From: Thermodesulfobacteriota bacterium | GTDB taxonomy: Bacteria; Desulfobacterota; WTBG01; CAIYCZ01; CAIRTM01 | Reading direction: 5' to 3' | Assembly (NCBI GenBank): GCA_028282925.1 | Contig: JANQGV010000095.1 | Span: 1 to 58,140, forward strand | DNA length: 58,140 nucleotides | Part shown: piece after piece, positions 1 through 58,140 of the stretch | Position numbering within the stretch: position 1 is the stretch's first letter | Layout: each line of letters starts with the position of its first letter | Notes under the pieces: model-generated | What the model was told of the DNA's origin: nothing | Seen by the model: only the letters and a program-made list of their open reading frames with translations | Databases searched by the model: none | Program-made: the position numbers and the translations under genes

Positions 1-675
1 ATTTCAGGCCGCCTGGTATTTGTGTATGACGCCTGTCACTCAGGAAGCTTTGTGCAATATCTTACGCCCCCCAACGAAGCATCACGGGTTGTCATTACCA
101 GTTCATCCGCCGATGAAGCTGCTTTTTTTGTGAACCAGGGTTCTGTATCATTTTCATATTACTTCTGGTCGGCTGTTTTCAATGGAGAGGATGTATATGA
201 CTCCTTTGTGTTGGCCAAAAACGGTATGGAACTGGGCAATTTTCAAAATGCACAACTGGATGACAATGGAAACGGCATAGCAAACGAAAAGGAAGACGGC
301 GAACTGGCCCGCGAGTGTACTATCGGTAGCGGCGTTGTTACTGCTTCTGCTCCTATTCCCGTTATCAATACCGTCATGCCCGATGAAACCATCGGCGATT
401 CATCGATTACCATCTGGGTTGAAGATATTGTAACCCTTGATACCATCACCAGCGTATGGGCCCATATCAAAAGCCCGGGCACAGGTGAAGCCGACACCAC
501 GGTGCCGGTAACGCAACTCCCAAGAATAACCCTCACGGATACCGATAATGACGGCACATACGAAGCATCGTACAGTGGGTTCTCTACATCGGGCTCATAT
601 GTTGTGACGTTTTTTGCCGAGGATTCAAAAAAGAGCGTTTCGCTGCCTGTTACAGCAACCGTAACAAAGCATTAA
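1..675 (+). CDS. Clan CD cysteine peptidase, C13/legumain-like, 5'-truncated by window edge
   Basis: The reading frame is open from the first base, so the N-terminal part lies outside the window. The visible part begins ISGRLVFVYDACHSGSF; a hydrophobic strand followed by D-A-C-H-S-G is the catalytic-cysteine motif of clan CD peptidases (legumain C13, caspase-like). The catalytic His would be upstream. Residues near LDDNGNGIANE form an Asp/Asn/Gly-rich, EF-hand-like calcium loop. The last ~100 residues are a Thr/Val-rich beta domain with Ig-like character (YEASYSGF, SGSYVVTFFAED). Likely exported, but the signal peptide is not visible. C13 versus caspase-like cannot be decided from this fragment. 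It stands alone, with a 100-base gap before a convergent gene. Confidence 0.75.
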   Translation: MSGRLVFVYDACHSGSFVQYLTPPNEASRVVITSSSADEAAFFVNQGSVSFSYYFWSAVFNGEDVYDSFVLAKNGMELGNFQNAQLDDNGNGIANEKEDGELARECTIGSGVVTASAPIPVINTVMPDETIGDSSITIWVEDIVTLDTITSVWAHIKSPGTGEADTTVPVTQLPRITLTDTDNDGTYEASYSGFSTSGSYVVTFFAEDSKKSVSLPVTATVTKH

Positions 676-778
676 TGAAACAGTACTTTTTTTGCCGGTC
701 TCTTTACTACCTGGCATCAGTATGTATTTGAAAATCAAGTTTTATATAGAAGGACTGAATGCAAGGGAGATTATGTTG

Positions 779-973
779 TTATCCCAACACTTTTTTAGCG
801 ATATAAATCAGTACAAGGCCGGTGATAATTGCGCCCATGCCGAACGCACGTAAGCTTGAGTTGGGCAGCAGGGGCAATTTCTCAAGAAAGGACTTCATTT
901 TATCAGGAAACGCAAAATACGGTATTCCTTCAATAACAAGAACCAGTCCTATAACACTTAAAAAATAGTCCAT
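779..973 (-). CDS. DUF2065 family small membrane protein
   Basis: A 64-residue protein with two hydrophobic segments (roughly residues 3-24 and 43-62) separated by a basic, Pro-containing loop. The pattern IEGIPYFAFPDKMK followed by LRAFGMGAIITGLVLIY matches my recollection of the DUF2065 family of inner-membrane proteins of unknown function, often found near HflC or adenylosuccinate synthase. Here the neighbours are an Nfu gene and EF-G on the same strand. No function can be given. It starts at ATG 973 and is separated from the Nfu gene by 80 bases, so co-transcription is possible but unproven. Confidence 0.6.
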   Translation of the reverse strand: MDYFLSVIGLVLVIEGIPYFAFPDKMKSFLEKLPLLPNSSLRAFGMGAIITGLVLIYIAKKVLG

Positions 974-1053
974 AGAAAATAAAATTCTTTTGTTCTACGG
1001 ATGCACCCGGAAAACAGGTTTACCAGGGTACACCCGTGCCGTTAAAACAGAAA

Positions 1054-1275
1054 CTACATTTCAGCTTCAACCGAAACAATTTCCGGAATCTCTTCCTTTA
1101 AAACACGTTCTACACCCATTTTAAGGGTCATCTGGGCCCCCATGCAGCCCTGGCAGGCACCCTGCAGTTTCACGGTCACCACGCCGTCTTTTACGTCGAT
1201 CAGTTCAATATCGCCGCCGTGGGACTGAAGATCGGGTCTGATTTTTTCCAAAACTTCCTGTACGCGTTCTTTCAT
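1054..1275 (-). CDS. nfu: NifU C-terminal-domain (Nfu-type) iron-sulfur scaffold protein
   Basis: A 73-residue protein consisting only of the NifU C-terminal domain. It begins with a helix (KERVQEVLEKIRPDLQSHGG), then beta strands (DIELIDVKDGVVTVKLQGAC), and carries the CxxC pair in GACQGCMGAQMTL that holds a [4Fe-4S] cluster between two monomers. Nfu proteins carry and deliver Fe-S clusters to apo-enzymes in the cytoplasm. An SD-like aaggagagc stretch lies just before ATG 1275. Dedicated Fe-S clients in this window could include the radical SAM enzymes and the RlmD-type methyltransferase, but that is only inference. The family call is firm; the symbol is generic. Confidence 0.88.
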   Translation of the reverse strand: MKERVQEVLEKIRPDLQSHGGDIELIDVKDGVVTVKLQGACQGCMGAQMTLKMGVERVLKEEIPEIVSVEAEM

Positions 1276-1355
1276 AGGTGCTCTCCTTACACAAGGTTAT
1301 AGTTACATTAGGTATATATAAAGAGTATATCTCAAAAAACAGAACTTGTCATATG

Positions 1356-3392
1356 CTACGACTGGGTTTCAAACTTCAGAAACCGCATGGTAAAAGATGC
1401 CCGGCCCTGGCTCGCAGACCGTAAAACCGTTGAATAACCGAACATATTTTTCAGGGACACATGGGCGGTAATAATCCTGGTAACGCCCTTGTCTTCAATA
1501 CCCTCGATTTTACCCTTTCGGGCATTGATATCGGAAATGACGTCTCCCATGAATTCATTGGGGGTAACGATTTCAACCTCCATAATCGGCTCAAGCAGCA
1601 CCGGGCCTGCTTTTTCAACACCATCCTTGATGGCAACGGTTGCCGCCATAATGTAGCCGAGTTCGGTTGATGAACCCTCACGGTATTCTGCATCAACAAG
1701 CGTTGCCTTGATATCAACCAGGGGATACCCGGCGATGGTTCCTGACAAAGTGGCATCATAAAACGCCTTTTCAATGGCCTGCTGGTATGCTTCCGGTAGT
1801 TTTTCGACGTCCACCGTATTCACAAACTCATGGCCTGCACCGCGGTCGAGGGGTTCGAGTTTTATTCTCACGCTGCCGAACTGTTTTTCTTCATTGATCT
1901 CTTTATCAAACAGACCGACCGATTCAACAGCGCTGGTAATTGTTTCGCGGTACACAACCTGGGGCTTTCCAGTGCGGATTGAGACATTGTATTGACGCAG
2001 GATTTTATTGGTTATAATGTCCAAGTGCAACTCGCCCATGCCCGAAACCACCATCTGGCCCGAGTCGTCGTCGAACTCAAAATGAAACGTGGGGTCTTCC
2101 TCGGCGATCTTGTTCAGCGCAACGTTGAGCTTATCCTGATCGCCCACGGTTTTAGGTTCAACCGCAACCGAGATAACCGGCTTGTAAAAATCAATTGCTT
2201 CTAGAATAATCGGCTTTTCCTTGTCGCACAGAGTATCACCGGTAGTTGTTGATTTAAGCCCCATGATGGCCACAATATCACCGGCCTGGGCCTTTGTTAC
2301 CCGCTCCTTTTTATTGGCATGCATCCTGAAAATCCGGGCGATTTTTTCCTTGGTTTTCTTGACCGGATTAAACACCTCACCGTTCACATCGAGAGTGCCC
2401 GAGTATATGCGGATATAGGTCAGCTTGCGCCCGTCATCCATAATAACTTTAAAAGCCAGGGCCGAAAACGGCTCCTTATTGTCGCAGGCCCGCTGGATTA
2501 CCTCATCGCCTTTCAGGGCATGACCGGTAACAGGGGGTGTTTCAAGGGGCGAAGGGAAAAAGTCGATAACCGCATCCAGCAACGGCTGTATACCCTTATT
2601 CTTCAGGGAGCTGCCGCACAAGACCGGCACAGCCTCTTGTTTAAGAACCATGGCACGCAGAGTTTCTTTAATTTCTTTGGGTGTTATCTCTTCTCCACCA
2701 AGATATTTCTCCATCAATGTATCGTCGTGTTCCGATACGAATTCCAGCAGGGCTTCACGATACTCCAGTACTGCGTCCTGCATATCGCCGGGAATGTCAC
2801 ATTCCTGCATCTCCATACCAAGGCTGTCTTCGTCCCACTGCATGGCCTTTTGTTCGATCAGGTCCACCACACCGCGGAAATGCTCTTCGGCACCGATGGG
2901 AAGCTGCACGATAACCGGGTTGGCGGTAAGTTTTTCGCGCATCATCTGAACCGCTCCCAGGAAATCGGCACCTACCCGGTCCATCTTGTTGATAAACGCA
3001 ATCCGGGGAACATGATATTTGTCGGCCTGGTGCCACACGGTCTCGGACTGAGGCTCAACACCGCCCACGGCGCAAAAAAGCGCGATACATCCGTCCAAAA
3101 CCCGCAATGAACGCTCCACCTCGATGGTAAAATCAACATGTCCCGGCGTATCTATTAAGTGTATGCCGAAACCTTTCCAGACAACATCGGTCACGGCCGA
3201 TGTTATGGTAATGCCCCGCTCCTGCTCCTGGTCCATCCAGTCCATGACGGCCTGTCCGTTATGAACCTCTCCGATCTTATGCGATTTACCCGAATAATAC
3301 AGGATACGCTCTGTTGCAGTGGTTTTACCGGCGTCTATGTGGGCCATGATGCCGATATTACGAATTTTTTTAAGCGGTAGCAGTCCAGACAT
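1356..3392 (-). CDS. fusA: Translation elongation factor G (EF-G family GTPase)
   Basis: A 678-residue five-domain translational GTPase that drives ribosomal translocation and, with RRF, recycling. G1 is AHIDAGKTT (about residues 17-25), G2 lies in RGITITSA, G3 is DTPGHVDF and G4 is NKMDRVG. Domain IV and V signatures ([31 protein letters not shown]) are near the C-terminus. It is slightly shorter than the ~690-704 residues usual for EF-G. It is not in a str operon (no rpsL, rpsG or tuf nearby), so it may be a second, specialised copy (EF-G2 or spdEFG type) instead of the only EF-G. A GerMN gene lies 17 bases upstream on the same strand, which suggests co-transcription. Start at ATG 3392. Confidence 0.92.
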
Positions 3393-3409
3393 AATACGTG
3401 GGTCTTCAG

Positions 3410-4057
3410 TTAGAAATTTTTTATCAATTCATTGTTCATGGGAAACGAGTCCCTGCAGTTTATGTGTCCGGCAATGGTGTCGATGGCCGATCCGTCAACC
3501 ATAATCTGCACTCGTTTTGCCTCTTCAACATTTAATAGAACAGTGTTGACTATGGAAAAAATAGTCAAAAGCTCCGATGAGCTGCCACCCGGATGCTGCT
3601 CGATCAGCTCACTGCTGAAATCAACCTGCACAACCCCCTGCTCATCAAGGGATACCGATCGAAGCACGGTTTCCTCAGGTGTGGTACGTATGCCGCGTTT
3701 CAGAGGCCCCTTGACGATCTCATGCATCAGGGCTTCTATCTTGTGCGCAGGTACGCCCTTGGTGGTAAGCATCCGGTATTCACGCACCAGCAAATCGGTC
3801 TCTTCATCACCGAACAGGAGCACGGCTTCCCAGGTTTCCGTAAAATAGTTCCGGGCTACGTGCACGATTTTCCGGGCATACCGGCTTATGTCCGTTAAAA
3901 ACCGGTCTTTGTCGGAAAAAAGGTACAGTCCGCATACGACCAGCATAAGAACAAGTATAAGCAGAAACAGTTTTTTCCAGGCGGATTTTTTTTTCTTTTG
4001 AGACTGCTTCTTTTTTTTAGGCTCTTTGGCCGGAGCTTTGCTCTTTTTTTTACTCAT
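3410..4057 (-). CDS. GerMN domain membrane-anchored protein
   Basis: About 215 residues. It has a very basic Lys-rich N-terminus ([18 protein letters not shown]), one membrane segment ([18 protein letters not shown]), then an extracytoplasmic domain. The C-terminal part, [28 protein letters not shown] to the end, matches the GerMN fold (sporulation/germination GerM-type), which in non-spore formers occurs on envelope lipoproteins of unclear role. A GTG at 4096 would add 13 residues but overlaps murI; ATG 4057, just after the murI stop, is preferred, implying translational coupling with murI. No clear Shine-Dalgarno is visible. The link to the cell wall is inferred from the murI neighbour only. 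Confidence 0.72.
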
Positions 4058-4058
4058 A

Positions 4059-4871
4059 TCACATATCAACCACGTGAACGTTTTCAAGTGGTTCACCCAG
4101 GAAACGGCCGCCGATTTCTATAAACCGCTTGGGTACATCGGTCAGGTAGAACGTACAGGTACCATTATTGTGTGGTTCCCGGGCAAGATCCAGCTCGCGC
4201 AACAGCCTGTCCACTTTCGTGGCCGTCTGTTCTGCGGAATCTATCAGGGTGATACTTTGTCCCATAACGTGCTGTATCGCCTGCTTGAGTATGGGATAGT
4301 GGGTACACCCAAGCACAAGCGTATCGATATCGGTCTGTTTCAGTTCATCCAGGTACCTGTGACCAACGGCCCGCACCACCTCATCCTGTTCGTCGCACCA
4401 GCCCTCTTCTGCCAAGGGCACAAACAGCGGACATGGTTTAGCATAGGTTTCTATGTCCCGGTTGAGCGTCTGGATGGCGTTTTGGTACGAACCGCTGTGT
4501 ATTGTTCCGATAGTGCCGATTATACCAACTTTTTTGTTTTTTGTAACGGCTACAGCGCATTCGGCGCCCGGATTCACAACATCTATGATCGGAATGGTAT
4601 AGCGGTTATGAAGTTCTTTGGTGGCAACGGCCGAGGCGGTATTACAGGCAATGACCAGCAACTTGATATTCTGTTTTATGAGAAATTCAGAAGTAATAAT
4701 CGAATATTTTAAAACGGTTTTCTCAGACCTGATCCCATACGGCACCCGGGCCGTATCTCCAAGATAGATAATATTTTCGCCGGGAAGCTTCTTCCTGACC
4801 TCCTTCAGAACCGTGAGCCCTCCGATTCCGGAGTCGAAAATGCCGATTGACGCGTCGCGTTGTATATTCAT
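4059..4871 (-). CDS. murI: Glutamate racemase
   Basis: 270 residues, the normal length for MurI, which interconverts L- and D-glutamate to supply D-Glu for peptidoglycan precursors in the cytoplasm. The N-terminal signature IGIFDSGIGGLTVLKE is present. Both catalytic cysteines are in place: Cys76 in VIACNTAS and Cys189 in LGCTHYPIL. The substrate-binding DTARVPYG is at residues 39-46. The gene starts at ATG 4871 and is followed immediately by the GerMN gene, whose ATG lies one base past the murI stop. Upstream is a 279-base AT-rich gap with no gene, holding divergent promoters for murI and the TolB-like gene; no promoter in it could be assigned with confidence. Confidence 0.96.
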   Translation of the reverse strand: MNIQRDASIGIFDSGIGGLTVLKEVRKKLPGENIIYLGDTARVPYGIRSEKTVLKYSIITSEFLIKQNIKLLVIACNTASAVATKELHNRYTIPIIDVVNPGAECAVAVTKNKKVGIIGTIGTIHSGSYQNAIQTLNRDIETYAKPCPLFVPLAEEGWCDEQDEVVRAVGHRYLDELKQTDIDTLVLGCTHYPILKQAIQHVMGQSITLIDSAEQTATKVDRLLRELDLAREPHNNGTCTFYLTDVPKRFIEIGGRFLGEPLENVHVVDM

Positions 4872-5150
4872 TATAATCGGTACTCAGTACGTAGTGTTCA
4901 TTGAGAGGGTAAGTGAAAAAGTGTAGGAAATATGATGAGTTTTGTCAAGAACAAATGGTTTTTTTTCAGTTTTACGTGTTAATTGACGGCTTATAAAAAA
5001 ATTAAAAACATTTGATAAACACGAGCTTCTCTTTTCTTGTAACCCATCCGGTACGTTTTAGATCTTTTAAGATACAGACTGTTAAAAAGCATGCTATTAT
5101 GTGCTTGTTTAGCAGGAAAATATCAATACATCAGGAAATGGAGATTACAT

Positions 5151-6062
5151 ATGCGAACGCTCATCAGCTGCTTTACGGTACTGACAATTTTTTATTCCTG
5201 TTCAACCACTGCATTTTCGCAGGATTCCCCGGACCTGGAAGCCAAAACACGTATTGTGTACTCTCACGGTGTAAAAAGACTCACCAATATCTTCACCATG
5301 AAGCCCGATGGATCTGATCGCCGGCAATTAACCGACACCCAGGCCAAAGACTGGGAGCCGGTATGGTCGCCGGACGGAAACCGGATTGCCTTTTCAAGCA
5401 ACCGTGACGGAGATTTTGAGATTTATACCATACAGGCAGACGGCTCGGACCTGAAGCAACTCACCAGAAACACGGCCGTCGACCGCCAGCCTGAATGGTC
5501 GCCGGACGGCGGGATACTTTATTTTATCAGCAACCAGGATACGCCGACAACTCAGATATATTCTATGAACTCCGACGGCACAGGCCGCACACGAATTACC
5601 AGCAGCGAAAAACATGCTACCCACCCGACCTGTTCACCCGACGGCAAAAAAATCGTGTTTCAACTGGGCGGTATCAATAAGCGCTCGAAAGAAAAATCTG
5701 AAATTTACATGATGCACCTCGGCAGCCCGAAACTGATCAACCTCTCTCAAAATCCCGCCCATGATAAAGTAGCCGCTTTTTCACCTGATGGTTCTTTTAT
5801 CTCCTTTCAAAGCTATCGTGACGGCAATTTCGAGTTGTACCGCATGCGGACCGACGGCTCGGAACAGACGCGTCTGACAAACCATCCGGCCAAGGATAAA
5901 CGCTCAACCTGGTCACCAGACGGCAGGCGCATCGCATTCCAGGGATATCGCACAGGTCACTGGGAGATATACACCATGAACCCTGACGGATCAGACCTGC
6001 GACAGGTCACTTCCGGAACTGCTGATTCAAAACACCCCGACTGGTCGGGGTATGTGCGATGA
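5151..6062 (+). CDS. TolB-like beta-propeller protein, exported
   Basis: About 303 residues. A signal peptide (MRTLISCFTVLTIFYSCSTT, cut near AFSQ) precedes six WD40-like PD40 repeats, each with the pattern W/FSPDGxxIxF followed by EIYxMxxDGSxxxxLT (for example DGDFEIYTIQADGSD). This is the propeller of TolB, which links Pal and outer-membrane integrity in the periplasm, but the N-terminal alpha/beta domain of true TolB is missing and no tol/pal genes are near, so tolB is not assigned. Start chosen at ATG 5151 because GGAG lies 7 bases upstream and it opens the signal peptide; an earlier in-frame ATG at 5091 has neither. Monocistronic, convergent with the response regulator. Confidence 0.82.
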   Translation: MRTLISCFTVLTIFYSCSTTAFSQDSPDLEAKTRIVYSHGVKRLTNIFTMKPDGSDRRQLTDTQAKDWEPVWSPDGNRIAFSSNRDGDFEIYTIQADGSDLKQLTRNTAVDRQPEWSPDGGILYFISNQDTPTTQIYSMNSDGTGRTRITSSEKHATHPTCSPDGKKIVFQLGGINKRSKEKSEIYMMHLGSPKLINLSQNPAHDKVAAFSPDGSFISFQSYRDGNFELYRMRTDGSEQTRLTNHPAKDKRSTWSPDGRRIAFQGYRTGHWEIYTMNPDGSDLRQVTSGTADSKHPDWSGYVR

Positions 6063-6097
6063 TGTGGAAACCATACTATCTGAATCGGCAAGCTTTT

Positions 6098-6517
6098 TTA
6101 CGGCTTTTCAAGGAATGCTCCGGCACCCTGCGCCCTTTCCGGCTCATTCTTCTCAAAGCAGCCAAGCACTAATCGGGCAATCTCATTCCGCTTGAAGGGT
6201 TTTACAATATAGCCCTGAATGCCGAGTTGAACACAGCTCTTCATTTCTTTCTCACCCGACAAGGCAGTTGACATAATAATGGTTGTTTTGGTGTCCTGCC
6301 TGTTTTTTCGTATTTCCTCCAGGACTTTTAAGCCGTTGATCTGCGGTATCATAACATCCAGGATTATAATGTCGGGCTTCGCCTTTTCATACAGCTTCAG
6401 GGCCGTGGCACCGCTTGCAACCATGATTTTGTGAAAAACAGTATCGGGTAAAAACGTTTGATAGAGCTGGACAATATCCTTATCGTCTTCAACAATCAGT
6501 GTTTCAATACGTTCCAT
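6098..6517 (-). CDS. Single-domain response regulator (CheY-like receiver)
   Basis: 139 residues, essentially one receiver domain with a short Glu/Ala-rich tail. The acidic pocket is DD at residues 11-12, the phospho-acceptor is Asp54 in IIILDVMIP, Ser83/Thr84 is the switch hydroxyl and Lys106 in VKPF completes the active site. There is no output domain, so it would act by protein contact, like CheY, SpoF-type relays or DivK. No histidine kinase is adjacent; the nearest candidate in the window is the soluble kinase at 35.6-36.4 kb in the flagellar cluster, and pairing them is only a guess. It sits 38 bases downstream of rsmE on the same strand. An AAGGGG Shine-Dalgarno precedes ATG 6517. Confidence 0.88.
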   Translation of the reverse strand: MERIETLIVEDDKDIVQLYQTFLPDTVFHKIMVASGATALKLYEKAKPDIIILDVMIPQINGLKVLEEIRKNRQDTKTTIIMSTALSGEKEMKSCVQLGIQGYIVKPFKRNEIARLVLGCFEKNEPERAQGAGAFLEKP

Positions 6518-6555
6518 AGGCCCAATCCCCTTGTCGGCTTTTACAAATAAATGCG

Positions 6556-7296
6556 TTACCCCAAAGCACCAAAATGATATCGTAGTATCGATAAAACCGC
6601 TATCGGTACGGTCTCGGCCCGCAGGATCAAATCCCCGAGCCCTACGGATCTAAAATCGTTGTCACGGGCCAGTTGGACTTCATTTTCCGTGAAGCCGCCT
6701 TCCGGTCCGACGACGACGACAATTTTTACCGGATGTTCAACAGCCTCAAGGGCCTTTTTCAACCCCGCTTCACATTCATTCTCATAAAGCACAATCTTTG
6801 TGTATCCTTCATACGGTCTTTCTATCACCTTCTGATAGGACAGAAGCGGTTCAACAACCGGTATTTTTCGAATTCCTGATTGTTTTACGGCGGATGTAAC
6901 AATGCCCTGCCAGTGCAAACGCCTGTTTTCCGCCTTTTCAGCATCCCATTGCGGTATAGAGCGGGAAGAAACAAAAGGTACTATCTTTGCAACACCCAGT
7001 TCAGTACACTTCTGTATGATAAAATCGTTTTTTTTGGCTTTCAACACGGCCTGACAGATGATAATTTCAGGGTCGTCGTTTTGAACCGGCTCCTGCTTGC
7101 TCCTTATCAAAACAGACACGTATCCTTTTCCGATATCGGTTATAACACCTGCATAGTGCACACCACTCTCATCAAACAGAGTAACCGCATCATCAATGGA
7201 GTAGCGCAACACTTTTGCAATATGCCTGGCTTCGCTTCCGCGTATCACTACCGTGTCGTCAATGTCTGCTGTACGCTCTATGTAAAAACAGTCCAT
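6556..7296 (-). CDS. rsmE: 16S rRNA (uracil-1498-N3)-methyltransferase RsmE
   Basis: 246 residues, the usual RsmE length. The enzyme methylates N3 of U1498 in 16S rRNA in the assembled 30S subunit using SAM. The SPOUT-fold knot signatures are clear near the C-terminus: VVGPEGGFTENEV and LILRAETVPIAVLSILRY. The N-terminal PUA-like part (VVIRGSEARHIAKVLRY) matches the RNA-binding domain. Start ATG 7296. It is followed by the response regulator on the same strand; divergent from the purine cluster across ~250 bases of AT-rich sequence. Confidence 0.94.
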   Translation of the reverse strand: MDCFYIERTADIDDTVVIRGSEARHIAKVLRYSIDDAVTLFDESGVHYAGVITDIGKGYVSVLIRSKQEPVQNDDPEIIICQAVLKAKKNDFIIQKCTELGVAKIVPFVSSRSIPQWDAEKAENRRLHWQGIVTSAVKQSGIRKIPVVEPLLSYQKVIERPYEGYTKIVLYENECEAGLKKALEAVEHPVKIVVVVGPEGGFTENEVQLARDNDFRSVGLGDLILRAETVPIAVLSILRYHFGALG

Positions 7297-7544
7297 AGTA
7301 TCTTCTTTTTTTCATAAACTCAGGATGTTTCCATGCGCTCTAGTACAACACATTGTAATTTGGATTATTGCATTATAGTATATGTTGTCTATATATCATG
7401 TATATTTTTTTGGCAACGCCCCCGCACAAAACAACATCATTCCGCTTTACTTATAAACTGATTGATGATAAAAAAAAAGACCCTGAATAGAATAATAATT
7501 TATTAAAGTGATTCATTAAGAAACAAAAGGAAAGGTTTAAATCT

Positions 7545-8141
7545 ATGGCTAAAATCAAAAGGGCTCTTATAAGTGTTTCTAATAAAAGCGGTGTTGTTGA
7601 AATTGCACAGGCTCTTGCAGACAACGGCGTTGAAATACTTTCTACCGGCGGCACGGCGAAAATGCTTCGTGATGCCGGCCTGACGGTAATGGATGTTTCA
7701 GAATACACAGGATTTCCGGAAATGATGGACGGCCGTATCAAAACCCTGCATCCCAAGGTACACGGCGCCCTCCTGGGAAAACGATCAAACCCTGCGCATA
7801 TGTCGAAAATGCAGGAGCACGGCATTATCCCCATCGATATGGTTATCGTCAACCTTTACCCTTTTGAAGAAACCGTTGCCAAGGATGGTTGCACCCTTGA
7901 CGATGCTATTGAAAACATCGATATCGGCGGGCCTACCATGCTGCGCTCTTCTGCTAAAAACTACGAGGACGTCAGCGTAATAATCGATCCTGTCGACTAC
8001 GAAAGGGTTCTCAAGGAAATGACCGAATCCGGCGGCAGTGTATCGGTGGATACCAATTTTTATCTTGCTAAAAAGGTGTTCAAGCGCACCGCTGAATACG
8101 ACTCCGCCATAACAGCCTATCTGGCAAATGTGAGTCTGTAA
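7545..8141 (+). CDS. purH: Stand-alone IMP cyclohydrolase (PurH N-terminal domain only)
   Basis: 198 residues with the methylglyoxal-synthase-like fold of the IMP cyclohydrolase half of PurH. Visible family motifs are [62 protein letters not shown]-type and [16 protein letters not shown]. It ends with a clean stop after the YDSAITAYL region, so the ~320-residue AICAR formyltransferase half is absent. It would ring-close FAICAR to IMP, the last step of purine synthesis. The next gene is purD, 20 bases away, and no formyltransferase is in this window. AAAAGGAAAGG lies upstream of ATG 7545. A -35/-10-like pair (TTGTAA, 17 bases, TAGTAT near 7358-7386) is a weak promoter candidate. Confidence 0.92.
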
Positions 8142-8161
8142 TAAACGGAAAGGTATACCCT

Positions 8162-9433
8162 ATGAAAGTATTGATTGTCGGCGGCGGCGGGCGCGAACAT
8201 GCGCTGGCCTGGAAAGCCGCCCAGAGCCCCCAGGTAACCAAAGTTTTTTGCGCACCCGGAAATGCCGGCATAGCGGCCGATGCCGAATGTGTTCCGATTA
8301 AAGCCGATGACATTGACGGCCTGAAAGAATTTGCCCAGAAAAACGCTATTGATTTAACCATCGTCGGCCCGGAACTACCCCTTACCCTCGGCATTACCGA
8401 TGTTTTTGAGGATGCCGGTCTGAAGGTATTCGGCCCTTCCAAAGAGGCTGCTCAGCTTGAAGGCAGCAAGATTTTTGCAAAAAACATTATGCAGGAAGCC
8501 GGCATTCCCACTGCTGCTTTCAAGGCATTTACCAATGCCGGCGAGGCAAAGGCCTACATTCAATCCTTAGGCAAGCCCGTAGTAGTCAAGGCCGACGGTC
8601 TTGCAGCCGGTAAGGGGGTTTTTCCATGCCGTACGGTTGACGATGCACTGGATGCCGTTGAAAGGATAATGGTGAAAAACGAATTCGGCGAAGCCGGAAG
8701 TTCTATTGTGGTTGAAGATTTCCTGGAAGGCGAAGAGGCCTCTTTTATCTGCTTTACCGACGGCACAACCGTGGTACCGCTGCCGTCATCCCAGGACCAC
8801 AAGCCGATTTTCGACGATGACAAGGGTCCTAATACCGGCGGCATGGGCGCCTATTCACCGGCCCCGGTTATTACCCCGGAATTGCATGATACCGTTATGA
8901 AGACCGTTATGCAGCCTCTTATCGATACCCTTGCCCGCAAAAACATTAAATACAAGGGTATTGTATACGCCGGACTCATGATCAAGGACGGTGTTCCCAA
9001 TATCCTTGAGTTCAACGTCAGGTTCGGCGACCCGGAAACACAGCCTATTCTATACCGGCTGCAAAGCGACATGATCGAGTTGATAGCTGCCGCGGTTGAT
9101 GAGCGCCTGTCCGACAGTACTGTATCCTGCGACCCGCAGCCCACGGTGTGCGTTGTGATGGCCGCCGGGGGATATCCCGGCAGTTACGAAAAGGGGCTTG
9201 AAATTTCAGGCCTTGAAGACGCGAACACCGTTCCGGATGCGTTTGTGTTTCATGCCGGCACTGCAAACGACAACGGCAAGATTGTAACCAGCGGAGGAAG
9301 AGTACTCGGTGTTACCGCACGGGGTGCCACAATCGCCCAGGCTATCGATAATTCTTACAAAGCGGTTTCGAAAATCAACTGGCCCGGGGCCCAGTTCAGG
9401 AAAGATATAGGAAAGAAGGCTCTCAATAGATGA
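8162..9433 (+). CDS. purD: Phosphoribosylamine--glycine ligase (GAR synthetase)
   Basis: 423 residues, standard for PurD, the ATP-grasp enzyme that joins glycine to phosphoribosylamine in step two of purine synthesis. It begins MKVLIVGGGGREHALAWK, the family hallmark. The ATP-grasp region has VVKADGLAAGKGV, and FLEGEEASFICFTDG and GPNTGGMGAYSPAP follow. The metal/substrate loop LEFNVRFGDPETQ is near residue 285. Start ATG 8162 follows an AAAGG-like site. Its TGA overlaps the ATG of the next gene by four bases (ATGA), so translation of purD and the unknown downstream gene is probably coupled. Confidence 0.97.
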   Translation: MKVLIVGGGGREHALAWKAAQSPQVTKVFCAPGNAGIAADAECVPIKADDIDGLKEFAQKNAIDLTIVGPELPLTLGITDVFEDAGLKVFGPSKEAAQLEGSKIFAKNIMQEAGIPTAAFKAFTNAGEAKAYIQSLGKPVVVKADGLAAGKGVFPCRTVDDALDAVERIMVKNEFGEAGSSIVVEDFLEGEEASFICFTDGTTVVPLPSSQDHKPIFDDDKGPNTGGMGAYSPAPVITPELHDTVMKTVMQPLIDTLARKNIKYKGIVYAGLMIKDGVPNILEFNVRFGDPETQPILYRLQSDMIELIAAAVDERLSDSTVSCDPQPTVCVVMAAGGYPGSYEKGLEISGLEDANTVPDAFVFHAGTANDNGKIVTSGGRVLGVTARGATIAQAIDNSYKAVSKINWPGAQFRKDIGKKALNR

Positions 9434-10224
9434 AAAAAACCTGGCTTTCATTACGAAAAGACGTATTCGTTCGAGATCTTTTCCATGATTTTTTTGAAGC
9501 CAAGTTGCATTTTGACAAAATACAGAGCGGTTATAAAAAAAGCGGAAACATTGCTTTTTCGATTCTGGATGAATGGGTGGGAACTGAATCCAGAAAAGGA
9601 CCTCTTTGGACGCTGAAAGACCAGAGTCATACACTTTACAGGAGCGGCGAGCACAATAATACGCTCTATGAAAATCTCTTTGACTGGACACTGGGTTCGA
9701 TTTTTCATGAATCGATGAAGCTGAAGGAGGACGCCTATCAGGTAGAGTCCTACAAACCGTTGCTGGAACTGGAATATTCCGAGCACAGCAATAACAAGGC
9801 CCTTTCCAGTATTATTCATGAGTACTATGTGCTCATAGAGAAAGCGAATCAGAACCTGACCGAAGAGCTTGAAAGCGTTCATGAGCTGTTCGCAAAGGCG
9901 ATCTACCACCTGCGTCAAATGGTAATCACCTACAAGGACAATGCTCTTCTTTTGCGGTATTTGCTCGATAACAGTAAGAGGGTCTGTAAAATTTTCGGCA
10001 AAAATGCCTGGACGGAAATCGTTGGTGAAATGTTTAATGGGGGTGAGGTGGAACTGGTGAACATAGTCGGGGCATTCTGCATGGAGAAAGGCTGGTATGA
10101 AGACGCTCACGACTACCTCAAACAGTCCCTCACAATGGACAAAAAAAACAAAGTTGCACAAAACCACTTAAACGAACTGAAAAACATACTGGATTCAGTT
10201 TATAACAAGGAGCAAAAAAAATGA
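9430..10224 (+). CDS. Unknown helical protein with C-terminal TPR-like motif, embedded in purine operon
   Basis: 264 residues, not recognised as a named family. It is mostly helical and charged, has no signal peptide or membrane segment, and carries one TPR-like pair near the C-terminus (KGWYEDAHDYLKQSLTMD followed by NKVAQNHLNELKNILD). The middle contains Trp/His-rich stretches (DEWVGTESRKGPLWTLKDQ) and a long helix (LTEELESVHELFAKAIYHLRQMV). The gene overlaps purD at its start and purE at its end by four bases each (ATGA at both junctions), so it is translationally locked into the purine operon. A scaffold or regulator of the pathway is a guess from context only. Confidence 0.85.
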   Translation: MKKTWLSLRKDVFVRDLFHDFFEAKLHFDKIQSGYKKSGNIAFSILDEWVGTESRKGPLWTLKDQSHTLYRSGEHNNTLYENLFDWTLGSIFHESMKLKEDAYQVESYKPLLELEYSEHSNNKALSSIIHEYYVLIEKANQNLTEELESVHELFAKAIYHLRQMVITYKDNALLLRYLLDNSKRVCKIFGKNAWTEIVGEMFNGGEVELVNIVGAFCMEKGWYEDAHDYLKQSLTMDKKNKVAQNHLNELKNILDSVYNKEQKK

Positions 10225-10727
10225 CACAACCTTTAATCGCCATACTTATGGGCAGTGATTCCGACCTGAACGTAATGGAAACAACACTTGAAACCCTTGA
10301 CGGTTTCGGTATTGCTTACGAGGTACATATTTCATCGGCGCACAGATCACCGGCACGTACCGAGAAGATTGCATCGGAAGCAAAAGAGCGCGGAATCGAA
10401 GTTATCATAGCAGCAGCCGGATGGGCTGCACATCTTGCCGGGGTCGTAGCTTCTGGAACAACTCTACCGGTTATCGGTGTACCCATTGAATCATCCCCCC
10501 TGCAGGGTCTTGACTCCCTGCTTTCCACGGTCCAGATGCCCGGCGGTGTCCCGGTTGCAACCATGTCCCTGGGCAGTCAGGGAGCCAAAAACGCTGCCGT
10601 TTTCGCGGCCCAGATACTCGCCTTGAAGTATCCGGAAATAAACAGCAAACTGGTTGATTACAAAAAGGAACTGGCTGAGGGAGTTGCCCGGAAAGACGCC
10701 GCATTGCAAAGTAAACTGGGCAAGTAG
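10221..10727 (+). CDS. purE: N5-carboxyaminoimidazole ribonucleotide mutase or AIR carboxylase PurE
   Basis: 168 residues, matching PurE, which makes CAIR in the sixth step of purine synthesis. The N-terminal signature is LIAILMGSDSDLNVM; the His of the active site is in EVHISSAHRSPART, and the GVIIAAAGWAAHLAGVVAS-type loop (here VIIAAAGWAAHLAGVVAS) binds CO2/carbamate. MPGGVPVATMSLGSQGAKNAA is the conserved C-terminal part. No purK follows, so class I (mutase, needs PurK elsewhere) versus class II (direct carboxylase) is not settled by context. ATG 10221 overlaps the preceding stop by four bases and is preceded by AAGGAG. Confidence 0.95.
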   Translation: MTQPLIAILMGSDSDLNVMETTLETLDGFGIAYEVHISSAHRSPARTEKIASEAKERGIEVIIAAAGWAAHLAGVVASGTTLPVIGVPIESSPLQGLDSLLSTVQMPGGVPVATMSLGSQGAKNAAVFAAQILALKYPEINSKLVDYKKELAEGVARKDAALQSKLGK

Positions 10728-10758
10728 GGCCTGTCCTTCCATTTGGGTTGGAAAGTTT

Positions 10759-11388
10759 ATGACGAACATTATTACGGTCGACCCCGACCAGCCGGACAAA
10801 ACCGCACTTGACGAGGCTGCCCGGAGGCTTACCCCGGGCAGCCTCATTATATACCCGACCGAGACCTTCTACGGTATCGGTGCGGCCTATGATGACGAGG
10901 CCGGCCTTGAAAACCTTTTTAAGGTGAAGGAACGCGAGGTTGATAAGCCTGTGCTGCTGTTGATTTCTTCCCTTGAGGATCTTTCTTCTATTACTGCTTC
11001 CGTATCAAACCGCACCCGGACGCTTGCTCAACAGTACTGGCCGGGTCCCCTGACCATTGTTTTTGAGGCCGCACCTGCTGTTTCACGCTATATTACCGGC
11101 ACTACCGGCCGGGTCGGGTGCCGGGTATCAAGTAATATCGTGGCCGGTGAACTGCTTCGCCGTATTCAAAAACCAATAACATCCACAAGCGCCAACATTT
11201 CCGGCGGTAAAAGCCCTACCTGTATCAATGATATTCCCCGGGAGTTGCTGGCAGCGGTCGACATAGTAGTTGATGCCGGAAAAACCCCCGGCGGGGCACC
11301 TTCAACTATCATTGATACGGCCGATTCATCAGTTTCCGTGATTCGCGAAGGTGTAATCCCCGCAGATGAAATCCTGAAAAGCTTTTAA
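10759..11388 (+). CDS. L-threonylcarbamoyladenylate synthase family protein (TsaC/Sua5/YciO)
   Basis: 209 residues with the YrdC-like fold that binds ATP, threonine and bicarbonate to make threonylcarbamoyl-AMP for tRNA t6A37. Motifs seen are SLIIYPTETFYGIGA, IFKVKER-like FKVKEREVDKPVLLLI, QQYWPGPLTIVF, GCRVSSN and PITSTSANISGG. It lacks the extra Sua5 C-terminal domain, so it is TsaC-sized. Start chosen at ATG 10759, 31 bases after purE; an upstream in-frame ATG (10654) lies inside purE and is rejected. Probably the last gene of the purine operon. YciO paralogues share these motifs, so the symbol is withheld. Confidence 0.9.
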   Translation: MTNIITVDPDQPDKTALDEAARRLTPGSLIIYPTETFYGIGAAYDDEAGLENLFKVKEREVDKPVLLLISSLEDLSSITASVSNRTRTLAQQYWPGPLTIVFEAAPAVSRYITGTTGRVGCRVSSNIVAGELLRRIQKPITSTSANISGGKSPTCINDIPRELLAAVDIVVDAGKTPGGAPSTIIDTADSSVSVIREGVIPADEILKSF

Positions 11389-11502
11389 AGCATTCTTTTT
11401 TTTATTGCCTTGCCTTATACCAGTCAATATGATAAACAATAAAAAAACCATTTAATTTGAATTACTTACATACTTTTTGCGTATCTGTTTTATTGACATC
11501 TC

Positions 11503-12165
11503 ATGATTCAATTACACCAGGTTTCCAAACTGTACGGATCAAACATCCCCGCCCTGTCCGATATCAGTCTTACTATCCCCAAGGGCGAATTTGTCTTTGT
11601 TACCGGTCCGAGCGGGGCCGGTAAAACAACGCTCCTCAAGCTCATATTCTCCTCGGAACGGCCTTCACAGGGTGAAATTGTTGTCGACGGCGTCAACATT
11701 GCCCGTATAAAGCAGTCTGCAATCCCCTACTTTCGCAGAAAGATAGGGGTTGTTTTCCAGGATTTCAAACTGATCAACAGTAAAACCGTGTACGACAATG
11801 TTGCCTTTACCCTGGATATCGTGGGAACCCAGCGGAAAATCGTTAAAAAAAAGGTGTGGCAGGTACTGAAATGGGTGGGATTGCTTCCCAAAAAGGACAG
11901 CTATCCCCCTTGCCTTTCCGGTGGCGAGCAGCAGCGGGTTGCCATAGCCCGGGCGATTATCAATAACCCTGTTCTGCTGCTGGCCGATGAGCCCACCGGC
12001 AACCTCGATCCGGACCTGGCACTTGAAATCATGAAATTGCTCAAGGCCATAAATGCACGGGGAACCACCATTGTCATTGCAACCCACAATCAGGCAATGG
12101 CCCAACGGTTTTCAGATAATATTATTACGCTGGCGCACGGACAAATACAGACAAATTCGCAATAA
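11503..12165 (+). CDS. ftsE: Cell division ATP-binding protein FtsE
   Basis: 220 residues, standard FtsE length. ABC-type ATPase with Walker [13 protein letters not shown] (about residues 35-46), Q-loop VVFQDFKLI, signature [15 protein letters not shown] and Walker [15 protein letters not shown] followed by the H-loop His in VIATHN. With FtsX it forms the inner-membrane complex that activates a periplasmic amidase system at the septum. The following ftsX starts 28 bases later. The 114 bases upstream of ATG 11503 are AT-rich and probably hold the operon promoter, but no convincing hexamer pair was found. Confidence 0.95.
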
Positions 12166-12193
12166 ACGTTACTTACTGTTACTCACTGCATCC

Positions 12194-13096
12194 ATGATAC
12201 ATAAAATACTTTACTGTCTGAAATCATCGTTTCAAAACCTGCGAAACAACCTGTTTCTCAGCTTTATAACCACATCTACCATTACCATAACCTTCATCAT
12301 CTGCCTTGCCTTTTTCCTGATTGTACTGAACCTTTCGGTATTCAAGGAAAACTGGGTTGACCGCCTGCAGATAATTGTATATTTCAACGATTCGGCCAAC
12401 GCGGCAACCATTGATAAAACCCGCTCCGAACTTTCGGCCATGGTGGAAGTTGAGACCATCACATTTGTGTCCCGCAAGGAAGCAATGGTATTGTTGCAAC
12501 AGTCGCTCCAGGGGCAGGACGGTATCCTTGAGGGCCTGACGGAAAACCCCCTGCCCGCTTCTCTTGAAATCAAGCTGAAACAGGAATATCTTTCCGTTGA
12601 CGGAGTGGAAAATTTCGTAGCCGGCATTTCCGGTAATGAAGCCCTGCAGGACATCGAATACGGCCAGAAATGGCTCCAGCGTTTTTTAACCATCTTCGAA
12701 GCATTTCGTATTACCAGCCTGAGCCTGGGTGTGTGCCTGATTCTTTTTACCTATTTCATCATTTCCAATACCATCAAACTGATGATATTCAGCCGTCGCG
12801 AAGAAATAGAAATTATGAAGCTCGTAGGCGCAACAAGCCTGTTTATCAAATTCCCTTTCTGGATCGAAGGTATTATACAGGGGTTTGTCGGCGCAGGCAT
12901 CGCTCTTTTGTTTCTGTATTGTACGGTCAATCTCTTCCTGACCAATCACCTTGTTTCACTAAACTTTTTCCTGGGGGCCGGTAATTTCATTTTCATTAAT
13001 TTCTCTATCGCAGGCATTGTACTGGTGCTTGGGGCACTGATCGGGCTTGCCGGAAGCCTTTTTTCAATGAACAGTATAGACGAATTCAACGTATAG
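12194..13096 (+). CDS. ftsX: Cell division membrane protein FtsX
   Basis: About 300 residues with the FtsX layout: a short cytoplasmic N-terminus, a first membrane helix (ITFIICLAFFLIVLNLSVF), a ~110-residue extracytoplasmic domain (IVYFNDSANAATIDKTR onward), then three membrane helices (SLGVCLILFTYFIIS, IEGIIQGFVGAGIALLFLY, IAGIVLVLGALIGLAGSL). FtsX passes the ATPase signal of FtsE to the coiled-coil EnvC-type activator encoded next. Start at ATG 12194; an upstream frame opening at 12053 lies inside ftsE. It ends two bases before the envC start. Confidence 0.93.
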   Translation: MIHKILYCLKSSFQNLRNNLFLSFITTSTITITFIICLAFFLIVLNLSVFKENWVDRLQIIVYFNDSANAATIDKTRSELSAMVEVETITFVSRKEAMVLLQQSLQGQDGILEGLTENPLPASLEIKLKQEYLSVDGVENFVAGISGNEALQDIEYGQKWLQRFLTIFEAFRITSLSLGVCLILFTYFIISNTIKLMIFSRREEIEIMKLVGATSLFIKFPFWIEGIIQGFVGAGIALLFLYCTVNLFLTNHLVSLNFFLGAGNFIFINFSIAGIVLVLGALIGLAGSLFSMNSIDEFNV

Positions 13097-13098
13097 CC

Positions 13099-14274
13099 AT
13101 GTGCCGTCTTGTTTTACTTATCAGCTTTTTTTGCTTCATCGGCACTTTGTTTAGTGTCGTCCCGGTTTCAGCCGAGTCTTTCGACGAAATACAGAACCGG
13201 AAAAAAAGGCTGGAAAAGGTCAACAAGGAAATACAACAGAAAAAAAAGAACATATCCCGCGTTAAGAAAAAAGAACAGCAAATAATAACCAAACTGAATT
13301 CCATAGAAAAGCAACTGGCAAAGGAAAACAGAGGCTACACATCAGTCAATAAACAGATTAAATCCACACAAAAGGAAATACGGAAAATCCGTAAAGAGAT
13401 CGACCGGCTCACGGCCCGGGCGAAAGAAAAAGAAAAGTACCTGCATGTACGCCTTGAAGCTCTGTATAAGTACTACCGCCGCAGCGGATTGAGGATACTG
13501 TTGTCCTCTGAAACGTACAACGAATTCATCATGCAGGAAAAATTTCTGGGCGATATTGTGGCCAAGGACAATGAACTGTTTCGAAACTGTCTTGCAACCC
13601 TTAATGAGCGCAGGCACCATCAGGACAATCTTAAAAATCAAAAAGAGGAACTAGTCAAACAAAAACGACTGTTATCAAAAAAACGCAACAGCATTAAAAA
13701 ATCGCATAAGGACAAGGTTTCTTTTCTCAAGAAAATAAAACGGGAAAAATCAATGCAGCTAAAAGCATTGAAGGAGCTTGAAGAGTACTCAAAGGAGCTC
13801 CAGGCGTTTCTTGATACACTTCCCGGCAAAGTCGGCTACGCCGGAAAAGGCATTAAGTTCAGCAAACTGAAAGGCAAGCTTAACTTCCCGGTTAAAGGCA
13901 AAATCATTACCCGATTCGGTAAAAAAGAACACCCTGAGCTGCATACCTTTACGTTTCAAAAGGGCATAGAGATCAAGGCTGAGAACGGTACGCCCATTAA
14001 GGCCATTCATGACGGAAAGGTTGTTTTCGCAGACTGGTTTAAAGGCTACGGCTATATGATCATTATCGACCATGGCGACAGTTACTACAGTCTTTCCGCA
14101 CACGCTTCACAGCTTCTGAAGAAGGTCGACGATTTGGTTACCGGAGGCGACACCGTTGCCCTTGTGGGCGATACGAATTCAATAAAAGGAAACTGTTTAT
14201 ATTTTGAAATACGTCATCACGGCAAACCGCAAAACCCGATGAAATGGCTCAAACGGGGCGGAAATAAAACATAA
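13099..14274 (+). CDS. envC: EnvC-type murein hydrolase activator (degenerate M23 domain)
   Basis: 391 residues: signal peptide (MCRLVLLISFFCFIGTLFSV, cut near VSAES), long Lys-rich coiled coil (about residues 30-240), and a C-terminal LytM/M23 domain. Metal-binding residues of active M23 peptidases are not conserved: the first H-x3-D is replaced by FQKGIEI, and the H-x-H site reads SAHASQ. This is the degenerate pattern of EnvC, which activates amidases instead of cutting peptidoglycan. The two-base spacing to ftsX supports the FtsEX-EnvC assignment. An early Cys at residue 2 and C11 do not form a lipobox. Confidence 0.88.
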   Translation: MCRLVLLISFFCFIGTLFSVVPVSAESFDEIQNRKKRLEKVNKEIQQKKKNISRVKKKEQQIITKLNSIEKQLAKENRGYTSVNKQIKSTQKEIRKIRKEIDRLTARAKEKEKYLHVRLEALYKYYRRSGLRILLSSETYNEFIMQEKFLGDIVAKDNELFRNCLATLNERRHHQDNLKNQKEELVKQKRLLSKKRNSIKKSHKDKVSFLKKIKREKSMQLKALKELEEYSKELQAFLDTLPGKVGYAGKGIKFSKLKGKLNFPVKGKIITRFGKKEHPELHTFTFQKGIEIKAENGTPIKAIHDGKVVFADWFKGYGYMIIIDHGDSYYSLSAHASQLLKKVDDLVTGGDTVALVGDTNSIKGNCLYFEIRHHGKPQNPMKWLKRGGNKT

Positions 14275-14300
14275 GACCTACTTTACCCGGGAGGCTCTCC

Positions 14301-15635
14301 ATGCGTAAAAAACTTTTAATTGTTTCTTCGGCTTGTGCAATTCTCCTGTATGCACTCTGTTTCGAGGGTGCACATTTTCAACTCTCCGCAAACACACAAC
14401 AAACCTATGAGGATTTGAGAACGTTCTCCGACATACTCAGCATTATTCAAAAAAATTACGTCGAGGAAATAGACCTGAAGAAAATAATTTATGATTCCAT
14501 CAAAGGCATGGTTTCAAATCTTGACCCCCATTCGTCCTTTATGCCTCCCGACATATACAAGGAACTTCAGGTTGAAACCAAGGGAAGCTTCGGCGGTCTG
14601 GGCATAGAAATAACCATCAAAGACAGTGTGCTGACCGTAGTATCTCCCATCGAAGACACCCCGGCTTACCGTGCGGGTATTAAAACCGGTGATAAAATCA
14701 TTAAAATCGAAAATGAATCTACAAAAAACATGAGCCTTGTCGATGCGGTAAAGAAAATGCGCGGCAAGCCCAAGACCGAAATAAACATTTCCATCATGCG
14801 CGACGGCTTCAAGGAACCCCGCGAGTTTACCATTGTGCGTGATATCATTAAAATCAAGAGTGTTAAATATAGGGTTATCGATGAAACACTCGGCTATATC
14901 CGTATCGCCCAGTTCCAGGAAAACACCGTTAAGGATTTCAACAGGGCCATGGCAGGAATCAAGACCGACATCCCGGAATTAAAAGGGCTTGTAATCGACC
15001 TGCGCGGCAATCCGGGCGGGCTGCTGGATCAGGCTGTAAAACTTTCAGATGCATTCCTCGATTCCGGCATGATCGTATATACCGAAGGACGGATTGAAAG
15101 TCAGAAGATGCAGTTTTTCGCCAAAAAAAATTCAGTGCCGTATGAAACACCGACTATTGTGCTCGTTAACGCCGGCAGCGCCAGCGCGTCGGAAATTGTG
15201 GCAGGCGCCCTCCAGGATCATGGCAAGGCCGTTATTGTAGGCACCCAGACCTTCGGCAAAGGCACGGTACAAACCATTTACCCCTTGAGCGACGGTTCGG
15301 GCCTCAGGATTACTACCGCAAAATACTATACCCCCAGCCATCGCTCCATTCAGGAAAAAGGCATCACCCCCGACATCATAGTTGAGGACCGCATAGAAGG
15401 CCCTGAGGGCAAAGACAAAAAAGTCAAATTCCTCCGGGAGAAAGATCTGATGAACCACTTCAAGGGCGAAGGCGACGATAACGACGCGAAAGACCAAGAG
15501 GCCGGAATGAATACCGATTCTGCCGGGGATACAGAGGACGCCGCTGATCCTCCCCTTGACACGGCTGTAAACATCCTGAAAAGCTGGGAACTCTTGAAAA
15601 AATCAAAAGACGCAAAAGAAAAAGTTCAGCAGTAG
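14301..15635 (+). CDS. ctpA: C-terminal processing peptidase, S41 family
   Basis: 444 residues: signal peptide or anchor (MRKKLLIVSSACAILLYALC), a conserved lead (SDILSIIQKNYVEEIDLKK), a PDZ domain (about residues 95-170, FGGLGIEITIKDSVLTVVSP), then the S41 protease core. The nucleophile Ser lies in GSASASE (residues 292-298) and the general-base Lys in FGKGTVQT. The C-terminal ~70 residues are Glu/Asp-rich and unconserved. CtpA enzymes trim periplasmic proteins, often peptidoglycan hydrolases, consistent with the preceding ftsEX-envC. GGGAGG precedes ATG 14301. Last gene of the plus-strand run; the region to 15743 has no gene. Confidence 0.94.
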   Translation: MRKKLLIVSSACAILLYALCFEGAHFQLSANTQQTYEDLRTFSDILSIIQKNYVEEIDLKKIIYDSIKGMVSNLDPHSSFMPPDIYKELQVETKGSFGGLGIEITIKDSVLTVVSPIEDTPAYRAGIKTGDKIIKIENESTKNMSLVDAVKKMRGKPKTEINISIMRDGFKEPREFTIVRDIIKIKSVKYRVIDETLGYIRIAQFQENTVKDFNRAMAGIKTDIPELKGLVIDLRGNPGGLLDQAVKLSDAFLDSGMIVYTEGRIESQKMQFFAKKNSVPYETPTIVLVNAGSASASEIVAGALQDHGKAVIVGTQTFGKGTVQTIYPLSDGSGLRITTAKYYTPSHRSIQEKGITPDIIVEDRIEGPEGKDKKVKFLREKDLMNHFKGEGDDNDAKDQEAGMNTDSAGDTEDAADPPLDTAVNILKSWELLKKSKDAKEKVQQ

Positions 15636-15743
15636 ACTATGCAAGCAGTTATTTTAACATGGTTTGAGTAGGAGCCGCTCGGCGTGCCCGGCGTAAAAAC
15701 AACGGATTACTACCCACGATACCTGCCATAAGGCTGATATACA

Positions 15744-16103
15744 TCAGTCTTGTGGAATCGGCAGACCATGTTGTTTCAAAAAGGACAACTTGTCCCAGTA
15801 ACCTCTTTGAAATGTAATTTTTCCATCAATAATATGGAAGAACCCACACCCTCGCAGGCCAAGCGGATCACGCCATTCCATAATAGCCCATTCACCATCT
15901 TCAAATATATTCTCAACAATACAGGTCATGTCGGCTTGGGCAAATCCGTCGATAAACATCCTCCGTAGGGCATCACGGCCCTCGACCGGCACTTCGGCTA
16001 CCTGATGATTTACTGCATTATCACTGTATAAATCCACCAGTGCATCAATATCGGCATTATTGAAGGCTTCAACAAAACTCTGCACTACTTCTTTTGGCCT
16101 CAT
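15744..16103 (-). CDS. SnoaL-like / NTF2-fold protein
   Basis: 119 residues with the nuclear-transport-factor-2 fold of SnoaL-like proteins: helix RPKEVVQSFVEAFNNADIDALVDLYSDN, then VPVEGRDALRRMF, then strands WAIMEWRDPLGLRGCGFFHI and FQRGYWDKL. Family members are either polyketide cyclase- or isomerase-like, or have no known reaction; the substrate here is unknown. ATG 16103 lies four bases beyond the stop of the Cys-rich lipoprotein gene, so it is the distal gene of the MoaD-LpdD-lipoprotein operon. Confidence 0.78.
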   Translation of the reverse strand: MRPKEVVQSFVEAFNNADIDALVDLYSDNAVNHQVAEVPVEGRDALRRMFIDGFAQADMTCIVENIFEDGEWAIMEWRDPLGLRGCGFFHIIDGKITFQRGYWDKLSFLKQHGLPIPQD

Positions 16104-16107
16104 TAGA

Positions 16108-16737
16108 TTATTCCAGAACCATCAGAGTATAACCGTTATTGCAGGTGTAAATACCCTGCTGCATCATTTCTACCGTTGCCCGGTAATATAAAGCATCAGC
16201 GTAACAATTATCAGGAATGGCTTCACATCCGCTGATACATGCACCAGCCACGGTACACAGTTCACAGCCGGAACTTTCACAGTCTGTCCCGCTGCAGGGC
16301 GAAATATCACACTGATTTTTCGCCGAAGTCCCGCCGCCGATATAAATCACAAGGGGTGTGCTGTTCTGATAGGCAAGGCATTCATCGGTCTCGTTTGTCG
16401 GTGTCCGCCCCCCAAAACGTGCAACGAGTATATCTGCATCATTATTAAATGTGATGGACTGGAGCGGATTGCCGCCCACAAAGGCATCATTGAGATACCA
16501 TCCTTCAAAAACATTTTCTACAGTGCATCCGGCGGACATGATGTGTTCCGATCCGACGGTTGTCGATAGTGTTGCCGAATCACCAACCTGCAAACCTGAA
16601 GTCATATCAATAATCCGACCGTTGCCGTCTACAGTAAGGGTCACATTAATTTTATTACCCAATTCACAGCCAAGGGTAAAAAACAGCAATGAAAATACCG
16701 CTATGACGGTAACGCATCTCCCGGCTCGCAGTTCCAT
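16108..16737 (-). CDS. Cysteine-rich lipoprotein of unknown function
   Basis: 209 residues. The N-terminus (MELRAGRCVTVIAVFSLLFF) ends in the lipobox TLGC, so it is probably lipid-anchored after SPII cleavage. The first half has repeated beta-strand patterns (NVTLTVDGNGRIIDMTSG, NVFEGWYLNDAFVGGNPLQ, DADILVARFGG) resembling bacterial surface repeats with the GWY...DPL-type motif. The second half is unusually cysteine-rich: CDISPCSGTDCESSGCELC then CISGC, DNCYAD and YTCNNGY, suggesting disulfides or a metal site. A GGGGAGG Shine-Dalgarno six bases from ATG 16737 decides the start over the adjacent TTG 16740. Co-directional with the LpdD-like gene, 25 bases away. Confidence 0.75.
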   Translation of the reverse strand: MELRAGRCVTVIAVFSLLFFTLGCELGNKINVTLTVDGNGRIIDMTSGLQVGDSATLSTTVGSEHIMSAGCTVENVFEGWYLNDAFVGGNPLQSITFNNDADILVARFGGRTPTNETDECLAYQNSTPLVIYIGGGTSAKNQCDISPCSGTDCESSGCELCTVAGACISGCEAIPDNCYADALYYRATVEMMQQGIYTCNNGYTLMVLE

Positions 16738-16762
16738 CAATTACCTCCCCTTCACTAATAAT

Positions 16763-17161
16763 CTATTTCAAAACTTTACTGATTTTTTTAATCAAACGCT
16801 CGCACAGCGTCGCCGACAGGGCAAGGATATCATCTATATCTTTTCTTGAAGCATTATCAATGTGAATGCCCGCAATGGCGACAACTTTACGGTCGAGAGC
16901 CGCCGCAACATGTTCTGCAAACATCCGGGCAACGGATTCATCCTTATGGCCAGTGCAGTTATACACTGAAGTTGTAGCGCTGATTTTGTCCGGGTCGGCA
17001 AGGCTCGGACGCGGTAGTGCAATGGCAACAGAACCTATATGGGGTTTTGTTCCGCCCCATATTGTCATAGTAATATCATCACCGATGAGTGCGGCATCGG
17101 CCTGGATGCGTCGCGGCCTTCGGCCCAGTGCAAGTGAAATATGTCTGTCGGTCTTCGTCAT
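16763..17161 (-). CDS. LpdD-like (prenylated-flavin chaperone family) protein
   Basis: 132 residues resembling the small LpdD/'amino acid decarboxylase' family known from gallate decarboxylase operons, where it acts as a prenylated-FMN chaperone for UbiD-type enzymes. The recognised pattern is an early DDITMTIWGGTKPHIGSVA, then ALPRPSLADPDKISATTS, YNCTGHKDESVARMFAEH and a late VVAIAGIHIDNASRKDID. No UbiX prenyltransferase or UbiD decarboxylase is in the window, so its partner is unknown. It follows the MoaD-like gene by nine bases and starts at ATG 17161. Confidence 0.72.
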   Translation of the reverse strand: MTKTDRHISLALGRRPRRIQADAALIGDDITMTIWGGTKPHIGSVAIALPRPSLADPDKISATTSVYNCTGHKDESVARMFAEHVAAALDRKVVAIAGIHIDNASRKDIDDILALSATLCERLIKKISKVLK

Positions 17162-17170
17162 ATCGGCGCG

Positions 17171-17407
17171 TTACCCCCCGGCAATGGGTGGAAAAACACT
17201 CAATTCGTCACCATCGGCCAGCATATCATCAGGCTGCTTCTGAACGCTGTTGATTAAAATTATTTTCGGAATTTCTTCAGGTACTGTAAGCTGCTGTAAT
17301 ACCTGCCCTACCGATACTGGGTCGTCAAAATCAAGCTCTACAACCCCTTTTTTGTCTTCTCCGGCATATTTTCTCAAGGTTGCAAACAATTTTACCGTTA
17401 TACGCAT
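17171..17407 (-). CDS. MoaD/ThiS-family ubiquitin-like sulfur carrier
   Basis: 78 residues with the beta-grasp fold of MoaD: ITVKLFATLRKYAG at the start, then a VSVGQVLQQLTVPE helix, ILINSVQKQPDDMLADGDELSVFPP, ending in IAGG. The C-terminal Gly-Gly is the site that is adenylated and loaded as thiocarboxylate to feed sulfur into molybdopterin or a related product. No moaE, moeB or tungsten-enzyme gene is near, so the receiving pathway is unclear. Start at ATG 17407, with AAGGGAC upstream; a farther TTG at 17443 is rejected. First gene of the four-gene minus operon. Confidence 0.85.
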   Translation of the reverse strand: MRITVKLFATLRKYAGEDKKGVVELDFDDPVSVGQVLQQLTVPEEIPKIILINSVQKQPDDMLADGDELSVFPPIAGG

Positions 17408-17497
17408 GAAATTTCGTGTCCCTTCTTTACTAAAATTATACAATATTTTACATAAAATATATATTTGTTAAGCAAAATAAGTCATCTCAAAAAAATG

Positions 17498-17526
17498 TTG
17501 ACAAAAAAGCACTTATCAATTACTTT
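17498..17526 (+). promoter_or_regulatory. Sigma-70-type promoter for the speD-speE leader
   Basis: A perfect TTGACA (17498-17503), a 17-base A-rich spacer and TACTTT (17521-17526, 3 of 6 to TATAAT). Transcription would begin near 17533, giving a ~325-base leader before speD. It also lies ~90 bases from the start of the divergent MoaD-like gene. Confidence 0.55.
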
Positions 17527-17858
17527 GTTTCCTTATTTTTAACCATAAACCTCAACAAAGGAGCTTGCCGTGATGATGACACATGGCAAACGCTTGAAGC
17601 CCACAAACCGTTCCGTTCAATTAGTACGGGCAATGGTATTTGACTGAGCACGAGGCCGTCCCAAGAAAGCAGTATCACTCCATACAGCAGTACATGCCTC
17701 GCACCACGTCAGCACTACCATTCTTTTCATATCAAAGTAAAAAAGCAACTCTTTTTTTGATACCGGCCAACCTTCAGCCGGAAACGATACTGAGAAAACA
17801 GCCTATACACTGTATCGATAATACGTATTCTCTTTGAGTATAGAAAGGGGGTATACCT
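17527..17858 (+). promoter_or_regulatory. Long 5' leader of speD with mini-ORF and hairpins
   Basis: No ordinary gene occupies this stretch between the promoter and speD. It holds the 24-codon ORF described separately, a short hairpin CCGGC-8 bases-GCCGG (about 17763-17780) and a longer one CGATAC...GTATCG (about 17784-17819). The 60 bases before speD end in GAAAGGGGG, its ribosome site. I do not recognise a known SAM or polyamine riboswitch. A leader this long before a polyamine operon suggests post-transcriptional control, but that is inference. Confidence 0.4.
17573..17647 (+). CDS. 24-codon leader ORF upstream of speD
   Basis: ATG 17573 to TGA 17645-17647 encodes MMTHGKRLKPTNRSVQLVRA followed by MVFD, a basic peptide (two Lys, three Arg). 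A strong Shine-Dalgarno, AAAGGAG (17557-17563), lies nine bases before this ATG, or six before an in-frame GTG at 17570. It sits ~40 bases downstream of the predicted start of transcription and 211 bases before speD. Arrangement and size resemble regulatory leader peptides such as the one before speF in enterobacteria, but no arrest motif is recognised and the peptide may simply be a small gene or not translated at all. Confidence 0.45.
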   Translation: MMTHGKRLKPTNRSVQLVRAMVFD

Positions 17859-18260
17859 ATGAAAGTATTAGGACAACATATTCTTGTTGAATTCTACGAT
17901 TGCAACAGCTCGCTCTTAAACGATGAAAATAAAATTAAAGCCTACATGGAAGAGGCTGCAGTAAAAAGTAACGCTACCGTGGTCAACTCCGTTTTTCATA
18001 TGTTCAACCCGCATGGTGTAAGCGGAGTAGTAGTTATTGCAGAATCACATCTTGCTATTCATACCTGGCCTGAATACAACTACGCTGCCGTAGACCTGTT
18101 CACGTGCGGCACCAGCGTTAACCCGTGGATTGCTTTTGAAATACTCAGGGACCGGCTTGAAGCCGAAGAATTTACCACGAAAGAATTAAAACGCGGCATT
18201 CCAGACAGTGAAAATGCAATTGATATTCAGTTGCAGCACAAACCTATGCTCGCCGTTTAA
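17859..18260 (+). CDS. speD: S-adenosylmethionine decarboxylase proenzyme, prokaryotic class
   Basis: 133 residues, the small bacterial class 1B size. The enzyme cleaves itself to make a pyruvoyl group and decarboxylates SAM to supply aminopropyl groups for spermidine. Self-cleavage occurs at Glu62-Ser63 in [12 protein letters not shown]; the His of HTW and the Cys in DLFTCG match the processing and catalytic residues. The N-terminus [13 protein letters not shown] is typical. GAAAGGGGG lies upstream of ATG 17859. The next gene, speE, starts 21 bases after the stop, so the pair forms a spermidine operon. Confidence 0.96.
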
Positions 18261-18281
18261 ATGACCGGTGTCTAAAAGACC

Positions 18282-19139
18282 ATGAATACAGCACCTGAAA
18301 AGAGCGACTGGTTTCAAGCGCGTTATTCCCAAGATACGATACTGTCTTTGAGAATAACAGCCAGACTGCACTCGAGCCGAAGCCCGTTTCAAAAAATCGA
18401 GGTATTTGATACGGACGACTTCGGCAGGATTCTTGTCCTGGATGGTGTTCTTAACGTGGCGGAACTCGATGAGTTTATTTATCATGAAATGATGACTCAT
18501 GTTCCCCTGTTTACCCACGAAAAACCGGAGAGAATACTTGTGGTAGGCGGCGGCGACGGAGGAATACTGCGCGAAGCGGTTAAACATGACTGCGTGCGGG
18601 ACGCGGTGCTGGTCGAAATCGACAAGGAAGTTACAGATGTTTCTCGACGTTTTTTCCCGAAGGTCAGCTCAGCACTGTCTGATTCCCGGGTAACGGTGAT
18701 TCATGACGATGCATCAAAATACATCCAGTCGCAACGGAACGCGTTTGACGGTATCATTATTGATTCAACCGACCCAATAGGAGCCGGCGAACGCCTCTTC
18801 ACTCCTCAGTTTTACCGTAATTGCTTTGCTGCTTTAACAGAAAACGGCGTACTGTCCGCTCAGTCCGAATCACCTTTTTTCGATCCGGACATCGTAAAAG
18901 ACCTCTATGCGACTGCAGCTCAGGTATTTCCCATCGTCAGGATGTACACCGCTTTTATGCCGTCGTATGTCAGCGGATTGTGGAGTTTTTTATACGCCTC
19001 AAAAAATACCGATCCCGTGGCAGGGTTTCAAGCAGAACGGTACGCACACATGAATATTGAATATCAGTATTATAATGCCGATATTCACAGGGCTTCATTT
19101 TCTTTACCCTCTTTTGTCAAAAAACAATTCAGCATGTAA
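18282..19139 (+). CDS. speE: Spermidine synthase (polyamine aminopropyltransferase)
   Basis: 285 residues, standard for SpeE, which moves the aminopropyl group of decarboxylated SAM to putrescine. The family signature VVGGGDGGILREAVKH is near residue 87, followed by VLVEIDKEV. The catalytic Asp lies in IIIDSTDPIGAGERLF. The N-terminal YxSRxxxxQKIEVFDT-type strand (SSRSPFQKIEVFDTDDFG) and LDGVLNVAELDEFIYHEM are also typical. Partner of speD directly upstream. No speA/speB/speC for putrescine is in the window. Confidence 0.95.
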   Translation: MNTAPEKSDWFQARYSQDTILSLRITARLHSSRSPFQKIEVFDTDDFGRILVLDGVLNVAELDEFIYHEMMTHVPLFTHEKPERILVVGGGDGGILREAVKHDCVRDAVLVEIDKEVTDVSRRFFPKVSSALSDSRVTVIHDDASKYIQSQRNAFDGIIIDSTDPIGAGERLFTPQFYRNCFAALTENGVLSAQSESPFFDPDIVKDLYATAAQVFPIVRMYTAFMPSYVSGLWSFLYASKNTDPVAGFQAERYAHMNIEYQYYNADIHRASFSLPSFVKKQFSM

Positions 19140-19173
19140 TTGCTTTCAGTCATTTCTTTAGTACAGCTACCCT

Positions 19174-20433
19174 ATGCCTAAAGAAACAACCAACAAGCCG
19201 CACAGTTCAGATATTCTGCACCTCTCAATTGAAAAACTGGTGCATGGAGGCAACGGACTGGCCTTTCATGATAACCAAGCCTGTTTTGTCGGGGATGTTA
19301 TTGACGGAGAAAAAATAGCGGCTGTTATTAAAAAAAGGAAAAAGCAGTTCCTTGAGGCGTCACTGCTTGAAGTAACAAAATCATCACCCTTCCGGACCCG
19401 GGCTGCCTGCAAACTCTTTCACGAATGCGGAGGTTGCCAGTGGCAGCATATAACCTACGAACATCAACTACTGTGCAAAACCGGCATCGTGCAGGACTGC
19501 CTTAAACGTATCGGTAAAATAAATGCTTTTGAAATACGGGATGTCCACCCCTCCCCTTCGGTTTTCAACTATCGGTTCCGCACCAATCTGAAAGTCCGTT
19601 ATAAGCGCAATCCAGCCATAGGCTTTTTTAAAAAAAATTCACATACTATTATACCTGTAGGTACCTGCCCGATTTTAGCTGAACCGCTCAATAGCGCCCT
19701 GCATGCCTGCAATGATCTCATGCAGCAAAAGCCTGAACTGTTCATTGGTGTGGGAGAAATCCGGATGGTGTATGTTCAAGCGGCCGAAGCTGTACTGGTT
19801 ACGTTTGCGTCAAACAGTTCTCCTGTTGGAAAATTCAGGTACTCTTTAAAAAAAAGAAGTTTTGTAAGCTCTTATTATACAACACATGAACAGGTGCTTG
19901 GTCTTCAATTCAAACGCTCAACGGAAAGTTTTTACCAGGTCAACTTTCACCAGAACGAAAACCTTATCAGACATGTCCGCTCATGTTTCGGACCCGGTAT
20001 TGATTCTGTACTTGACATCTATTGCGGCTGCGGTAATTTCAGCCTGTTCATGGCACAGGACGGCCGTAGCGTTACCGGCATCGAATCCAATCATGCAGCA
20101 GTCAAGGAAGCAAAATACAATGCCCGTTTAAACACACTCAAGGGGTGTTCGTTCAAGACCGGCAGTGCGTCTGAAACAGCAGCCCTCACAAACAGCCGGC
20201 TGTACAACGGTATTCTTATCAATCCTCCCCGTACCGGTTGCGACCGGGAAACACTGAACGCCATCATCACAATAAAGCCCCAAGAGATCGTCTATGTCTC
20301 CTGTAATCCTGCAACTCTCGCACGCGACTTGAATGCACTCCTCCAGACCGGCTACTGCATCGAGGATATTACCCTGTTCGACATGTTTCCACAGACGTAT
20401 CATGTAGAAACGGTTGTAAAGCTTACACGGTAA
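19174..20433 (+). CDS. 23S rRNA m5U methyltransferase, RlmD/TrmA family
   Basis: 419 residues: N-terminal TRAM-like domain (IEKLVHGGNGLAFHDNQACF), an iron-sulfur site (CKLFHECGGC, fourth Cys probably in VGTCPIL), then a Rossmann SAM-binding domain (LDIYCGCGNFSLFMAQ) and the catalytic region INPPRTGCD with the nucleophile Cys in YVSCNPATLARD. The [4Fe-4S]-containing subgroup methylates C5 of a uridine in 23S rRNA (U1939 for RlmD); RlmC-type and TrmA-type specificity cannot be excluded without comparison. Separated from speE by 34 bases; may share its transcript. Confidence 0.9.
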   Translation: MPKETTNKPHSSDILHLSIEKLVHGGNGLAFHDNQACFVGDVIDGEKIAAVIKKRKKQFLEASLLEVTKSSPFRTRAACKLFHECGGCQWQHITYEHQLLCKTGIVQDCLKRIGKINAFEIRDVHPSPSVFNYRFRTNLKVRYKRNPAIGFFKKNSHTIIPVGTCPILAEPLNSALHACNDLMQQKPELFIGVGEIRMVYVQAAEAVLVTFASNSSPVGKFRYSLKKRSFVSSYYTTHEQVLGLQFKRSTESFYQVNFHQNENLIRHVRSCFGPGIDSVLDIYCGCGNFSLFMAQDGRSVTGIESNHAAVKEAKYNARLNTLKGCSFKTGSASETAALTNSRLYNGILINPPRTGCDRETLNAIITIKPQEIVYVSCNPATLARDLNALLQTGYCIEDITLFDMFPQTYHVETVVKLTR

Positions 20434-20457
20434 AAAAGGCGGGGGGGGGCTTTTTCT
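20431..20457 (+). terminator. Terminator-like A-run / G9 tract / T-run
   Basis: Just after the RlmD-type stop codon, AAAAAAGGC is followed by nine Gs (20441-20449) and CTTTTTC. The flanking A and T runs can pair around the G tract and end a transcript, but the stem is weak. The G9 run is also a candidate slippage or sequencing-error site. It lies between two convergent genes. Confidence 0.35.
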
Positions 20458-20465
20458 TCTTTTCG

Positions 20466-20825
20466 CTACCTGTTTTTTAACAGCAGGCTGAATTCAAGAC
20501 ACAAAAGCAGACTTCCGGCTATGGCCCCGGTAGCTACAGCGGCCCAACTGATTTGCGTCCAAAACAAAACTTTCATAAGCAGCACAATACTCAAGCTTGT
20601 AAGCACCGGAGCCAGTAAGAGAACCGCTTTAGGTGATGTAGGATGACTTTCTTGTATCGTTTTTTGCAATGGTTCTTCCTCACGTATCGAAATATCGTTG
20701 CCGCAGAAATCGCAGGTTATCTTGGGATGCCTCTGCCCGTGGGTGGCCTGGTAAAAAATTTTCTTATCACAATACGGACAGTCGATAAAACGTTTAATCA
20801 GGGGAGTATTTGAATTATTTTCCAT
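20466..20825 (-). CDS. Zinc-ribbon plus membrane protein of unknown function
   Basis: 119 residues. The N-terminal half has two CxxC pairs 21 residues apart (CPYCDKKIFYQ... and TCDFCGNDI), the pattern of a zinc ribbon. The second half has two membrane helices (AVLLLAPVLTSLSIVLLMKV and WAAVATGAIAGSLLLCLEF). Small proteins of this build are common and mostly uncharacterised. It starts at ATG 20825, is convergent with the RlmD-type gene and divergent from the AmrS-like gene. No function assigned. Confidence 0.72.
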   Translation of the reverse strand: MENNSNTPLIKRFIDCPYCDKKIFYQATHGQRHPKITCDFCGNDISIREEEPLQKTIQESHPTSPKAVLLLAPVLTSLSIVLLMKVLFWTQISWAAVATGAIAGSLLLCLEFSLLLKNR

Positions 20826-20998
20826 GTACCACCAGCAACTCGCTCATGCCCTGAACGCCTGAATCTACCGAACAGGCAAAAACATGGGTGTCATGAATAC
20901 AATACTATTGAACGTTCGTACTTGCAAACCGTTACTCTATATTCTATGGTAAAAGTACAACAGGGTACAGTAAAATATTAAAAAAAGAGAGAGACGGC

Positions 20999-22009
20999 AT
21001 GTTTGAAGCCAGGTTTTACGAAAAACAGGATAACAAGAAGGTGCTGTGCCGGTTATGCCCGCATAACTGCGTAATCAGCGACGATAAAACAGGTATTTGT
21101 AAAGTGCGTCACAATAAAGACGGTGTTCTCTACAGCCTGGTTTACGGCAAGGCCATTGCAGAAACACCGGATCCCATTGAAAAAAAACCTCTTTTTCATG
21201 TCCTGCCCGGATCGCGTAGTTATTCTATCGCGACTGCAGGCTGTAACATGAAATGCAAACACTGCCAGAATGCCGAAATTTCACAAATGCCACGCGACAG
21301 GGGCTACATTGCCGGTACCGACCGCTCGCCTGAATCTGTTGTTGATGCAGCTTTACAGACCGGCTGCGTCAGCATGTCATACACGTACACTGAACCTACA
21401 ATTTATTATGAGTATGCGTATGATTGTGCGAAGCTGGCTCACGAAAAAGGTTTGAAAAACGCTTTTGTCAGTAACGGATACACCAATCTTCAACCACTGG
21501 AGGAAATTCAACCGTATCTTGATGCTGCAAATATCGACCTGAAAGCCTTCAGCGACGACTTCTACCAAAACCTATGCGGTGCCCGCTTACAGCCCGTGCT
21601 TGACGCCATTGAAATGTACCGTAAACTCAACATCTGGATTGAAATTACAACCCTTGTTATTCCCGGCTACAACGACAGCGATGAAGAACTGCAGCAAATA
21701 GCCCGCTTTATTGCCGAACTCGACATCGGTATTCCCTGGCATGTTACCGCCTTCTACCCCACATATCAGCTTACCGATCCATCACGCACGCCGGTACAGA
21801 ACCTGCTGAAAGCCCGTTCCATCGGCAGGAAAGCCGGCTTGCGCTATGTGTATACCGGCAATGTGCCGGGCGAAGACGGCGAGAGCACATTCTGTTATGA
21901 ATGCAACGCCCTTCTTATAAAGCGCTATGGCTTTCAGATCATTCAGAACAACCTGTCAAACAACACATGCCCTGATTGCAGTGCTGTAATTGACGGTATT
22001 TTCCAATAA
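20999..22009 (+). CDS. amrS: Radical SAM enzyme of the AmmeMemoRadiSam (AmrS/PflA-like) family
   Basis: 336 residues. The radical SAM triad is Cys82-Cys86-Cys89 in AGCNMKCKHCQNAEIS, preceded by an N-terminal four-cysteine region (CRLCPHNCV at 17-24 and C34) typical of the AmmeMemoRadiSam subgroup. Further motifs are YTEPTIYYEYA, AFVSNGYTNLQPLEE, WIEITTLVIPGYND and IPWHVTAFYPTYQL. A late Cys pair (CYECN, CPDC) may bind metal. The usual partners (AMMECR1- and Memo-domain proteins) are not in this window. The substrate of the system is not established. The end of the gene overlaps the terminator of the convergent csrA-fliW operon. Confidence 0.88.
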   Translation: MFEARFYEKQDNKKVLCRLCPHNCVISDDKTGICKVRHNKDGVLYSLVYGKAIAETPDPIEKKPLFHVLPGSRSYSIATAGCNMKCKHCQNAEISQMPRDRGYIAGTDRSPESVVDAALQTGCVSMSYTYTEPTIYYEYAYDCAKLAHEKGLKNAFVSNGYTNLQPLEEIQPYLDAANIDLKAFSDDFYQNLCGARLQPVLDAIEMYRKLNIWIEITTLVIPGYNDSDEELQQIARFIAELDIGIPWHVTAFYPTYQLTDPSRTPVQNLLKARSIGRKAGLRYVYTGNVPGEDGESTFCYECNALLIKRYGFQIIQNNLSNNTCPDCSAVIDGIFQ

Positions 22010-22041
22010 AAAAGGCGGTGAAGCATTATGCTTTACCGCCT
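22008..22041 (-). terminator. Rho-independent terminator ending the flgM-flgN-flgK-flgL-csrA-fliW transcript
   Basis: AGGCGGT(G)AAGC-5-base loop-GCTT(T)ACCGCCT forms a 12-pair stem with one mismatch. On the minus strand it is followed by a run of Ts (the A-run at 22008-22013). It lies 34 bases past the fliW stop and overlaps the last bases of the convergent AmrS-like gene. Confidence 0.75.
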
Positions 22042-22074
22042 GGAACCTGTCGAATTTTAAAAAAGCCTTTTATC

Positions 22075-22548
22075 CTAGCCCGACGAGTTTACCTTCGTCT
22101 CCTTCTCAGGCTCTTTATTCTTCATGGAGGTTATAATATTGTGCCTGAGGCTGTAGTTGCTGTTGTTAAGAATAACCTGTTTGGCCAGCATTTTATCAAA
22201 ATTCATAATAATCGGTCCCACCATATTGGCCGTAACCGAAGTACATCCCTTGGCGATAGTAACAATGCATACCACAACGGCCTTGTCGGGTGATGTAAGT
22301 TCCAGGTCCTTGATTTCATCGGAAGAAACCGTGGCCTGGTAATCGGGTATAACGATCATGGGATCGATCAGCACAAAAGCCAGATCGGGTTTTTCGGTTG
22401 ACTGCAGCCACTTGAACGGGCTGTTTTTCTCATGATCGAGAAGAACATATGTCCGACATTGCTGAAACCCGAATATTCCTTCGGTAAAGGTTATGATCCG
22501 GGATTTGTCGATATCCAGTTCTCCGAAACGGGTGGTTTGTATTTTCAA
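22075..22548 (-). CDS. fliW: Flagellar assembly factor FliW (CsrA antagonist)
   Basis: 157 residues. FliW binds CsrA and relieves its repression of flagellin translation until flagellin accumulates and titrates FliW. Family features seen are an N-terminal TTRFGELDIDKSRIITFTEGIFGF, LVDHEK-like LLDHEKNSPFKWLQSTE, AFVLIDP and ANMVGPIIMNFDKMLAKQV with a C-terminal tail rich in Lys/Glu. Directly downstream of csrA (11-base gap). It is the final gene of the flgM-to-fliW block and is followed by a clear terminator. Confidence 0.95.
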   Translation of the reverse strand: MKIQTTRFGELDIDKSRIITFTEGIFGFQQCRTYVLLDHEKNSPFKWLQSTEKPDLAFVLIDPMIVIPDYQATVSSDEIKDLELTSPDKAVVVCIVTIAKGCTSVTANMVGPIIMNFDKMLAKQVILNNSNYSLRHNIITSMKNKEPEKETKVNSSG

Positions 22549-22559
22549 AAGGTTCCCTC

Positions 22560-22793
22560 CTACTTCTTCTCACCCAGTATTTTAGTCAATTCGTGAAATT
22601 CATTCATCTCTATCGTTGCAGCTTTAATATTTTCTTCCTGAATTTTCTGGTATATTTCTTCCCTGTGTACTTTAACGGTTTCGGGTGCGTCAATGCCGAT
22701 TCTGACCTGCTTACCCTTTATGTCCATTATCAGTATTGTTATGTCGTCACCGATCTGTATTTTTTCGCCGACTTTCCTGGTAAGTACAAGCAA
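22560..22793 (-). CDS. csrA: Carbon storage regulator CsrA
   Basis: 77 residues, the standard dimeric RNA-binding translational repressor that recognises GGA hairpins. It begins [20 protein letters not shown] with the RNA-binding residues of beta 1, and [20 protein letters not shown] follows with the second RNA-binding patch. The start codon is TTG (22791-22793), supported by GGAG eight bases upstream and by the conserved N-terminus. Located between flgL and fliW, the usual place in lineages where CsrA, FliW and flagellin form a homeostatic loop. Confidence 0.96.
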
Positions 22794-22820
22794 TGTCTCT
22801 GCTCCGTTAGTAGTTACGGA

Positions 22821-23705
22821 CTATAAGAAATTAACAAGCGTCAGCCGTGTTACCATTGATGTACTTTGCAGAGTTGCTTCAAATGCCATTTCCTGTGCGG
22901 TGAGTTCGGTTACCGCCTCAACAAGATCGGTATCTTCTGTTTCAGACAGCAGTTCTTCGGTAGAGAATCCGTATTCCTGCAGCAGTTTTTCCGCCGCCTC
23001 CATCTGATGCAATGACGTACCGACATAGGCTCTTTCGGTAATGATTTTGTTCATTGCTTCATCGATTTCAGGGAGCAGCTCTCCGACCCTGTCCTGGTCA
23101 TTTGCATCAAGGGCATCGCGCAAATCTCTCAGTACATTAAATACATTTTTATCATCCAGAAATGCGCTTTGTCCAGTGCTATTTATGGTTACATCTACAT
23201 TTTGCTGTATGGTTATCTTAATATCGTTATTGTCGCCGCTGTACGAGATATTAAAATCACTGTCACGCTCAAACGGCTGTGTATCGGTCTTAAAGCCTGA
23301 GAAAATATAGCGGTCGACAACCTTGGTATTGGCAATCTGAACCAGTTGATCATAGAGTTGCTCGGCCTGACTCGACAGCATATCACGCTGCTCCTGGCTG
23401 TATGTGCCGGTTGCCATCTGCTCGGCAAGTGTTTTTGCTTCTATAAAAACCTTTTCTGCTTCACCAAGTGCGGATTCCGTGTATTTCAACCAGGTTGACC
23501 CGGTATCGATATTTCGTTCATATTGCTCGATCGAGCTGATAAGGCTTCTGTACCCAAGGATTTTACCGGCATCTACCGGATCATCCGAAGGCCGGTTGAC
23601 ACGTTTACCGGTTGCGACCTTCTCATTCAACTCAAACATGTCTTCATAGCGTTTGTTGATATTTAATATCTGCTGATCAAACATCATTCTATTGGTAATA
23701 CGCAT
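22821..23705 (-). CDS. flgL: Flagellar hook-associated protein 3 FlgL
   Basis: 294 residues, normal for FlgL, the second hook-filament junction protein. The N-terminal MRITNRMMFDQQILNINKRY, with KRVNRPSDDPVDAGKILGYR, and the C-terminal LTAQEMAFEATLQSTSMVTRL form the paired helices shared with flagellin. It lies 22 bases after flgK and is transcribed with it. There is nothing odd in its size, in contrast with the giant FlgK next to it. Confidence 0.95.
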   Translation of the reverse strand: MRITNRMMFDQQILNINKRYEDMFELNEKVATGKRVNRPSDDPVDAGKILGYRSLISSIEQYERNIDTGSTWLKYTESALGEAEKVFIEAKTLAEQMATGTYSQEQRDMLSSQAEQLYDQLVQIANTKVVDRYIFSGFKTDTQPFERDSDFNISYSGDNNDIKITIQQNVDVTINSTGQSAFLDDKNVFNVLRDLRDALDANDQDRVGELLPEIDEAMNKIITERAYVGTSLHQMEAAEKLLQEYGFSTEELLSETEDTDLVEAVTELTAQEMAFEATLQSTSMVTRLTLVNFL

Positions 23706-23727
23706 GATAAGATACCTTCTTTATAAA

Positions 23728-26700
23728 TTACGTCTTGAGGGATATCAACTGATCAAGCATGGTGTTTAAAGTGGATATGATCTTAGTTGCCGCGGCATAT
23801 GCCTGCTGATGTTTTATAAGGTCCACCATTTCCTCATCAATTGAAACCCCTGCAATTGCTTCACGTCTTTCCTCATACTGTTGAAGTAAAAAGGTTTGGA
23901 ACTCAATATTGTCGTTGGTTGAATCAACCTCAGTGCCGACTTGACCTACCAGAATATTATAGAAAGTATCCATAGTGAGTGTATCATTAGACATAACGTT
24001 TATCTCTTTCAAGCCGGAAATTGCGAGTGCATTCCGATTATCACCCACCGCAAACCCACCGGTTTGGAAATCACTGGAAACCGATGAATTGACGGCAATA
24101 TCAAAGGGGATAAAATCAGGGCTTGAAGGTGCTGCCGCCACTACGGCATCATCTGCTGCGTTGTTATACCCCAGCGTTTGCTCTATGGTGGTGTTTACGT
24201 CGGTCCAAAGCACATTCAGGGTATTTCCGGCAGGGTTTTCAAACGTAAAAGCCCGGGTCGTTGTATTATAGTTTACATTGTACTCTTCTGTACCTTGAGC
24301 ACGTAATTGATCCTGAATGCGATCCGCCAGTTCTTCTCCGGAGTAAAGACCATCGGGTATGGTAATGGTAATAGCCGGACCGCCATCCTCATCAAAAACA
24401 AGCTGGTCATTAACACCCTGGGTAATGGTGTACAGTTTTTCATTAAACCCAAGGGTGAATTCTGCAGTTGTGTCGGGATGTTCCCATAGCATGGTAAGCG
24501 CATTCACATTACCGGAATTGTTGGCAATGGTAAACTGCTGTGTGGAACTGTCATACGACACCGTATAATTTTGGTGTACAGGGTTATCACTGCTTTCAAT
24601 ACTGCCGTTAGGCAAGCCAAGAGAGTCGGTTGTCTGGAACCCAAGAGTGCCGGCAGCCGTGTTCAGGGGATCAGACCAATAGAACGTAACTTCATTTGCC
24701 GGACCGGCGGCATTATCAACCTGAATATTGAACTTATTTGCTGCATCATCAAAGGTAACGGTAAACTGGGCGGCACCGGCAGCCTCCAGTTGGGTTTCAA
24801 TAACAGCTGCAAGCTGAGATCCGCTGTAGGGGGTCCCACCGGAAGGAGGTATAACAGCGTTTAAAACCACCCCTGCGCCATCGTCAAACCGAATGGTATC
24901 ATTCACACCTGCCTGGATAACAAACTCATCAGCTCCTTTTTGCTCAAGCTGCCTTTCGATCTCTTTAGCCAGTTCATCGGCAGTGTAACGGCCTTGAGCA
25001 ATTTCCACTTTATAGTTGATTCCGTCCGTTAAATCACCGTCGTTATCAAAAATGATAACGTTGTTTTCACCGTCAATATCGAACGAATCAAGAGCTGCTG
25101 CCAGCTTCTCCGGATCGGAAAGCGTTATTGCGTCCATTGATATGTTGTTGGCTGCATCTTTAACGCCGTAGAGATGCAGTATATCGCCTATGTCCGGGGG
25201 TGCGGTATTATCGGCAAATTTGGCCATCATGCCGTAAAAATCAACCTCCTGGTAATTTTGATAATCACCTACCCTGTTATTACTGGTAGTTCCGTTGCCG
25301 ACGGTAAGGGTTGTGGCAACAGCGTTGAAACCAAGAGTTGCGCCTGCCGTAGAATTAATATGTGTCCAGTCTATGGTAACGCTCGATGTGTTGTTGTTAC
25401 CATTGATAATAGTAAACTGTCCGTCCCAGATGTTATACGTAACAATATAGTCCTGACCGTTTGATCCGACAGAGGACTCCAAAACTCTTTCAATTTCTGC
25501 TGCCAGCTCCTCACCGGTATAATCACCGTCTTGTAATGTTGCGGTCACTAAATTACCGCCGGTGCCGTCGCCGATTCCGGAATCGTTAAACACAATACCG
25601 TCATTTACGCCGCTCTCAATGGTAAATGTCCGTTCATAATAGCGATAGGTCCCTGCTTCATTATCTCCGGTTGCCGTTGTGGGACCCGCCTGGTTGATAG
25701 TGTCATCTGATCCTGTATCAAAACCCAAAATGGTAGCGGCAGTACAAGCGGCATTGGTCCATAAAAGATCGACGTTTCCCCCCGGGTTATTGTCTACTTC
25801 AATATTAAATTTCCTGAACTGATCATACGATACGGTAAACTCAGCATTATTACCGCCACCCTCAAGTACCCTTTCAATTTCTGCCGCCAGTTCCTCCGCA
25901 GTATAGATACCGTTCTGCAACGTTACGGTAAACGGCCCACCGCCACCGTTGTCGTCAAACACGATCTGGTTGTTGGTTGCATCTATTTCAAAGATGTTTG
26001 CAGCATGGGTGTATGTGCCTGCATTGGTGATACTTTCCGTGTATTTGTTCCCAAGCACAACAGTACCGGCGGTGAAATCGCTTTGATCGGCGGCCACAGC
26101 CGTAGAATTCACATTGAACCCGATCATTTCAGCAGCGCTGGAACCGGTCCAGTTAAAATCAGAGGTGCCGACACCAACCTGAATATTAAAAACCCTGTTG
26201 ATTTCATCATAACTGACGGTATAGGTATTACCACCGGCACCGGCACTTGCCGTGTCAAGAGCCCGCTTAATTTCCGCCGCCATTTGATCTGCGGTGTAGG
26301 TACCGGTACGCAGCGTGGCCGTTTCAGCAGCACCACCTGAGCCGTCATCGAATACAATCTGATCGTTCGTATTGGCATACACCGTGTAGGTGTTTTCAAA
26401 TCCCAGTACATCTGCAGCACTGGTGTTGGGATCGTTCCAGCGAATATCAACCGAGGTGGTACTGTGATTGGCTATGCTGAAATGTCGTGTATCACTGTTG
26501 TATGTTACTTCATAATCCTGTCCGCTTGAGCTTGCCTCCTCCAGCGCGCGCTCAAGTTCAACGGCCAGTTCATCACCGGTATAGCTGCCGTCCTTTAAGT
26601 CGGCCGTTGAGGTGGTCTGTTTGTCGGTGCTGTCGTCAAAAACAATAGTAGAATTCGATGAATCAATTTTAAATACATACTCCTCATTGATAGTGTCATA

Positions 26701-27843
26701 GATTTCATACCGCGCAGTATATGGATAGGTCCGTAAATATTTTACATCAAAATCACTGGCCATGAGTTCAGTGGGGTCACTGACTGCGAACTCTATAACG
26801 CTTCCGTCGCCGGTGTTTTTAACATTTTCTTCAGACCATAAACGAATTGCGTTAAAAAAATAGTTGCCGGTGGAACCGTCGAGCCCGTACCCGCCATAGT
26901 GCATCTTGTTCACTTCGGCAACCATGGTTGCTGCAAGCTGGTTCATCTGGTCAAGATAGCTGGGAATAATCGTGTCACGGATTTCCAGTAGCCCGTTCAA
27001 CTGACCGCCGTTAATTTTGTCGGTTATATCCTTTTGGGTGTCGCCTTCGACATACATTATTGCAAAAAGGTTATCACGTTCAGGGTCGGTTGCAATTGCC
27101 ATATCCCAGCTCAGGTTTTCTGCAACAAGGGGTTTGCCGGATGCGCTTGTTAAAATGGTTACCTGGCTGTCTGCTTCTTCTATAACCGTTATATCTATGT
27201 ATTGGGCCAGTTCCTCAATTTTAAGTTGACGCTGATCGGTGATATCATTTGCGCCTGAACTTGCGGCATTGGTTCCCAGAACCTGTCCGTTCAATTCAGC
27301 AATCTCATCTGTTAAGGTATTAATGGTGTTGACTACATCGGAAATACGATTATTGGCATCGGCCCGTATGTCTTCCAGATTGGCCATCATGCTCTGGAAT
27401 GTTTTTGCGATTGAATCTCCCTGGGTCTGGAGAATAACACGTTCAGCTATTCCTTCCGGGTGGTCCGCCAGATCCTGCCAAGCCGCCCAGAACTCATTCA
27501 TCATATTGTTCAGACCCAGTTCGCTTGTCTCGTTGAATATTGATTCGGCCTGGTTCATATAGGTATCTTTAATGTCCCAGCGCCCCAGAATGCTGGTTTC
27601 AAGCATAATGGTGTTGTTGAGGAATTTATCGTAACTTTTTGTAATTGCAGTAATTTCGGCACCCCTACCGAAATAAAGTCCGGAAACACGCTGGGGATCA
27701 ATAGGTTCAATAACGGCTTTTTGCCGGGAATAGCCGGGCGTATTGACATTTGCAAGGTTATGAGACGTAACGGATACAGCCGATTGCTGTGTCAGCAATG
27801 CCTCCTTCCCAACGTGCAGTGCTCCGAATATGCCGACTCCCAT
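23728..27843 (-). CDS. flgK: Giant flagellar hook-associated protein 1 FlgK with tandem beta-module insertions
   Basis: 1371 residues, over twice the usual ~550-650. The termini are ordinary FlgK: N-terminal residues 1-350 (SHNLANVNTPGYSRQ, DQRQLKIEELAQYIDITV) and C-terminal 1255-1371 (DNRNALAISGLKE, DEEMVDLIKHQQAYAAATKI). Between them are seven copies of a ~95-residue module of the form NDxIVFDDGGG, a T-L-x-G-x-YTAEELAAEIERxLE helix, FTVSYD..F.I, then WTDxNTTAAxxLGF. Copies 1-4 cover about residues 390-845. A normal FlgK segment (GMMAKFADNTAPPDIGD to ITLSDPEKLAAA, about 870-917) follows, then copies 5-7 (917-1230). The modules probably form an enlarged exposed domain at the junction. Confidence 0.93.
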   Translation of the reverse strand: MGVGIFGALHVGKEALLTQQSAVSVTSHNLANVNTPGYSRQKAVIEPIDPQRVSGLYFGRGAEITAITKSYDKFLNNTIMLETSILGRWDIKDTYMNQAESIFNETSELGLNNMMNEFWAAWQDLADHPEGIAERVILQTQGDSIAKTFQSMMANLEDIRADANNRISDVVNTINTLTDEIAELNGQVLGTNAASSGANDITDQRQLKIEELAQYIDITVIEEADSQVTILTSASGKPLVAENLSWDMAIATDPERDNLFAIMYVEGDTQKDITDKINGGQLNGLLEIRDTIIPSYLDQMNQLAATMVAEVNKMHYGGYGLDGSTGNYFFNAIRLWSEENVKNTGDGSVIEFAVSDPTELMASDFDVKYLRTYPYTARYEIYDTINEEYVFKIDSSNSTIVFDDSTDKQTTSTADLKDGSYTGDELAVELERALEEASSSGQDYEVTYNSDTRHFSIANHSTTSVDIRWNDPNTSAADVLGFENTYTVYANTNDQIVFDDGSGGAAETATLRTGTYTADQMAAEIKRALDTASAGAGGNTYTVSYDEINRVFNIQVGVGTSDFNWTGSSAAEMIGFNVNSTAVAADQSDFTAGTVVLGNKYTESITNAGTYTHAANIFEIDATNNQIVFDDNGGGGPFTVTLQNGIYTAEELAAEIERVLEGGGNNAEFTVSYDQFRKFNIEVDNNPGGNVDLLWTNAACTAATILGFDTGSDDTINQAGPTTATGDNEAGTYRYYERTFTIESGVNDGIVFNDSGIGDGTGGNLVTATLQDGDYTGEELAAEIERVLESSVGSNGQDYIVTYNIWDGQFTIINGNNNTSSVTIDWTHINSTAGATLGFNAVATTLTVGNGTTSNNRVGDYQNYQEVDFYGMMAKFADNTAPPDIGDILHLYGVKDAANNISMDAITLSDPEKLAAALDSFDIDGENNVIIFDNDGDLTDGINYKVEIAQGRYTADELAKEIERQLEQKGADEFVIQAGVNDTIRFDDGAGVVLNAVIPPSGGTPYSGSQLAAVIETQLEAAGAAQFTVTFDDAANKFNIQVDNAAGPANEVTFYWSDPLNTAAGTLGFQTTDSLGLPNGSIESSDNPVHQNYTVSYDSSTQQFTIANNSGNVNALTMLWEHPDTTAEFTLGFNEKLYTITQGVNDQLVFDEDGGPAITITIPDGLYSGEELADRIQDQLRAQGTEEYNVNYNTTTRAFTFENPAGNTLNVLWTDVNTTIEQTLGYNNAADDAVVAAAPSSPDFIPFDIAVNSSVSSDFQTGGFAVGDNRNALAISGLKEINVMSNDTLTMDTFYNILVGQVGTEVDSTNDNIEFQTFLLQQYEERREAIAGVSIDEEMVDLIKHQQAYAAATKIISTLNTMLDQLISLKT
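24154..25095 (-). repeat. FlgK module repeats 5-7, with copy 6 nested inside copy 5
   Basis: Copy 5 starts at 25095 (IDGENNVIIFDNDG, YTADELAKEIERQLEQKG) and is interrupted at 24922. Copy 6 (IQAGVNDTIRFDDGAG to NTAAGTLGF, 24628-24921) lies inside it, followed by a short linker. The second half of copy 5 then resumes (NYTVSYDSSTQQFTIAN to DTTAEFTLGF, 24436-24573). Copy 7 is complete (24154-24435). A beta module has been inserted into the loop of another. Confidence 0.8.
25309..26676 (-). repeat. FlgK module repeats 1-4
   Basis: Four diverged copies of the ~95-residue module. Approximate spans: copy 1 26386-26676, copy 2 26089-26385, copy 3 25714-26001, copy 4 25309-25632. Each carries a VFDD or VFND box, a conserved helix (YTADQMAAEIKRALD, YTAEELAAEIERVLE, YTGEELAAEIERVLE) and an end box close to W-T/N-x(4-10)-A-x-x-LGF. 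Copies 3 and 4 share the longest identical stretch, ELAAEIERVLE. Confidence 0.85.
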
Positions 27844-27845
27844 AA

Positions 27846-28358
27846 TCAGGCCTCCTCCCTGAGCATGGACCGGACCATTTTGTTTGTTTTATACTGACCA
27901 TTGTTTTCATAAATCGGTCCGCCCGAGGTTGCGCATGATACCAGAAACGATATTGAGCTTTTAATCGCCCTAAGAGAACCGTGTATCAAGCGCTCATTAT
28001 CGGCATTGAGTTCCTTAACCGACTGGGCTATTGCTATAAGCTTTGAATATCCTGCTTTTAACGGAGCTTTATGTGGTTCTTTCAGTATCTTAATGAGGTG
28101 TATAAGGGTGGGTTTGCCCTCGAAATTCTTTACTTTCGTGTAAATTTTTTCAAGAATCTGTTCACATGATTCATCCAGCAGTTTGATCTGTAAAATCAGT
28201 ACTTCTTTTTTCTTGTTATTAGCAAACAGATCATCTACCGCTGAATCTAAAATGATCTCATTTTCCCGGCGCAGGATATCCAGTAGTTTTGTATACAGTT
28301 CGGTCTGGTTGCGAATGAGGTTTTGAAGGTCTTCCAGTAGTTTCATCATGCTATCCAC
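27846..28358 (-). CDS. flgN: Flagellar export chaperone FlgN
   Basis: 170 residues, helical, with the FlgN layout: LLEDLQNLIRNQTELYTKLL, ILRRENEIILDSAVDDLFAN, then KKEVLILQIKLLDESCEQIL. FlgN guards FlgK and FlgL before export. It lies directly before flgK (two-base gap), the normal order flgM-flgN-flgK-flgL. With a FlgK over twice normal size, this chaperone's client is unusual, but the chaperone itself looks ordinary. Confidence 0.86.
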   Translation of the reverse strand: MDSMMKLLEDLQNLIRNQTELYTKLLDILRRENEIILDSAVDDLFANNKKKEVLILQIKLLDESCEQILEKIYTKVKNFEGKPTLIHLIKILKEPHKAPLKAGYSKLIAIAQSVKELNADNERLIHGSLRAIKSSISFLVSCATSGGPIYENNGQYKTNKMVRSMLREEA

Positions 28359-28414
28359 CCGCTTTCACTATGGTGGATAAAGGATTCTGTGGAGACCTTG
28401 CCGAATGCTACGGC

Positions 28415-28711
28415 TTAGGCGAGCAGATCAACGAGGGAATCTGTAACGATGTTCTCGGAAGCTTTGGCGGGATCGGATTTATATGAGCCCTCTGCAACCT
28501 GTTTGTTCAGCTCATCAACCCTTTCCTGCCGTACATCCGGTACGTTCCCCAGGACATCCTTTATCCTGTTAAACTCCTGGGCTCTGGCGGATAGCTGAAC
28601 ATTATCACCCTCAGGTTTAGTATTGTTCTGGCCGTTTTTGCCGACCTTGTCCTGAGGGGTTTCTTGCAGTGACTTAAGATTTACAACAGACTCTTCATTT
28701 TGTATTTTCAT
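28415..28711 (-). CDS. flgM: Anti-sigma-28 factor FlgM
   Basis: 98 residues, acidic and largely disordered, with the conserved C-terminal half: VQLSARAQEFNRIKDVLGN, PDVRQERVDELNKQVAEGSY and a terminal SENIVTDSLVDLLA. FlgM binds the flagellar sigma factor FliA (encoded at 37.3-38.1 kb here) until it is exported through the finished hook-basal body. An AGGGAG site precedes ATG 28711. A sigma-28-type promoter lies 38-65 bases upstream of the start, as expected for a gene under its own feedback. Confidence 0.92.
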   Translation of the reverse strand: MKIQNEESVVNLKSLQETPQDKVGKNGQNNTKPEGDNVQLSARAQEFNRIKDVLGNVPDVRQERVDELNKQVAEGSYKSDPAKASENIVTDSLVDLLA

Positions 28712-28748
28712 CGTGTTCTCCCTGAATTTCCTCTTGAGTCTACTATAA

Positions 28749-28776
28749 ATATCGTCAATTCTGCAAGAAAACTTTA
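28749..28776 (-). promoter_or_regulatory. Sigma-28 (FliA)-type promoter of flgM
   Basis: Read on the minus strand: TAAAGTTT (28776-28769, identical to the enterobacterial -35), 12 bases, then GACGATAT (28756-28749, six of eight to GCCGATAA). Transcription would begin near 28742, about 30 bases before the flgM ATG. The cognate sigma factor gene is in the same window. Confidence 0.6.
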
Positions 28777-28820
28777 GTGCAATCAGCCTATCCGTCGCTG
28801 CCCATCTCTATGAGCAAAAA

Positions 28821-29189
28821 TTAAATAATCACGTCTCCAATGAGTTTACTGTTTGTATTTGCTTCATTTTTCTGAGGACTTATTTGTTTGTACAGTGCCT
28901 GTGCCAGACTTCCCTTGGTATTACTGGACATAATTTTTGCGTACTCCTGGTCCAGCATGCCGGTGTACACATCTTCAGCCTGACCACCGTAAAAAAGCCC
29001 GGTTTTTTCAACCGTATTACGCATGGACTTAAGCATGCAGTTAAAAAGTACCGATTCAAATTCGGAACACATCTCCTTGAGCTTTTTGTCTTCCAGGTTC
29101 TTCTTGACGGCATCAAGATCGGTAAAACCGCCGGTCCGGTTTGTTTGAGGAGAAATTGTCTGCATGCCTGCAAGCGTTGACATATGCAT
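28821..29189 (-). CDS. flgJ: Rod-binding protein, FlgJ N-terminal type
   Basis: 122 residues, containing only the rod-binding domain of FlgJ: LKEMCSEFESVLFNCMLKSMRNTV then GLFYGGQAEDVYTGMLDQEYAKIM, ending in SLAQALYKQI. The C-terminal muramidase domain of the enterobacterial protein is missing, as is common in other phyla, so a separate enzyme would cut the wall for rod passage. It follows flgI by seven bases and ends the flgF-flgJ block; a 109-base gap before flgM carries the sigma-28 promoter. Confidence 0.88.
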   Translation of the reverse strand: MHMSTLAGMQTISPQTNRTGGFTDLDAVKKNLEDKKLKEMCSEFESVLFNCMLKSMRNTVEKTGLFYGGQAEDVYTGMLDQEYAKIMSSNTKGSLAQALYKQISPQKNEANTNSKLIGDVII

Positions 29190-29196
29190 TCCTTAC

Positions 29197-30312
29197 TTAT
29201 ATGAGTTCAATTTTGGCCTGTAAGGCCCCGGCCGCTTTTATTGCCTGTAAAATGGCTATTAAATCACGCGGTGTAACCCCGATTGCGTTCAAACCTCGAA
29301 TAACAGCCCCGATACTTGCTCCTTCCGGCAAAAGGATCAGGTTCGACTTTTCTTCCCGGATCTGCACCTGGGTTTGGGGCACTACAGCGGTTTCCCCGCC
29401 GGAAAACGGCAGAGGCTGTGAAACACCGGGCTGCTCTTTTATAATAATGCTCAAATTACCGTGAGAAACCGCAACCGTGGAAATCCGTACATTTTCTCCG
29501 ATTACCACCGTTCCGGTACGCTCATTGAGTATGACTTTGGCAATGCTGTCGGGTTTGACATCAAGGGCCTCAAGGTCGGCTATAAAAGAGACAATATTGT
29601 TTTTGTAGGCTGCCGGAAGCAGTACATTTACCGTACCGGAATCAATTGCCTGTGCATACCCTGCACCGAAACTGTCTGAAATAACCTGCGCCATACGGAT
29701 GCTGGTTGTAAAGTCAGGGTTGTTCAGAATCACGTCAAGGTTCGCCTTTTTACTGAGGTCAAGCGGCACTTCCTTTTCAACCAGCGCACCGCCGGGAATG
29801 CTGCCGACCAAAAGATGGTTTTTCTGGATCGAAGATCCGGAGGCACCGCCGGCCTCAAATCCGCCGATTGAAATCGGACCCTGGGCTACGGCGTATACCT
29901 GACCGTCGGCGCCTTTCAGGGGTGTCATCAGAAGCGTTCCACCCTGCAGGTTCTCGGCATTACCGATGGACGAAACGGTTACATCCAGTCGGGCACCGAC
30001 CTTGGCAAAGGGCGGCAATACTGCCGTAACCATGACCCCGGCCACGTTGTCTACGTCAACCTGGGCAGCATCTACAACGATACCCATCTTCTCAAGCATA
30101 TTTGCCAGGGTTTGATTCATAAACTGAGTTTTGTCGTCGTCGCCCGTACCATTCAGGCCCACGATAAGCCCATAACCAACAAGCTGGTTGTTCCTGACAC
30201 CTTTTATGCTCGCAAGATCTTTGATCCGGATTGCAGGGGCCTGTGCCGTTACGAAAAATACAATCAACAGCGTTATGATGGTGGATTTAATATATTTCAT
30301 GATAGTCATCAT
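29197..30312 (-). CDS. flgI: Flagellar P-ring protein FlgI
   Basis: About 371 residues, the usual FlgI size. A signal peptide (MMTIMKYIKSTIITLLIVFF, cut near AQAPA) exports it to the periplasm, where it forms the P ring in peptidoglycan. Family motifs are IRIKDLASIKGVRNNQLVGY, GLNGTGDDDKT, AVTAVLPPFAKVGARLDVTV-like and GSIPGGALVEKEV, ending in ALQAKIELI. Start chosen at ATG 30312, one base after the flgH stop; ATG 30309 and 30300 are also in frame. No strong Shine-Dalgarno is visible, so coupling to flgH is likely. Confidence 0.95.
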   Translation of the reverse strand: MMTIMKYIKSTIITLLIVFFVTAQAPAIRIKDLASIKGVRNNQLVGYGLIVGLNGTGDDDKTQFMNQTLANMLEKMGIVVDAAQVDVDNVAGVMVTAVLPPFAKVGARLDVTVSSIGNAENLQGGTLLMTPLKGADGQVYAVAQGPISIGGFEAGGASGSSIQKNHLLVGSIPGGALVEKEVPLDLSKKANLDVILNNPDFTTSIRMAQVISDSFGAGYAQAIDSGTVNVLLPAAYKNNIVSFIADLEALDVKPDSIAKVILNERTGTVVIGENVRISTVAVSHGNLSIIIKEQPGVSQPLPFSGGETAVVPQTQVQIREEKSNLILLPEGASIGAVIRGLNAIGVTPRDLIAILQAIKAAGALQAKIELI

Positions 30313-30313
30313 T

Positions 30314-31090
30314 CTAGAACGGCCAGAAAAAATCAAAAAGTCTGTGGGTTGTACCCGGTTTCTGTTTATCTGAAATAACGCCTTTACCGGCGATACTTAT
30401 TTTTGCGTCTGCGATAACTGTTGAAACAACCACATTATTAGGCGAGATATCCTCCGGCCGCACAATGCCGCTCAGTTTAATAATCTGCTTTTCATTATTA
30501 ATGGTCACCTCACGCCTGCCCTCGATAAACAGGTTACCGTTGGGATATACGTCGGATACTTTTGCCGTAATGGTGGCTATCAATTGGTCTTTAGTTGATG
30601 TTGATCCGGAGCCGTCATACGTATTTTGGGTACTCGACTCTATTTCAGGCTTGAATGGCCGGTCGATACGCTGTGCGGCGGTTGCCGCCCCGGTGTCCTT
30701 ACCCCATAAATTACTCAGACCGAACGTTAAATCAGAACCGAAAAACTTTGTCAGCGCCGATTTCATACCGTCTTTGCGGGAAAGCTTGGTTGAGGAATCC
30801 CTGGATGCATCGGCCTGCTCCATTATATTTATGGTCAGAATGTCATTAATGTTACTGGCTTTATTGTCGCCGAATAGAAACGCCCGTGAATTATGCGGAA
30901 CCCATAACGATCCTTCATAGGGGTTTCGTACTTGGAAGTACGAATCAGGCTTTTTTTCGTCGGATGGTTCATCAAGCGACTCAACTTCAGCACGCTTGTA
31001 TCGCAGGCCTTCAAAATTAAGTGCACAACCCGAGAGCGCAAAACCCATAAGAAAGAAAAAGATGAGGAATTTTTTGAGATTACACTTCAT
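30314..31090 (-). CDS. flgH: Flagellar L-ring lipoprotein FlgH
   Basis: 258 residues. The N-terminus MKCNLKKFLIFFFLMGFALS is followed by Cys22 of the lipobox (ALSGC), so it is an outer-membrane lipoprotein. FlgH motifs seen are SLWVPHNSRAFLFGDNKASN-like, DILTINIMEQADASRDSST and VYPNGNLFIEGRREV, GIVRPEDISPNNVV. Presence of FlgH and FlgI indicates an outer membrane crossed by the flagellar rod. It is three bases downstream of flgA. Confidence 0.95.
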   Translation of the reverse strand: MKCNLKKFLIFFFLMGFALSGCALNFEGLRYKRAEVESLDEPSDEKKPDSYFQVRNPYEGSLWVPHNSRAFLFGDNKASNINDILTINIMEQADASRDSSTKLSRKDGMKSALTKFFGSDLTFGLSNLWGKDTGAATAAQRIDRPFKPEIESSTQNTYDGSGSTSTKDQLIATITAKVSDVYPNGNLFIEGRREVTINNEKQIIKLSGIVRPEDISPNNVVVSTVIADAKISIAGKGVISDKQKPGTTHRLFDFFWPF

Positions 31091-31093
31091 GAG

Positions 31094-32074
31094 TTAATAT
31101 TTCACCTGCACACGTTTTTCTTCATGCACGAAGCCATAAATCTTTTTTTGTGACGTTACATTGTTGACCTTAATCAAATCACCAAGTGCACCGTCTTCCA
31201 GCACGATGCCCGGTGCTGTAATTGTGATAAAATCATCCTCAAAGAAAAGTGTTACCATATCACCTTTCTTAACAATGGGTGCTTTACAGAACATGTCTTT
31301 CCGAAGCAGCGTGTTAGGGCTGATTCTTTTTTTTGTACGGCTGCCGATAATTTCTTCAGGCCGTTTTACAGCGTTTTTGGTGATATAGGTGATGTCTTTT
31401 TGTACAACTCGCAGATCCTCTGCAGTTATAATTGAATGACGTTCAAGCTGTCCAAGGTTTACAACAACCGGGGCCACAACCACAATGTGCGCTGAAACAT
31501 CGGTTTTCTTTGCAAGTGATCCTTCTCGAGTATAAAAACCCAGGGTGGCGTTGAATCTTCCCAAAAAATCTTCACCCTTTTTGGTTTTGAAGCGCAGGGT
31601 ATAGTCTTTGTTGGGCAGTCGAACAGGTTTATAGAGGATGTCGCTTATCTGCACCTGGTCCGCCCTCCATGGCATTGCATCGATGATAAATGTGCGCAGA
31701 GGCATTTCGATATCGTTTTGCGAATATTCTCTGAAATCGGAAATGACGCGTATTTTTTTGGGACATGTAAGGTGTACGCTTTTAACGTCGACATCATTAT
31801 GTTTAAGACGTGCAACAATGTGACCTTTTGAGAGTACCCGTTCCTTACCTGGAAACGGTGCGCGTCCGATCGGGACTGTCTCCATCCTGGTAATAAAGTC
31901 CAGATCACCATAAATGGTGGCAATATCACCAAGTAAAATCGTGTTTTCATGCACCCATGCGGTGTCCTGAACGCTGATAGTACGACTCCAGGCCAAAGGC
32001 ATACCGATGACAAACAGCAAACATGCCGTAGCTGCAATCAAAAGCACAAAACGTGTGGATGACTTACTATTCAT
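31094..32074 (-). CDS. flgA: Flagella basal-body P-ring formation protein FlgA
   Basis: 326 residues with a signal peptide (STRFVLLIAATACLLFVIGM, cut near AWS). The C-terminal half is the SAF/FlgA domain: VNLGQLERHSIITAEDLRVV, RPEEIIGSRTKKRISPNTLL, GDMVTLFFEDDFITI and GALGDLIKVNNVTSQKKIYG. FlgA chaperones FlgI assembly in the periplasm. The N-terminal half (WVHENTILLGDIATIYGD) is also typical of longer FlgA proteins. Seven bases separate it from flgG. Confidence 0.92.
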   Translation of the reverse strand: MNSKSSTRFVLLIAATACLLFVIGMPLAWSRTISVQDTAWVHENTILLGDIATIYGDLDFITRMETVPIGRAPFPGKERVLSKGHIVARLKHNDVDVKSVHLTCPKKIRVISDFREYSQNDIEMPLRTFIIDAMPWRADQVQISDILYKPVRLPNKDYTLRFKTKKGEDFLGRFNATLGFYTREGSLAKKTDVSAHIVVVAPVVVNLGQLERHSIITAEDLRVVQKDITYITKNAVKRPEEIIGSRTKKRISPNTLLRKDMFCKAPIVKKGDMVTLFFEDDFITITAPGIVLEDGALGDLIKVNNVTSQKKIYGFVHEEKRVQVKY

Positions 32075-32080
32075 GGCATA

Positions 32081-32869
32081 TTATCTCTTCAGGTTATTGG
32101 CAACCTGCAACATATCGTCCGACGACTGAATGACCTTTGAGTTGATTTCATATGCACGCTGGCTGACGATCATATTGACCATTTCCTCCACAACGCTCAC
32201 ATTGGACATTTCCAAAAATCCTTGAGCGATTGTTCCATAACCGTCTTCACCGGGCGTACCGGTGGTTGCATCGCCGGAGGCATCGGTTTCATCATACAGG
32301 TTACGGCCGATGTTTTTCAGGCCCGCCTCATTTTGAAACATGGCCAGCTCAATATTACCGACCTCAACGGCTTCTGTTTCACCGGCCTGGAGAACGGATA
32401 CGGTACCGTCGGGACCGATTGTTATATTGGTAGCATCATCGGGCACCGTCATTTCCGGTTCAAGAGGGTAGCCGTCTGAGTTGACAATCCGACCGTCGCT
32501 GTCAAGCTTGAATGCGCCGGAACGAGTGTAAGCGGTTTCACCATCGGGCTTAATGATCTGGAAAAATCCTTTGCCCTCGACCGTCAGGTCAAGTTCATTC
32601 CTGGTTTGCATAAAATCGCCCTGTAAAAAAATATTTTGCACCGCAGCAAGACGTGCACCATGACCGACCTGAATGCCGGTAGGAACTTCATTACCGGCCG
32701 ACGTCGTGGTACCGGCCAGACGCAGCGTCTGGTACAACAGGTCCTGGAAATCGGCTCTGCCACGCTTAAAACCGGATGTATTGACGTTTGCAAGGTTGTT
32801 TGCAATTACGTCCATGTTGGTTTGCTGAGCATGCATGCCTGTTGCGCCGGTCCATAATGCTCTAATCAT
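32081..32869 (-). CDS. flgG: Flagellar distal rod protein FlgG
   Basis: 262 residues, standard for FlgG. N-terminal [40 protein letters not shown] and C-terminal [20 protein letters not shown] are nearly canonical. It forms the distal rod that crosses the peptidoglycan and outer membrane. Encoded 18 bases after flgF, with GGGAGG before ATG 32869. Confidence 0.96.
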
Positions 32870-32887
32870 AACGTCCTCCCTGCTTTA

Positions 32888-33676
32888 TTAAACCATTCGT
32901 GATATTTCAAATAATTGACTCGTACTCTGGTCTATGGATGTAATCACCTTTTGATACGACTCATACATACGGTTGAGTTCAATCAAGCTGACCATCTCAG
33001 TGACAACATTAATGTTCGGGTTTTCCACATATCCCTGCTTAACAACGGTATTTTCCGCCTTCTTTTCAAAATCGCCTTGAGCCTTGAGTACAAACAGGTT
33101 CTGTCCTTCTTTCTTAAGAACATGAGGGTTGTCGAACTCCACAACGTCTATTCTACCTTCACGTTTACCGTCAAGAAGTACATTTCCCTCTGCATCAATG
33201 GTCAGGTCGCCTTCTCCCAAATCACGCAATCCTCTTCCACGTACATTGTATCCATCGGGGGTTACCAGTTCGCCGTCGCTGTTGAGCGAGAAATCGCCCT
33301 GCCGTGTGTAGCGGATGCCGCCGGAGGTTTCAATGGCGAAAAAGCCGGGGCCCTCAAGCGATATATTCAAGGGGTTTCCGGTAACCCTGTGTGTACCTTG
33401 TGAAAAATTCGTACCGACGAGGCGAGTCTTGGAGTAGACGCCGTTATAGGCTTTCAGCGGTTCGTCGAGCTGATCCAGATTTTCAATGGAACGCAGTTTT
33501 TTAAAGTCGGCCTGTTCGTCGAAGGCATCCTCAAGTTCAAAAATGAAAGATCTTGATGTTACCTTGTCGGCCTTATACCCTGTTGTATTGGCATTGGCCA
33601 AATTGTTCGCTACGAGTTGCAGTCGCAACTCCTGTAATTTTGCACCTGACAGCGCAACATAAATACCTTGATCCAT
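32888..33676 (-). CDS. flgF: Flagellar proximal rod protein FlgF (FlgF/FlgG family)
   Basis: 262 residues. N-terminal MDQGIYVALSGAKLQELRLQ and LVANNLANANTTGYKAD, C-terminal NVVTEMVSLIELNRMYESYQ. Central region has PLNISLEGPGFFAIETSGG. Start chosen at ATG 33676, where GGGAG lies upstream and the conserved N-terminus begins; an upstream frame to 33754 adds unrelated residues. First gene of the flgF-flgJ block, behind a sigma-54-type element. Confidence 0.93.
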   Translation of the reverse strand: MDQGIYVALSGAKLQELRLQLVANNLANANTTGYKADKVTSRSFIFELEDAFDEQADFKKLRSIENLDQLDEPLKAYNGVYSKTRLVGTNFSQGTHRVTGNPLNISLEGPGFFAIETSGGIRYTRQGDFSLNSDGELVTPDGYNVRGRGLRDLGEGDLTIDAEGNVLLDGKREGRIDVVEFDNPHVLKKEGQNLFVLKAQGDFEKKAENTVVKQGYVENPNINVVTEMVSLIELNRMYESYQKVITSIDQSTSQLFEISRMV

Positions 33677-33713
33677 TATTTTTCTCCCAGTGGTACTACT
33701 GATTACCCTTATA

Positions 33714-33729
33714 TTCAAGATGCATGCCA
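33714..33729 (-). promoter_or_regulatory. Sigma-54-type (-24/-12) promoter of the flgF block
   Basis: On the minus strand: TGGCATGCATCTTGAA, matching TGGCAYR-N4-TTGCW except that the -12 dinucleotide is GA, not GC. It ends 38 bases before the flgF ATG, almost the same spacing as the element before motA, and the two share the core GGCATGC. No other candidate promoter stands out upstream of flgF. Confidence 0.5.
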
Positions 33730-34159
33730 TGATTAAAAAACTGTTTTCAAGCATACAAGCATATAATACAAAGAATACATAACGCTCAATAATACACTGT
33801 TTTTACTTGTTTATTTTGATTAAACGTAAGAAGTTTACCAGCGAAACCAAGCTTGCCCCAACAGCGTGCAAGCAATAAGCAAAGGGTTGTAACGTTTGAG
33901 GTGGGAATAATTTTCCTATGTTGCAGCGGCGTTTAATTAATACGGTTTTAAATGGAGTTTGTGTGTTACGTACCGTATCCATAGTACTGTTTATTTTCAA
34001 AACAACCATTAACCGTATGAACGGTTATATGCATTGAAAAACAGTATTGAATTTCGAAACAGTTTTAGGGTACGGTTATCAGAAAACAGAAATCCGGTAT
34101 TTTAAAATAGCTTCATTGCCGAGTCTATGATCTGTCCTGCACGTAACAACAATTCCACA
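33730..34159. other. Intergenic region between flgF and the VanZ-like gene
   Basis: No gene is supported across this AT-rich stretch. It holds a perfect dyad TAACCGT-ATGA-ACGGTTA (34010-34027) and further ACGGT copies nearby (34071, 33972 as ACCGT), which might be operator sites. Promoters for the divergent VanZ-like gene must lie here, but none was clear enough to call. Confidence 0.5.
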
Positions 34160-34693
34160 ATGAAAACAAGATGGGCCGCTGTTATCGCCTACATACTGTT
34201 TATTTTTATTTCGCTTCCTCTGTTTCCTGCTCTATGGAGACTTGCATACCGCCACATTCCGGTTCTCCTTCACTCCGTGACCCTGTATTTACTCCCCTGC
34301 ACATTTTTATGCCTGTTCTGTTTGTGCATCTGGCATTTTAAAATACGCTCGATACTACTGTATGCTCAATTAGCAACCATTGCAGCAGCATTTATTGCCG
34401 TTCAAATATTCATGTGTGATTACCCGGCCGAAAGACTGCATTTAACTGAGTATGTAGTGCTGCCGGTGCTTCTGTACCGGGCGCTTTCCCTTACAGCAGA
34501 TCAAAAGCGGGTCTTTCTGTACGTTATTCTGTTGAGTGCGGCCACAGGTTTGCTTGATGAGTTGATACAGGGATTATTGCCGAACAGGTACTATGAATTT
34601 AAAGATGCAGGGCTGAACTGGATAGCTTCGCTGCTGGGAACCGGCATTATCGCAGCCTTTATCAGGAACGGTAAAACCAAAAGGAAGGCATGA
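34160..34693 (+). CDS. VanZ-like family membrane protein
   Basis: About 177 residues, five predicted membrane helices (starting with AAVIAYILFIFISLPLFPAL). The region ATGLLDELIQGLLPNRYYEF followed by KDAGLNWIASLLG is the VanZ-like signature with conserved Glu/Asp residues in a membrane loop. VanZ-like proteins are widespread and mostly uncharacterised; some affect teicoplanin sensitivity. Start is uncertain: ATG 34160 puts basic residues before the first helix, while ATG 34127 adds 11 polar residues; neither has a good ribosome site. It stands alone, convergent with the flagellar-block distal gene. Confidence 0.78.
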   Translation: MKTRWAAVIAYILFIFISLPLFPALWRLAYRHIPVLLHSVTLYLLPCTFLCLFCLCIWHFKIRSILLYAQLATIAAAFIAVQIFMCDYPAERLHLTEYVVLPVLLYRALSLTADQKRVFLYVILLSAATGLLDELIQGLLPNRYYEFKDAGLNWIASLLGTGIIAAFIRNGKTKRKA

Positions 34694-34706
34694 AGGGTCT
34701 ATTTGC

Positions 34707-35165
34707 CTATTTTTTATAAATCCGGCAGATGAGGTCGATTTCGTTATCGCTCAGGCCGCAACGTTTTTTTACTGCGTCCGGTGAGGCGCCCTGTTTTATC
34801 AGATCGGCGGCCATTTTGTAAGGGTCGACACTGCTCTGGTCCGTCTGTTGCAGTCTCGTTTCAATAGAAGCAATTACTTTTTCCGCCTTTTCTACATACC
34901 GTGAAATCGTCTTCTCTTTGGACTCAATCGAGGCATACAATGCATTGAGCTTCGTTATTTTTTCATCAAATGAGTTCAGCAGTTCCTGGGACACTGAAAG
35001 CGATTCATCCATTGATTTTTTCAGTGATGCTTCAAGGGATTTGATTTTTTGCATATCAAGGGGGGGTGATTGCGGCTCGGTTCGTTTATTTCGAAAAAAG
35101 ACCGCCATCAGTACCACTAAGATAATGACGTCAATGCCGAGAATGAGGCCATATTGCATATTCAT
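34707..35165 (-). CDS. Membrane-anchored coiled-coil protein, DUF2802/DUF6115-like
   Basis: About 152 residues: an N-terminal membrane helix (GLILGIDVIILVVLMAVFF), a ~70-residue coiled coil (IKSLEASLKKSMDESLSVS onward), then a C-terminal helix-turn-helix-like motif (MAADLIKQGASPDAVKKRCG followed by LSDNEIDLICRIY). This architecture is common next to flagellar and chemotaxis genes, where its job is unknown. Start taken at ATG 35165. It is the distal gene of the long motA-block and is preceded by a 14-base inverted repeat. Confidence 0.7.
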   Translation of the reverse strand: MNMQYGLILGIDVIILVVLMAVFFRNKRTEPQSPPLDMQKIKSLEASLKKSMDESLSVSQELLNSFDEKITKLNALYASIESKEKTISRYVEKAEKVIASIETRLQQTDQSSVDPYKMAADLIKQGASPDAVKKRCGLSDNEIDLICRIYKK

Positions 35166-35199
35166 AGCTGTTCTGCGATGTTCTATTAATGAAGCACTA

Positions 35200-35271
35200 A
35201 AATAGCGTAAGTGCTGTTTGATTTGCACACACTCTCAAAGCAATGTAAATCAATAAACACTTACGCTATTT
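35200..35271 (-). other. 14-base perfect inverted repeat between two distal genes of the motility block
   Basis: AAATAGCGTAAGTG (35200-35213) and its exact complement CACTTACGCTATTT (35258-35271) are separated by 44 bases. On the minus-strand transcript it forms a stem right after the stop codon of the small Gln/Lys-rich gene and before the DUF2802-like gene. No T-run follows, so it is not a standard terminator. It could stabilise or attenuate the transcript. Confidence 0.6.
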
Positions 35272-35563
35272 ATACAATAATATCAAGTAAATGGTCCGGT
35301 TCTTTCTGTGCCGCAGTTTTTTCCTTCTTTCCCCCGCCCTTTCCAGAGTCGCCACGACGATTGTTTTTCTCCTTGCTGCCGTCTTCGTCTACCTTCTTTC
35401 CTTCCTGCTTCTGAGTTTTTGCGACTTGTTTTTGTTTCTGCTGCAGCTTATCCTGGGTTGCTGCGGCTGCAATTTCCTGGTGCTGGGCCTGTGATTCCTG
35501 CTGGTTTGCCTCAGCAACCGCCCTTTGGACTATACCTTCCTGTAAACCTATTACGCCGATCAT
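35270..35563 (-). CDS. Small Gln/Lys-rich protein of unknown function in the motility block
   Basis: About 97 residues. A short hydrophobic lead (MIGVIGLQEGIVQRAVAEAN) is followed by a Gln/Ala/Lys-rich helical stretch (QHQEIAAAATQDKLQQKQKQ) and a very basic Gly/Lys region (RRGDSGKGGGKKEKTAAQ), ending in the hydrophobic DHLLDIIV. Such C-terminal tails after a disordered region often dock on a partner. Start is either ATG 35563 or TTG 35575. It lies between the soluble kinase and the DUF2802-like gene; no known flagellar component matches. Confidence 0.5.
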   Translation of the reverse strand: MIGVIGLQEGIVQRAVAEANQQESQAQHQEIAAAATQDKLQQKQKQVAKTQKQEGKKVDEDGSKEKNNRRGDSGKGGGKKEKTAAQKEPDHLLDIIV

Positions 35564-35653
35564 GATTCCCGCCAATGAAGTACGATTTACTCTTTACTTA
35601 CTTAACGTATCGGCATTCTTTCATATTTGCATTAATCGTCACACCCGGAAACG

Positions 35654-36397
35654 CTACACTGGAAACTGTATCGTCACTTTCGTCTTGCCCGGTTGGCTCT
35701 GGATATCATATTTCGGGTGGTAGTTTTTCAGCAGCCGGGCAACACGGGCAAAACCTCCCCGAGAAAGTGAATCGGGCATTTCAGCCCCGTTGCTCCGCAA
35801 AAGCGTTAAAACATCTGTTTTTAACATATCATCAAAGCCGCAACCACTGTCTTCCACCGAAAATTCAATGACCGAACCGGTATGAGAAAGGGAAACCGAC
35901 AGTTTTTTATCATCAACCTCCATCATGGCGTTTTTTGCATTTTCAAGAATTTCTATAAAGCTGTTTGAAAAATCAACATAGACCCCTTCCAGCGCAGGTA
36001 CTTTATCAGCAATTGAATATTCCTTTTCCAGGTTATGCTTGAAGTCCATGTCGGCGGTATAGAACGACAACTCCTCCTTAAGGATATTGGCAATATTGAT
36101 CTTTTGCGGGCTCGGGTTTTCGGCATGAATGCTTTTCTGCATTGCATTTTTTACCGTGTCGGACACCCGCATACTGTTTTCAAGTATCAGATTGACATCA
36201 CGAAGGCACTTGTCCATCTCATCGGCGCTTAAACTCAGCGTACCGGCCTCCTTGATTCTATTTAAACGCATTTGCAGCATTTCGGAACGGCCCATGATTG
36301 CGGAAAGTGGCGTATTAATATTATGGGCAACACCCTTTACACATTGTCCGATAAAGGCGAAATTAATGATTTGCTCATCGTTATTGTTCTTTAACAT
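35654..36397 (-). CDS. Soluble sensor histidine kinase
   Basis: 247 residues without membrane helix. The H-box is GVAHNINTPLSAIMGRSEML with His25 as phospho-acceptor; the N-box is SFIEILENAKNAMM and the G1 box is VEDSGCGFD. The second glycine box and ATP lid are shortened: after G1 comes DMLKTDVLTLLRSNGAEMPD and then SLSRGGFARVARLLKNYHPK, which looks like a modified lid. It lacks a sensor domain, so it may take its signal from a protein partner. It lies between a FliL-like gene and the small Gln/Lys-rich gene in the motility block. No receiver is encoded next to it. Confidence 0.82.
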   Translation of the reverse strand: MLKNNNDEQIINFAFIGQCVKGVAHNINTPLSAIMGRSEMLQMRLNRIKEAGTLSLSADEMDKCLRDVNLILENSMRVSDTVKNAMQKSIHAENPSPQKINIANILKEELSFYTADMDFKHNLEKEYSIADKVPALEGVYVDFSNSFIEILENAKNAMMEVDDKKLSVSLSHTGSVIEFSVEDSGCGFDDMLKTDVLTLLRSNGAEMPDSLSRGGFARVARLLKNYHPKYDIQSQPGKTKVTIQFPV

Positions 36398-36443
36398 AGT
36401 GATTGTTAAACCTTTCTAACGTTTTTGTCAGCAAGTGTATACA

Positions 36444-37253
36444 TTATATCAATATAATATTGGATAGCGAAACATTTTTTACGATTGTTTTCCTTAAAGC
36501 ATTATTGATAGTATTTTGCAACTCTTTCCTAACTATTTCAATTTTCTTCTTTTTTTTGAAATCATCGGAATGCTTTGCAGAAAGCACCTGAAACACGGCC
36601 GCCCGTATACTTTTGAGCTGCTGCAGAATGATTTGACGCTCGGTAAATTCGAGGCGTAAACGCACCGAGATCTTCAGAAAAACCGTTTCGTTTTCAGAAT
36701 CATGAACCGGTACCATAAACGGCTCAAGCACAAGGTTGGAAATACCGTCGACAATGCGGTCTTCTGCAACCGGTTCTTCCTCAATGATTTCCTTAATAAC
36801 TTTTTCGGTAACAACCTTCTCTTCCCCGGCGGGAGAGAAAAACAGGGCGATACAAATCCAGCCGATAAAAAAAAGGAGCAGCGTCCCTCCGGCAATTACA
36901 GAAATTTTAATTACAGGAAAGCTCTTGACCTTGTCGAGCAGTACTTGGAGAAGGTTGACTGTCTCCTTGTCGGGAGGAGGCGCTGTCTTTTCAGCGGCGG
37001 GGTGCTTCGCGTCGGTGGGCGGCTTGGTTTCCTCCTGAATTGCAAGCGGTTCAGGAGGTTCATCTAAAATACCTTCTGAATCCAAAATCGCTTTATCAAT
37101 GCCGGTATCCTCCTGGTCAAGGATCCCTTCGGAATCCAGCTCAGCCTTATCCTCGGTGAGCCCAAGCTCGGCCAGGATATCTTCATCGTCAAGCTTAGCT
37201 TTTTCTTCCTTGACGTCGGATTGTTCTTCTTCCGGTTTTTCTTCTTCAGCCAT
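36444..37253 (-). CDS. FliL-like protein with acidic repeat-bearing N-terminal extension
   Basis: 269 residues. Residues 18-65 carry three copies, exactly 18 residues apart, of K-A-x-L-D-x-E-x-I-L-x-E/Q (KAKLDDEDILAE, KAELDSEGILDQ, KAILDSEGILDE). A Pro-rich linker and one membrane helix (VIKISVIAGGTLLLFFIGWI) follow, then a periplasmic domain (NLVLEPFMVPVHDSENETVF, KISVRLRLEFTERQII) resembling FliL, ending ISLNNIILI-like. FliL stabilises the stator around MotB. A normal FliL is encoded at 47.4 kb, so this is a second, modified family member. The repeats face the cytoplasm in the predicted topology. Confidence 0.75.
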   Translation of the reverse strand: MAEEEKPEEEQSDVKEEKAKLDDEDILAELGLTEDKAELDSEGILDQEDTGIDKAILDSEGILDEPPEPLAIQEETKPPTDAKHPAAEKTAPPPDKETVNLLQVLLDKVKSFPVIKISVIAGGTLLLFFIGWICIALFFSPAGEEKVVTEKVIKEIIEEEPVAEDRIVDGISNLVLEPFMVPVHDSENETVFLKISVRLRLEFTERQIILQQLKSIRAAVFQVLSAKHSDDFKKKKKIEIVRKELQNTINNALRKTIVKNVSLSNIILI

Positions 37254-37295
37254 GTCTGAGGACTTTCGAAGGAATTCGCACGCTTGTTTCAGTAT

Positions 37296-38054
37296 CTATG
37301 ACTCATGTGCATTTTGATTAAATAACTCACCCAACTTACCGCGCAGGCGAAGAATTGCTTTTGTATGGATCTGAGAAACCCGTGATTCCGTCAACTTGAG
37401 AACAGTACTTATTTCCTTCATAGTCAGTTCATCATAGTAATAGAGGGAAATGACCATTTTCTCCTTTTCAGGGAGGTCCTCTATGGCTTCGGTTACAACC
37501 GAACGCGCCTCGCTTTTCTTTAAAAAGGTAAAAGGATTGGTTCCTTCGGCATCGGTGAGGCAGTCAATGAGTTTTAAACGGGCATCCTCATGACTCGAAA
37601 TCATTTCAAGGCTCAGCAGTGATATACCGCTGGCCTGGGCCAGCAGTTCAAAATACTTTTCAAGATCCAACTGGAGCGCTTCCGCCACCTCCTCATCGGA
37701 TGCCGGCCTGTTGTACCTCTTTTCAAGTTCAAGGTATGTTTTTTCAAGTTTGGAAACCATCTTCCGGATTGAGCGGGGTACCCAATCCATCGACCGCAGA
37801 TTATCCAGGATGGCGCCCTTTATTCGAAATTCGGCATACGTTTTAAAGAGAACCCCCTTGTTCTCATCATACTTGTCTATGGCGTCGATAAGCCCGATGA
37901 CACCTGAGTTTATGATGTCGTTTATATCAATGTGGGGGGGCAATCGGAGTGCTAAACGATTGGCAATAAACTTTATGAGTGGTGCGTATTTCAGTATTAA
38001 GTCATCACGGCTTTCCGGCAAATCGGTATTTTCATGGTGTAATTCTGTTTGCAT
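37296..38054 (-). CDS. fliA: Flagellar sigma factor FliA (sigma-28/WhiG type)
   Basis: 252 residues, standard for sigma-28. Region 2: INDIINSGVIGLIDAIDKYD and FKTYAEFRIKGAILDNLRSM; the DWVPRSIRKM linker is characteristic. Region 4 has a helix-turn-helix (MKEISTVLKLTESRVSQIHT). It directs RNA polymerase to late flagellar promoters such as the one before flgM, and is held by FlgM. Located just after flhG, the common order flhF-flhG-fliA. A 42-base gap separates it from the FliL-like gene. Confidence 0.95.
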   Translation of the reverse strand: MQTELHHENTDLPESRDDLILKYAPLIKFIANRLALRLPPHIDINDIINSGVIGLIDAIDKYDENKGVLFKTYAEFRIKGAILDNLRSMDWVPRSIRKMVSKLEKTYLELEKRYNRPASDEEVAEALQLDLEKYFELLAQASGISLLSLEMISSHEDARLKLIDCLTDAEGTNPFTFLKKSEARSVVTEAIEDLPEKEKMVISLYYYDELTMKEISTVLKLTESRVSQIHTKAILRLRGKLGELFNQNAHES

Positions 38055-38084
38055 CGTATTCTCAATATTAGGATACCCGATCAG

Positions 38085-38972
38085 TTAAGTGGTATTATCC
38101 AGCAGATTCTCCCAGAAAAATCCAATATTGCCGTCCGGCAAAGCGCTCGGTTCATGTTCCAGAATATTTTGAGCAATTTTTACATAGCACATGCTGGCCT
38201 TTGCTTCAGGGTAGAGCACGGAAACAAGCTGCTGGCTGCGCACAGATTGTGGAACATGCTTATCCTCGATAATGTACCCAATGGATTCCATCGAAATATT
38301 CAAAAACCGTTCGGCAACCGAGCTCAGGTTGGCAAAAAGCGCCTCGGCTTCCCGTTCATCTTTAACCTGATTGAGTACCAGTTTAAAATCATTAATCGAA
38401 TGCTTCTTGGACATCACCTTCATAATGGCGTATGCATCGGTTATGGAGGTCGGCTCGGGCGTTACAACGACAATGCGTTCCTGGGCCGCCATATTGAAAT
38501 ACATGACATTTGAAGAGATCCCGGCACCGGTATCAATAAGAAAGATGTCAATATCTTCGGTCAATGACCCGAATTCAGAGAGCAAATAAAGCTTTTGATC
38601 CTGGGTCAACTCGGATAATTCCTGAACCCCCGAACTTGCCGGAAGAATTTTCATCCCTCCGGGACCTTCAACGATGATATCTTCAATTGTTTTTTCCCCG
38701 TTAAACACGTGCTGGAGATTATATTCAGGGGCCAACCCAAGGAGAACGTCGATATTTGCAAGTCCGATATCAGCGTCCAGAACAAATACCTTTTTTCCTG
38801 CTTTACTCAAGAGATAGGCAAGGTTTGTTACGACATTTGTTTTGCCGACACCACCCTTCCCGCTCGTAACTGATATTACCCGTGTAGCTCTCACAACCGG
38901 CGATTTCCTTTCAAATGTATTGGTAATTCTACGTAAATGTTCAGCCTGATCGGAATTACCGTTGATTTTCAA
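38085..38972 (-). CDS. flhG: Flagellar number regulator FlhG (MinD-like ATPase, YlxH)
   Basis: 295 residues. The N-terminal DQAEHLRRI motif (DQAxxLR) is the element that stimulates the GTPase of FlhF. The deviant Walker A TSGKGGVGKTNVVTNLAYLL (residues 36-55) and DADIGLANIDVLLG are MinD-like. The only usable start is TTG 38972, since no ATG or GTG lies upstream in frame before a stop. With FlhF it sets flagellar number and position. It lies 199 bases from the flhF stop; that gap contains no gene and may hold an internal promoter (TTGACT, 17 bases, TACATG on the minus strand), a weak match. Confidence 0.93.
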   Translation of the reverse strand: MKINGNSDQAEHLRRITNTFERKSPVVRATRVISVTSGKGGVGKTNVVTNLAYLLSKAGKKVFVLDADIGLANIDVLLGLAPEYNLQHVFNGEKTIEDIIVEGPGGMKILPASSGVQELSELTQDQKLYLLSEFGSLTEDIDIFLIDTGAGISSNVMYFNMAAQERIVVVTPEPTSITDAYAIMKVMSKKHSINDFKLVLNQVKDEREAEALFANLSSVAERFLNISMESIGYIIEDKHVPQSVRSQQLVSVLYPEAKASMCYVKIAQNILEHEPSALPDGNIGFFWENLLDNTT

Positions 38973-39171
38973 TTTCGCGTCTCTTTCAGGCCGGTCAAGC
39001 TCATCCTCAACCGGTAAAACATGTGTTCTTTTACACCTTTACATGTAATACAACCGGTACCGAAAGTCAATGTCTATAACAGAGAGTACAAGAAGTTATC
39101 TTGTTCGTTATCGAACGGTTAAACAAAATTGTACCGGAGGTATTACCAACAGCAAAATGCATAATCCTTTA

Positions 39172-40269
39172 TTAATTATATAATCCTTTTAAAAACAAGG
39201 ATGAAACCAGTTTTTTTGATGCCGGCCGAATATCCTCCGGAACTCGCTGGCCGGTCGTGATATATGACAGGGGAATATTGGACGATGCAATAAGATTGAA
39301 CAGGCGTCCCTGTCTCTCGCTTTCATCAACCTTGGTAATAATAAGCCGGTCGGCCCTGCTCTTCTTGAAGTTATTCAGTGTTGTTGCCAGAACGTCTTTA
39401 TCGGTTGTAGCGCTCAAAAGCAAATGAGTTTCAATCTCGTTAAACTTAAACAACCACTTGTTCATTTCAAGGATTTCATCCTGGTTTTTGAAATTCTTAC
39501 CAGCCGTATCTATCAACACAAGGTTTGTGTCATCATCCCCCCGCAATACGGTATGCAATTCAGCAGTGCTCGGTGCAACGTTGAACGGCAGGTTCATGAT
39601 CCTTGCATATACCTTCAGTTGTTCTACAGCGGCAATCCTGTAGGTATCGGTTGTGACAACCTTCACTTTTATTTTTGGGTCTTTGGAGCAGTGAGCAGCG
39701 ATTTTTGCAAGAGTGGTCGTTTTACCCACACCGGTCGGTCCAAGCAATGCAATAACCCGCTTGTGCTCGGAACGAAGGGTGATGGGCCCTCCAACCTGGA
39801 TGGAATCGCCGATTTGACGAAGCAACACTTCATCAAGCTCCCCGTTGCCTTTTTCGGAAGTATTGCCAGCGCTTGCTTTACCTAATAAGTACCATGCAAC
39901 ATCATGCTGAAACCCGGATTGTATCATCATATCGTAGTAAGAAGAAAATTCAGGCGGAAAAAAACCGGCAACTTCATCAAACCTGCTGGATGTCGTCATA
40001 TTCTCACCAGCGCTTTCATTATAACCACGGGGACGCCCGACAATCGATTCAGTGTAGGTTGCCGGAAGTGCAGATTGAGGCTCCACAGGTGCAGATCTTT
40101 TTCGCTCAACAGCCGCCGTCACCTCAATCCAGGAAGTTCCTTTTACATCGGATGCATGTTTCGATTCAATTGCGCGTGATGAAAAAATCACGGCATCGTC
40201 ACCCAGGTCGGCTTTTATCAGTCTAAAAGCCTCATTGATATTAGGCGCTTCATATTTTCTAAGCTGCAT
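39172..40269 (-). CDS. flhF: Flagellar biosynthesis GTPase FlhF
   Basis: 365 residues. The SRP-type GTPase has Walker A ALLGPTGVGKTTTLAKIA (GPTGVGKT at residues 177-184), KVVTTDTYRIAAVEQLKVYA, and LVLIDTAGKNFKNQDEI; the guanine-specific site is in LIITKVDESE. The N-terminal B domain (LRKYEAPNINEAFRLIKADL, GDDAVIFSSR) is conserved. FlhF marks the site of flagellum assembly. Its ATG 40269 overlaps the flhA stop by 11 bases, indicating coupled translation. Confidence 0.94.
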   Translation of the reverse strand: MQLRKYEAPNINEAFRLIKADLGDDAVIFSSRAIESKHASDVKGTSWIEVTAAVERKRSAPVEPQSALPATYTESIVGRPRGYNESAGENMTTSSRFDEVAGFFPPEFSSYYDMMIQSGFQHDVAWYLLGKASAGNTSEKGNGELDEVLLRQIGDSIQVGGPITLRSEHKRVIALLGPTGVGKTTTLAKIAAHCSKDPKIKVKVVTTDTYRIAAVEQLKVYARIMNLPFNVAPSTAELHTVLRGDDDTNLVLIDTAGKNFKNQDEILEMNKWLFKFNEIETHLLLSATTDKDVLATTLNNFKKSRADRLIITKVDESERQGRLFNLIASSNIPLSYITTGQRVPEDIRPASKKLVSSLFLKGLYN

Positions 40270-42349
40270 CGTTTATTTTTACCGTACCCAATGATTTTAT
40301 TTGTAGTTTGGTATCGATTTCACTGTGGGACAAAACTGCAAGCTGCGGAATAAACCGTTCAATCAGCTTTTTCATATGTATACGAATTGTCGGCGAACAC
40401 AGCAGCACCGGCAGCGATTGACTTTCTTCGAACTTCTTAAGCATCTTTTCCATTTTCTGAACGAGCATTTGAGCAATGGCCGGGTCAATCGACAGAAACG
40501 ATTCACGTTCAGTATGCTGAACCGCTTTACTCAATACATCCTCAACGCTGGGATCAAGGGTCAGCAGATATAAAACACCGTCATCAGATATATACTGACG
40601 GGTAATGTGGCGGCTTAATGACTGCCTGGCATACTCGGTTAAAATATCGGTATTCTTTGTGGTCGGTGCATAGTCGGCAAGGGTTTCAAGAATGGATACC
40701 AGGTTTCTGATAGAAACGCGTTCACGAAGCAGATTTTGCAGCACCTTCTGTACGGAACCAAGGGACAGCAAACCGGGAACAAGCTCTTCCACCAGCTTGG
40801 GATTTTTTTCAGTGACTTTATCAAGCAATGATTGCACTTCCTGTCGACCGACAATTTCATGGATATGCGTCTTCAACAACTCTGATATATGGGTTGCAAG
40901 CACCGTTGATGGATCTACAACGGTATAGCCGTACATTTGAGCCTTTTCACTCTTGTCCTGTGTTATCCATAAGGCCGGGAGTCCGAAAGCAGGCTCTTTC
41001 GTTTGAATACCGTCTATTTTTTGTTCTACAATGCCGGACTCCATGGCTAAGCAGTGGTCCGCCAAAATTTCATTCCGCACTGCTTCAATTCCCCTGATGA
41101 GCAGGGAATACTGGTTGGGACCCAGTTGCAGGTTGTCCCGAATGTGTATGGGGGGGATAATCACACCCATATCAAGGGCAAATTGCCTGCGGATTGACCG
41201 TATGCGCTCAAGCAGGTCACCGCCCTTGGCCTTGTCTACAAGCTGAATAAGGCCGTAACCGACCTCCAGTTCCAGATCATCGACCGACAGTAGGGATTCA
41301 ACATTTTCAGCGCCTTCAACCGGCTTTTTCTCCTTTTCTTCCGGTTCAGCCTCAGTTTCCTTCTCAGTCTGAAACATTATGTAGCTGATGATGCCGGCAA
41401 TTGCAGCCAGCACAAAAAAAGGAATGGTCGGCAACCCGGGCACAATACCGAAAAACACCAGAACTGCCGCGGCCGTTGCATACGCCCGGGGATGTATGGT
41501 AATCTGGGACAAAATTTGCGTACCCATATGCCCGTCGGATGCGGCCCGGGAAACAATAATACCGGCGGAAGTTGATATCATCAGGGCCGGTATCTGGCTC
41601 ACCAGACCGTCACCGATTGTCAGCAATGTATACGTCTGGGCCGCATCGGCAAACGACATATCTTTTTGAAGTACGCCGATAACCAGACCACCGATAATAT
41701 TGACAAACGTAATAATGATACCGGCTGTCGCGTCTCCACGAACAAATTTACTGGCACCGTCCATTGCACCATAGAAATCGGCCTCTTTCTGGAGACGGCT
41801 GCGCATTTCCTTGGCTTCTTCTTCGTCAATCAGGCCGTTATTCAGATCGGCGTCGATACTCATCTGCTTACCGGGCATGGCATCCAGGGTAAAACGGGCG
41901 GCAACTTCTGCTATACGGCCTGAACCTTTGGTGATGACGACAAAATTGATAATAACCAGGATTGCAAACACAACAATTCCCACAACATAGTTACCACCCA
42001 CAACAAAACTGCCGAATGCTTTTATGACCTGCCCGGCGGCCTCAACCCCCTGATCACCGTTCAGTAAAATAAGTCGTGTCGAACAAATATTCAAGGCCAG
42101 TCGAAAAAGGGTTGTAAGCAGCAAAAGGGATGGGAATATGGAAATGTCAAGGGCCTCAACAATATACATGCTCACAAGAACAATAATGAGGGCTATGGTG
42201 ATATTACAGGAAAGCAGGATATCAAGCAGCCAGGTCGGAAGCGGAAGGATCATAATAACCAGAACACCAATCACACAAACCGACATTAATATGTCGCTGT
42301 TCTTCGCTACAACCTTTACTTTGCCGTCATTTGTTACTGTAGTTTCCAT
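40259..42349 (-). CDS. flhA: Flagellar export gate protein FlhA
   Basis: 696 residues, standard size. Eight membrane helices occupy the first ~330 residues (starting with MSVCVIGVLVIMILPLPTWL) including the FHIPEP region (MPGKQMSIDADLNNGLIDEE). The cytoplasmic C-terminal domain (GYGLIQLVDKAKGGDLLERI) binds export chaperones, and IPPIHIRDNLQLGPNQYSLL is conserved. FlhA forms the nonameric export gate driven by the proton motive force. It follows flhB by 32 bases and overlaps flhF. Confidence 0.96.
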   Translation of the reverse strand: METTVTNDGKVKVVAKNSDILMSVCVIGVLVIMILPLPTWLLDILLSCNITIALIIVLVSMYIVEALDISIFPSLLLLTTLFRLALNICSTRLILLNGDQGVEAAGQVIKAFGSFVVGGNYVVGIVVFAILVIINFVVITKGSGRIAEVAARFTLDAMPGKQMSIDADLNNGLIDEEEAKEMRSRLQKEADFYGAMDGASKFVRGDATAGIIITFVNIIGGLVIGVLQKDMSFADAAQTYTLLTIGDGLVSQIPALMISTSAGIIVSRAASDGHMGTQILSQITIHPRAYATAAAVLVFFGIVPGLPTIPFFVLAAIAGIISYIMFQTEKETEAEPEEKEKKPVEGAENVESLLSVDDLELEVGYGLIQLVDKAKGGDLLERIRSIRRQFALDMGVIIPPIHIRDNLQLGPNQYSLLIRGIEAVRNEILADHCLAMESGIVEQKIDGIQTKEPAFGLPALWITQDKSEKAQMYGYTVVDPSTVLATHISELLKTHIHEIVGRQEVQSLLDKVTEKNPKLVEELVPGLLSLGSVQKVLQNLLRERVSIRNLVSILETLADYAPTTKNTDILTEYARQSLSRHITRQYISDDGVLYLLTLDPSVEDVLSKAVQHTERESFLSIDPAIAQMLVQKMEKMLKKFEESQSLPVLLCSPTIRIHMKKLIERFIPQLAVLSHSEIDTKLQIKSLGTVKINDAA

Positions 42350-42381
42350 AGCTATGCGGGTATTACTCCATGGGTCCGTAC

Positions 42382-43467
42382 TTATTCACCTACTGCAGAA
42401 CCCCTGTTTTTCCGGCTGTACACATAAGCCAGGACTTCGGCTACGGCCTTATAAAGCGATTCTGGAATAGTGTCGCCGACGTCGGCCATTTTATACAATG
42501 ATTGCGCCAGGGGTTTATTTTCAACAACAGGTACATTATATTCTTTTGCTATCTCCTTGATTTTCTGTGCAAGTTTACGGGCTCCTTTTGCAACTACCGT
42601 CGGCGCATCCATCTGTGCCCGATCATACTTCAAGGCTACGGCATAATGGATCGGATTAGTAATAACAACATCGGCGGTCTTGACCGAGTCGAGCATGATC
42701 TGCCGGAACCGCTGGAATTGGATCTGCCGTATTTTTGCCTTTATCTTCGGGTCACCTTCCATCTGTTTCTGTTCGTCTTTGACCTCCTGCTTGGTCATTT
42801 TCAGGTCTCGGTTATGTTTCCAGCGCTGGTAAACCAAATCAATGATTGCCAGCACCAGCAAAACCAGACCAACATAGAGAACTATCTTTAACAGCAAAAA
42901 ACCGATGTAACATATGATCTCCCATATGCTGTAATCCATAATATTGGGTATATTATGAATCTCGTTTTTCAAAATCATGTAGGGCACCCAGGAGATTACC
43001 GCTATCCGAAAAACACTCTTTACAAGTTTCACCAAGTTGGACACAGATACCTTTTTTTTCAGCCCTTTAATGGTATTAAACTTAGACAATTGCGGCTGAA
43101 AAGGCTTTAACGTAAACAAAAATCCGATTTGGAAAACATTGGACAATATCGCCACGATAAACAAAACCAGCATAAACGGCATAAGAATCGACATCATCGT
43201 ACTGACAAGGTCCTGCATCAACTTAACTGTAGAAGCTAGGGTAATCTCGACTTCATGGATTCTGCTCAACAAATTCACAAGAAGCATTTTAATTCCCTGC
43301 ATCATGGCCGACCCCTGCAGGGCAAAATACAGAAGGGCTGCAAAAAGGCCTGCAACCATGTTGATTTCCTGGCTTTTCGGAACATTTCCGTCACTGCGGG
43401 CTTTGCTTTTTCGCCTCCCTGACGGCTCTTCGGTTTTTTCCTGGCCGTCCGGTGCCTCTTTAGCCAT
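42382..43467 (-). CDS. flhB: Flagellar export switch protein FlhB
   Basis: 361 residues. N-terminal EKTEEPSGRRKSKARSDGNV, four membrane helices and a cytoplasmic C-terminal domain. The autocleavage site usually written NPTH reads NPIH here (Asn271-Pro272-Ile273-His274, codons 42646-42657); the Asn-Pro bond itself is kept. FlhB switches export from rod/hook to filament substrates after cleavage. ENKPLAQSLYKMADVGDTIP is typical of the C-terminal domain. It is 28 bases downstream of fliR. Confidence 0.95.
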   Translation of the reverse strand: MAKEAPDGQEKTEEPSGRRKSKARSDGNVPKSQEINMVAGLFAALLYFALQGSAMMQGIKMLLVNLLSRIHEVEITLASTVKLMQDLVSTMMSILMPFMLVLFIVAILSNVFQIGFLFTLKPFQPQLSKFNTIKGLKKKVSVSNLVKLVKSVFRIAVISWVPYMILKNEIHNIPNIMDYSIWEIICYIGFLLLKIVLYVGLVLLVLAIIDLVYQRWKHNRDLKMTKQEVKDEQKQMEGDPKIKAKIRQIQFQRFRQIMLDSVKTADVVITNPIHYAVALKYDRAQMDAPTVVAKGARKLAQKIKEIAKEYNVPVVENKPLAQSLYKMADVGDTIPESLYKAVAEVLAYVYSRKNRGSAVGE

Positions 43468-43495
43468 TTATTTCTCCATTGCGGACTGCACTAAT

Positions 43496-44281
43496 TTACA
43501 CAGCAGCACGGGAAAGATTAATAATAATATTTAAATATCCTTCCAAATGTGAAAAGCTTTTTTTAAGCATAATTGCTAAATACGGCAGGCACACGGCAAC
43601 GCCGAAAAGCCCGCAGGCAATTTTGAGCGGAAACATTACAATCATGACATTCATGCCCTGGGCGCCTTTGTTGATAAGTCCCATTACCAAGCTGGCGCAC
43701 AGCAACACAGCAATAACCGGCGAGGCTATTTTAACCGCCAGCACGAAAACATTAGACGATACAGCCAGTAACCACTCCACCAGCGAAGCAGAAACATAGC
43801 ACTGCAAAAGCGGTATTTTTTCAAAACTGATTACCATGGCCTGGAAAAACAGGTGGTAAAGCCCTAAAGAGAGAAAAATAAGAATTGCGATAAGGTTCTG
43901 CACCTGGGCGATAATGGAAAAACGTGAACCGGTTACGGGATCCATAACATTTACAATACCAAAACCCATTTGAAAACCGATCAACTGCCCGCCGAGCTGA
44001 ACAGCTTCAAAAAACATCCGGGCCACCAGCCCGATAACAATTCCAAGCATCACTTCGGCAATCATGGCAGGAACCAACGCCATAAAATGCATAGAGCCGA
44101 CCCCTGCCGGCAATGCCACCGTCGGGAAAATCAACCACGTCAGCAACACGGTCAGGCCGATTTTTGCAACCGCCGGTACTTCTTCCGTACCGAAAATCGG
44201 TACAGTAAAAATGATGGCACTGGTCCGGACAAATACCAGACAAAAGGTTATGACCTGGTCGATTGAAAAAGGCAAATACAT
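43496..44281 (-). CDS. fliR: Flagellar export protein FliR
   Basis: 261 residues, six to seven membrane helices. Recognised parts are ITFCLVFVRTSAIIFTVPIF, PAVAKIGLTVLLTWLIFP and FFEAVQLGGQLIGFQMGFGI followed by NVMDPVTGSRFSIIAQVQN. FliR, with FliP and FliQ, forms the core of the export channel. It is three bases from the fliQ stop, and flhB follows. Confidence 0.95.
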   Translation of the reverse strand: MYLPFSIDQVITFCLVFVRTSAIIFTVPIFGTEEVPAVAKIGLTVLLTWLIFPTVALPAGVGSMHFMALVPAMIAEVMLGIVIGLVARMFFEAVQLGGQLIGFQMGFGIVNVMDPVTGSRFSIIAQVQNLIAILIFLSLGLYHLFFQAMVISFEKIPLLQCYVSASLVEWLLAVSSNVFVLAVKIASPVIAVLLCASLVMGLINKGAQGMNVMIVMFPLKIACGLFGVAVCLPYLAIMLKKSFSHLEGYLNIIINLSRAAV

Positions 44282-44284
44282 ATT

Positions 44285-44554
44285 TTACTTTATAAGAAAC
44301 GGTATATTCGTATAGAGTTTTACAGTATATTCAGTCAGAATCCGCAAGACCCATGGCCCGAATACTATAAGGGCTATCATAACCGCCACTATTTTCGGTA
44401 CAAAGGTCAATGTCATTTCCTGTATCTGGGTGGCCGACATAAGTATTGAAAACGTCAAACCTACGACAAGGCCGCACACAAGCATGGGTGCCCCGACTTT
44501 CAAAACCATAATGAGCATGTCGCGTCCCAGTGTTACGGCTAAATCAGGAGTCAT
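44285..44554 (-). CDS. fliQ: Flagellar export protein FliQ
   Basis: 89 residues with two membrane helices (ILMVLKVGAPMLVCGLVVGL-like and IVAVMIALIVFGPWVLRILT). TFSILMSATQIQEMTLTFVP is the highly conserved FliQ loop. Four copies pack around the FliP-FliR core of the export gate. Lies between fliP and fliR in the usual order. Confidence 0.95.
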   Translation of the reverse strand: MTPDLAVTLGRDMLIMVLKVGAPMLVCGLVVGLTFSILMSATQIQEMTLTFVPKIVAVMIALIVFGPWVLRILTEYTVKLYTNIPFLIK

Positions 44555-44587
44555 AATATCCTCTAATCGTAAAACATTTCATAGTAT

Positions 44588-45358
44588 TCAATTAAAACTC
44601 TTAATAACCGATCCGATAATAAGGCCCCAGCCGTCAACCAGAACAAACAACAACAGCTTGAACGGCAAAGAAATCATAACCGGCGGCAGCATCATCATTC
44701 CCATGGATAACAGCACACAGGCCACAACCATATCGATAATAAGAAACGGTATAAATATTATAAAACCGGCGGTAAACGCTGTTGTGACCTCACTGAGAAT
44801 AAAAGCAGGGATAATGGTTGTCATGGGCACATCATCAGGGGTTTCCGGCCTTTCTCCCTTGGTAAGGGAAACCAGCAGGGTAAGGTCTTTTTCCCGGGTC
44901 TGTTTCAGCATAAAGGTACGCAACGGGTCGGAAAAATTCTGAAAAGCCTGTTGTAGACTAATCTCCTCATTGAGATAGGGCTGAAGTGCGTTATCATTTA
45001 CCTTCTGCCATACCGGCGACATAATGTAAAAAGTCAAAAACAGGGCCATGCCGACCATAATCTGGTTCGAAGGCATTTGCTGTGTGTGCATTGCATGCCT
45101 GAGAAAAGCAAATATAATGACGATCCGCGTAAAGGAAGTCGTCATGATGAGTATCGACGGAGCGAGGGTCAAAACGGTGAGGACAAGGAGTATCTGAAGC
45201 GACTTGGCAACCTGCTGCGGCTCGTCGGTTTCACCAAAGCTGACCTGTATGTTGGGAATCGGAACATCGGCGGCTGAAACAACACCAGGTACTACACATG
45301 CAACACAAAGAAGTATCATAATGATGGGCAGGCCTTTAGTCCAGGCGCTTGCTTTCAT
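44588..45358 (-). CDS. fliP: Flagellar export protein FliP
   Basis: 256 residues: a signal peptide (GLPIIMILLCVACVVPGVVS, cut near AAD), a periplasmic stretch, then four membrane helices. Conserved parts are LTVLTLAPSILIMTTSFTRI, FAFLRHAMHTQQMPSNQIMV and FILSEVTTAFTAGFIIFIPF followed by MGMMMLPPVMISLPFKLLLF. FliP forms the pentameric base of the export channel. Its start overlaps the fliO stop by four bases. Confidence 0.96.
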   Translation of the reverse strand: MKASAWTKGLPIIMILLCVACVVPGVVSAADVPIPNIQVSFGETDEPQQVAKSLQILLVLTVLTLAPSILIMTTSFTRIVIIFAFLRHAMHTQQMPSNQIMVGMALFLTFYIMSPVWQKVNDNALQPYLNEEISLQQAFQNFSDPLRTFMLKQTREKDLTLLVSLTKGERPETPDDVPMTTIIPAFILSEVTTAFTAGFIIFIPFLIIDMVVACVLLSMGMMMLPPVMISLPFKLLLFVLVDGWGLIIGSVIKSFN

Positions 45359-45918
45359 TGAACATACCTCTTTAGAGTATAGTTTTTAAGGTTTGCAAAA
45401 AAATCGTGTATTTTAAAACCGAGCAGATGTGGAGCTCTCGGTGTTGATGCGTCGGGAGTGTTTACTGTTTTTCCGGTATGCATTTTCAATTCTGATACCG
45501 ATGTGGAAAGCATTTCATCAAACGCTTTCCCTGAAGAGTTTGCAGCACCTTGATCCCGGGCCACGGCATAATCATTTTCAACATCCTTCAGAAAAGAGAT
45601 GTTGTTCGGGGTTATGCCGACAAGAATACATTCCGACCCTACCCTGACAAGTGCCAGATTTTTTTTAGGTCCAAGGTACAGCGTTTCAATCACTTCCAAA
45701 CTTTTTTGAGACCGGATGATGCTTTTACCGAAAATATTCACTTTTTTCAGAAGGTAGGTAATTGCAAGCATTATACCCACCACAAGAGCAAGCATTGATA
45801 TCATCTTAATGCTTGCTGAAAAAAGGTCTACCCCTGCAGCAGGACCGTCCGCAGCAAAGCACTCTTGCGTTGCGAAGAACAGTTGCATCACGGTACATGG
45901 AAGATATCTTTTAATCAT
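45355..45918 (-). CDS. fliO: Flagellar protein FliO
   Basis: 187 residues. One membrane helix (MISMLALVVGIMLAITYLLK) and the FliO-type cytoplasmic domain with SLEVIETLYLGPKKNLALVR and VGSECILVGITPNNISFLK. FliO stabilises FliP during export gate assembly. A hydrophobic N-terminal lead (MQLFFATQECFAADG) suggests signal-peptide-like export of the start. The C-terminal tail beyond residue 125 is polar and unconserved. Encoded between fliN and fliP. Confidence 0.9.
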   Translation of the reverse strand: MIKRYLPCTVMQLFFATQECFAADGPAAGVDLFSASIKMISMLALVVGIMLAITYLLKKVNIFGKSIIRSQKSLEVIETLYLGPKKNLALVRVGSECILVGITPNNISFLKDVENDYAVARDQGAANSSGKAFDEMLSTSVSELKMHTGKTVNTPDASTPRAPHLLGFKIHDFFANLKNYTLKRYVQ

Positions 45919-45923
45919 AATCG

Positions 45924-46388
45924 TTAACTGAGTTTTTCCACTCTTTCTTTAGGGCTTACTACATCGGTCAGCCTGATGCCGAACTTCTCATTCACAACAA
46001 CAACTTCACCCTTGGCAATCAGCTTCTGGTTAACAAGGATTTCCAAAGGTTCACCGGCGATTTTACTCAACTCGACAATCGAACCCTGGCCGAGTTGCAG
46101 GAGATCGTAAATAGGCATACTGGTACGGCCGAGTTCAACGGTCACTTCAAGCGGGATATCAAGAATAAAATCAAGATTACTGGGAGTGGAAACGATGTCG
46201 CTTTTTTTCAGCTCGGAAAACTCCGCTGATTGCTTTGGGCCGCCTGCAGGAGGAGGAGTCGCCGCCTGGGGAGCGGCTGTCTTGTCCTGCAGTGGTTCTT
46301 CAGCAACCTCATCCCAGGAAATATCGTCTATACTTTCTTCCGGGTTGGCATCATTAAAAAGATCGTCACCAGAAATATCTTTTGCCAT
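45924..46388 (-). CDS. fliN: Flagellar motor switch protein FliN
   Basis: 154 residues: an acidic, Pro/Ala-rich N-terminal extension (DDLFNDANPEESIDDISWDE, AAPQAATPPPAGGPKQ) and the C-terminal SpoA domain (DFILDIPLEVTVELGRTSMP, IVELSKIAGEPLEILVNQKL, VNEKFGIRLTDVV). FliN forms the lower C-ring and docks export cargo through FliH. Start chosen at ATG 46388, nine bases after AGGAGG; a TTG at 46409 in frame would overlap fliM. The fliM stop lies seven bases upstream. Confidence 0.95.
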   Translation of the reverse strand: MAKDISGDDLFNDANPEESIDDISWDEVAEEPLQDKTAAPQAATPPPAGGPKQSAEFSELKKSDIVSTPSNLDFILDIPLEVTVELGRTSMPIYDLLQLGQGSIVELSKIAGEPLEILVNQKLIAKGEVVVVNEKFGIRLTDVVSPKERVEKLS

Positions 46389-46395
46389 GACAGGC

Positions 46396-47373
46396 TTACC
46401 TCCTCTCAACTAATTTGGTTATCTGAACAGAATTGTTGCCGTGATATGTACCGGCCTGGGCCTTGAACTTTTGTTTTCCTTCGACCAGCACGTCGAGATC
46501 ATCAGAAATAAATTTATTCAGCGGTATAACATCACCGATACTGAGGCTGACCAGTTCACTGCCCTTCAGTTCTGTTCTTCCCAGCTCAACATGCAATTCA
46601 ACCGGCACTGTCTGGATTTCATTACGGATGGTCCGGTTCCAAAACGGGTCCTTGGCCGTTTCCTCAATTGAATAATCACCCATGAGCTTTTCCTTGATCG
46701 GCTCAAGGTTTGAAAACGGTACGCAAATAGTGATAATGCCCTGCACGTTTTCAATTTCAATATTAAATGTAATCGAAATACATAGATCATTCGGAGGCAC
46801 CACCATGGCAAACTGGGGATTGACCTCGGATCGGACATATTCCGACTTGACCGAAACAAACGTTTCCCAGGCCCGGCTCCAGTCCTCGAGAATCGCCTTA
46901 GCTATTTTTCGAATTACTGTGTTTTCTATTGAGGTAAATTCCCGGCCCTCGACTTTCGTTCTGTCGGAGCCGGTACCGCCGAAAAGAACGTCGACAAAAT
47001 AAAATACCAGCACCGAATCGATAAGCAGAATATTAAATCCCCTCAGAGGCTCCATGCTGAAAATATTAATATTGGCCGGTACCGGAATTTCCTTTAGGAA
47101 TTCATCGAACCGTTTTACATCCGTTGAATCAAATGATACTTCAGCAAGTTTACGTATGGTATTTGAGAGAGTAATCCTGAACGTGCGGGAAAACTTGTCG
47201 GTAATAACAACAAGTTTCGGAAGCTTAACCGCTTTATCGGGCTTGGTAAGGTCGTACTTGGATACATCCCCCAGCTCTTCTTCCGCCATCAGGCCCTGTT
47301 CGGTTTCGACTTCCCCGCCGGTAATGCCTTTCAGCAGCGCATCAACTTCATTCTGACTTAAAATCTGACTCAT
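46396..47373 (-). CDS. fliM: Flagellar motor switch protein FliM
   Basis: 325 residues. The N-terminal LSQNEVDALLKGITGG is the CheY-P binding peptide; the central CheC-like domain includes GFNILLIDSVLVFYFVDVLF and GGTGSDRTKVEGREFTSIEN; the C-terminal SpoA domain includes VELHVELGRTELKGSELVSL. FliM sits in the middle of the C-ring and sets rotation direction. The CheY-binding peptide implies chemotactic control, though no che genes are in this window. Confidence 0.96.
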   Translation of the reverse strand: MSQILSQNEVDALLKGITGGEVETEQGLMAEEELGDVSKYDLTKPDKAVKLPKLVVITDKFSRTFRITLSNTIRKLAEVSFDSTDVKRFDEFLKEIPVPANINIFSMEPLRGFNILLIDSVLVFYFVDVLFGGTGSDRTKVEGREFTSIENTVIRKIAKAILEDWSRAWETFVSVKSEYVRSEVNPQFAMVVPPNDLCISITFNIEIENVQGIITICVPFSNLEPIKEKLMGDYSIEETAKDPFWNRTIRNEIQTVPVELHVELGRTELKGSELVSLSIGDVIPLNKFISDDLDVLVEGKQKFKAQAGTYHGNNSVQITKLVERR

Positions 47374-47388
47374 AACCGTGGCCCTCTA

Positions 47389-47913
47389 CTATTGGACGAC
47401 AAAACTGGTAAAATACAGGTTTTCAATGGTCCCCGATGTTAAATAACTGTTCAGGCGCATCAATAGTTCATCCTTCATCACCAGTTTTCCCTGGCTGGTT
47501 TTAATATCATCAAATGTTTTTGTCGACAGAACGAGAAGAATCGTATCCCGTATTTTCGGCAACTTGTTTGTTATTTCTTCCTGAAGTTTCACATCGCTTA
47601 ATTCAATGCTGATATTTACTTTCAAGTAGTTCCTGCCGCCAGCACCGGTCAGGTTTACAATAAAAGACTCAAGTGGAATAACAGGACCGAGCATGGTCGG
47701 TTTAATCTCTTTTTTGGTCTCCTTTTTTGCCTCTTCAGCTTCCTCGGTGTCTTCACCACCCTTAAGCAACATTATGGTTACGGCACCACCACCACCGATA
47801 ATAAGTCCCACCACAATAATAATGACGATCAACATCATGGGTGACTTTTTCTTGGCTTTTGCTTCATCTGCCGGCGCTTCGGCTCCTTTGCCTTCGTTTT
47901 CGTTTTCTGCCAT
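47389..47913 (-). CDS. fliL: Flagellar basal body-associated protein FliL
   Basis: 174 residues: an acidic cytoplasmic tail, one membrane helix (MMLIVIIIVVGLIIGGGGAV), an acidic linker and the periplasmic domain (LESFIVNLTGAGGRNYLKVN, ISIELSDVKLQEEITNKLPK, IRDTILLVLSTKTFDDI) ending YFTSFVVQ, the canonical FliL. FliL forms a ring around MotB and tunes torque. Encoded between motB and fliM. Confidence 0.94.
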   Translation of the reverse strand: MAENENEGKGAEAPADEAKAKKKSPMMLIVIIIVVGLIIGGGGAVTIMLLKGGEDTEEAEEAKKETKKEIKPTMLGPVIPLESFIVNLTGAGGRNYLKVNISIELSDVKLQEEITNKLPKIRDTILLVLSTKTFDDIKTSQGKLVMKDELLMRLNSYLTSGTIENLYFTSFVVQ

Positions 47914-47936
47914 TAGGTATCCTCACTTGATGAACA

Positions 47937-48770
47937 TTAAAAACGCGATAAAATAATTTCAAGCCGCCTGTTCTTTTTTCTATTTTCAGCCGTATTGTTG
48001 GGGGCTACCGGTTCGGAATCGGCATATCCCGATACGCCGATCTTTGCAGGGGGTACCGCCATATTTTCAATCATATACATAACAACGGTAACCGCCCGTG
48101 CCACCGACAATTCCCAGTTTGACGGATAGCGAACCGTCTTGATGGGGATTGAATCGGTATGTCCTTCAATGTACATATTCAAGTTGGTTTTTTTCAATAC
48201 ATTTGCTACCTTGTTGAGCAACTCATATGCTTTGGGGGAAAGTTCGGATGTGCCGGGGCTGAAGAGAATATGGTCTGCAAGCCGTAAAACAACACCACGC
48301 TCCTTTTTCATGATGGTTATACCCGGCTCGTAATAGTTTTCATTGAGAATTTCCCGGAACTGGTTAAAAACGAACTCTTCGTCTTCAACCTGTTTGATTC
48401 CTTCCTCCTTGACGATAATAAAATCTTTCAAAAGATCCTGTGGAGGTGTTATGTCCTCGATTCGTTCTTCCTGTTCAATCCCCTCTTCAACAGGCGGTAA
48501 TATGTTCTTGAAAAGCTTTTGCCTTTTTCCGATTTCTTCAAGTTTGAACAACTTTTCAACAACCGTTTCTTCGTGAAAGGTACCCTCTTCCATGACACCA
48601 AGTGCATTAATCAGGTTCGCCTGTACGTCCTTGACACTTTTGGAGTCAAGACTGCTCATACTCAGCAACAGAACGAAAAAAGTCAACAGCAGCGTCATAA
48701 GGTCGTTAAAGGTACACAACCATTTTGCCGTGTCTTCGGGAGGGATTAAGACTACTTTCTGTTTTGCCAC
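47937..48770 (-). CDS. motB: Flagellar stator protein MotB (ion-binding Asp present)
   Basis: 277 residues. The membrane helix contains the ion-binding aspartate: Asp23 in CTFNDLMTLLLTFFVLLLSM. A ~110-residue linker follows, then an OmpA-like peptidoglycan-binding domain (TSELSPKAYELLNKVANVLK, MYIEGHTDSIPIKTVRYPSN, WELSVARAVTVVMYMIENMA). The SxxE pattern and Asp are those of a working stator. It follows the MotB paralogue and motA, in the order motA-motB2-motB-fliL. Confidence 0.94.
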   Translation of the reverse strand: MAKQKVVLIPPEDTAKWLCTFNDLMTLLLTFFVLLLSMSSLDSKSVKDVQANLINALGVMEEGTFHEETVVEKLFKLEEIGKRQKLFKNILPPVEEGIEQEERIEDITPPQDLLKDFIIVKEEGIKQVEDEEFVFNQFREILNENYYEPGITIMKKERGVVLRLADHILFSPGTSELSPKAYELLNKVANVLKKTNLNMYIEGHTDSIPIKTVRYPSNWELSVARAVTVVMYMIENMAVPPAKIGVSGYADSEPVAPNNTAENRKKNRRLEIILSRF

Positions 48771-48795
48771 GAAACGAGCCTCTTTTGTTTACGTA

Positions 48796-49557
48796 CTAAC
48801 CCTTTAAATCCCACACTTTAAAGCTGGGTGGTACTTTTCGTATGATGCTGTCGCGATTTTCAAAAAACTCCTGCACCAGCGGTATGATGATTTCCACCCG
48901 ACGGTTGCGCCTCCGGTCTTCAGCGGTTTTGTTGGGAACAAAGGGCCGGTATTGCGCAAAACCGGTGGCGGAAATCCTGTCAGCCGGTATTTTGCCCTGG
49001 GCTTTTAAATAGCGCAGGATATTGATCGCCCGCATCGAGGAAAGCTCCCAGTTATTCTCAAATTTTTTCCTATTAATGGTTTGGTCGTCCGTATGCCCTT
49101 CCACCCGAACCGGGGCCTCCAGATCGCCGAGAATATTTGCCAGTTTTTTTAAAAAAGGCTTTGCAGAATCTGCAATAACAGCAGAATCGGGCTCAAACAG
49201 CACGGTATCAAGCATGGTGAGGGTTACAAAGTCGTGGGTGCTTTTCAACACAATTTCCTCTTCAAGTCCTTTCCCTTTCAAAAGCTGATGTATGGGCGCA
49301 GCAACTTTGTCCTGCATCAGTCCGTAGGTGTCGGGCGACGGCACAACAATGCCTTCCCCGCTGTCGAACAGAACACCACCGGAAAATATCTGTAACGCAC
49401 CCCTGAAACTTCTCTTCACTTCAATTATCTTACCCTTTTCAAGGGTTGCATACGAGCACAACATAACAAAGAACGCAACCAGGATAATCGACAGGGCACA
49501 GAACGTTGTCTGCCAGTCGCCTTCTTTATCCAGATATTTCTTTTTTACGCGTCCCAT
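48796..49557 (-). CDS. MotB paralogue lacking the ion-binding aspartate
   Basis: 253 residues with full MotB architecture: a basic start (MGRVKKKYLDKEGDWQTTF), a membrane helix (CALSIILVAFFVMLCSYATL) and an OmpA-like domain (VRVEGHTDDQTINRKKFENN, WELSSMRAINILRYLK, RISATGFAQYRPFVPNKTAE). In the alignment with the neighbouring MotB the conserved Asp is Ala21 (codon 49495-49497): FNDLMT versus FCALSI. Such a subunit cannot load protons the usual way. It directly follows motA (three-base gap). A structural or regulatory MotB partner, or a fast-evolving paralogue, are both possible. Confidence 0.88.
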   Translation of the reverse strand: MGRVKKKYLDKEGDWQTTFCALSIILVAFFVMLCSYATLEKGKIIEVKRSFRGALQIFSGGVLFDSGEGIVVPSPDTYGLMQDKVAAPIHQLLKGKGLEEEIVLKSTHDFVTLTMLDTVLFEPDSAVIADSAKPFLKKLANILGDLEAPVRVEGHTDDQTINRKKFENNWELSSMRAINILRYLKAQGKIPADRISATGFAQYRPFVPNKTAEDRRRNRRVEIIIPLVQEFFENRDSIIRKVPPSFKVWDLKG

Positions 49558-49560
49558 AGT

Positions 49561-50337
49561 TTATTCGCTTCCTTCATCACTGACCTCAGCACGTTTTTTG
49601 GGCTCGATAAAGGCAAGCAGCTTTTGCTCAACGATTCGGGGATTGTCACCGGACTGAATCGCCTTGATGCCTTCGGTCATCAGTTGCTTTAGGAGTATTT
49701 CCTGGGTGCTGCGAGTTTTGAGCTTGCCTGCAATGGGCAAACAGATAAGGTTTGCCAAAACAACCCCGTAAAAAGTGGTCAGAAGTGCTACGGCCATGGC
49801 AGGCCCGATGCTGGAGGGGTCGTCCATCTGCATAAGCATCTGCACCAGTCCTATCAGGGTACCCATCATACCCATGGCCGGGGCAAAGGTTCCCATGGCG
49901 GTAAACACTTCAGCTCCGTATTTATGTCTGCTCTCAAGCTGCTCCACCTCAATGTCCATAATGTCGCCGATGACCTGGGGCTCAAGGCCGTCAATGGCAA
50001 GGTTGATACCTTTTACAAGAAAAGGGTCGTTGACCTGTTTGATAAGAGACTGCAAAGCAAGAATACCTTCTCGGCGGGCAACGCGTGAAAATTCAACCAG
50101 GTTTTTTATCAGTTCAGTCGGTGATGTCTCTTTATGAAATATTGCATTTTTCAAAACCCCCATAACTCCCAAAACCGAGTTAAGAGGAAAATTCATAAAC
50201 GTAACACCGATGGTTCCTCCCACAACAATCATCAACGACGGTACATTTATAAACCAGGTGATCCCACCACCCATGACAATAGCTGCGAACATCAATGAAA
50301 AACCGGTAACCGCACCCAAAATAGTAGCAATATCCAT
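49561..50337 (-). CDS. motA: Flagellar stator protein MotA
   Basis: 258 residues, four membrane helices. Motifs are VTGFSLMFAAIVMGGGITWF, REGILALQSLIKQVNDPFL, GAEVFTAMGTFAPAMGMMGT and LIGLVQMLMQMDDPSSIGPA, with AMAVALLTTFYGVVLANLIC. It forms the ion channel and torque generator with MotB. The pairing here is unusual since two MotB-type proteins follow. First gene of the long block that runs to fliA and beyond. AGGAG lies upstream of ATG 50337 and a sigma-54-type element 36 bases farther. Confidence 0.95.
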   Translation of the reverse strand: MDIATILGAVTGFSLMFAAIVMGGGITWFINVPSLMIVVGGTIGVTFMNFPLNSVLGVMGVLKNAIFHKETSPTELIKNLVEFSRVARREGILALQSLIKQVNDPFLVKGINLAIDGLEPQVIGDIMDIEVEQLESRHKYGAEVFTAMGTFAPAMGMMGTLIGLVQMLMQMDDPSSIGPAMAVALLTTFYGVVLANLICLPIAGKLKTRSTQEILLKQLMTEGIKAIQSGDNPRIVEQKLLAFIEPKKRAEVSDEGSE

Positions 50338-50372
50338 AAGATATACTTACTCCTTTCTTGGTGTTTCATTTA

Positions 50373-50388
50373 AGCAATTAGCATGCCC
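50373..50388 (-). promoter_or_regulatory. Sigma-54-type (-24/-12) promoter of the motA-to-fliA block
   Basis: On the minus strand: GGGCATGCTAATTGCT, matching TGGCAYR-N4-TTGCW with GG and GC at correct spacing (one mismatch at the first position). It ends 36 bases before the motA ATG, giving a short leader of about 25 bases. It shares the core GGCATGC with the element before flgF. Confidence 0.6.
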
Positions 50389-50871
50389 ACAAAGGACGTC
50401 ACACCCCCTAATGCATATGCCGCGGCCCAATACTGTGTATCATATTGATATTTCATTCGTTATGTTTTTGTTTCTCGCCGGGATCTACGGAAAAGAAACT
50501 GAACGCAATCGAAAAATATGCAACGGTGTAGCACATGCCATCCATAATAATAGCATATTATAGTAAATATCAATTAAATCATTCAATTTAGAATGTCAAA
50601 TAGGATGTTTAATCGTTAAAATTTTGACGCGAGCCAACGTCATTCATTCCGCCAAACGCCATACCAGGAAATACAGCCTGAAAAACATTTCATTTCATAC
50701 AGTATTTCTATATAATGCGTTCTGGACACACAGACAATATCTAACACATACGTGTTCAAATTTAAACCCTTGATATTTCAATTAAAATAGATTTATATGG
50801 TGCCGAGTGCATGGCAGCATGCGCCAAGCCCACGATATCGATAATTATTTGCTGTACAGACAGGGCCTGCA
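50389..50871. other. Intergenic region between motA and rarA, with a rarA promoter candidate
   Basis: No gene is supported. A rarA-directed -35/-10 pair is TTGATA (50770-50775), 18 bases, TATATG (50794-50799). A second, perfect -10 TATAAT (50711-50716) lacks a good -35. The rest is AT-rich with no dyads strong enough to call. An upstream enhancer for a sigma-54 activator of the motA block would be expected here but was not recognised. Confidence 0.35.
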
Positions 50872-52164
50872 TTGAATACTACTCCTTTATCAGACCGTAT
50901 GAGACCACAAACCATAGAGGAGTTTGTGGGACAAAACCACTTGCTGGGAGAAGGCAAGCTTCTGTATCAAATGATACAGGGCGGGAAACTTCACTCGATT
51001 ATTTTATGGGGACCGCCTGGTACGGGCAAAACAACCCTGGCCTGTATCATAGCCAACGCGGCCGATTATCTCTTTGTTCCGCTCAGCGCTGTAACTTCCG
51101 GTATAAAAGACGTGCGCCAGGTGATAAAGGAGGCCGTTCAACACAAAAAACAGCAAAACAGGCAGACTATTCTATTTATCGATGAAATCCACCGGTTCAA
51201 CAAGGCCCAGCAGGACGCCTTTCTCCCCCACGTAGAGCATGGCGACATTATACTCATCGGTGCTACCACCGAAAACCCTTCTTTTGAAGTAGTGGCGCCC
51301 CTGCTTTCCCGCACAAAAGTTCTTGTCTTGAAATCTCTGCAGGATGACCAGATCCGGCAGATAATCCAGCGTGCTTTAACCGATACAACACGTGGTTTGG
51401 GCCTGCTTCAGATCCATGTAGATGAAAATGTCATGCAGCAGATTATCGACTATTGCCAGGGCGATGCACGGGTAGCGCTGAATACCCTTGAAATGTCAAT
51501 GATGATGGCAACGACCGATGAGGAAGGTGTGAGAATCATCACCCACGATGCTGTTGAACAGGCTATACAGAAAAAAATGCTGCTGTATGACAAGGCCGGA
51601 GAAGAACATTACAACCTGATTTCAGCTCTTCACAAAAGCATGCGCTCCAGCGATGCCGATGCTTCTCTCTACTGGCTCGCCCGAATGCTTGAGGCCGGCG
51701 AAGACCCCCTCTATATTGCCCGGCGGCTTATTCGTTTCGCATCCGAAGATGTAGGCCTTGCCGACCCCCGTGCCCTTGAAATAACTCTTGCAGCAAAAGA
51801 TGCCTTCCACTTCATCGGCCTCCCCGAGGGCAAACTCGCCCTTGCACAGGCTGTGGTGTATCTTGCTGTCGCCCCGAAAAGCAACGCGCTGTATGAAGCC
51901 TATTCCCGGGCCGAACAAATCATCAACCAGACAGGATCATTGCCCGTTCCCATGCATATCCGAAACGCCCCAACCCGGCTCATGAAAAACCTGGGATATG
52001 GAAAGAATTATAAATACGACCATCAATATGACGATGCCGTCAGCGACCAGCAATGCCTGCCCGAGGAAATAAAAACCAAAAAAGTGTACACTCCATCGTC
52101 ACGAGGATTTGAAAAAACCGTGCATGAACGCATGGAATACATAAAGAGAAAAAAAGGGGCCTGA
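50872..52164 (+). CDS. rarA: Replication-associated recombination protein A (RarA/MgsA)
   Basis: 430 residues, normal length. AAA+ ATPase with Walker A WGPPGTGKTTLACIIAN (GPPGTGKT at residues 47-54) and Walker B ILFIDEIHRFNKAQQDAFLP; sensor region ILIGATTENPSFEVV; C-terminal LIRFASEDVGLADPRAL and KNLGYGKNYKYDHQYDD are typical. RarA acts at stalled replication forks. The conserved PLSDRMRPQTIEEFVGQNHL requires a start before residue 10, and TTG 50872 is the only candidate; ATG 50899 would trim the N-terminus. Confidence 0.93.
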   Translation: MNTTPLSDRMRPQTIEEFVGQNHLLGEGKLLYQMIQGGKLHSIILWGPPGTGKTTLACIIANAADYLFVPLSAVTSGIKDVRQVIKEAVQHKKQQNRQTILFIDEIHRFNKAQQDAFLPHVEHGDIILIGATTENPSFEVVAPLLSRTKVLVLKSLQDDQIRQIIQRALTDTTRGLGLLQIHVDENVMQQIIDYCQGDARVALNTLEMSMMMATTDEEGVRIITHDAVEQAIQKKMLLYDKAGEEHYNLISALHKSMRSSDADASLYWLARMLEAGEDPLYIARRLIRFASEDVGLADPRALEITLAAKDAFHFIGLPEGKLALAQAVVYLAVAPKSNALYEAYSRAEQIINQTGSLPVPMHIRNAPTRLMKNLGYGKNYKYDHQYDDAVSDQQCLPEEIKTKKVYTPSSRGFEKTVHERMEYIKRKKGA

Positions 52165-52170
52165 TTTCCT

Positions 52171-53100
52171 ATGCGCATAAACGACCCTTTTCCCGTTAAT
52201 CCCGATCAGATCCCCGTCAACCTTGCTGTTCAGGCTTACAACGGCTGCAATTGCCGTTGTCTTATGTGCGCCTATAAGGAAACTCACATCCATGAAAAGC
52301 ATGAAGGCATGGCCTTTGAACTTTTCTGCAAAATAATAGATGAGCTTATAGATGCGGGATCGCTTGCAAGCGTTGCATTGTCCCTGCAATGTGAAGCCTT
52401 GCTCGACAAAGGATTGTTTCAGAAAATAGCATATGTAAAAAAACAGTCCGCAACCATCACATGCGCCCTATCCACCAATGCATTACTGCTCACACCGGAT
52501 ATGCTCACAAAACTGACGGACTGCGGGCTCGACCATATCGGTGTCAGTCTCAATGCCGTTTCAACAGAAACGTTTGAAACGGTCTACGGCGTACCCGGAT
52601 TTGATGTATACAGCACCCATGTGCAGCATCTGCTTGAAAACAGACCGGCACACATGTCGATCAGTTTCAATGCAATGCTTATTAAAGAAAATATTAAGGA
52701 ATTGCTTCCCAAAAAACAGAAACTCTTCACGGCTATTTCCGAACACGGTATTCCATTGACCATGGGGCCCATCGGTAATCATTGCGGCAGCTTATCGGAA
52801 TATGAAAAGCATGTTGTTCTGCCCCACCTGCAGGGATCAACCAGGAAAGGCTACTGTCATGATATCTTCGAGTCGGTGTACATCCTGTACAATGGAGATG
52901 TAATCGGATGCTGCAGTGATTTCCGCAGAAAGCACGTCCTGGGAAGTGTAAAAAAAGATACGGTTATCGATATCTGGAACAGCGACAGGTATGCACAACG
53001 CAGGCAGGAGATGCTTCACGCCGACCTGTCGGGACTCGATCCCTGCTGCCAATGCAGCCAGGCAAGAAACATTATGCAAAACCGCGGTGACGATGAATGA
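52171..53100 (+). CDS. Radical SAM/SPASM domain protein
   Basis: 309 residues. The radical SAM triad is Cys26-Cys30-Cys33 in YNGCNCRCLMCAYKET. The C-terminal SPASM region has VIGCCSDFRRKHVLGSVKKD, then IDIWNSDRYAQRRQEM and a Cys-rich end (LDPCCQCSQAR), indicating extra Fe-S clusters. Such enzymes modify peptides or small molecules; the substrate is unknown. It starts seven bases after rarA, so it probably shares its transcript. It faces the S26 peptidase operon across a repeat element, and whether it works with that cluster is not known. Confidence 0.85.
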   Translation: MRINDPFPVNPDQIPVNLAVQAYNGCNCRCLMCAYKETHIHEKHEGMAFELFCKIIDELIDAGSLASVALSLQCEALLDKGLFQKIAYVKKQSATITCALSTNALLLTPDMLTKLTDCGLDHIGVSLNAVSTETFETVYGVPGFDVYSTHVQHLLENRPAHMSISFNAMLIKENIKELLPKKQKLFTAISEHGIPLTMGPIGNHCGSLSEYEKHVVLPHLQGSTRKGYCHDIFESVYILYNGDVIGCCSDFRRKHVLGSVKKDTVIDIWNSDRYAQRRQEMLHADLSGLDPCCQCSQARNIMQNRGDDE

Positions 53101-53262
53101 GCGCAACGCAGAAGATGAATGTTTTCCAGTTTAGAGTAACTCAAGGAAAATGTTCAGATACAAGGCGTACGAAACCTTGAGGAGTGAGGCGTACTTGTCT
53201 GTACGTTGCAGCGACGAGGGGTGAGCACAACGCAGAAGATGAGCGTTTTCCTTGAGTCACTA
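53098..53262. repeat. Structured intergenic repeat element between convergent genes
   Basis: A 30-base direct repeat occurs twice (53098-53127 and 53222-53251, 27 of 30 identical). Inside, AGTAACTCAAGGAAAA (53135-53150) pairs with TTTTCCTTGAGTCACT (53246-53261, 15 of 16), and CGTAC-TTGTCT-GTACG (about 53190-53205) forms a hairpin. AGGCGTAC is also repeated (53163, 53187). The element fills the gap exactly, from the stop codon of one gene to that of the other. It resembles dispersed repeat elements I recall from deltaproteobacterial genomes; no second copy is in this window. Confidence 0.75.
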
Positions 53263-53805
53263 ACGTGATCTGAAGAAGCGCGAAGGCAGCGACACCAAAA
53301 AAAACACCCCCCTCTTCAGGGTGGTGTTCATAAAACGTGGCTCAGCACCGAAAATACACTGTTTCACATCCACCAGCCGGTTGAGCCCCCTAAACAAAAC
53401 CCGCCAGTAATTTCCGCACAACCTGTTAAGGAATATCCAGCGACGCGACGTCAGATCAATCGTGCCTGCGCTGCCGGTAATGCGGCAAACCGTACCGATA
53501 ATCACAGATTCAGGAATGAGTGAGGGGTAGAAACGGTTGTCGCCCTTTTCCTTATAGAACAGCCCGCCGTCTACAACCATTTTGTCGACAATTCGGTGGG
53601 CTATCAGACCTTTTTCGCCTTCGAACACAACGATATCACCTATCGGAATTCTGCCGGTATCACCGATAGGCACGAAGGTGAGCGTGTCTCCCTCGGCAAT
53701 AAGCGGCTTCATACTGGTGCCCGATATTGCCAGATCGCGTTCATTGTCGGACTGTTGCCAGCATGACAGTATTTTGCTTCGTAACGTTTTATTTTCCGGC
53801 ATCAT
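53260..53805 (-). CDS. S26-family signal peptidase (ER/SipW-like type)
   Basis: 181 residues. The catalytic serine is in LAISGTSMKPLIAEGDTL; the general base appears to be His in GLIAHRIVDKM (archaeal/ER-type Ser-His), instead of Lys. Later motifs are GDNRFYPSLIPESVIIGTV. No strong N-terminal membrane helix precedes the Ser, so this is a short, SipW-like enzyme; the C-terminus is hydrophobic (GVFFLVSLPSRFF). It overlaps the stop of the C25 peptidase gene by four bases (ATGA), so the two are translated together. Its cargo is probably encoded nearby. Confidence 0.82.
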   Translation of the reverse strand: MMPENKTLRSKILSCWQQSDNERDLAISGTSMKPLIAEGDTLTFVPIGDTGRIPIGDIVVFEGEKGLIAHRIVDKMVVDGGLFYKEKGDNRFYPSLIPESVIIGTVCRITGSAGTIDLTSRRWIFLNRLCGNYWRVLFRGLNRLVDVKQCIFGAEPRFMNTTLKRGVFFLVSLPSRFFRSR

Positions 53806-56800
53806 TCTATGGAAAAGCTTCGTGCTTCGGTATACTCTTCAGCATTAAAGTTTTCATCATAGGCAACAACGCGCCAGTACAGTGTGTCATTCTGTGCCGC
53901 AAACATGTTCAAAACAGACCATATGAAAATATTCGGATTATACTCCCCGGACCTGAAAAAGAAAAAAGGCAGCAGGGGAACAGTTATCGTCGTTTCAACC
54001 GTAAACTCCGGGTCGGATGAATACTCAATCTTAAACCGTTCGTAAATACCCGTTTCCCATGCAAAGGCAGTAGGCGGAAAAGAAGCCAGTACTTCGAAAT
54101 TCTGGGGAGTATCAAGAGAAAAGACACCCACGTCTTCCTGGTACAGGCGTTTCAGTTCCAGGGCCGGATCACCAAACAGGGTAAATGTTGCGATAATATC
54201 ACGGGAGTAAATTTTCAAAAATGCATCAATCTTGGCGGTGGTAATCAATGAGCCGACGATGGTGTTATTATCGGAAAACAACCCCGACAACACCTCGCGG
54301 GCCAACACCTGGTGCTCCGAAGGATACCCGGAACTCGTTGAAGCAAAGCAGGCAATAGCACCCTTATTTGGAGCCCGGACAAACTCTTCGGCCAGGGAAT
54401 AGCGGTCCTGCCAGTGGGGAAAATACCCGCTCAGGCAGTTCATAATCATAACAAAAAACAGTTTATCACGGTTGGAGAGGCTGTCCATGTCGTTGCGGTC
54501 GTTATAACGTGTCTCGGTTTCATCCGGCGTGTGAAACAGATACGGCGATGCCCATTCGTTAATATGCCCGTGTCCGGTATAATTGACTATCAATGCTCCT
54601 GCATTCATCTGGCTAACAAGATCGGCGGTTGCATCGGTGATGTCTGTGTACTGCTCATCGTCAACGTAAACTTTTTTCGTGCTGTAGTATGCGGGCAGAT
54701 ACCGTGCAAGATTGTCGGAAATATTTTCAAACATTACTTCATCATCGGCGGAAAACACAACCTTGCTTTGCCATGAAGAGTTACCCTGGCTTTCATACCT
54801 TTTTATTTTATCAATTATGTTTTGCAAGTCGGTCTCCGTTTTGACACACAGCCTGCCCTGTATCATGTCGGGCAGGTAATCATCACCGTCGACACAGGCA
54901 AACCAGTTGTCGTTGGGGGTATCACCGACAACATCGGTCTGATATAAGTAGGTTGGAACAAAATCCTCATTACCGTTGTTGAAATTACCCAGATCGTCAC
55001 GGTAATCAGATGATGCATCACCAACAAATACGACATAGGTCGGATGATCGCCTGCGTGCCAGTTATTATACGCATAGGTAAGAAAATCTTTAATAGCCTG
55101 AGCATCCTTGATGCCGTAGGAAAATTCGTCGTAGATATCCTGGATCTTAACCGTTTCAACACTCAGCCCCTTACTCGTACGGTATTGGGCCAACTCCTGG
55201 ACACCATCATAAAAATTTTCATGGGTAATAATAATGTAGTCTATGTCGGTACGCGGCGACTGCAGATTTGACACATCATCTGCCGTCATCTCTGCAGGAG
55301 TCAAAAACCCTCCATCGCTGACAGCGTAATAGACACTGTTTTCCTGGGCAACGTCCTCAAACCGCAGGCCGTAGGTTGAGCCGCTCTGGGAGCCCTGTCC
55401 ACCGGTATAGTAAGAGACATCGGTACCGTCGGTCACATTGAACACCATAATGTCACTGCCGGTATATCCTTCAAGTGCAAACGTTTTTCCACCCGCAGTG
55501 TTGGCATAAAACTTCAGTGCATCATTTTCGGCGACAAACCGGTCGTCATAATAGATATCGAACCAGTTCATGAAGTAGGCATCACCGGTAGTGATATTTA
55601 AATCGTCGACCGCTTCAATAGTAATGGTATTTTCTCCATCTTTAAAATATGAAGCCGGTATATTTTCAATCTCCTGTATCAACTCACCGTTGCCGTCCCA
55701 GGTAAAGTCACCTGCCACAGAACCATTGACATACAGTTTAGTATGATGGTCGGGGTTCTGGGAAGCCTTGGATGTTTCACCCTTCAGATAGACCGAAATG
55801 CCGTACCCCTGGCTCTGCGTCTCAATATTGTTCAACTCGATAACGTAGTCCTGGGACTTGAACTGGTTCTCGGTGTCTTCCGTGGCATTAATATTCAGGT
55901 GCGTCCAGAACCAATGATCTTCTATACCAGGCATAATGGTTTCATACAGCTTGTCCTCTTCGGCATGGTATATGTTGCGGAAACTTGCCGGAGTTGCATA
56001 TCCGCTCGACGGCGTACCGTCGATGGTATTCATTCTTTTGCCGCTGCCGCTGCCCACACATACCCAGAATACATTCGTTTTACTATACAGAGACTTAAAA
56101 GCGCCGGCATACAGCAGGACATAGTCGCCGGAGGAAAACGCGCCGGTACCATTTGTAAAAACCGGTATTTCTACGCCCTGGTTATACACCCTGATATTGT
56201 CATGAGTAGCCGTTGAAAGGTTTACACCCAGCGTAGTGAGCTGCTCATAGGTTATTTTGTACATACCTTCTGTTGACGTAACTACCCTTACGGCAAACGG
56301 ACTGGCGGAAATATCGGTTGCATACGTATTTTGAGGAGCAGTAACTTTGCGGGTGCTTTCGCGCCGAATCTGCGGATAGGTATTGCTGTTTACAATGCAC
56401 GTATCATACACGGCGGAAAACAGATTTTCGGAGGCAGCATCACCCGAGGGCATTCGGGCCGCAACAGTATTAAAAACACCGACAGGTTCGGTAAACTGCA
56501 CATGCAGTTTGATTTTTTCATGCACCTCCAGAACCTGTGTCACCGGGTTGTATTGCATTGGAAAAACAGAAACCTTTACAACCCGCCGGCCCCGAAGTAC
56601 CCCGGTAAAGGCTGTTTCAGCAAGGGTGCCGGGGAAAAGCACATCGCGGGCATAGGACTCCTCGTCTATAGTATATTCCTTATCAACAATAAAAAACCCT
56701 GTATCACCTTCAGCGGCTTTTTTCCGGGGTGTCGGCGCCAGATACACATCATTAACAACCCGCATTTTCAGAGACGAAGCAGTAACATGCACATCGCACC

Positions 56801-57065
56801 CATAAGGAACCTCAAAAAGAAGTCCCTTTACAGCAACACCGGGAGCGCCCACTTCGGGGTTCGTGCCGCACTCGGCTATCTGTGCCGTTACCATCCCGGT
56901 ATCATCAAGAGCTGAAAGCTCCACACCTGAAAACGACACGGTTGCCGTAATACCACCGCCATCGGCGACCACCTCTGAAACAGTTCGGTCTTCTGCACAG
57001 AGTGTTTGCAGGGGGACTACGAACAGAGCCAGTATTAAAAGCATTGCTCTACATAATTTCTGCAT
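53802..57065 (-). CDS. C25-family (gingipain-type) cysteine peptidase, exported
   Basis: 1087 residues: signal peptide (MLLILALFVVPLQTLCAEDR), a long N-terminal beta-rich pro/adhesion region (1-600) and the C25 catalytic domain (about 605-970). Catalytic His is in NYTGHGHINEW (His832 or 834) and Cys877 in MIMNCLSGYF; TYVVFVGDASSDYRDD and VPTYLYQTD are also typical. The C-terminal ~110 residues are an Ig/FnIII-like domain (FPPTAFAWETGIYERFKIEY) without a visible T9SS tail signature. AGGAG precedes ATG 57065. It lies between the HprK-like kinase and the S26 peptidase in one operon. Confidence 0.88.
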   Translation of the reverse strand: MQKLCRAMLLILALFVVPLQTLCAEDRTVSEVVADGGGITATVSFSGVELSALDDTGMVTAQIAECGTNPEVGAPGVAVKGLLFEVPYGCDVHVTASSLKMRVVNDVYLAPTPRKKAAEGDTGFFIVDKEYTIDEESYARDVLFPGTLAETAFTGVLRGRRVVKVSVFPMQYNPVTQVLEVHEKIKLHVQFTEPVGVFNTVAARMPSGDAASENLFSAVYDTCIVNSNTYPQIRRESTRKVTAPQNTYATDISASPFAVRVVTSTEGMYKITYEQLTTLGVNLSTATHDNIRVYNQGVEIPVFTNGTGAFSSGDYVLLYAGAFKSLYSKTNVFWVCVGSGSGKRMNTIDGTPSSGYATPASFRNIYHAEEDKLYETIMPGIEDHWFWTHLNINATEDTENQFKSQDYVIELNNIETQSQGYGISVYLKGETSKASQNPDHHTKLYVNGSVAGDFTWDGNGELIQEIENIPASYFKDGENTITIEAVDDLNITTGDAYFMNWFDIYYDDRFVAENDALKFYANTAGGKTFALEGYTGSDIMVFNVTDGTDVSYYTGGQGSQSGSTYGLRFEDVAQENSVYYAVSDGGFLTPAEMTADDVSNLQSPRTDIDYIIITHENFYDGVQELAQYRTSKGLSVETVKIQDIYDEFSYGIKDAQAIKDFLTYAYNNWHAGDHPTYVVFVGDASSDYRDDLGNFNNGNEDFVPTYLYQTDVVGDTPNDNWFACVDGDDYLPDMIQGRLCVKTETDLQNIIDKIKRYESQGNSSWQSKVVFSADDEVMFENISDNLARYLPAYYSTKKVYVDDEQYTDITDATADLVSQMNAGALIVNYTGHGHINEWASPYLFHTPDETETRYNDRNDMDSLSNRDKLFFVMIMNCLSGYFPHWQDRYSLAEEFVRAPNKGAIACFASTSSGYPSEHQVLAREVLSGLFSDNNTIVGSLITTAKIDAFLKIYSRDIIATFTLFGDPALELKRLYQEDVGVFSLDTPQNFEVLASFPPTAFAWETGIYERFKIEYSSDPEFTVETTITVPLLPFFFFRSGEYNPNIFIWSVLNMFAAQNDTLYWRVVAYDENFNAEEYTEARSFSIE

Positions 57066-57083
57066 TCGTCATGGTCTCCTTTT

Positions 57084-58140
57084 TTATAGTGAATTGATCA
57101 TAACCGACATCTCTTCAAGATTGCCGGGTGTCATCCTGTAACAGTCTATGTCCTTAATAAATTCCCCTACCTGCATCAATAGAGCGATATGGCTGTTGCT
57201 GCTTTTCGAAAGCAGTTTACCGGACGGCGCCCGGTTCAGCATATTGGTCATAATTTCAAATGCAGCTTCCGATTTACTCATTTTTTCAATAGTGGGCGAT
57301 TGCAGGAAAACGGCCTCAGGGTTCAACAACGGCGCTACATAAAAAACGTCCTCATTATATTTTTTCAGCAGAGCGTAAAAGGCCGACATAACAGTCTGTT
57401 TTTTTTGCAACCTGAATGTACCGGTTGTAAAAAAGTCTTTCTTCGTCAATTCAACACGTTCAATCCCGTCTATTCGGCTGATCAGATCGAGAATATTGTC
57501 CGAGCCTTCAAAAAGGGCGACATCATACAACTCACCGGGCTCATTGCCCGAATCCGTCACGGTGCCGCCGGTCAGCATAACAAGACAGCGGGCACTACAG
57601 GAACTGCCTGTACTGCCTGGAAACATTTTTTCGCAATCGGTGTAGTATTTATCACCGTATTCATAATAAAAACTGTTGTTTTCATTCAGCAAATTTCTGA
57701 AGGGACTGCTGTTTTTAATGCCGACCCGCCTGGGAAACGGTTCCACCCGGAAGTTCTCAAGATTGACCGGACAGTACTCGTCGGACATAAAGGCATACCC
57801 CTGGGAAACAAGTTGCAAAACAAGGGTAGTCTTTCCGAATCCGCTGGGGGCATACAGGATATAAGCCCTGCCGTCTTTAGAGACAACCCCTGCATGTAAC
57901 AGAATATGAGAATCAATTTTTTCTATAACCCGCTGAAATATCATCATTTCAGCTTGGCCGATAAACTCTTCACCTTCAGGCAGGGAATACAGTGTATCCT
58001 CAATCACCAGCCCCGATGATTGAGTCCTTTCGCATCTATCAAGTATATAACATGTAAAAACGGGGGAATCGAGTGCTTCGGCCCTGAAATGAGTGTAGAC
58101 CTGGTTGAAGTTTTCTATATAGTCTGCATTGTCTGAAAAC
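57084..58140 (-). CDS. HprK-like serine kinase, 5'-truncated by window edge
   Basis: The frame remains open to the last base of the window; at least 350 residues are visible and the start lies outside. A GTG at 58007 is an internal codon, since coding sequence continues past it. The Walker A motif YAPSGFGKTTLVLQLV and the following FMSDEYCPVN (Asp/Glu after strand 3) are those of HPr kinase/phosphorylase-like proteins. No HPr or PTS genes are near. HprK relatives in peptide-modification clusters phosphorylate or process precursor peptides. Here it leads an operon with a C25 peptidase and an S26 signal peptidase. Confidence 0.8.
   Translation of the reverse strand, partial: FSDNADYIENFNQVYTHFRAEALDSPVFTCYILDRCERTQSSGLVIEDTLYSLPEGEEFIGQAEMMIFQRVIEKIDSHILLHAGVVSKDGRAYILYAPSGFGKTTLVLQLVSQGYAFMSDEYCPVNLENFRVEPFPRRVGIKNSSPFRNLLNENNSFYYEYGDKYYTDCEKMFPGSTGSSCSARCLVMLTGGTVTDSGNEPGELYDVALFEGSDNILDLISRIDGIERVELTKKDFFTTGTFRLQKKQTVMSAFYALLKKYNEDVFYVAPLLNPEAVFLQSPTIEKMSKSEAAFEIMTNMLNRAPSGKLLSKSSNSHIALLMQVGEFIKDIDCYRMTPGNLEEMSVMINSL

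Follow-up and report, generated by a model that had tools for sequence, protein, structure and literature searches.

FlgK proteins of Salmonella, Burkholderia and Campylobacter, with their outer domains D2 and D3 (PDB entries 2d4y, 4ut1, 5xbj and 9go6), are among the closest described counterparts of the protein analyzed here, which is the same protein with the same core and likewise carries its extra mass in the variable, exposed D2 region. D3 of Burkholderia FlgK is folded like its D2 (PMC5691160), and in solved junctions the D2 domain is exposed within an 11-subunit ring (PMC12221982). The hook protein FlgE of Campylobacter and Caulobacter, with its D3/D4 domains, has likewise been enlarged by exposed domains, to which FlgK was proposed to adapt; for Campylobacter, it was argued from structures that FlgK had diverged to fit the extra FlgE domains (PMC5691160). 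In addition, a five-stranded β-grasp domain has been described by Iyer and colleagues in FliD, FlgL, FlgK and Mu-like phage tail proteins (PMC1949818). That the axial proteins of flagella vary in their outer domains is known, but the mode of growth of these domains is seldom visible. Known FlgK proteins have one or two outer domains, whereas the giant FlgK described here has seven copies of a different α/β module, one of which is nested.

Results

The window, i.e. the whole stretch of 58,140 nucleotides analyzed (contig JANQGV010000095.1 of the Thermodesulfobacteriota assembly GCA_028282925.1), contains an flgK reading frame that is open, in one frame and free of stops, across all 1371 amino acids (Table 1). 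Pfam analysis of this protein returned FlgK_D1 (1.1e-60), Flg_bb_rod (6.7e-7) and Flg_bbr_C (1.3e-11), and the NCBIfam model flgK_ends matched above its cut-off (2.2e-96). Both the helical domain D1 and the N- and C-terminal axial helices expected of a FlgK are present. Sequence similarity to the solved FlgK chains 4ut1 and 9go6 was observed, and the PDB matches reach residue 369-370. The gene lies in the order flgN-flgK-flgL, with FlgN (27846-28358) and FlgL (22821-23705) encoded on the same strand as flgK; flgM, a csrA-like frame and fliW belong to the same series of flagellar genes. Judged by its sequence, the giant protein is a true FlgK whose core for assembly is intact. Among named genomes, its best matches come from Thermodesulfobacteriota/Deltaproteobacteria metagenome genomes. 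As originally predicted, it is over twice the usual size: it is the longest of the 150 FlgK frames listed for the phylum and 2.4 times their median length (575 aa).

Two further observations were made in the window. FliW and CsrA are the usual pair controlling flagellin, and here fliW and the csrA-like frame of 77 aa adjoin at 22075-22793 (-), directly after flgL. A peptidase of 1087 aa, which belongs to family C25 (the gingipain family) and includes its propeptide domain, is encoded at 53802-57065 (-).

Table 1. Features of flgK in the window; residues refer to the 1371-aa protein, and G002 and G004 are relatives of the same family.
Feature	Residues	Positions	Strand	Basis
flgK, giant hook-associated protein 1	1371 aa	23728..27843	-	Pfam, NCBIfam, PDB chains 4ut1, 9go6
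FlgK helical domain D1, conserved core	96-330	26854..27558	-	Pfam; 58-59% identity to G004/G002
Start of region taken as D2	341-389	26677..26823	-	Alignment to relatives; end of PDB FlgK matches
Module 1	390-482	26398..26676	-	Profile; ortholog in both relatives
Module 2	486-576	26116..26388	-	Profile; absent from G002 and G004
Module 3	617-708	25720..25995	-	Profile; copy used for AF2 model
Module 4	741-839	25327..25623	-	Profile; module tree
Ordinary FlgK segment, read as D2 end	862-917	25093..25260	-	Conserved in both relatives
Module 5, first half (strands and helix)	920-973	24925..25086	-	Profile positions 2-52; 62-65% identity to relatives
Module 6, nested in module 5	974-1069	24637..24924	-	Profile; absent from both relatives
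Linker after module 6, in inserted unit	1070-1089	24577..24636	-	118-residue gap 973-1090 in relatives
Module 5, second half (strands and LGF end box)	1090-1133	24445..24576	-	Profile positions 50-96; 53-56% identity to relatives
Module 7	1137-1226	24166..24435	-	Profile
FlgK C-terminal axial helix region	1331-1369	23737..23853	-	Flg_bbr_C 1.3e-11

The excess length had been attributed to seven diverged modules of ~95 residues. Comparison of FlgK with itself by blastp revealed no repeats at the threshold of that program; modules were placed from sequence and then confirmed by profiles, which revealed seven copies of ~92 residues with pairwise protein identities of 31-52%. Here, each module was recovered at 62.7-88.7 bits by a leave-one-out profile built from the other six, whereas none of the 200 shuffles made of each module exceeded 10.5 bits. 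Ten residues are invariant in all seven copies (N9, F14, G29, Y31, A37, L44, V54, F63, W77 and G89 in the numbering of module 7) and match the sequence boxes named in the prediction. The modules fall into two groups, as anticipated, around an ordinary FlgK segment (~862-917) that both relatives have retained and that resembles the end of FlgK domain D2, an assignment made by reading motifs, not by structural match.

Profile matches on module 5 fall into two halves, with profile positions 2-52 at residues 921-973 and positions 50-96 at residues 1087-1133, and the complete module 6 stands between them in the same search. The split at 973/1090 is where the break had been placed beforehand. The entry point corresponds to the loop between the helix and the next strand of module 5, a loop whose length varies among the modules. 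A model of residues 862-1275, built from a three-sequence alignment, was poor (pLDDT 43.3), although its predicted secondary-structure order agrees with nesting. On the evidence of sequence and predicted secondary-structure order, module 6 is nested in module 5. A search for other nested modules in 115 module-bearing frames, some of which are overlapping cuts of one gene, yielded none besides that in the giant FlgK; self-nesting of the module thus appears to be unique within this sample.

One module, modeled with AF2 from an alignment of 59 sequences, formed a single compact α/β domain (pLDDT 94.5, pTM 0.86), as expected if the repeats form separable domains. The module had been described as β-type; β strands are indeed predicted, but the model is not purely β. 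Within the predicted series E2-4, E10-14, E22-25, E29-31, H33-46, E52-57, E63-69 and H87-90, the elements from E22-25 to E63-69 follow the order β-β-α-β-β.

The modules matched no Pfam family at its cut-off, and in the complete list of matches for the seven window modules Flagellin_IN (PF07196) was absent. When IN-type domains of FlgL-like proteins were made into a profile free of modules, it aligned colinearly with the 59 modules (87% probability, score 34.0), as against 18.2 for the reversed control and at most 14.0 for 20 shuffles; its match to the seven window modules alone was weak (44%). When the “IN” segment of D2 from other FlgK proteins was compared with the modules, none scored better than the reversed control. 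The module shares with Flagellin_IN its host protein families, although the window modules do not match PF07196, and shares with the described β-grasp domain (PMC1949818) both host protein families and the strand-strand-helix-strand-strand order along the chain. It thus looks like a divergent member of the “IN”/β-grasp kind of domain found in FliD, FlgL, FlgK and phage tails, as far as profiles and models can indicate.

Likeness to other shell proteins was also observed. DUF3383, a phage sheath-like family, was weakly matched by 14 of the 59 modules (best 8e-5), with a best score of 22.1 bits that falls below the Pfam cut-off of 34.9, and residues 117-198 of sheath protein gp31 (8env) gave a weak sequence match (E 0.005). 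The best fold matches were giant-virus pentons (8rbs and 8h2i; TM 0.71-0.72, E 0.026-0.042), as compared with a TM of 0.37-0.47 for FliD D2-D3. Minor capsid domains/DUF5901 were also among the best fold matches, and the same penton chain was an independent, marginal sequence match. Sequence matches in the PDB to antibodies, protein G, a toxin and an antigen (E 0.0016-0.09) were judged to reflect composition or chance. Weak sequence and fold likeness to sheath-like DUF3383 and penton/DUF5901 domains, all below family cut-offs, may reflect common descent or convergence. It is conceivable, though unlikely, that one α/β surface module has spread through unrelated tubular and icosahedral shells, namely those of the flagellar hook, junction and cap, of contractile phage tail sheaths and of giant-virus pentons. 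Its helix-strand loop would then accept a whole further copy, and the module could grow both in tandem and by nesting within itself.

The module was searched for in other genomes, as had been suggested, and was located in further flagellar proteins. It was found in 32 of 395 sampled genomes of the phylum, usually in 1-4 copies, and its hosts are FlgE (1-4 copies), FlgK (1, 5 or 7), FlgL (2-4) and FliD (genome G287); flagellins of one genus gave single weak matches. Most FlgK proteins of 448-620 aa have no module, and the series within the phylum runs 0, 1, 5, 7. Three frames elsewhere in the sample deserve mention. An FlgL-like frame of at least 1663 aa (L077:2861-7849 (+), contig 499 of G092), which runs to the contig end, has about nine module matches; the genus of G092 also has FlgE proteins of 911-924 aa, an FliD frame of 1381 aa (G021) and flagellin frames that reach 1346 aa; almost every axial protein is enlarged in this lineage. 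In a giant FlgK frame of 1131 aa (L094:794-4186 (+), contig 1 of G196), one module was recognized and the remaining enlargement is other sequence. A 403-aa protein (L105:1851-3059 (+), contig 82 of G029) begins with one module, matches DUF3383 weakly and is not among the identified flagellar proteins.

Within the genome of the window, the module occurs only in FlgK and FlgE. The latter (L002:628-3510 (-), contig 264 of G000) has 961 aa, with four modules between FlgE domains D1 and D2. FlgL (294 aa), FliD (585 aa) and the flagellins (316 and 347 aa) are of ordinary size, and enlargement is thus limited to the hook and the adjoining ring. Among the frames listed for the phylum, FlgK and FlgE lengths gave a Spearman correlation of 0.46 (n=93 genomes), and of 0.39 over 39 family means (p=0.013); the value was 0.34 when the family of the giant FlgK was left out. 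The correlation is moderate, with family means serving as a rough correction for ancestry, and has exceptions in G100 (FlgK 672, FlgE 432) and G045 (FlgK 1045, FlgE 512).

Two genomes of the same family encode FlgK proteins of 1134 aa (G004) and 1128 aa (G002) with five modules each, as compared with seven in the window. Both align to residues 1-485, ~580-972 and 1091-1371 of the giant FlgK, with gaps of 93-95 aa at module 2 and of 118 aa at module 6 and its linker. Exactly copies 2 and 6 are therefore missing, and copy 5 is whole in both. In module trees, the two halves of module 5, when rejoined, fall together with the uninterrupted module 5 of the relatives (support 100/99), and modules 1 and 4 pair with their orthologs (99/96 and 99/94). 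The grouping of module 6 with modules 2 and 3 and with module 7 of G004 is weak (90/85), and FlgK modules tend to stand apart from those of FlgE and FlgL (83/89), a pattern that points to a source within flgK. An insertion is more likely than an excision that left module 5 exactly restored in the relatives, and module 6 is therefore taken to have been gained; the difference at module 2 may be either gain or loss. The uninterrupted copy 5, the missing copies and the orthology in the trees together uphold the nested duplication that had been proposed. Of the proposed growth by repeat recombination, the gain of repeats is supported by relatives and trees, but recombination itself has left no visible trace in the DNA: similarity between modules is short and weak, and examination of the insertion edges by eye and by blastn between modules gave nothing usable as a target-site duplication or DNA repeat, as would follow if the duplications are old.

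Orthologous modules are 39-65% identical to those of the relatives, close to the 58% of the D0/D1 core, and both halves of the host module 5 are among the most conserved FlgK segments. Given identities near that of the core, the fold is under constraint, with folding maintained. The positions of lowest entropy are mostly hydrophobic core or turn residues, and no conserved exposed patch was evident among the conserved positions.

Discussion

The data are best explained, with a probability of roughly 0.55, by a FlgK outer region built from seven copies of an independently folding module, which would form a wide collar that continues the enlarged hook and serves in steric matching or stiffening. 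Copies would have arisen as duplications from module to module inside flgK, and extra modules may have been tolerated because each one is able to fold by itself and enters at a turn. Growth would in this way have taken place in the exposed outer part of FlgK, where the protein usually varies. Given that D2 is exposed in solved junctions (PMC12221982), the position of the modules in the D2 region makes their surface exposure likely. They would then constitute the outer collar of the FlgK ring, amounting to ~77 modules if a stoichiometry of 11 subunits holds, and this collar would continue the outer shell formed by the four modules of the equally enlarged FlgE. Its role at the hook-FlgK interface would be steric matching and stiffening, not specific binding.

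Growth may instead have been neutral, with self-folding modules duplicated and kept because the exposed region tolerates them, the copy number having no function. The variable copy number in FlgK proteins of the phylum, many of which (448-500 aa) have no modules at all, and the lack of copies 2 and 6 in two relatives would fit such drift. It is nevertheless an unlikely account, since three genomes in three genera keep five modules at near-core identities despite an overall FlgK identity of ~50%, and FlgK and FlgE sizes tend to covary. The original prediction of a large surface-exposed domain thus holds as to its probable exposure but not as to a specific role in adhesion, shielding or binding. 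Modules that bind surfaces, cells, glycans or phage would suit their surface position and repeat number, and adhesins use β-rich repeat domains. Yet conservation falls mostly on core hydrophobics and turns with no conserved exposed patch evident, known binding domains were not matched at a meaningful score, enlargement tracks the hook protein, and the filament offers far more surface while its flagellins are ordinary; a binding collar is accordingly quite improbable. A repeat mis-joined during metagenome assembly, giving a false long FlgK and a false nest, might be suspected of a genome in 324 contigs with a single, unusual nested copy. This was rejected as extremely improbable, given that the modules are too diverged in protein and DNA to confuse an assembler, that the frame is open throughout, and that related FlgK proteins carry modules, the five-module form being present in two separate, independent assemblies. 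A collar that matches the enlarged hook is therefore the preferred reading, and the outer-size matching of hook (FlgE) and junction ring (FlgK) is open to test in a case where both are large and the filament, cap and FlgL are of the usual size.

Growth of axial proteins by domain gain is already known; what is unusual here is the presence of seven copies in FlgK and of a module inserted into its own kind. With the 0-1-5-7 series and the uninterrupted host in two relatives, one can see directly how a copy was gained by insertion into a loop of a domain homologous to it. Giant flagellins, with their tandem Domain-Extension regions (PMC6248924), are alike in the stepwise duplication of domains in an exposed region, followed by a further insert. 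By contrast, the later insert of giant flagellins is unrelated sequence placed between two copies (PMC6248924), whereas that of the giant FlgK is the same module placed inside a copy.
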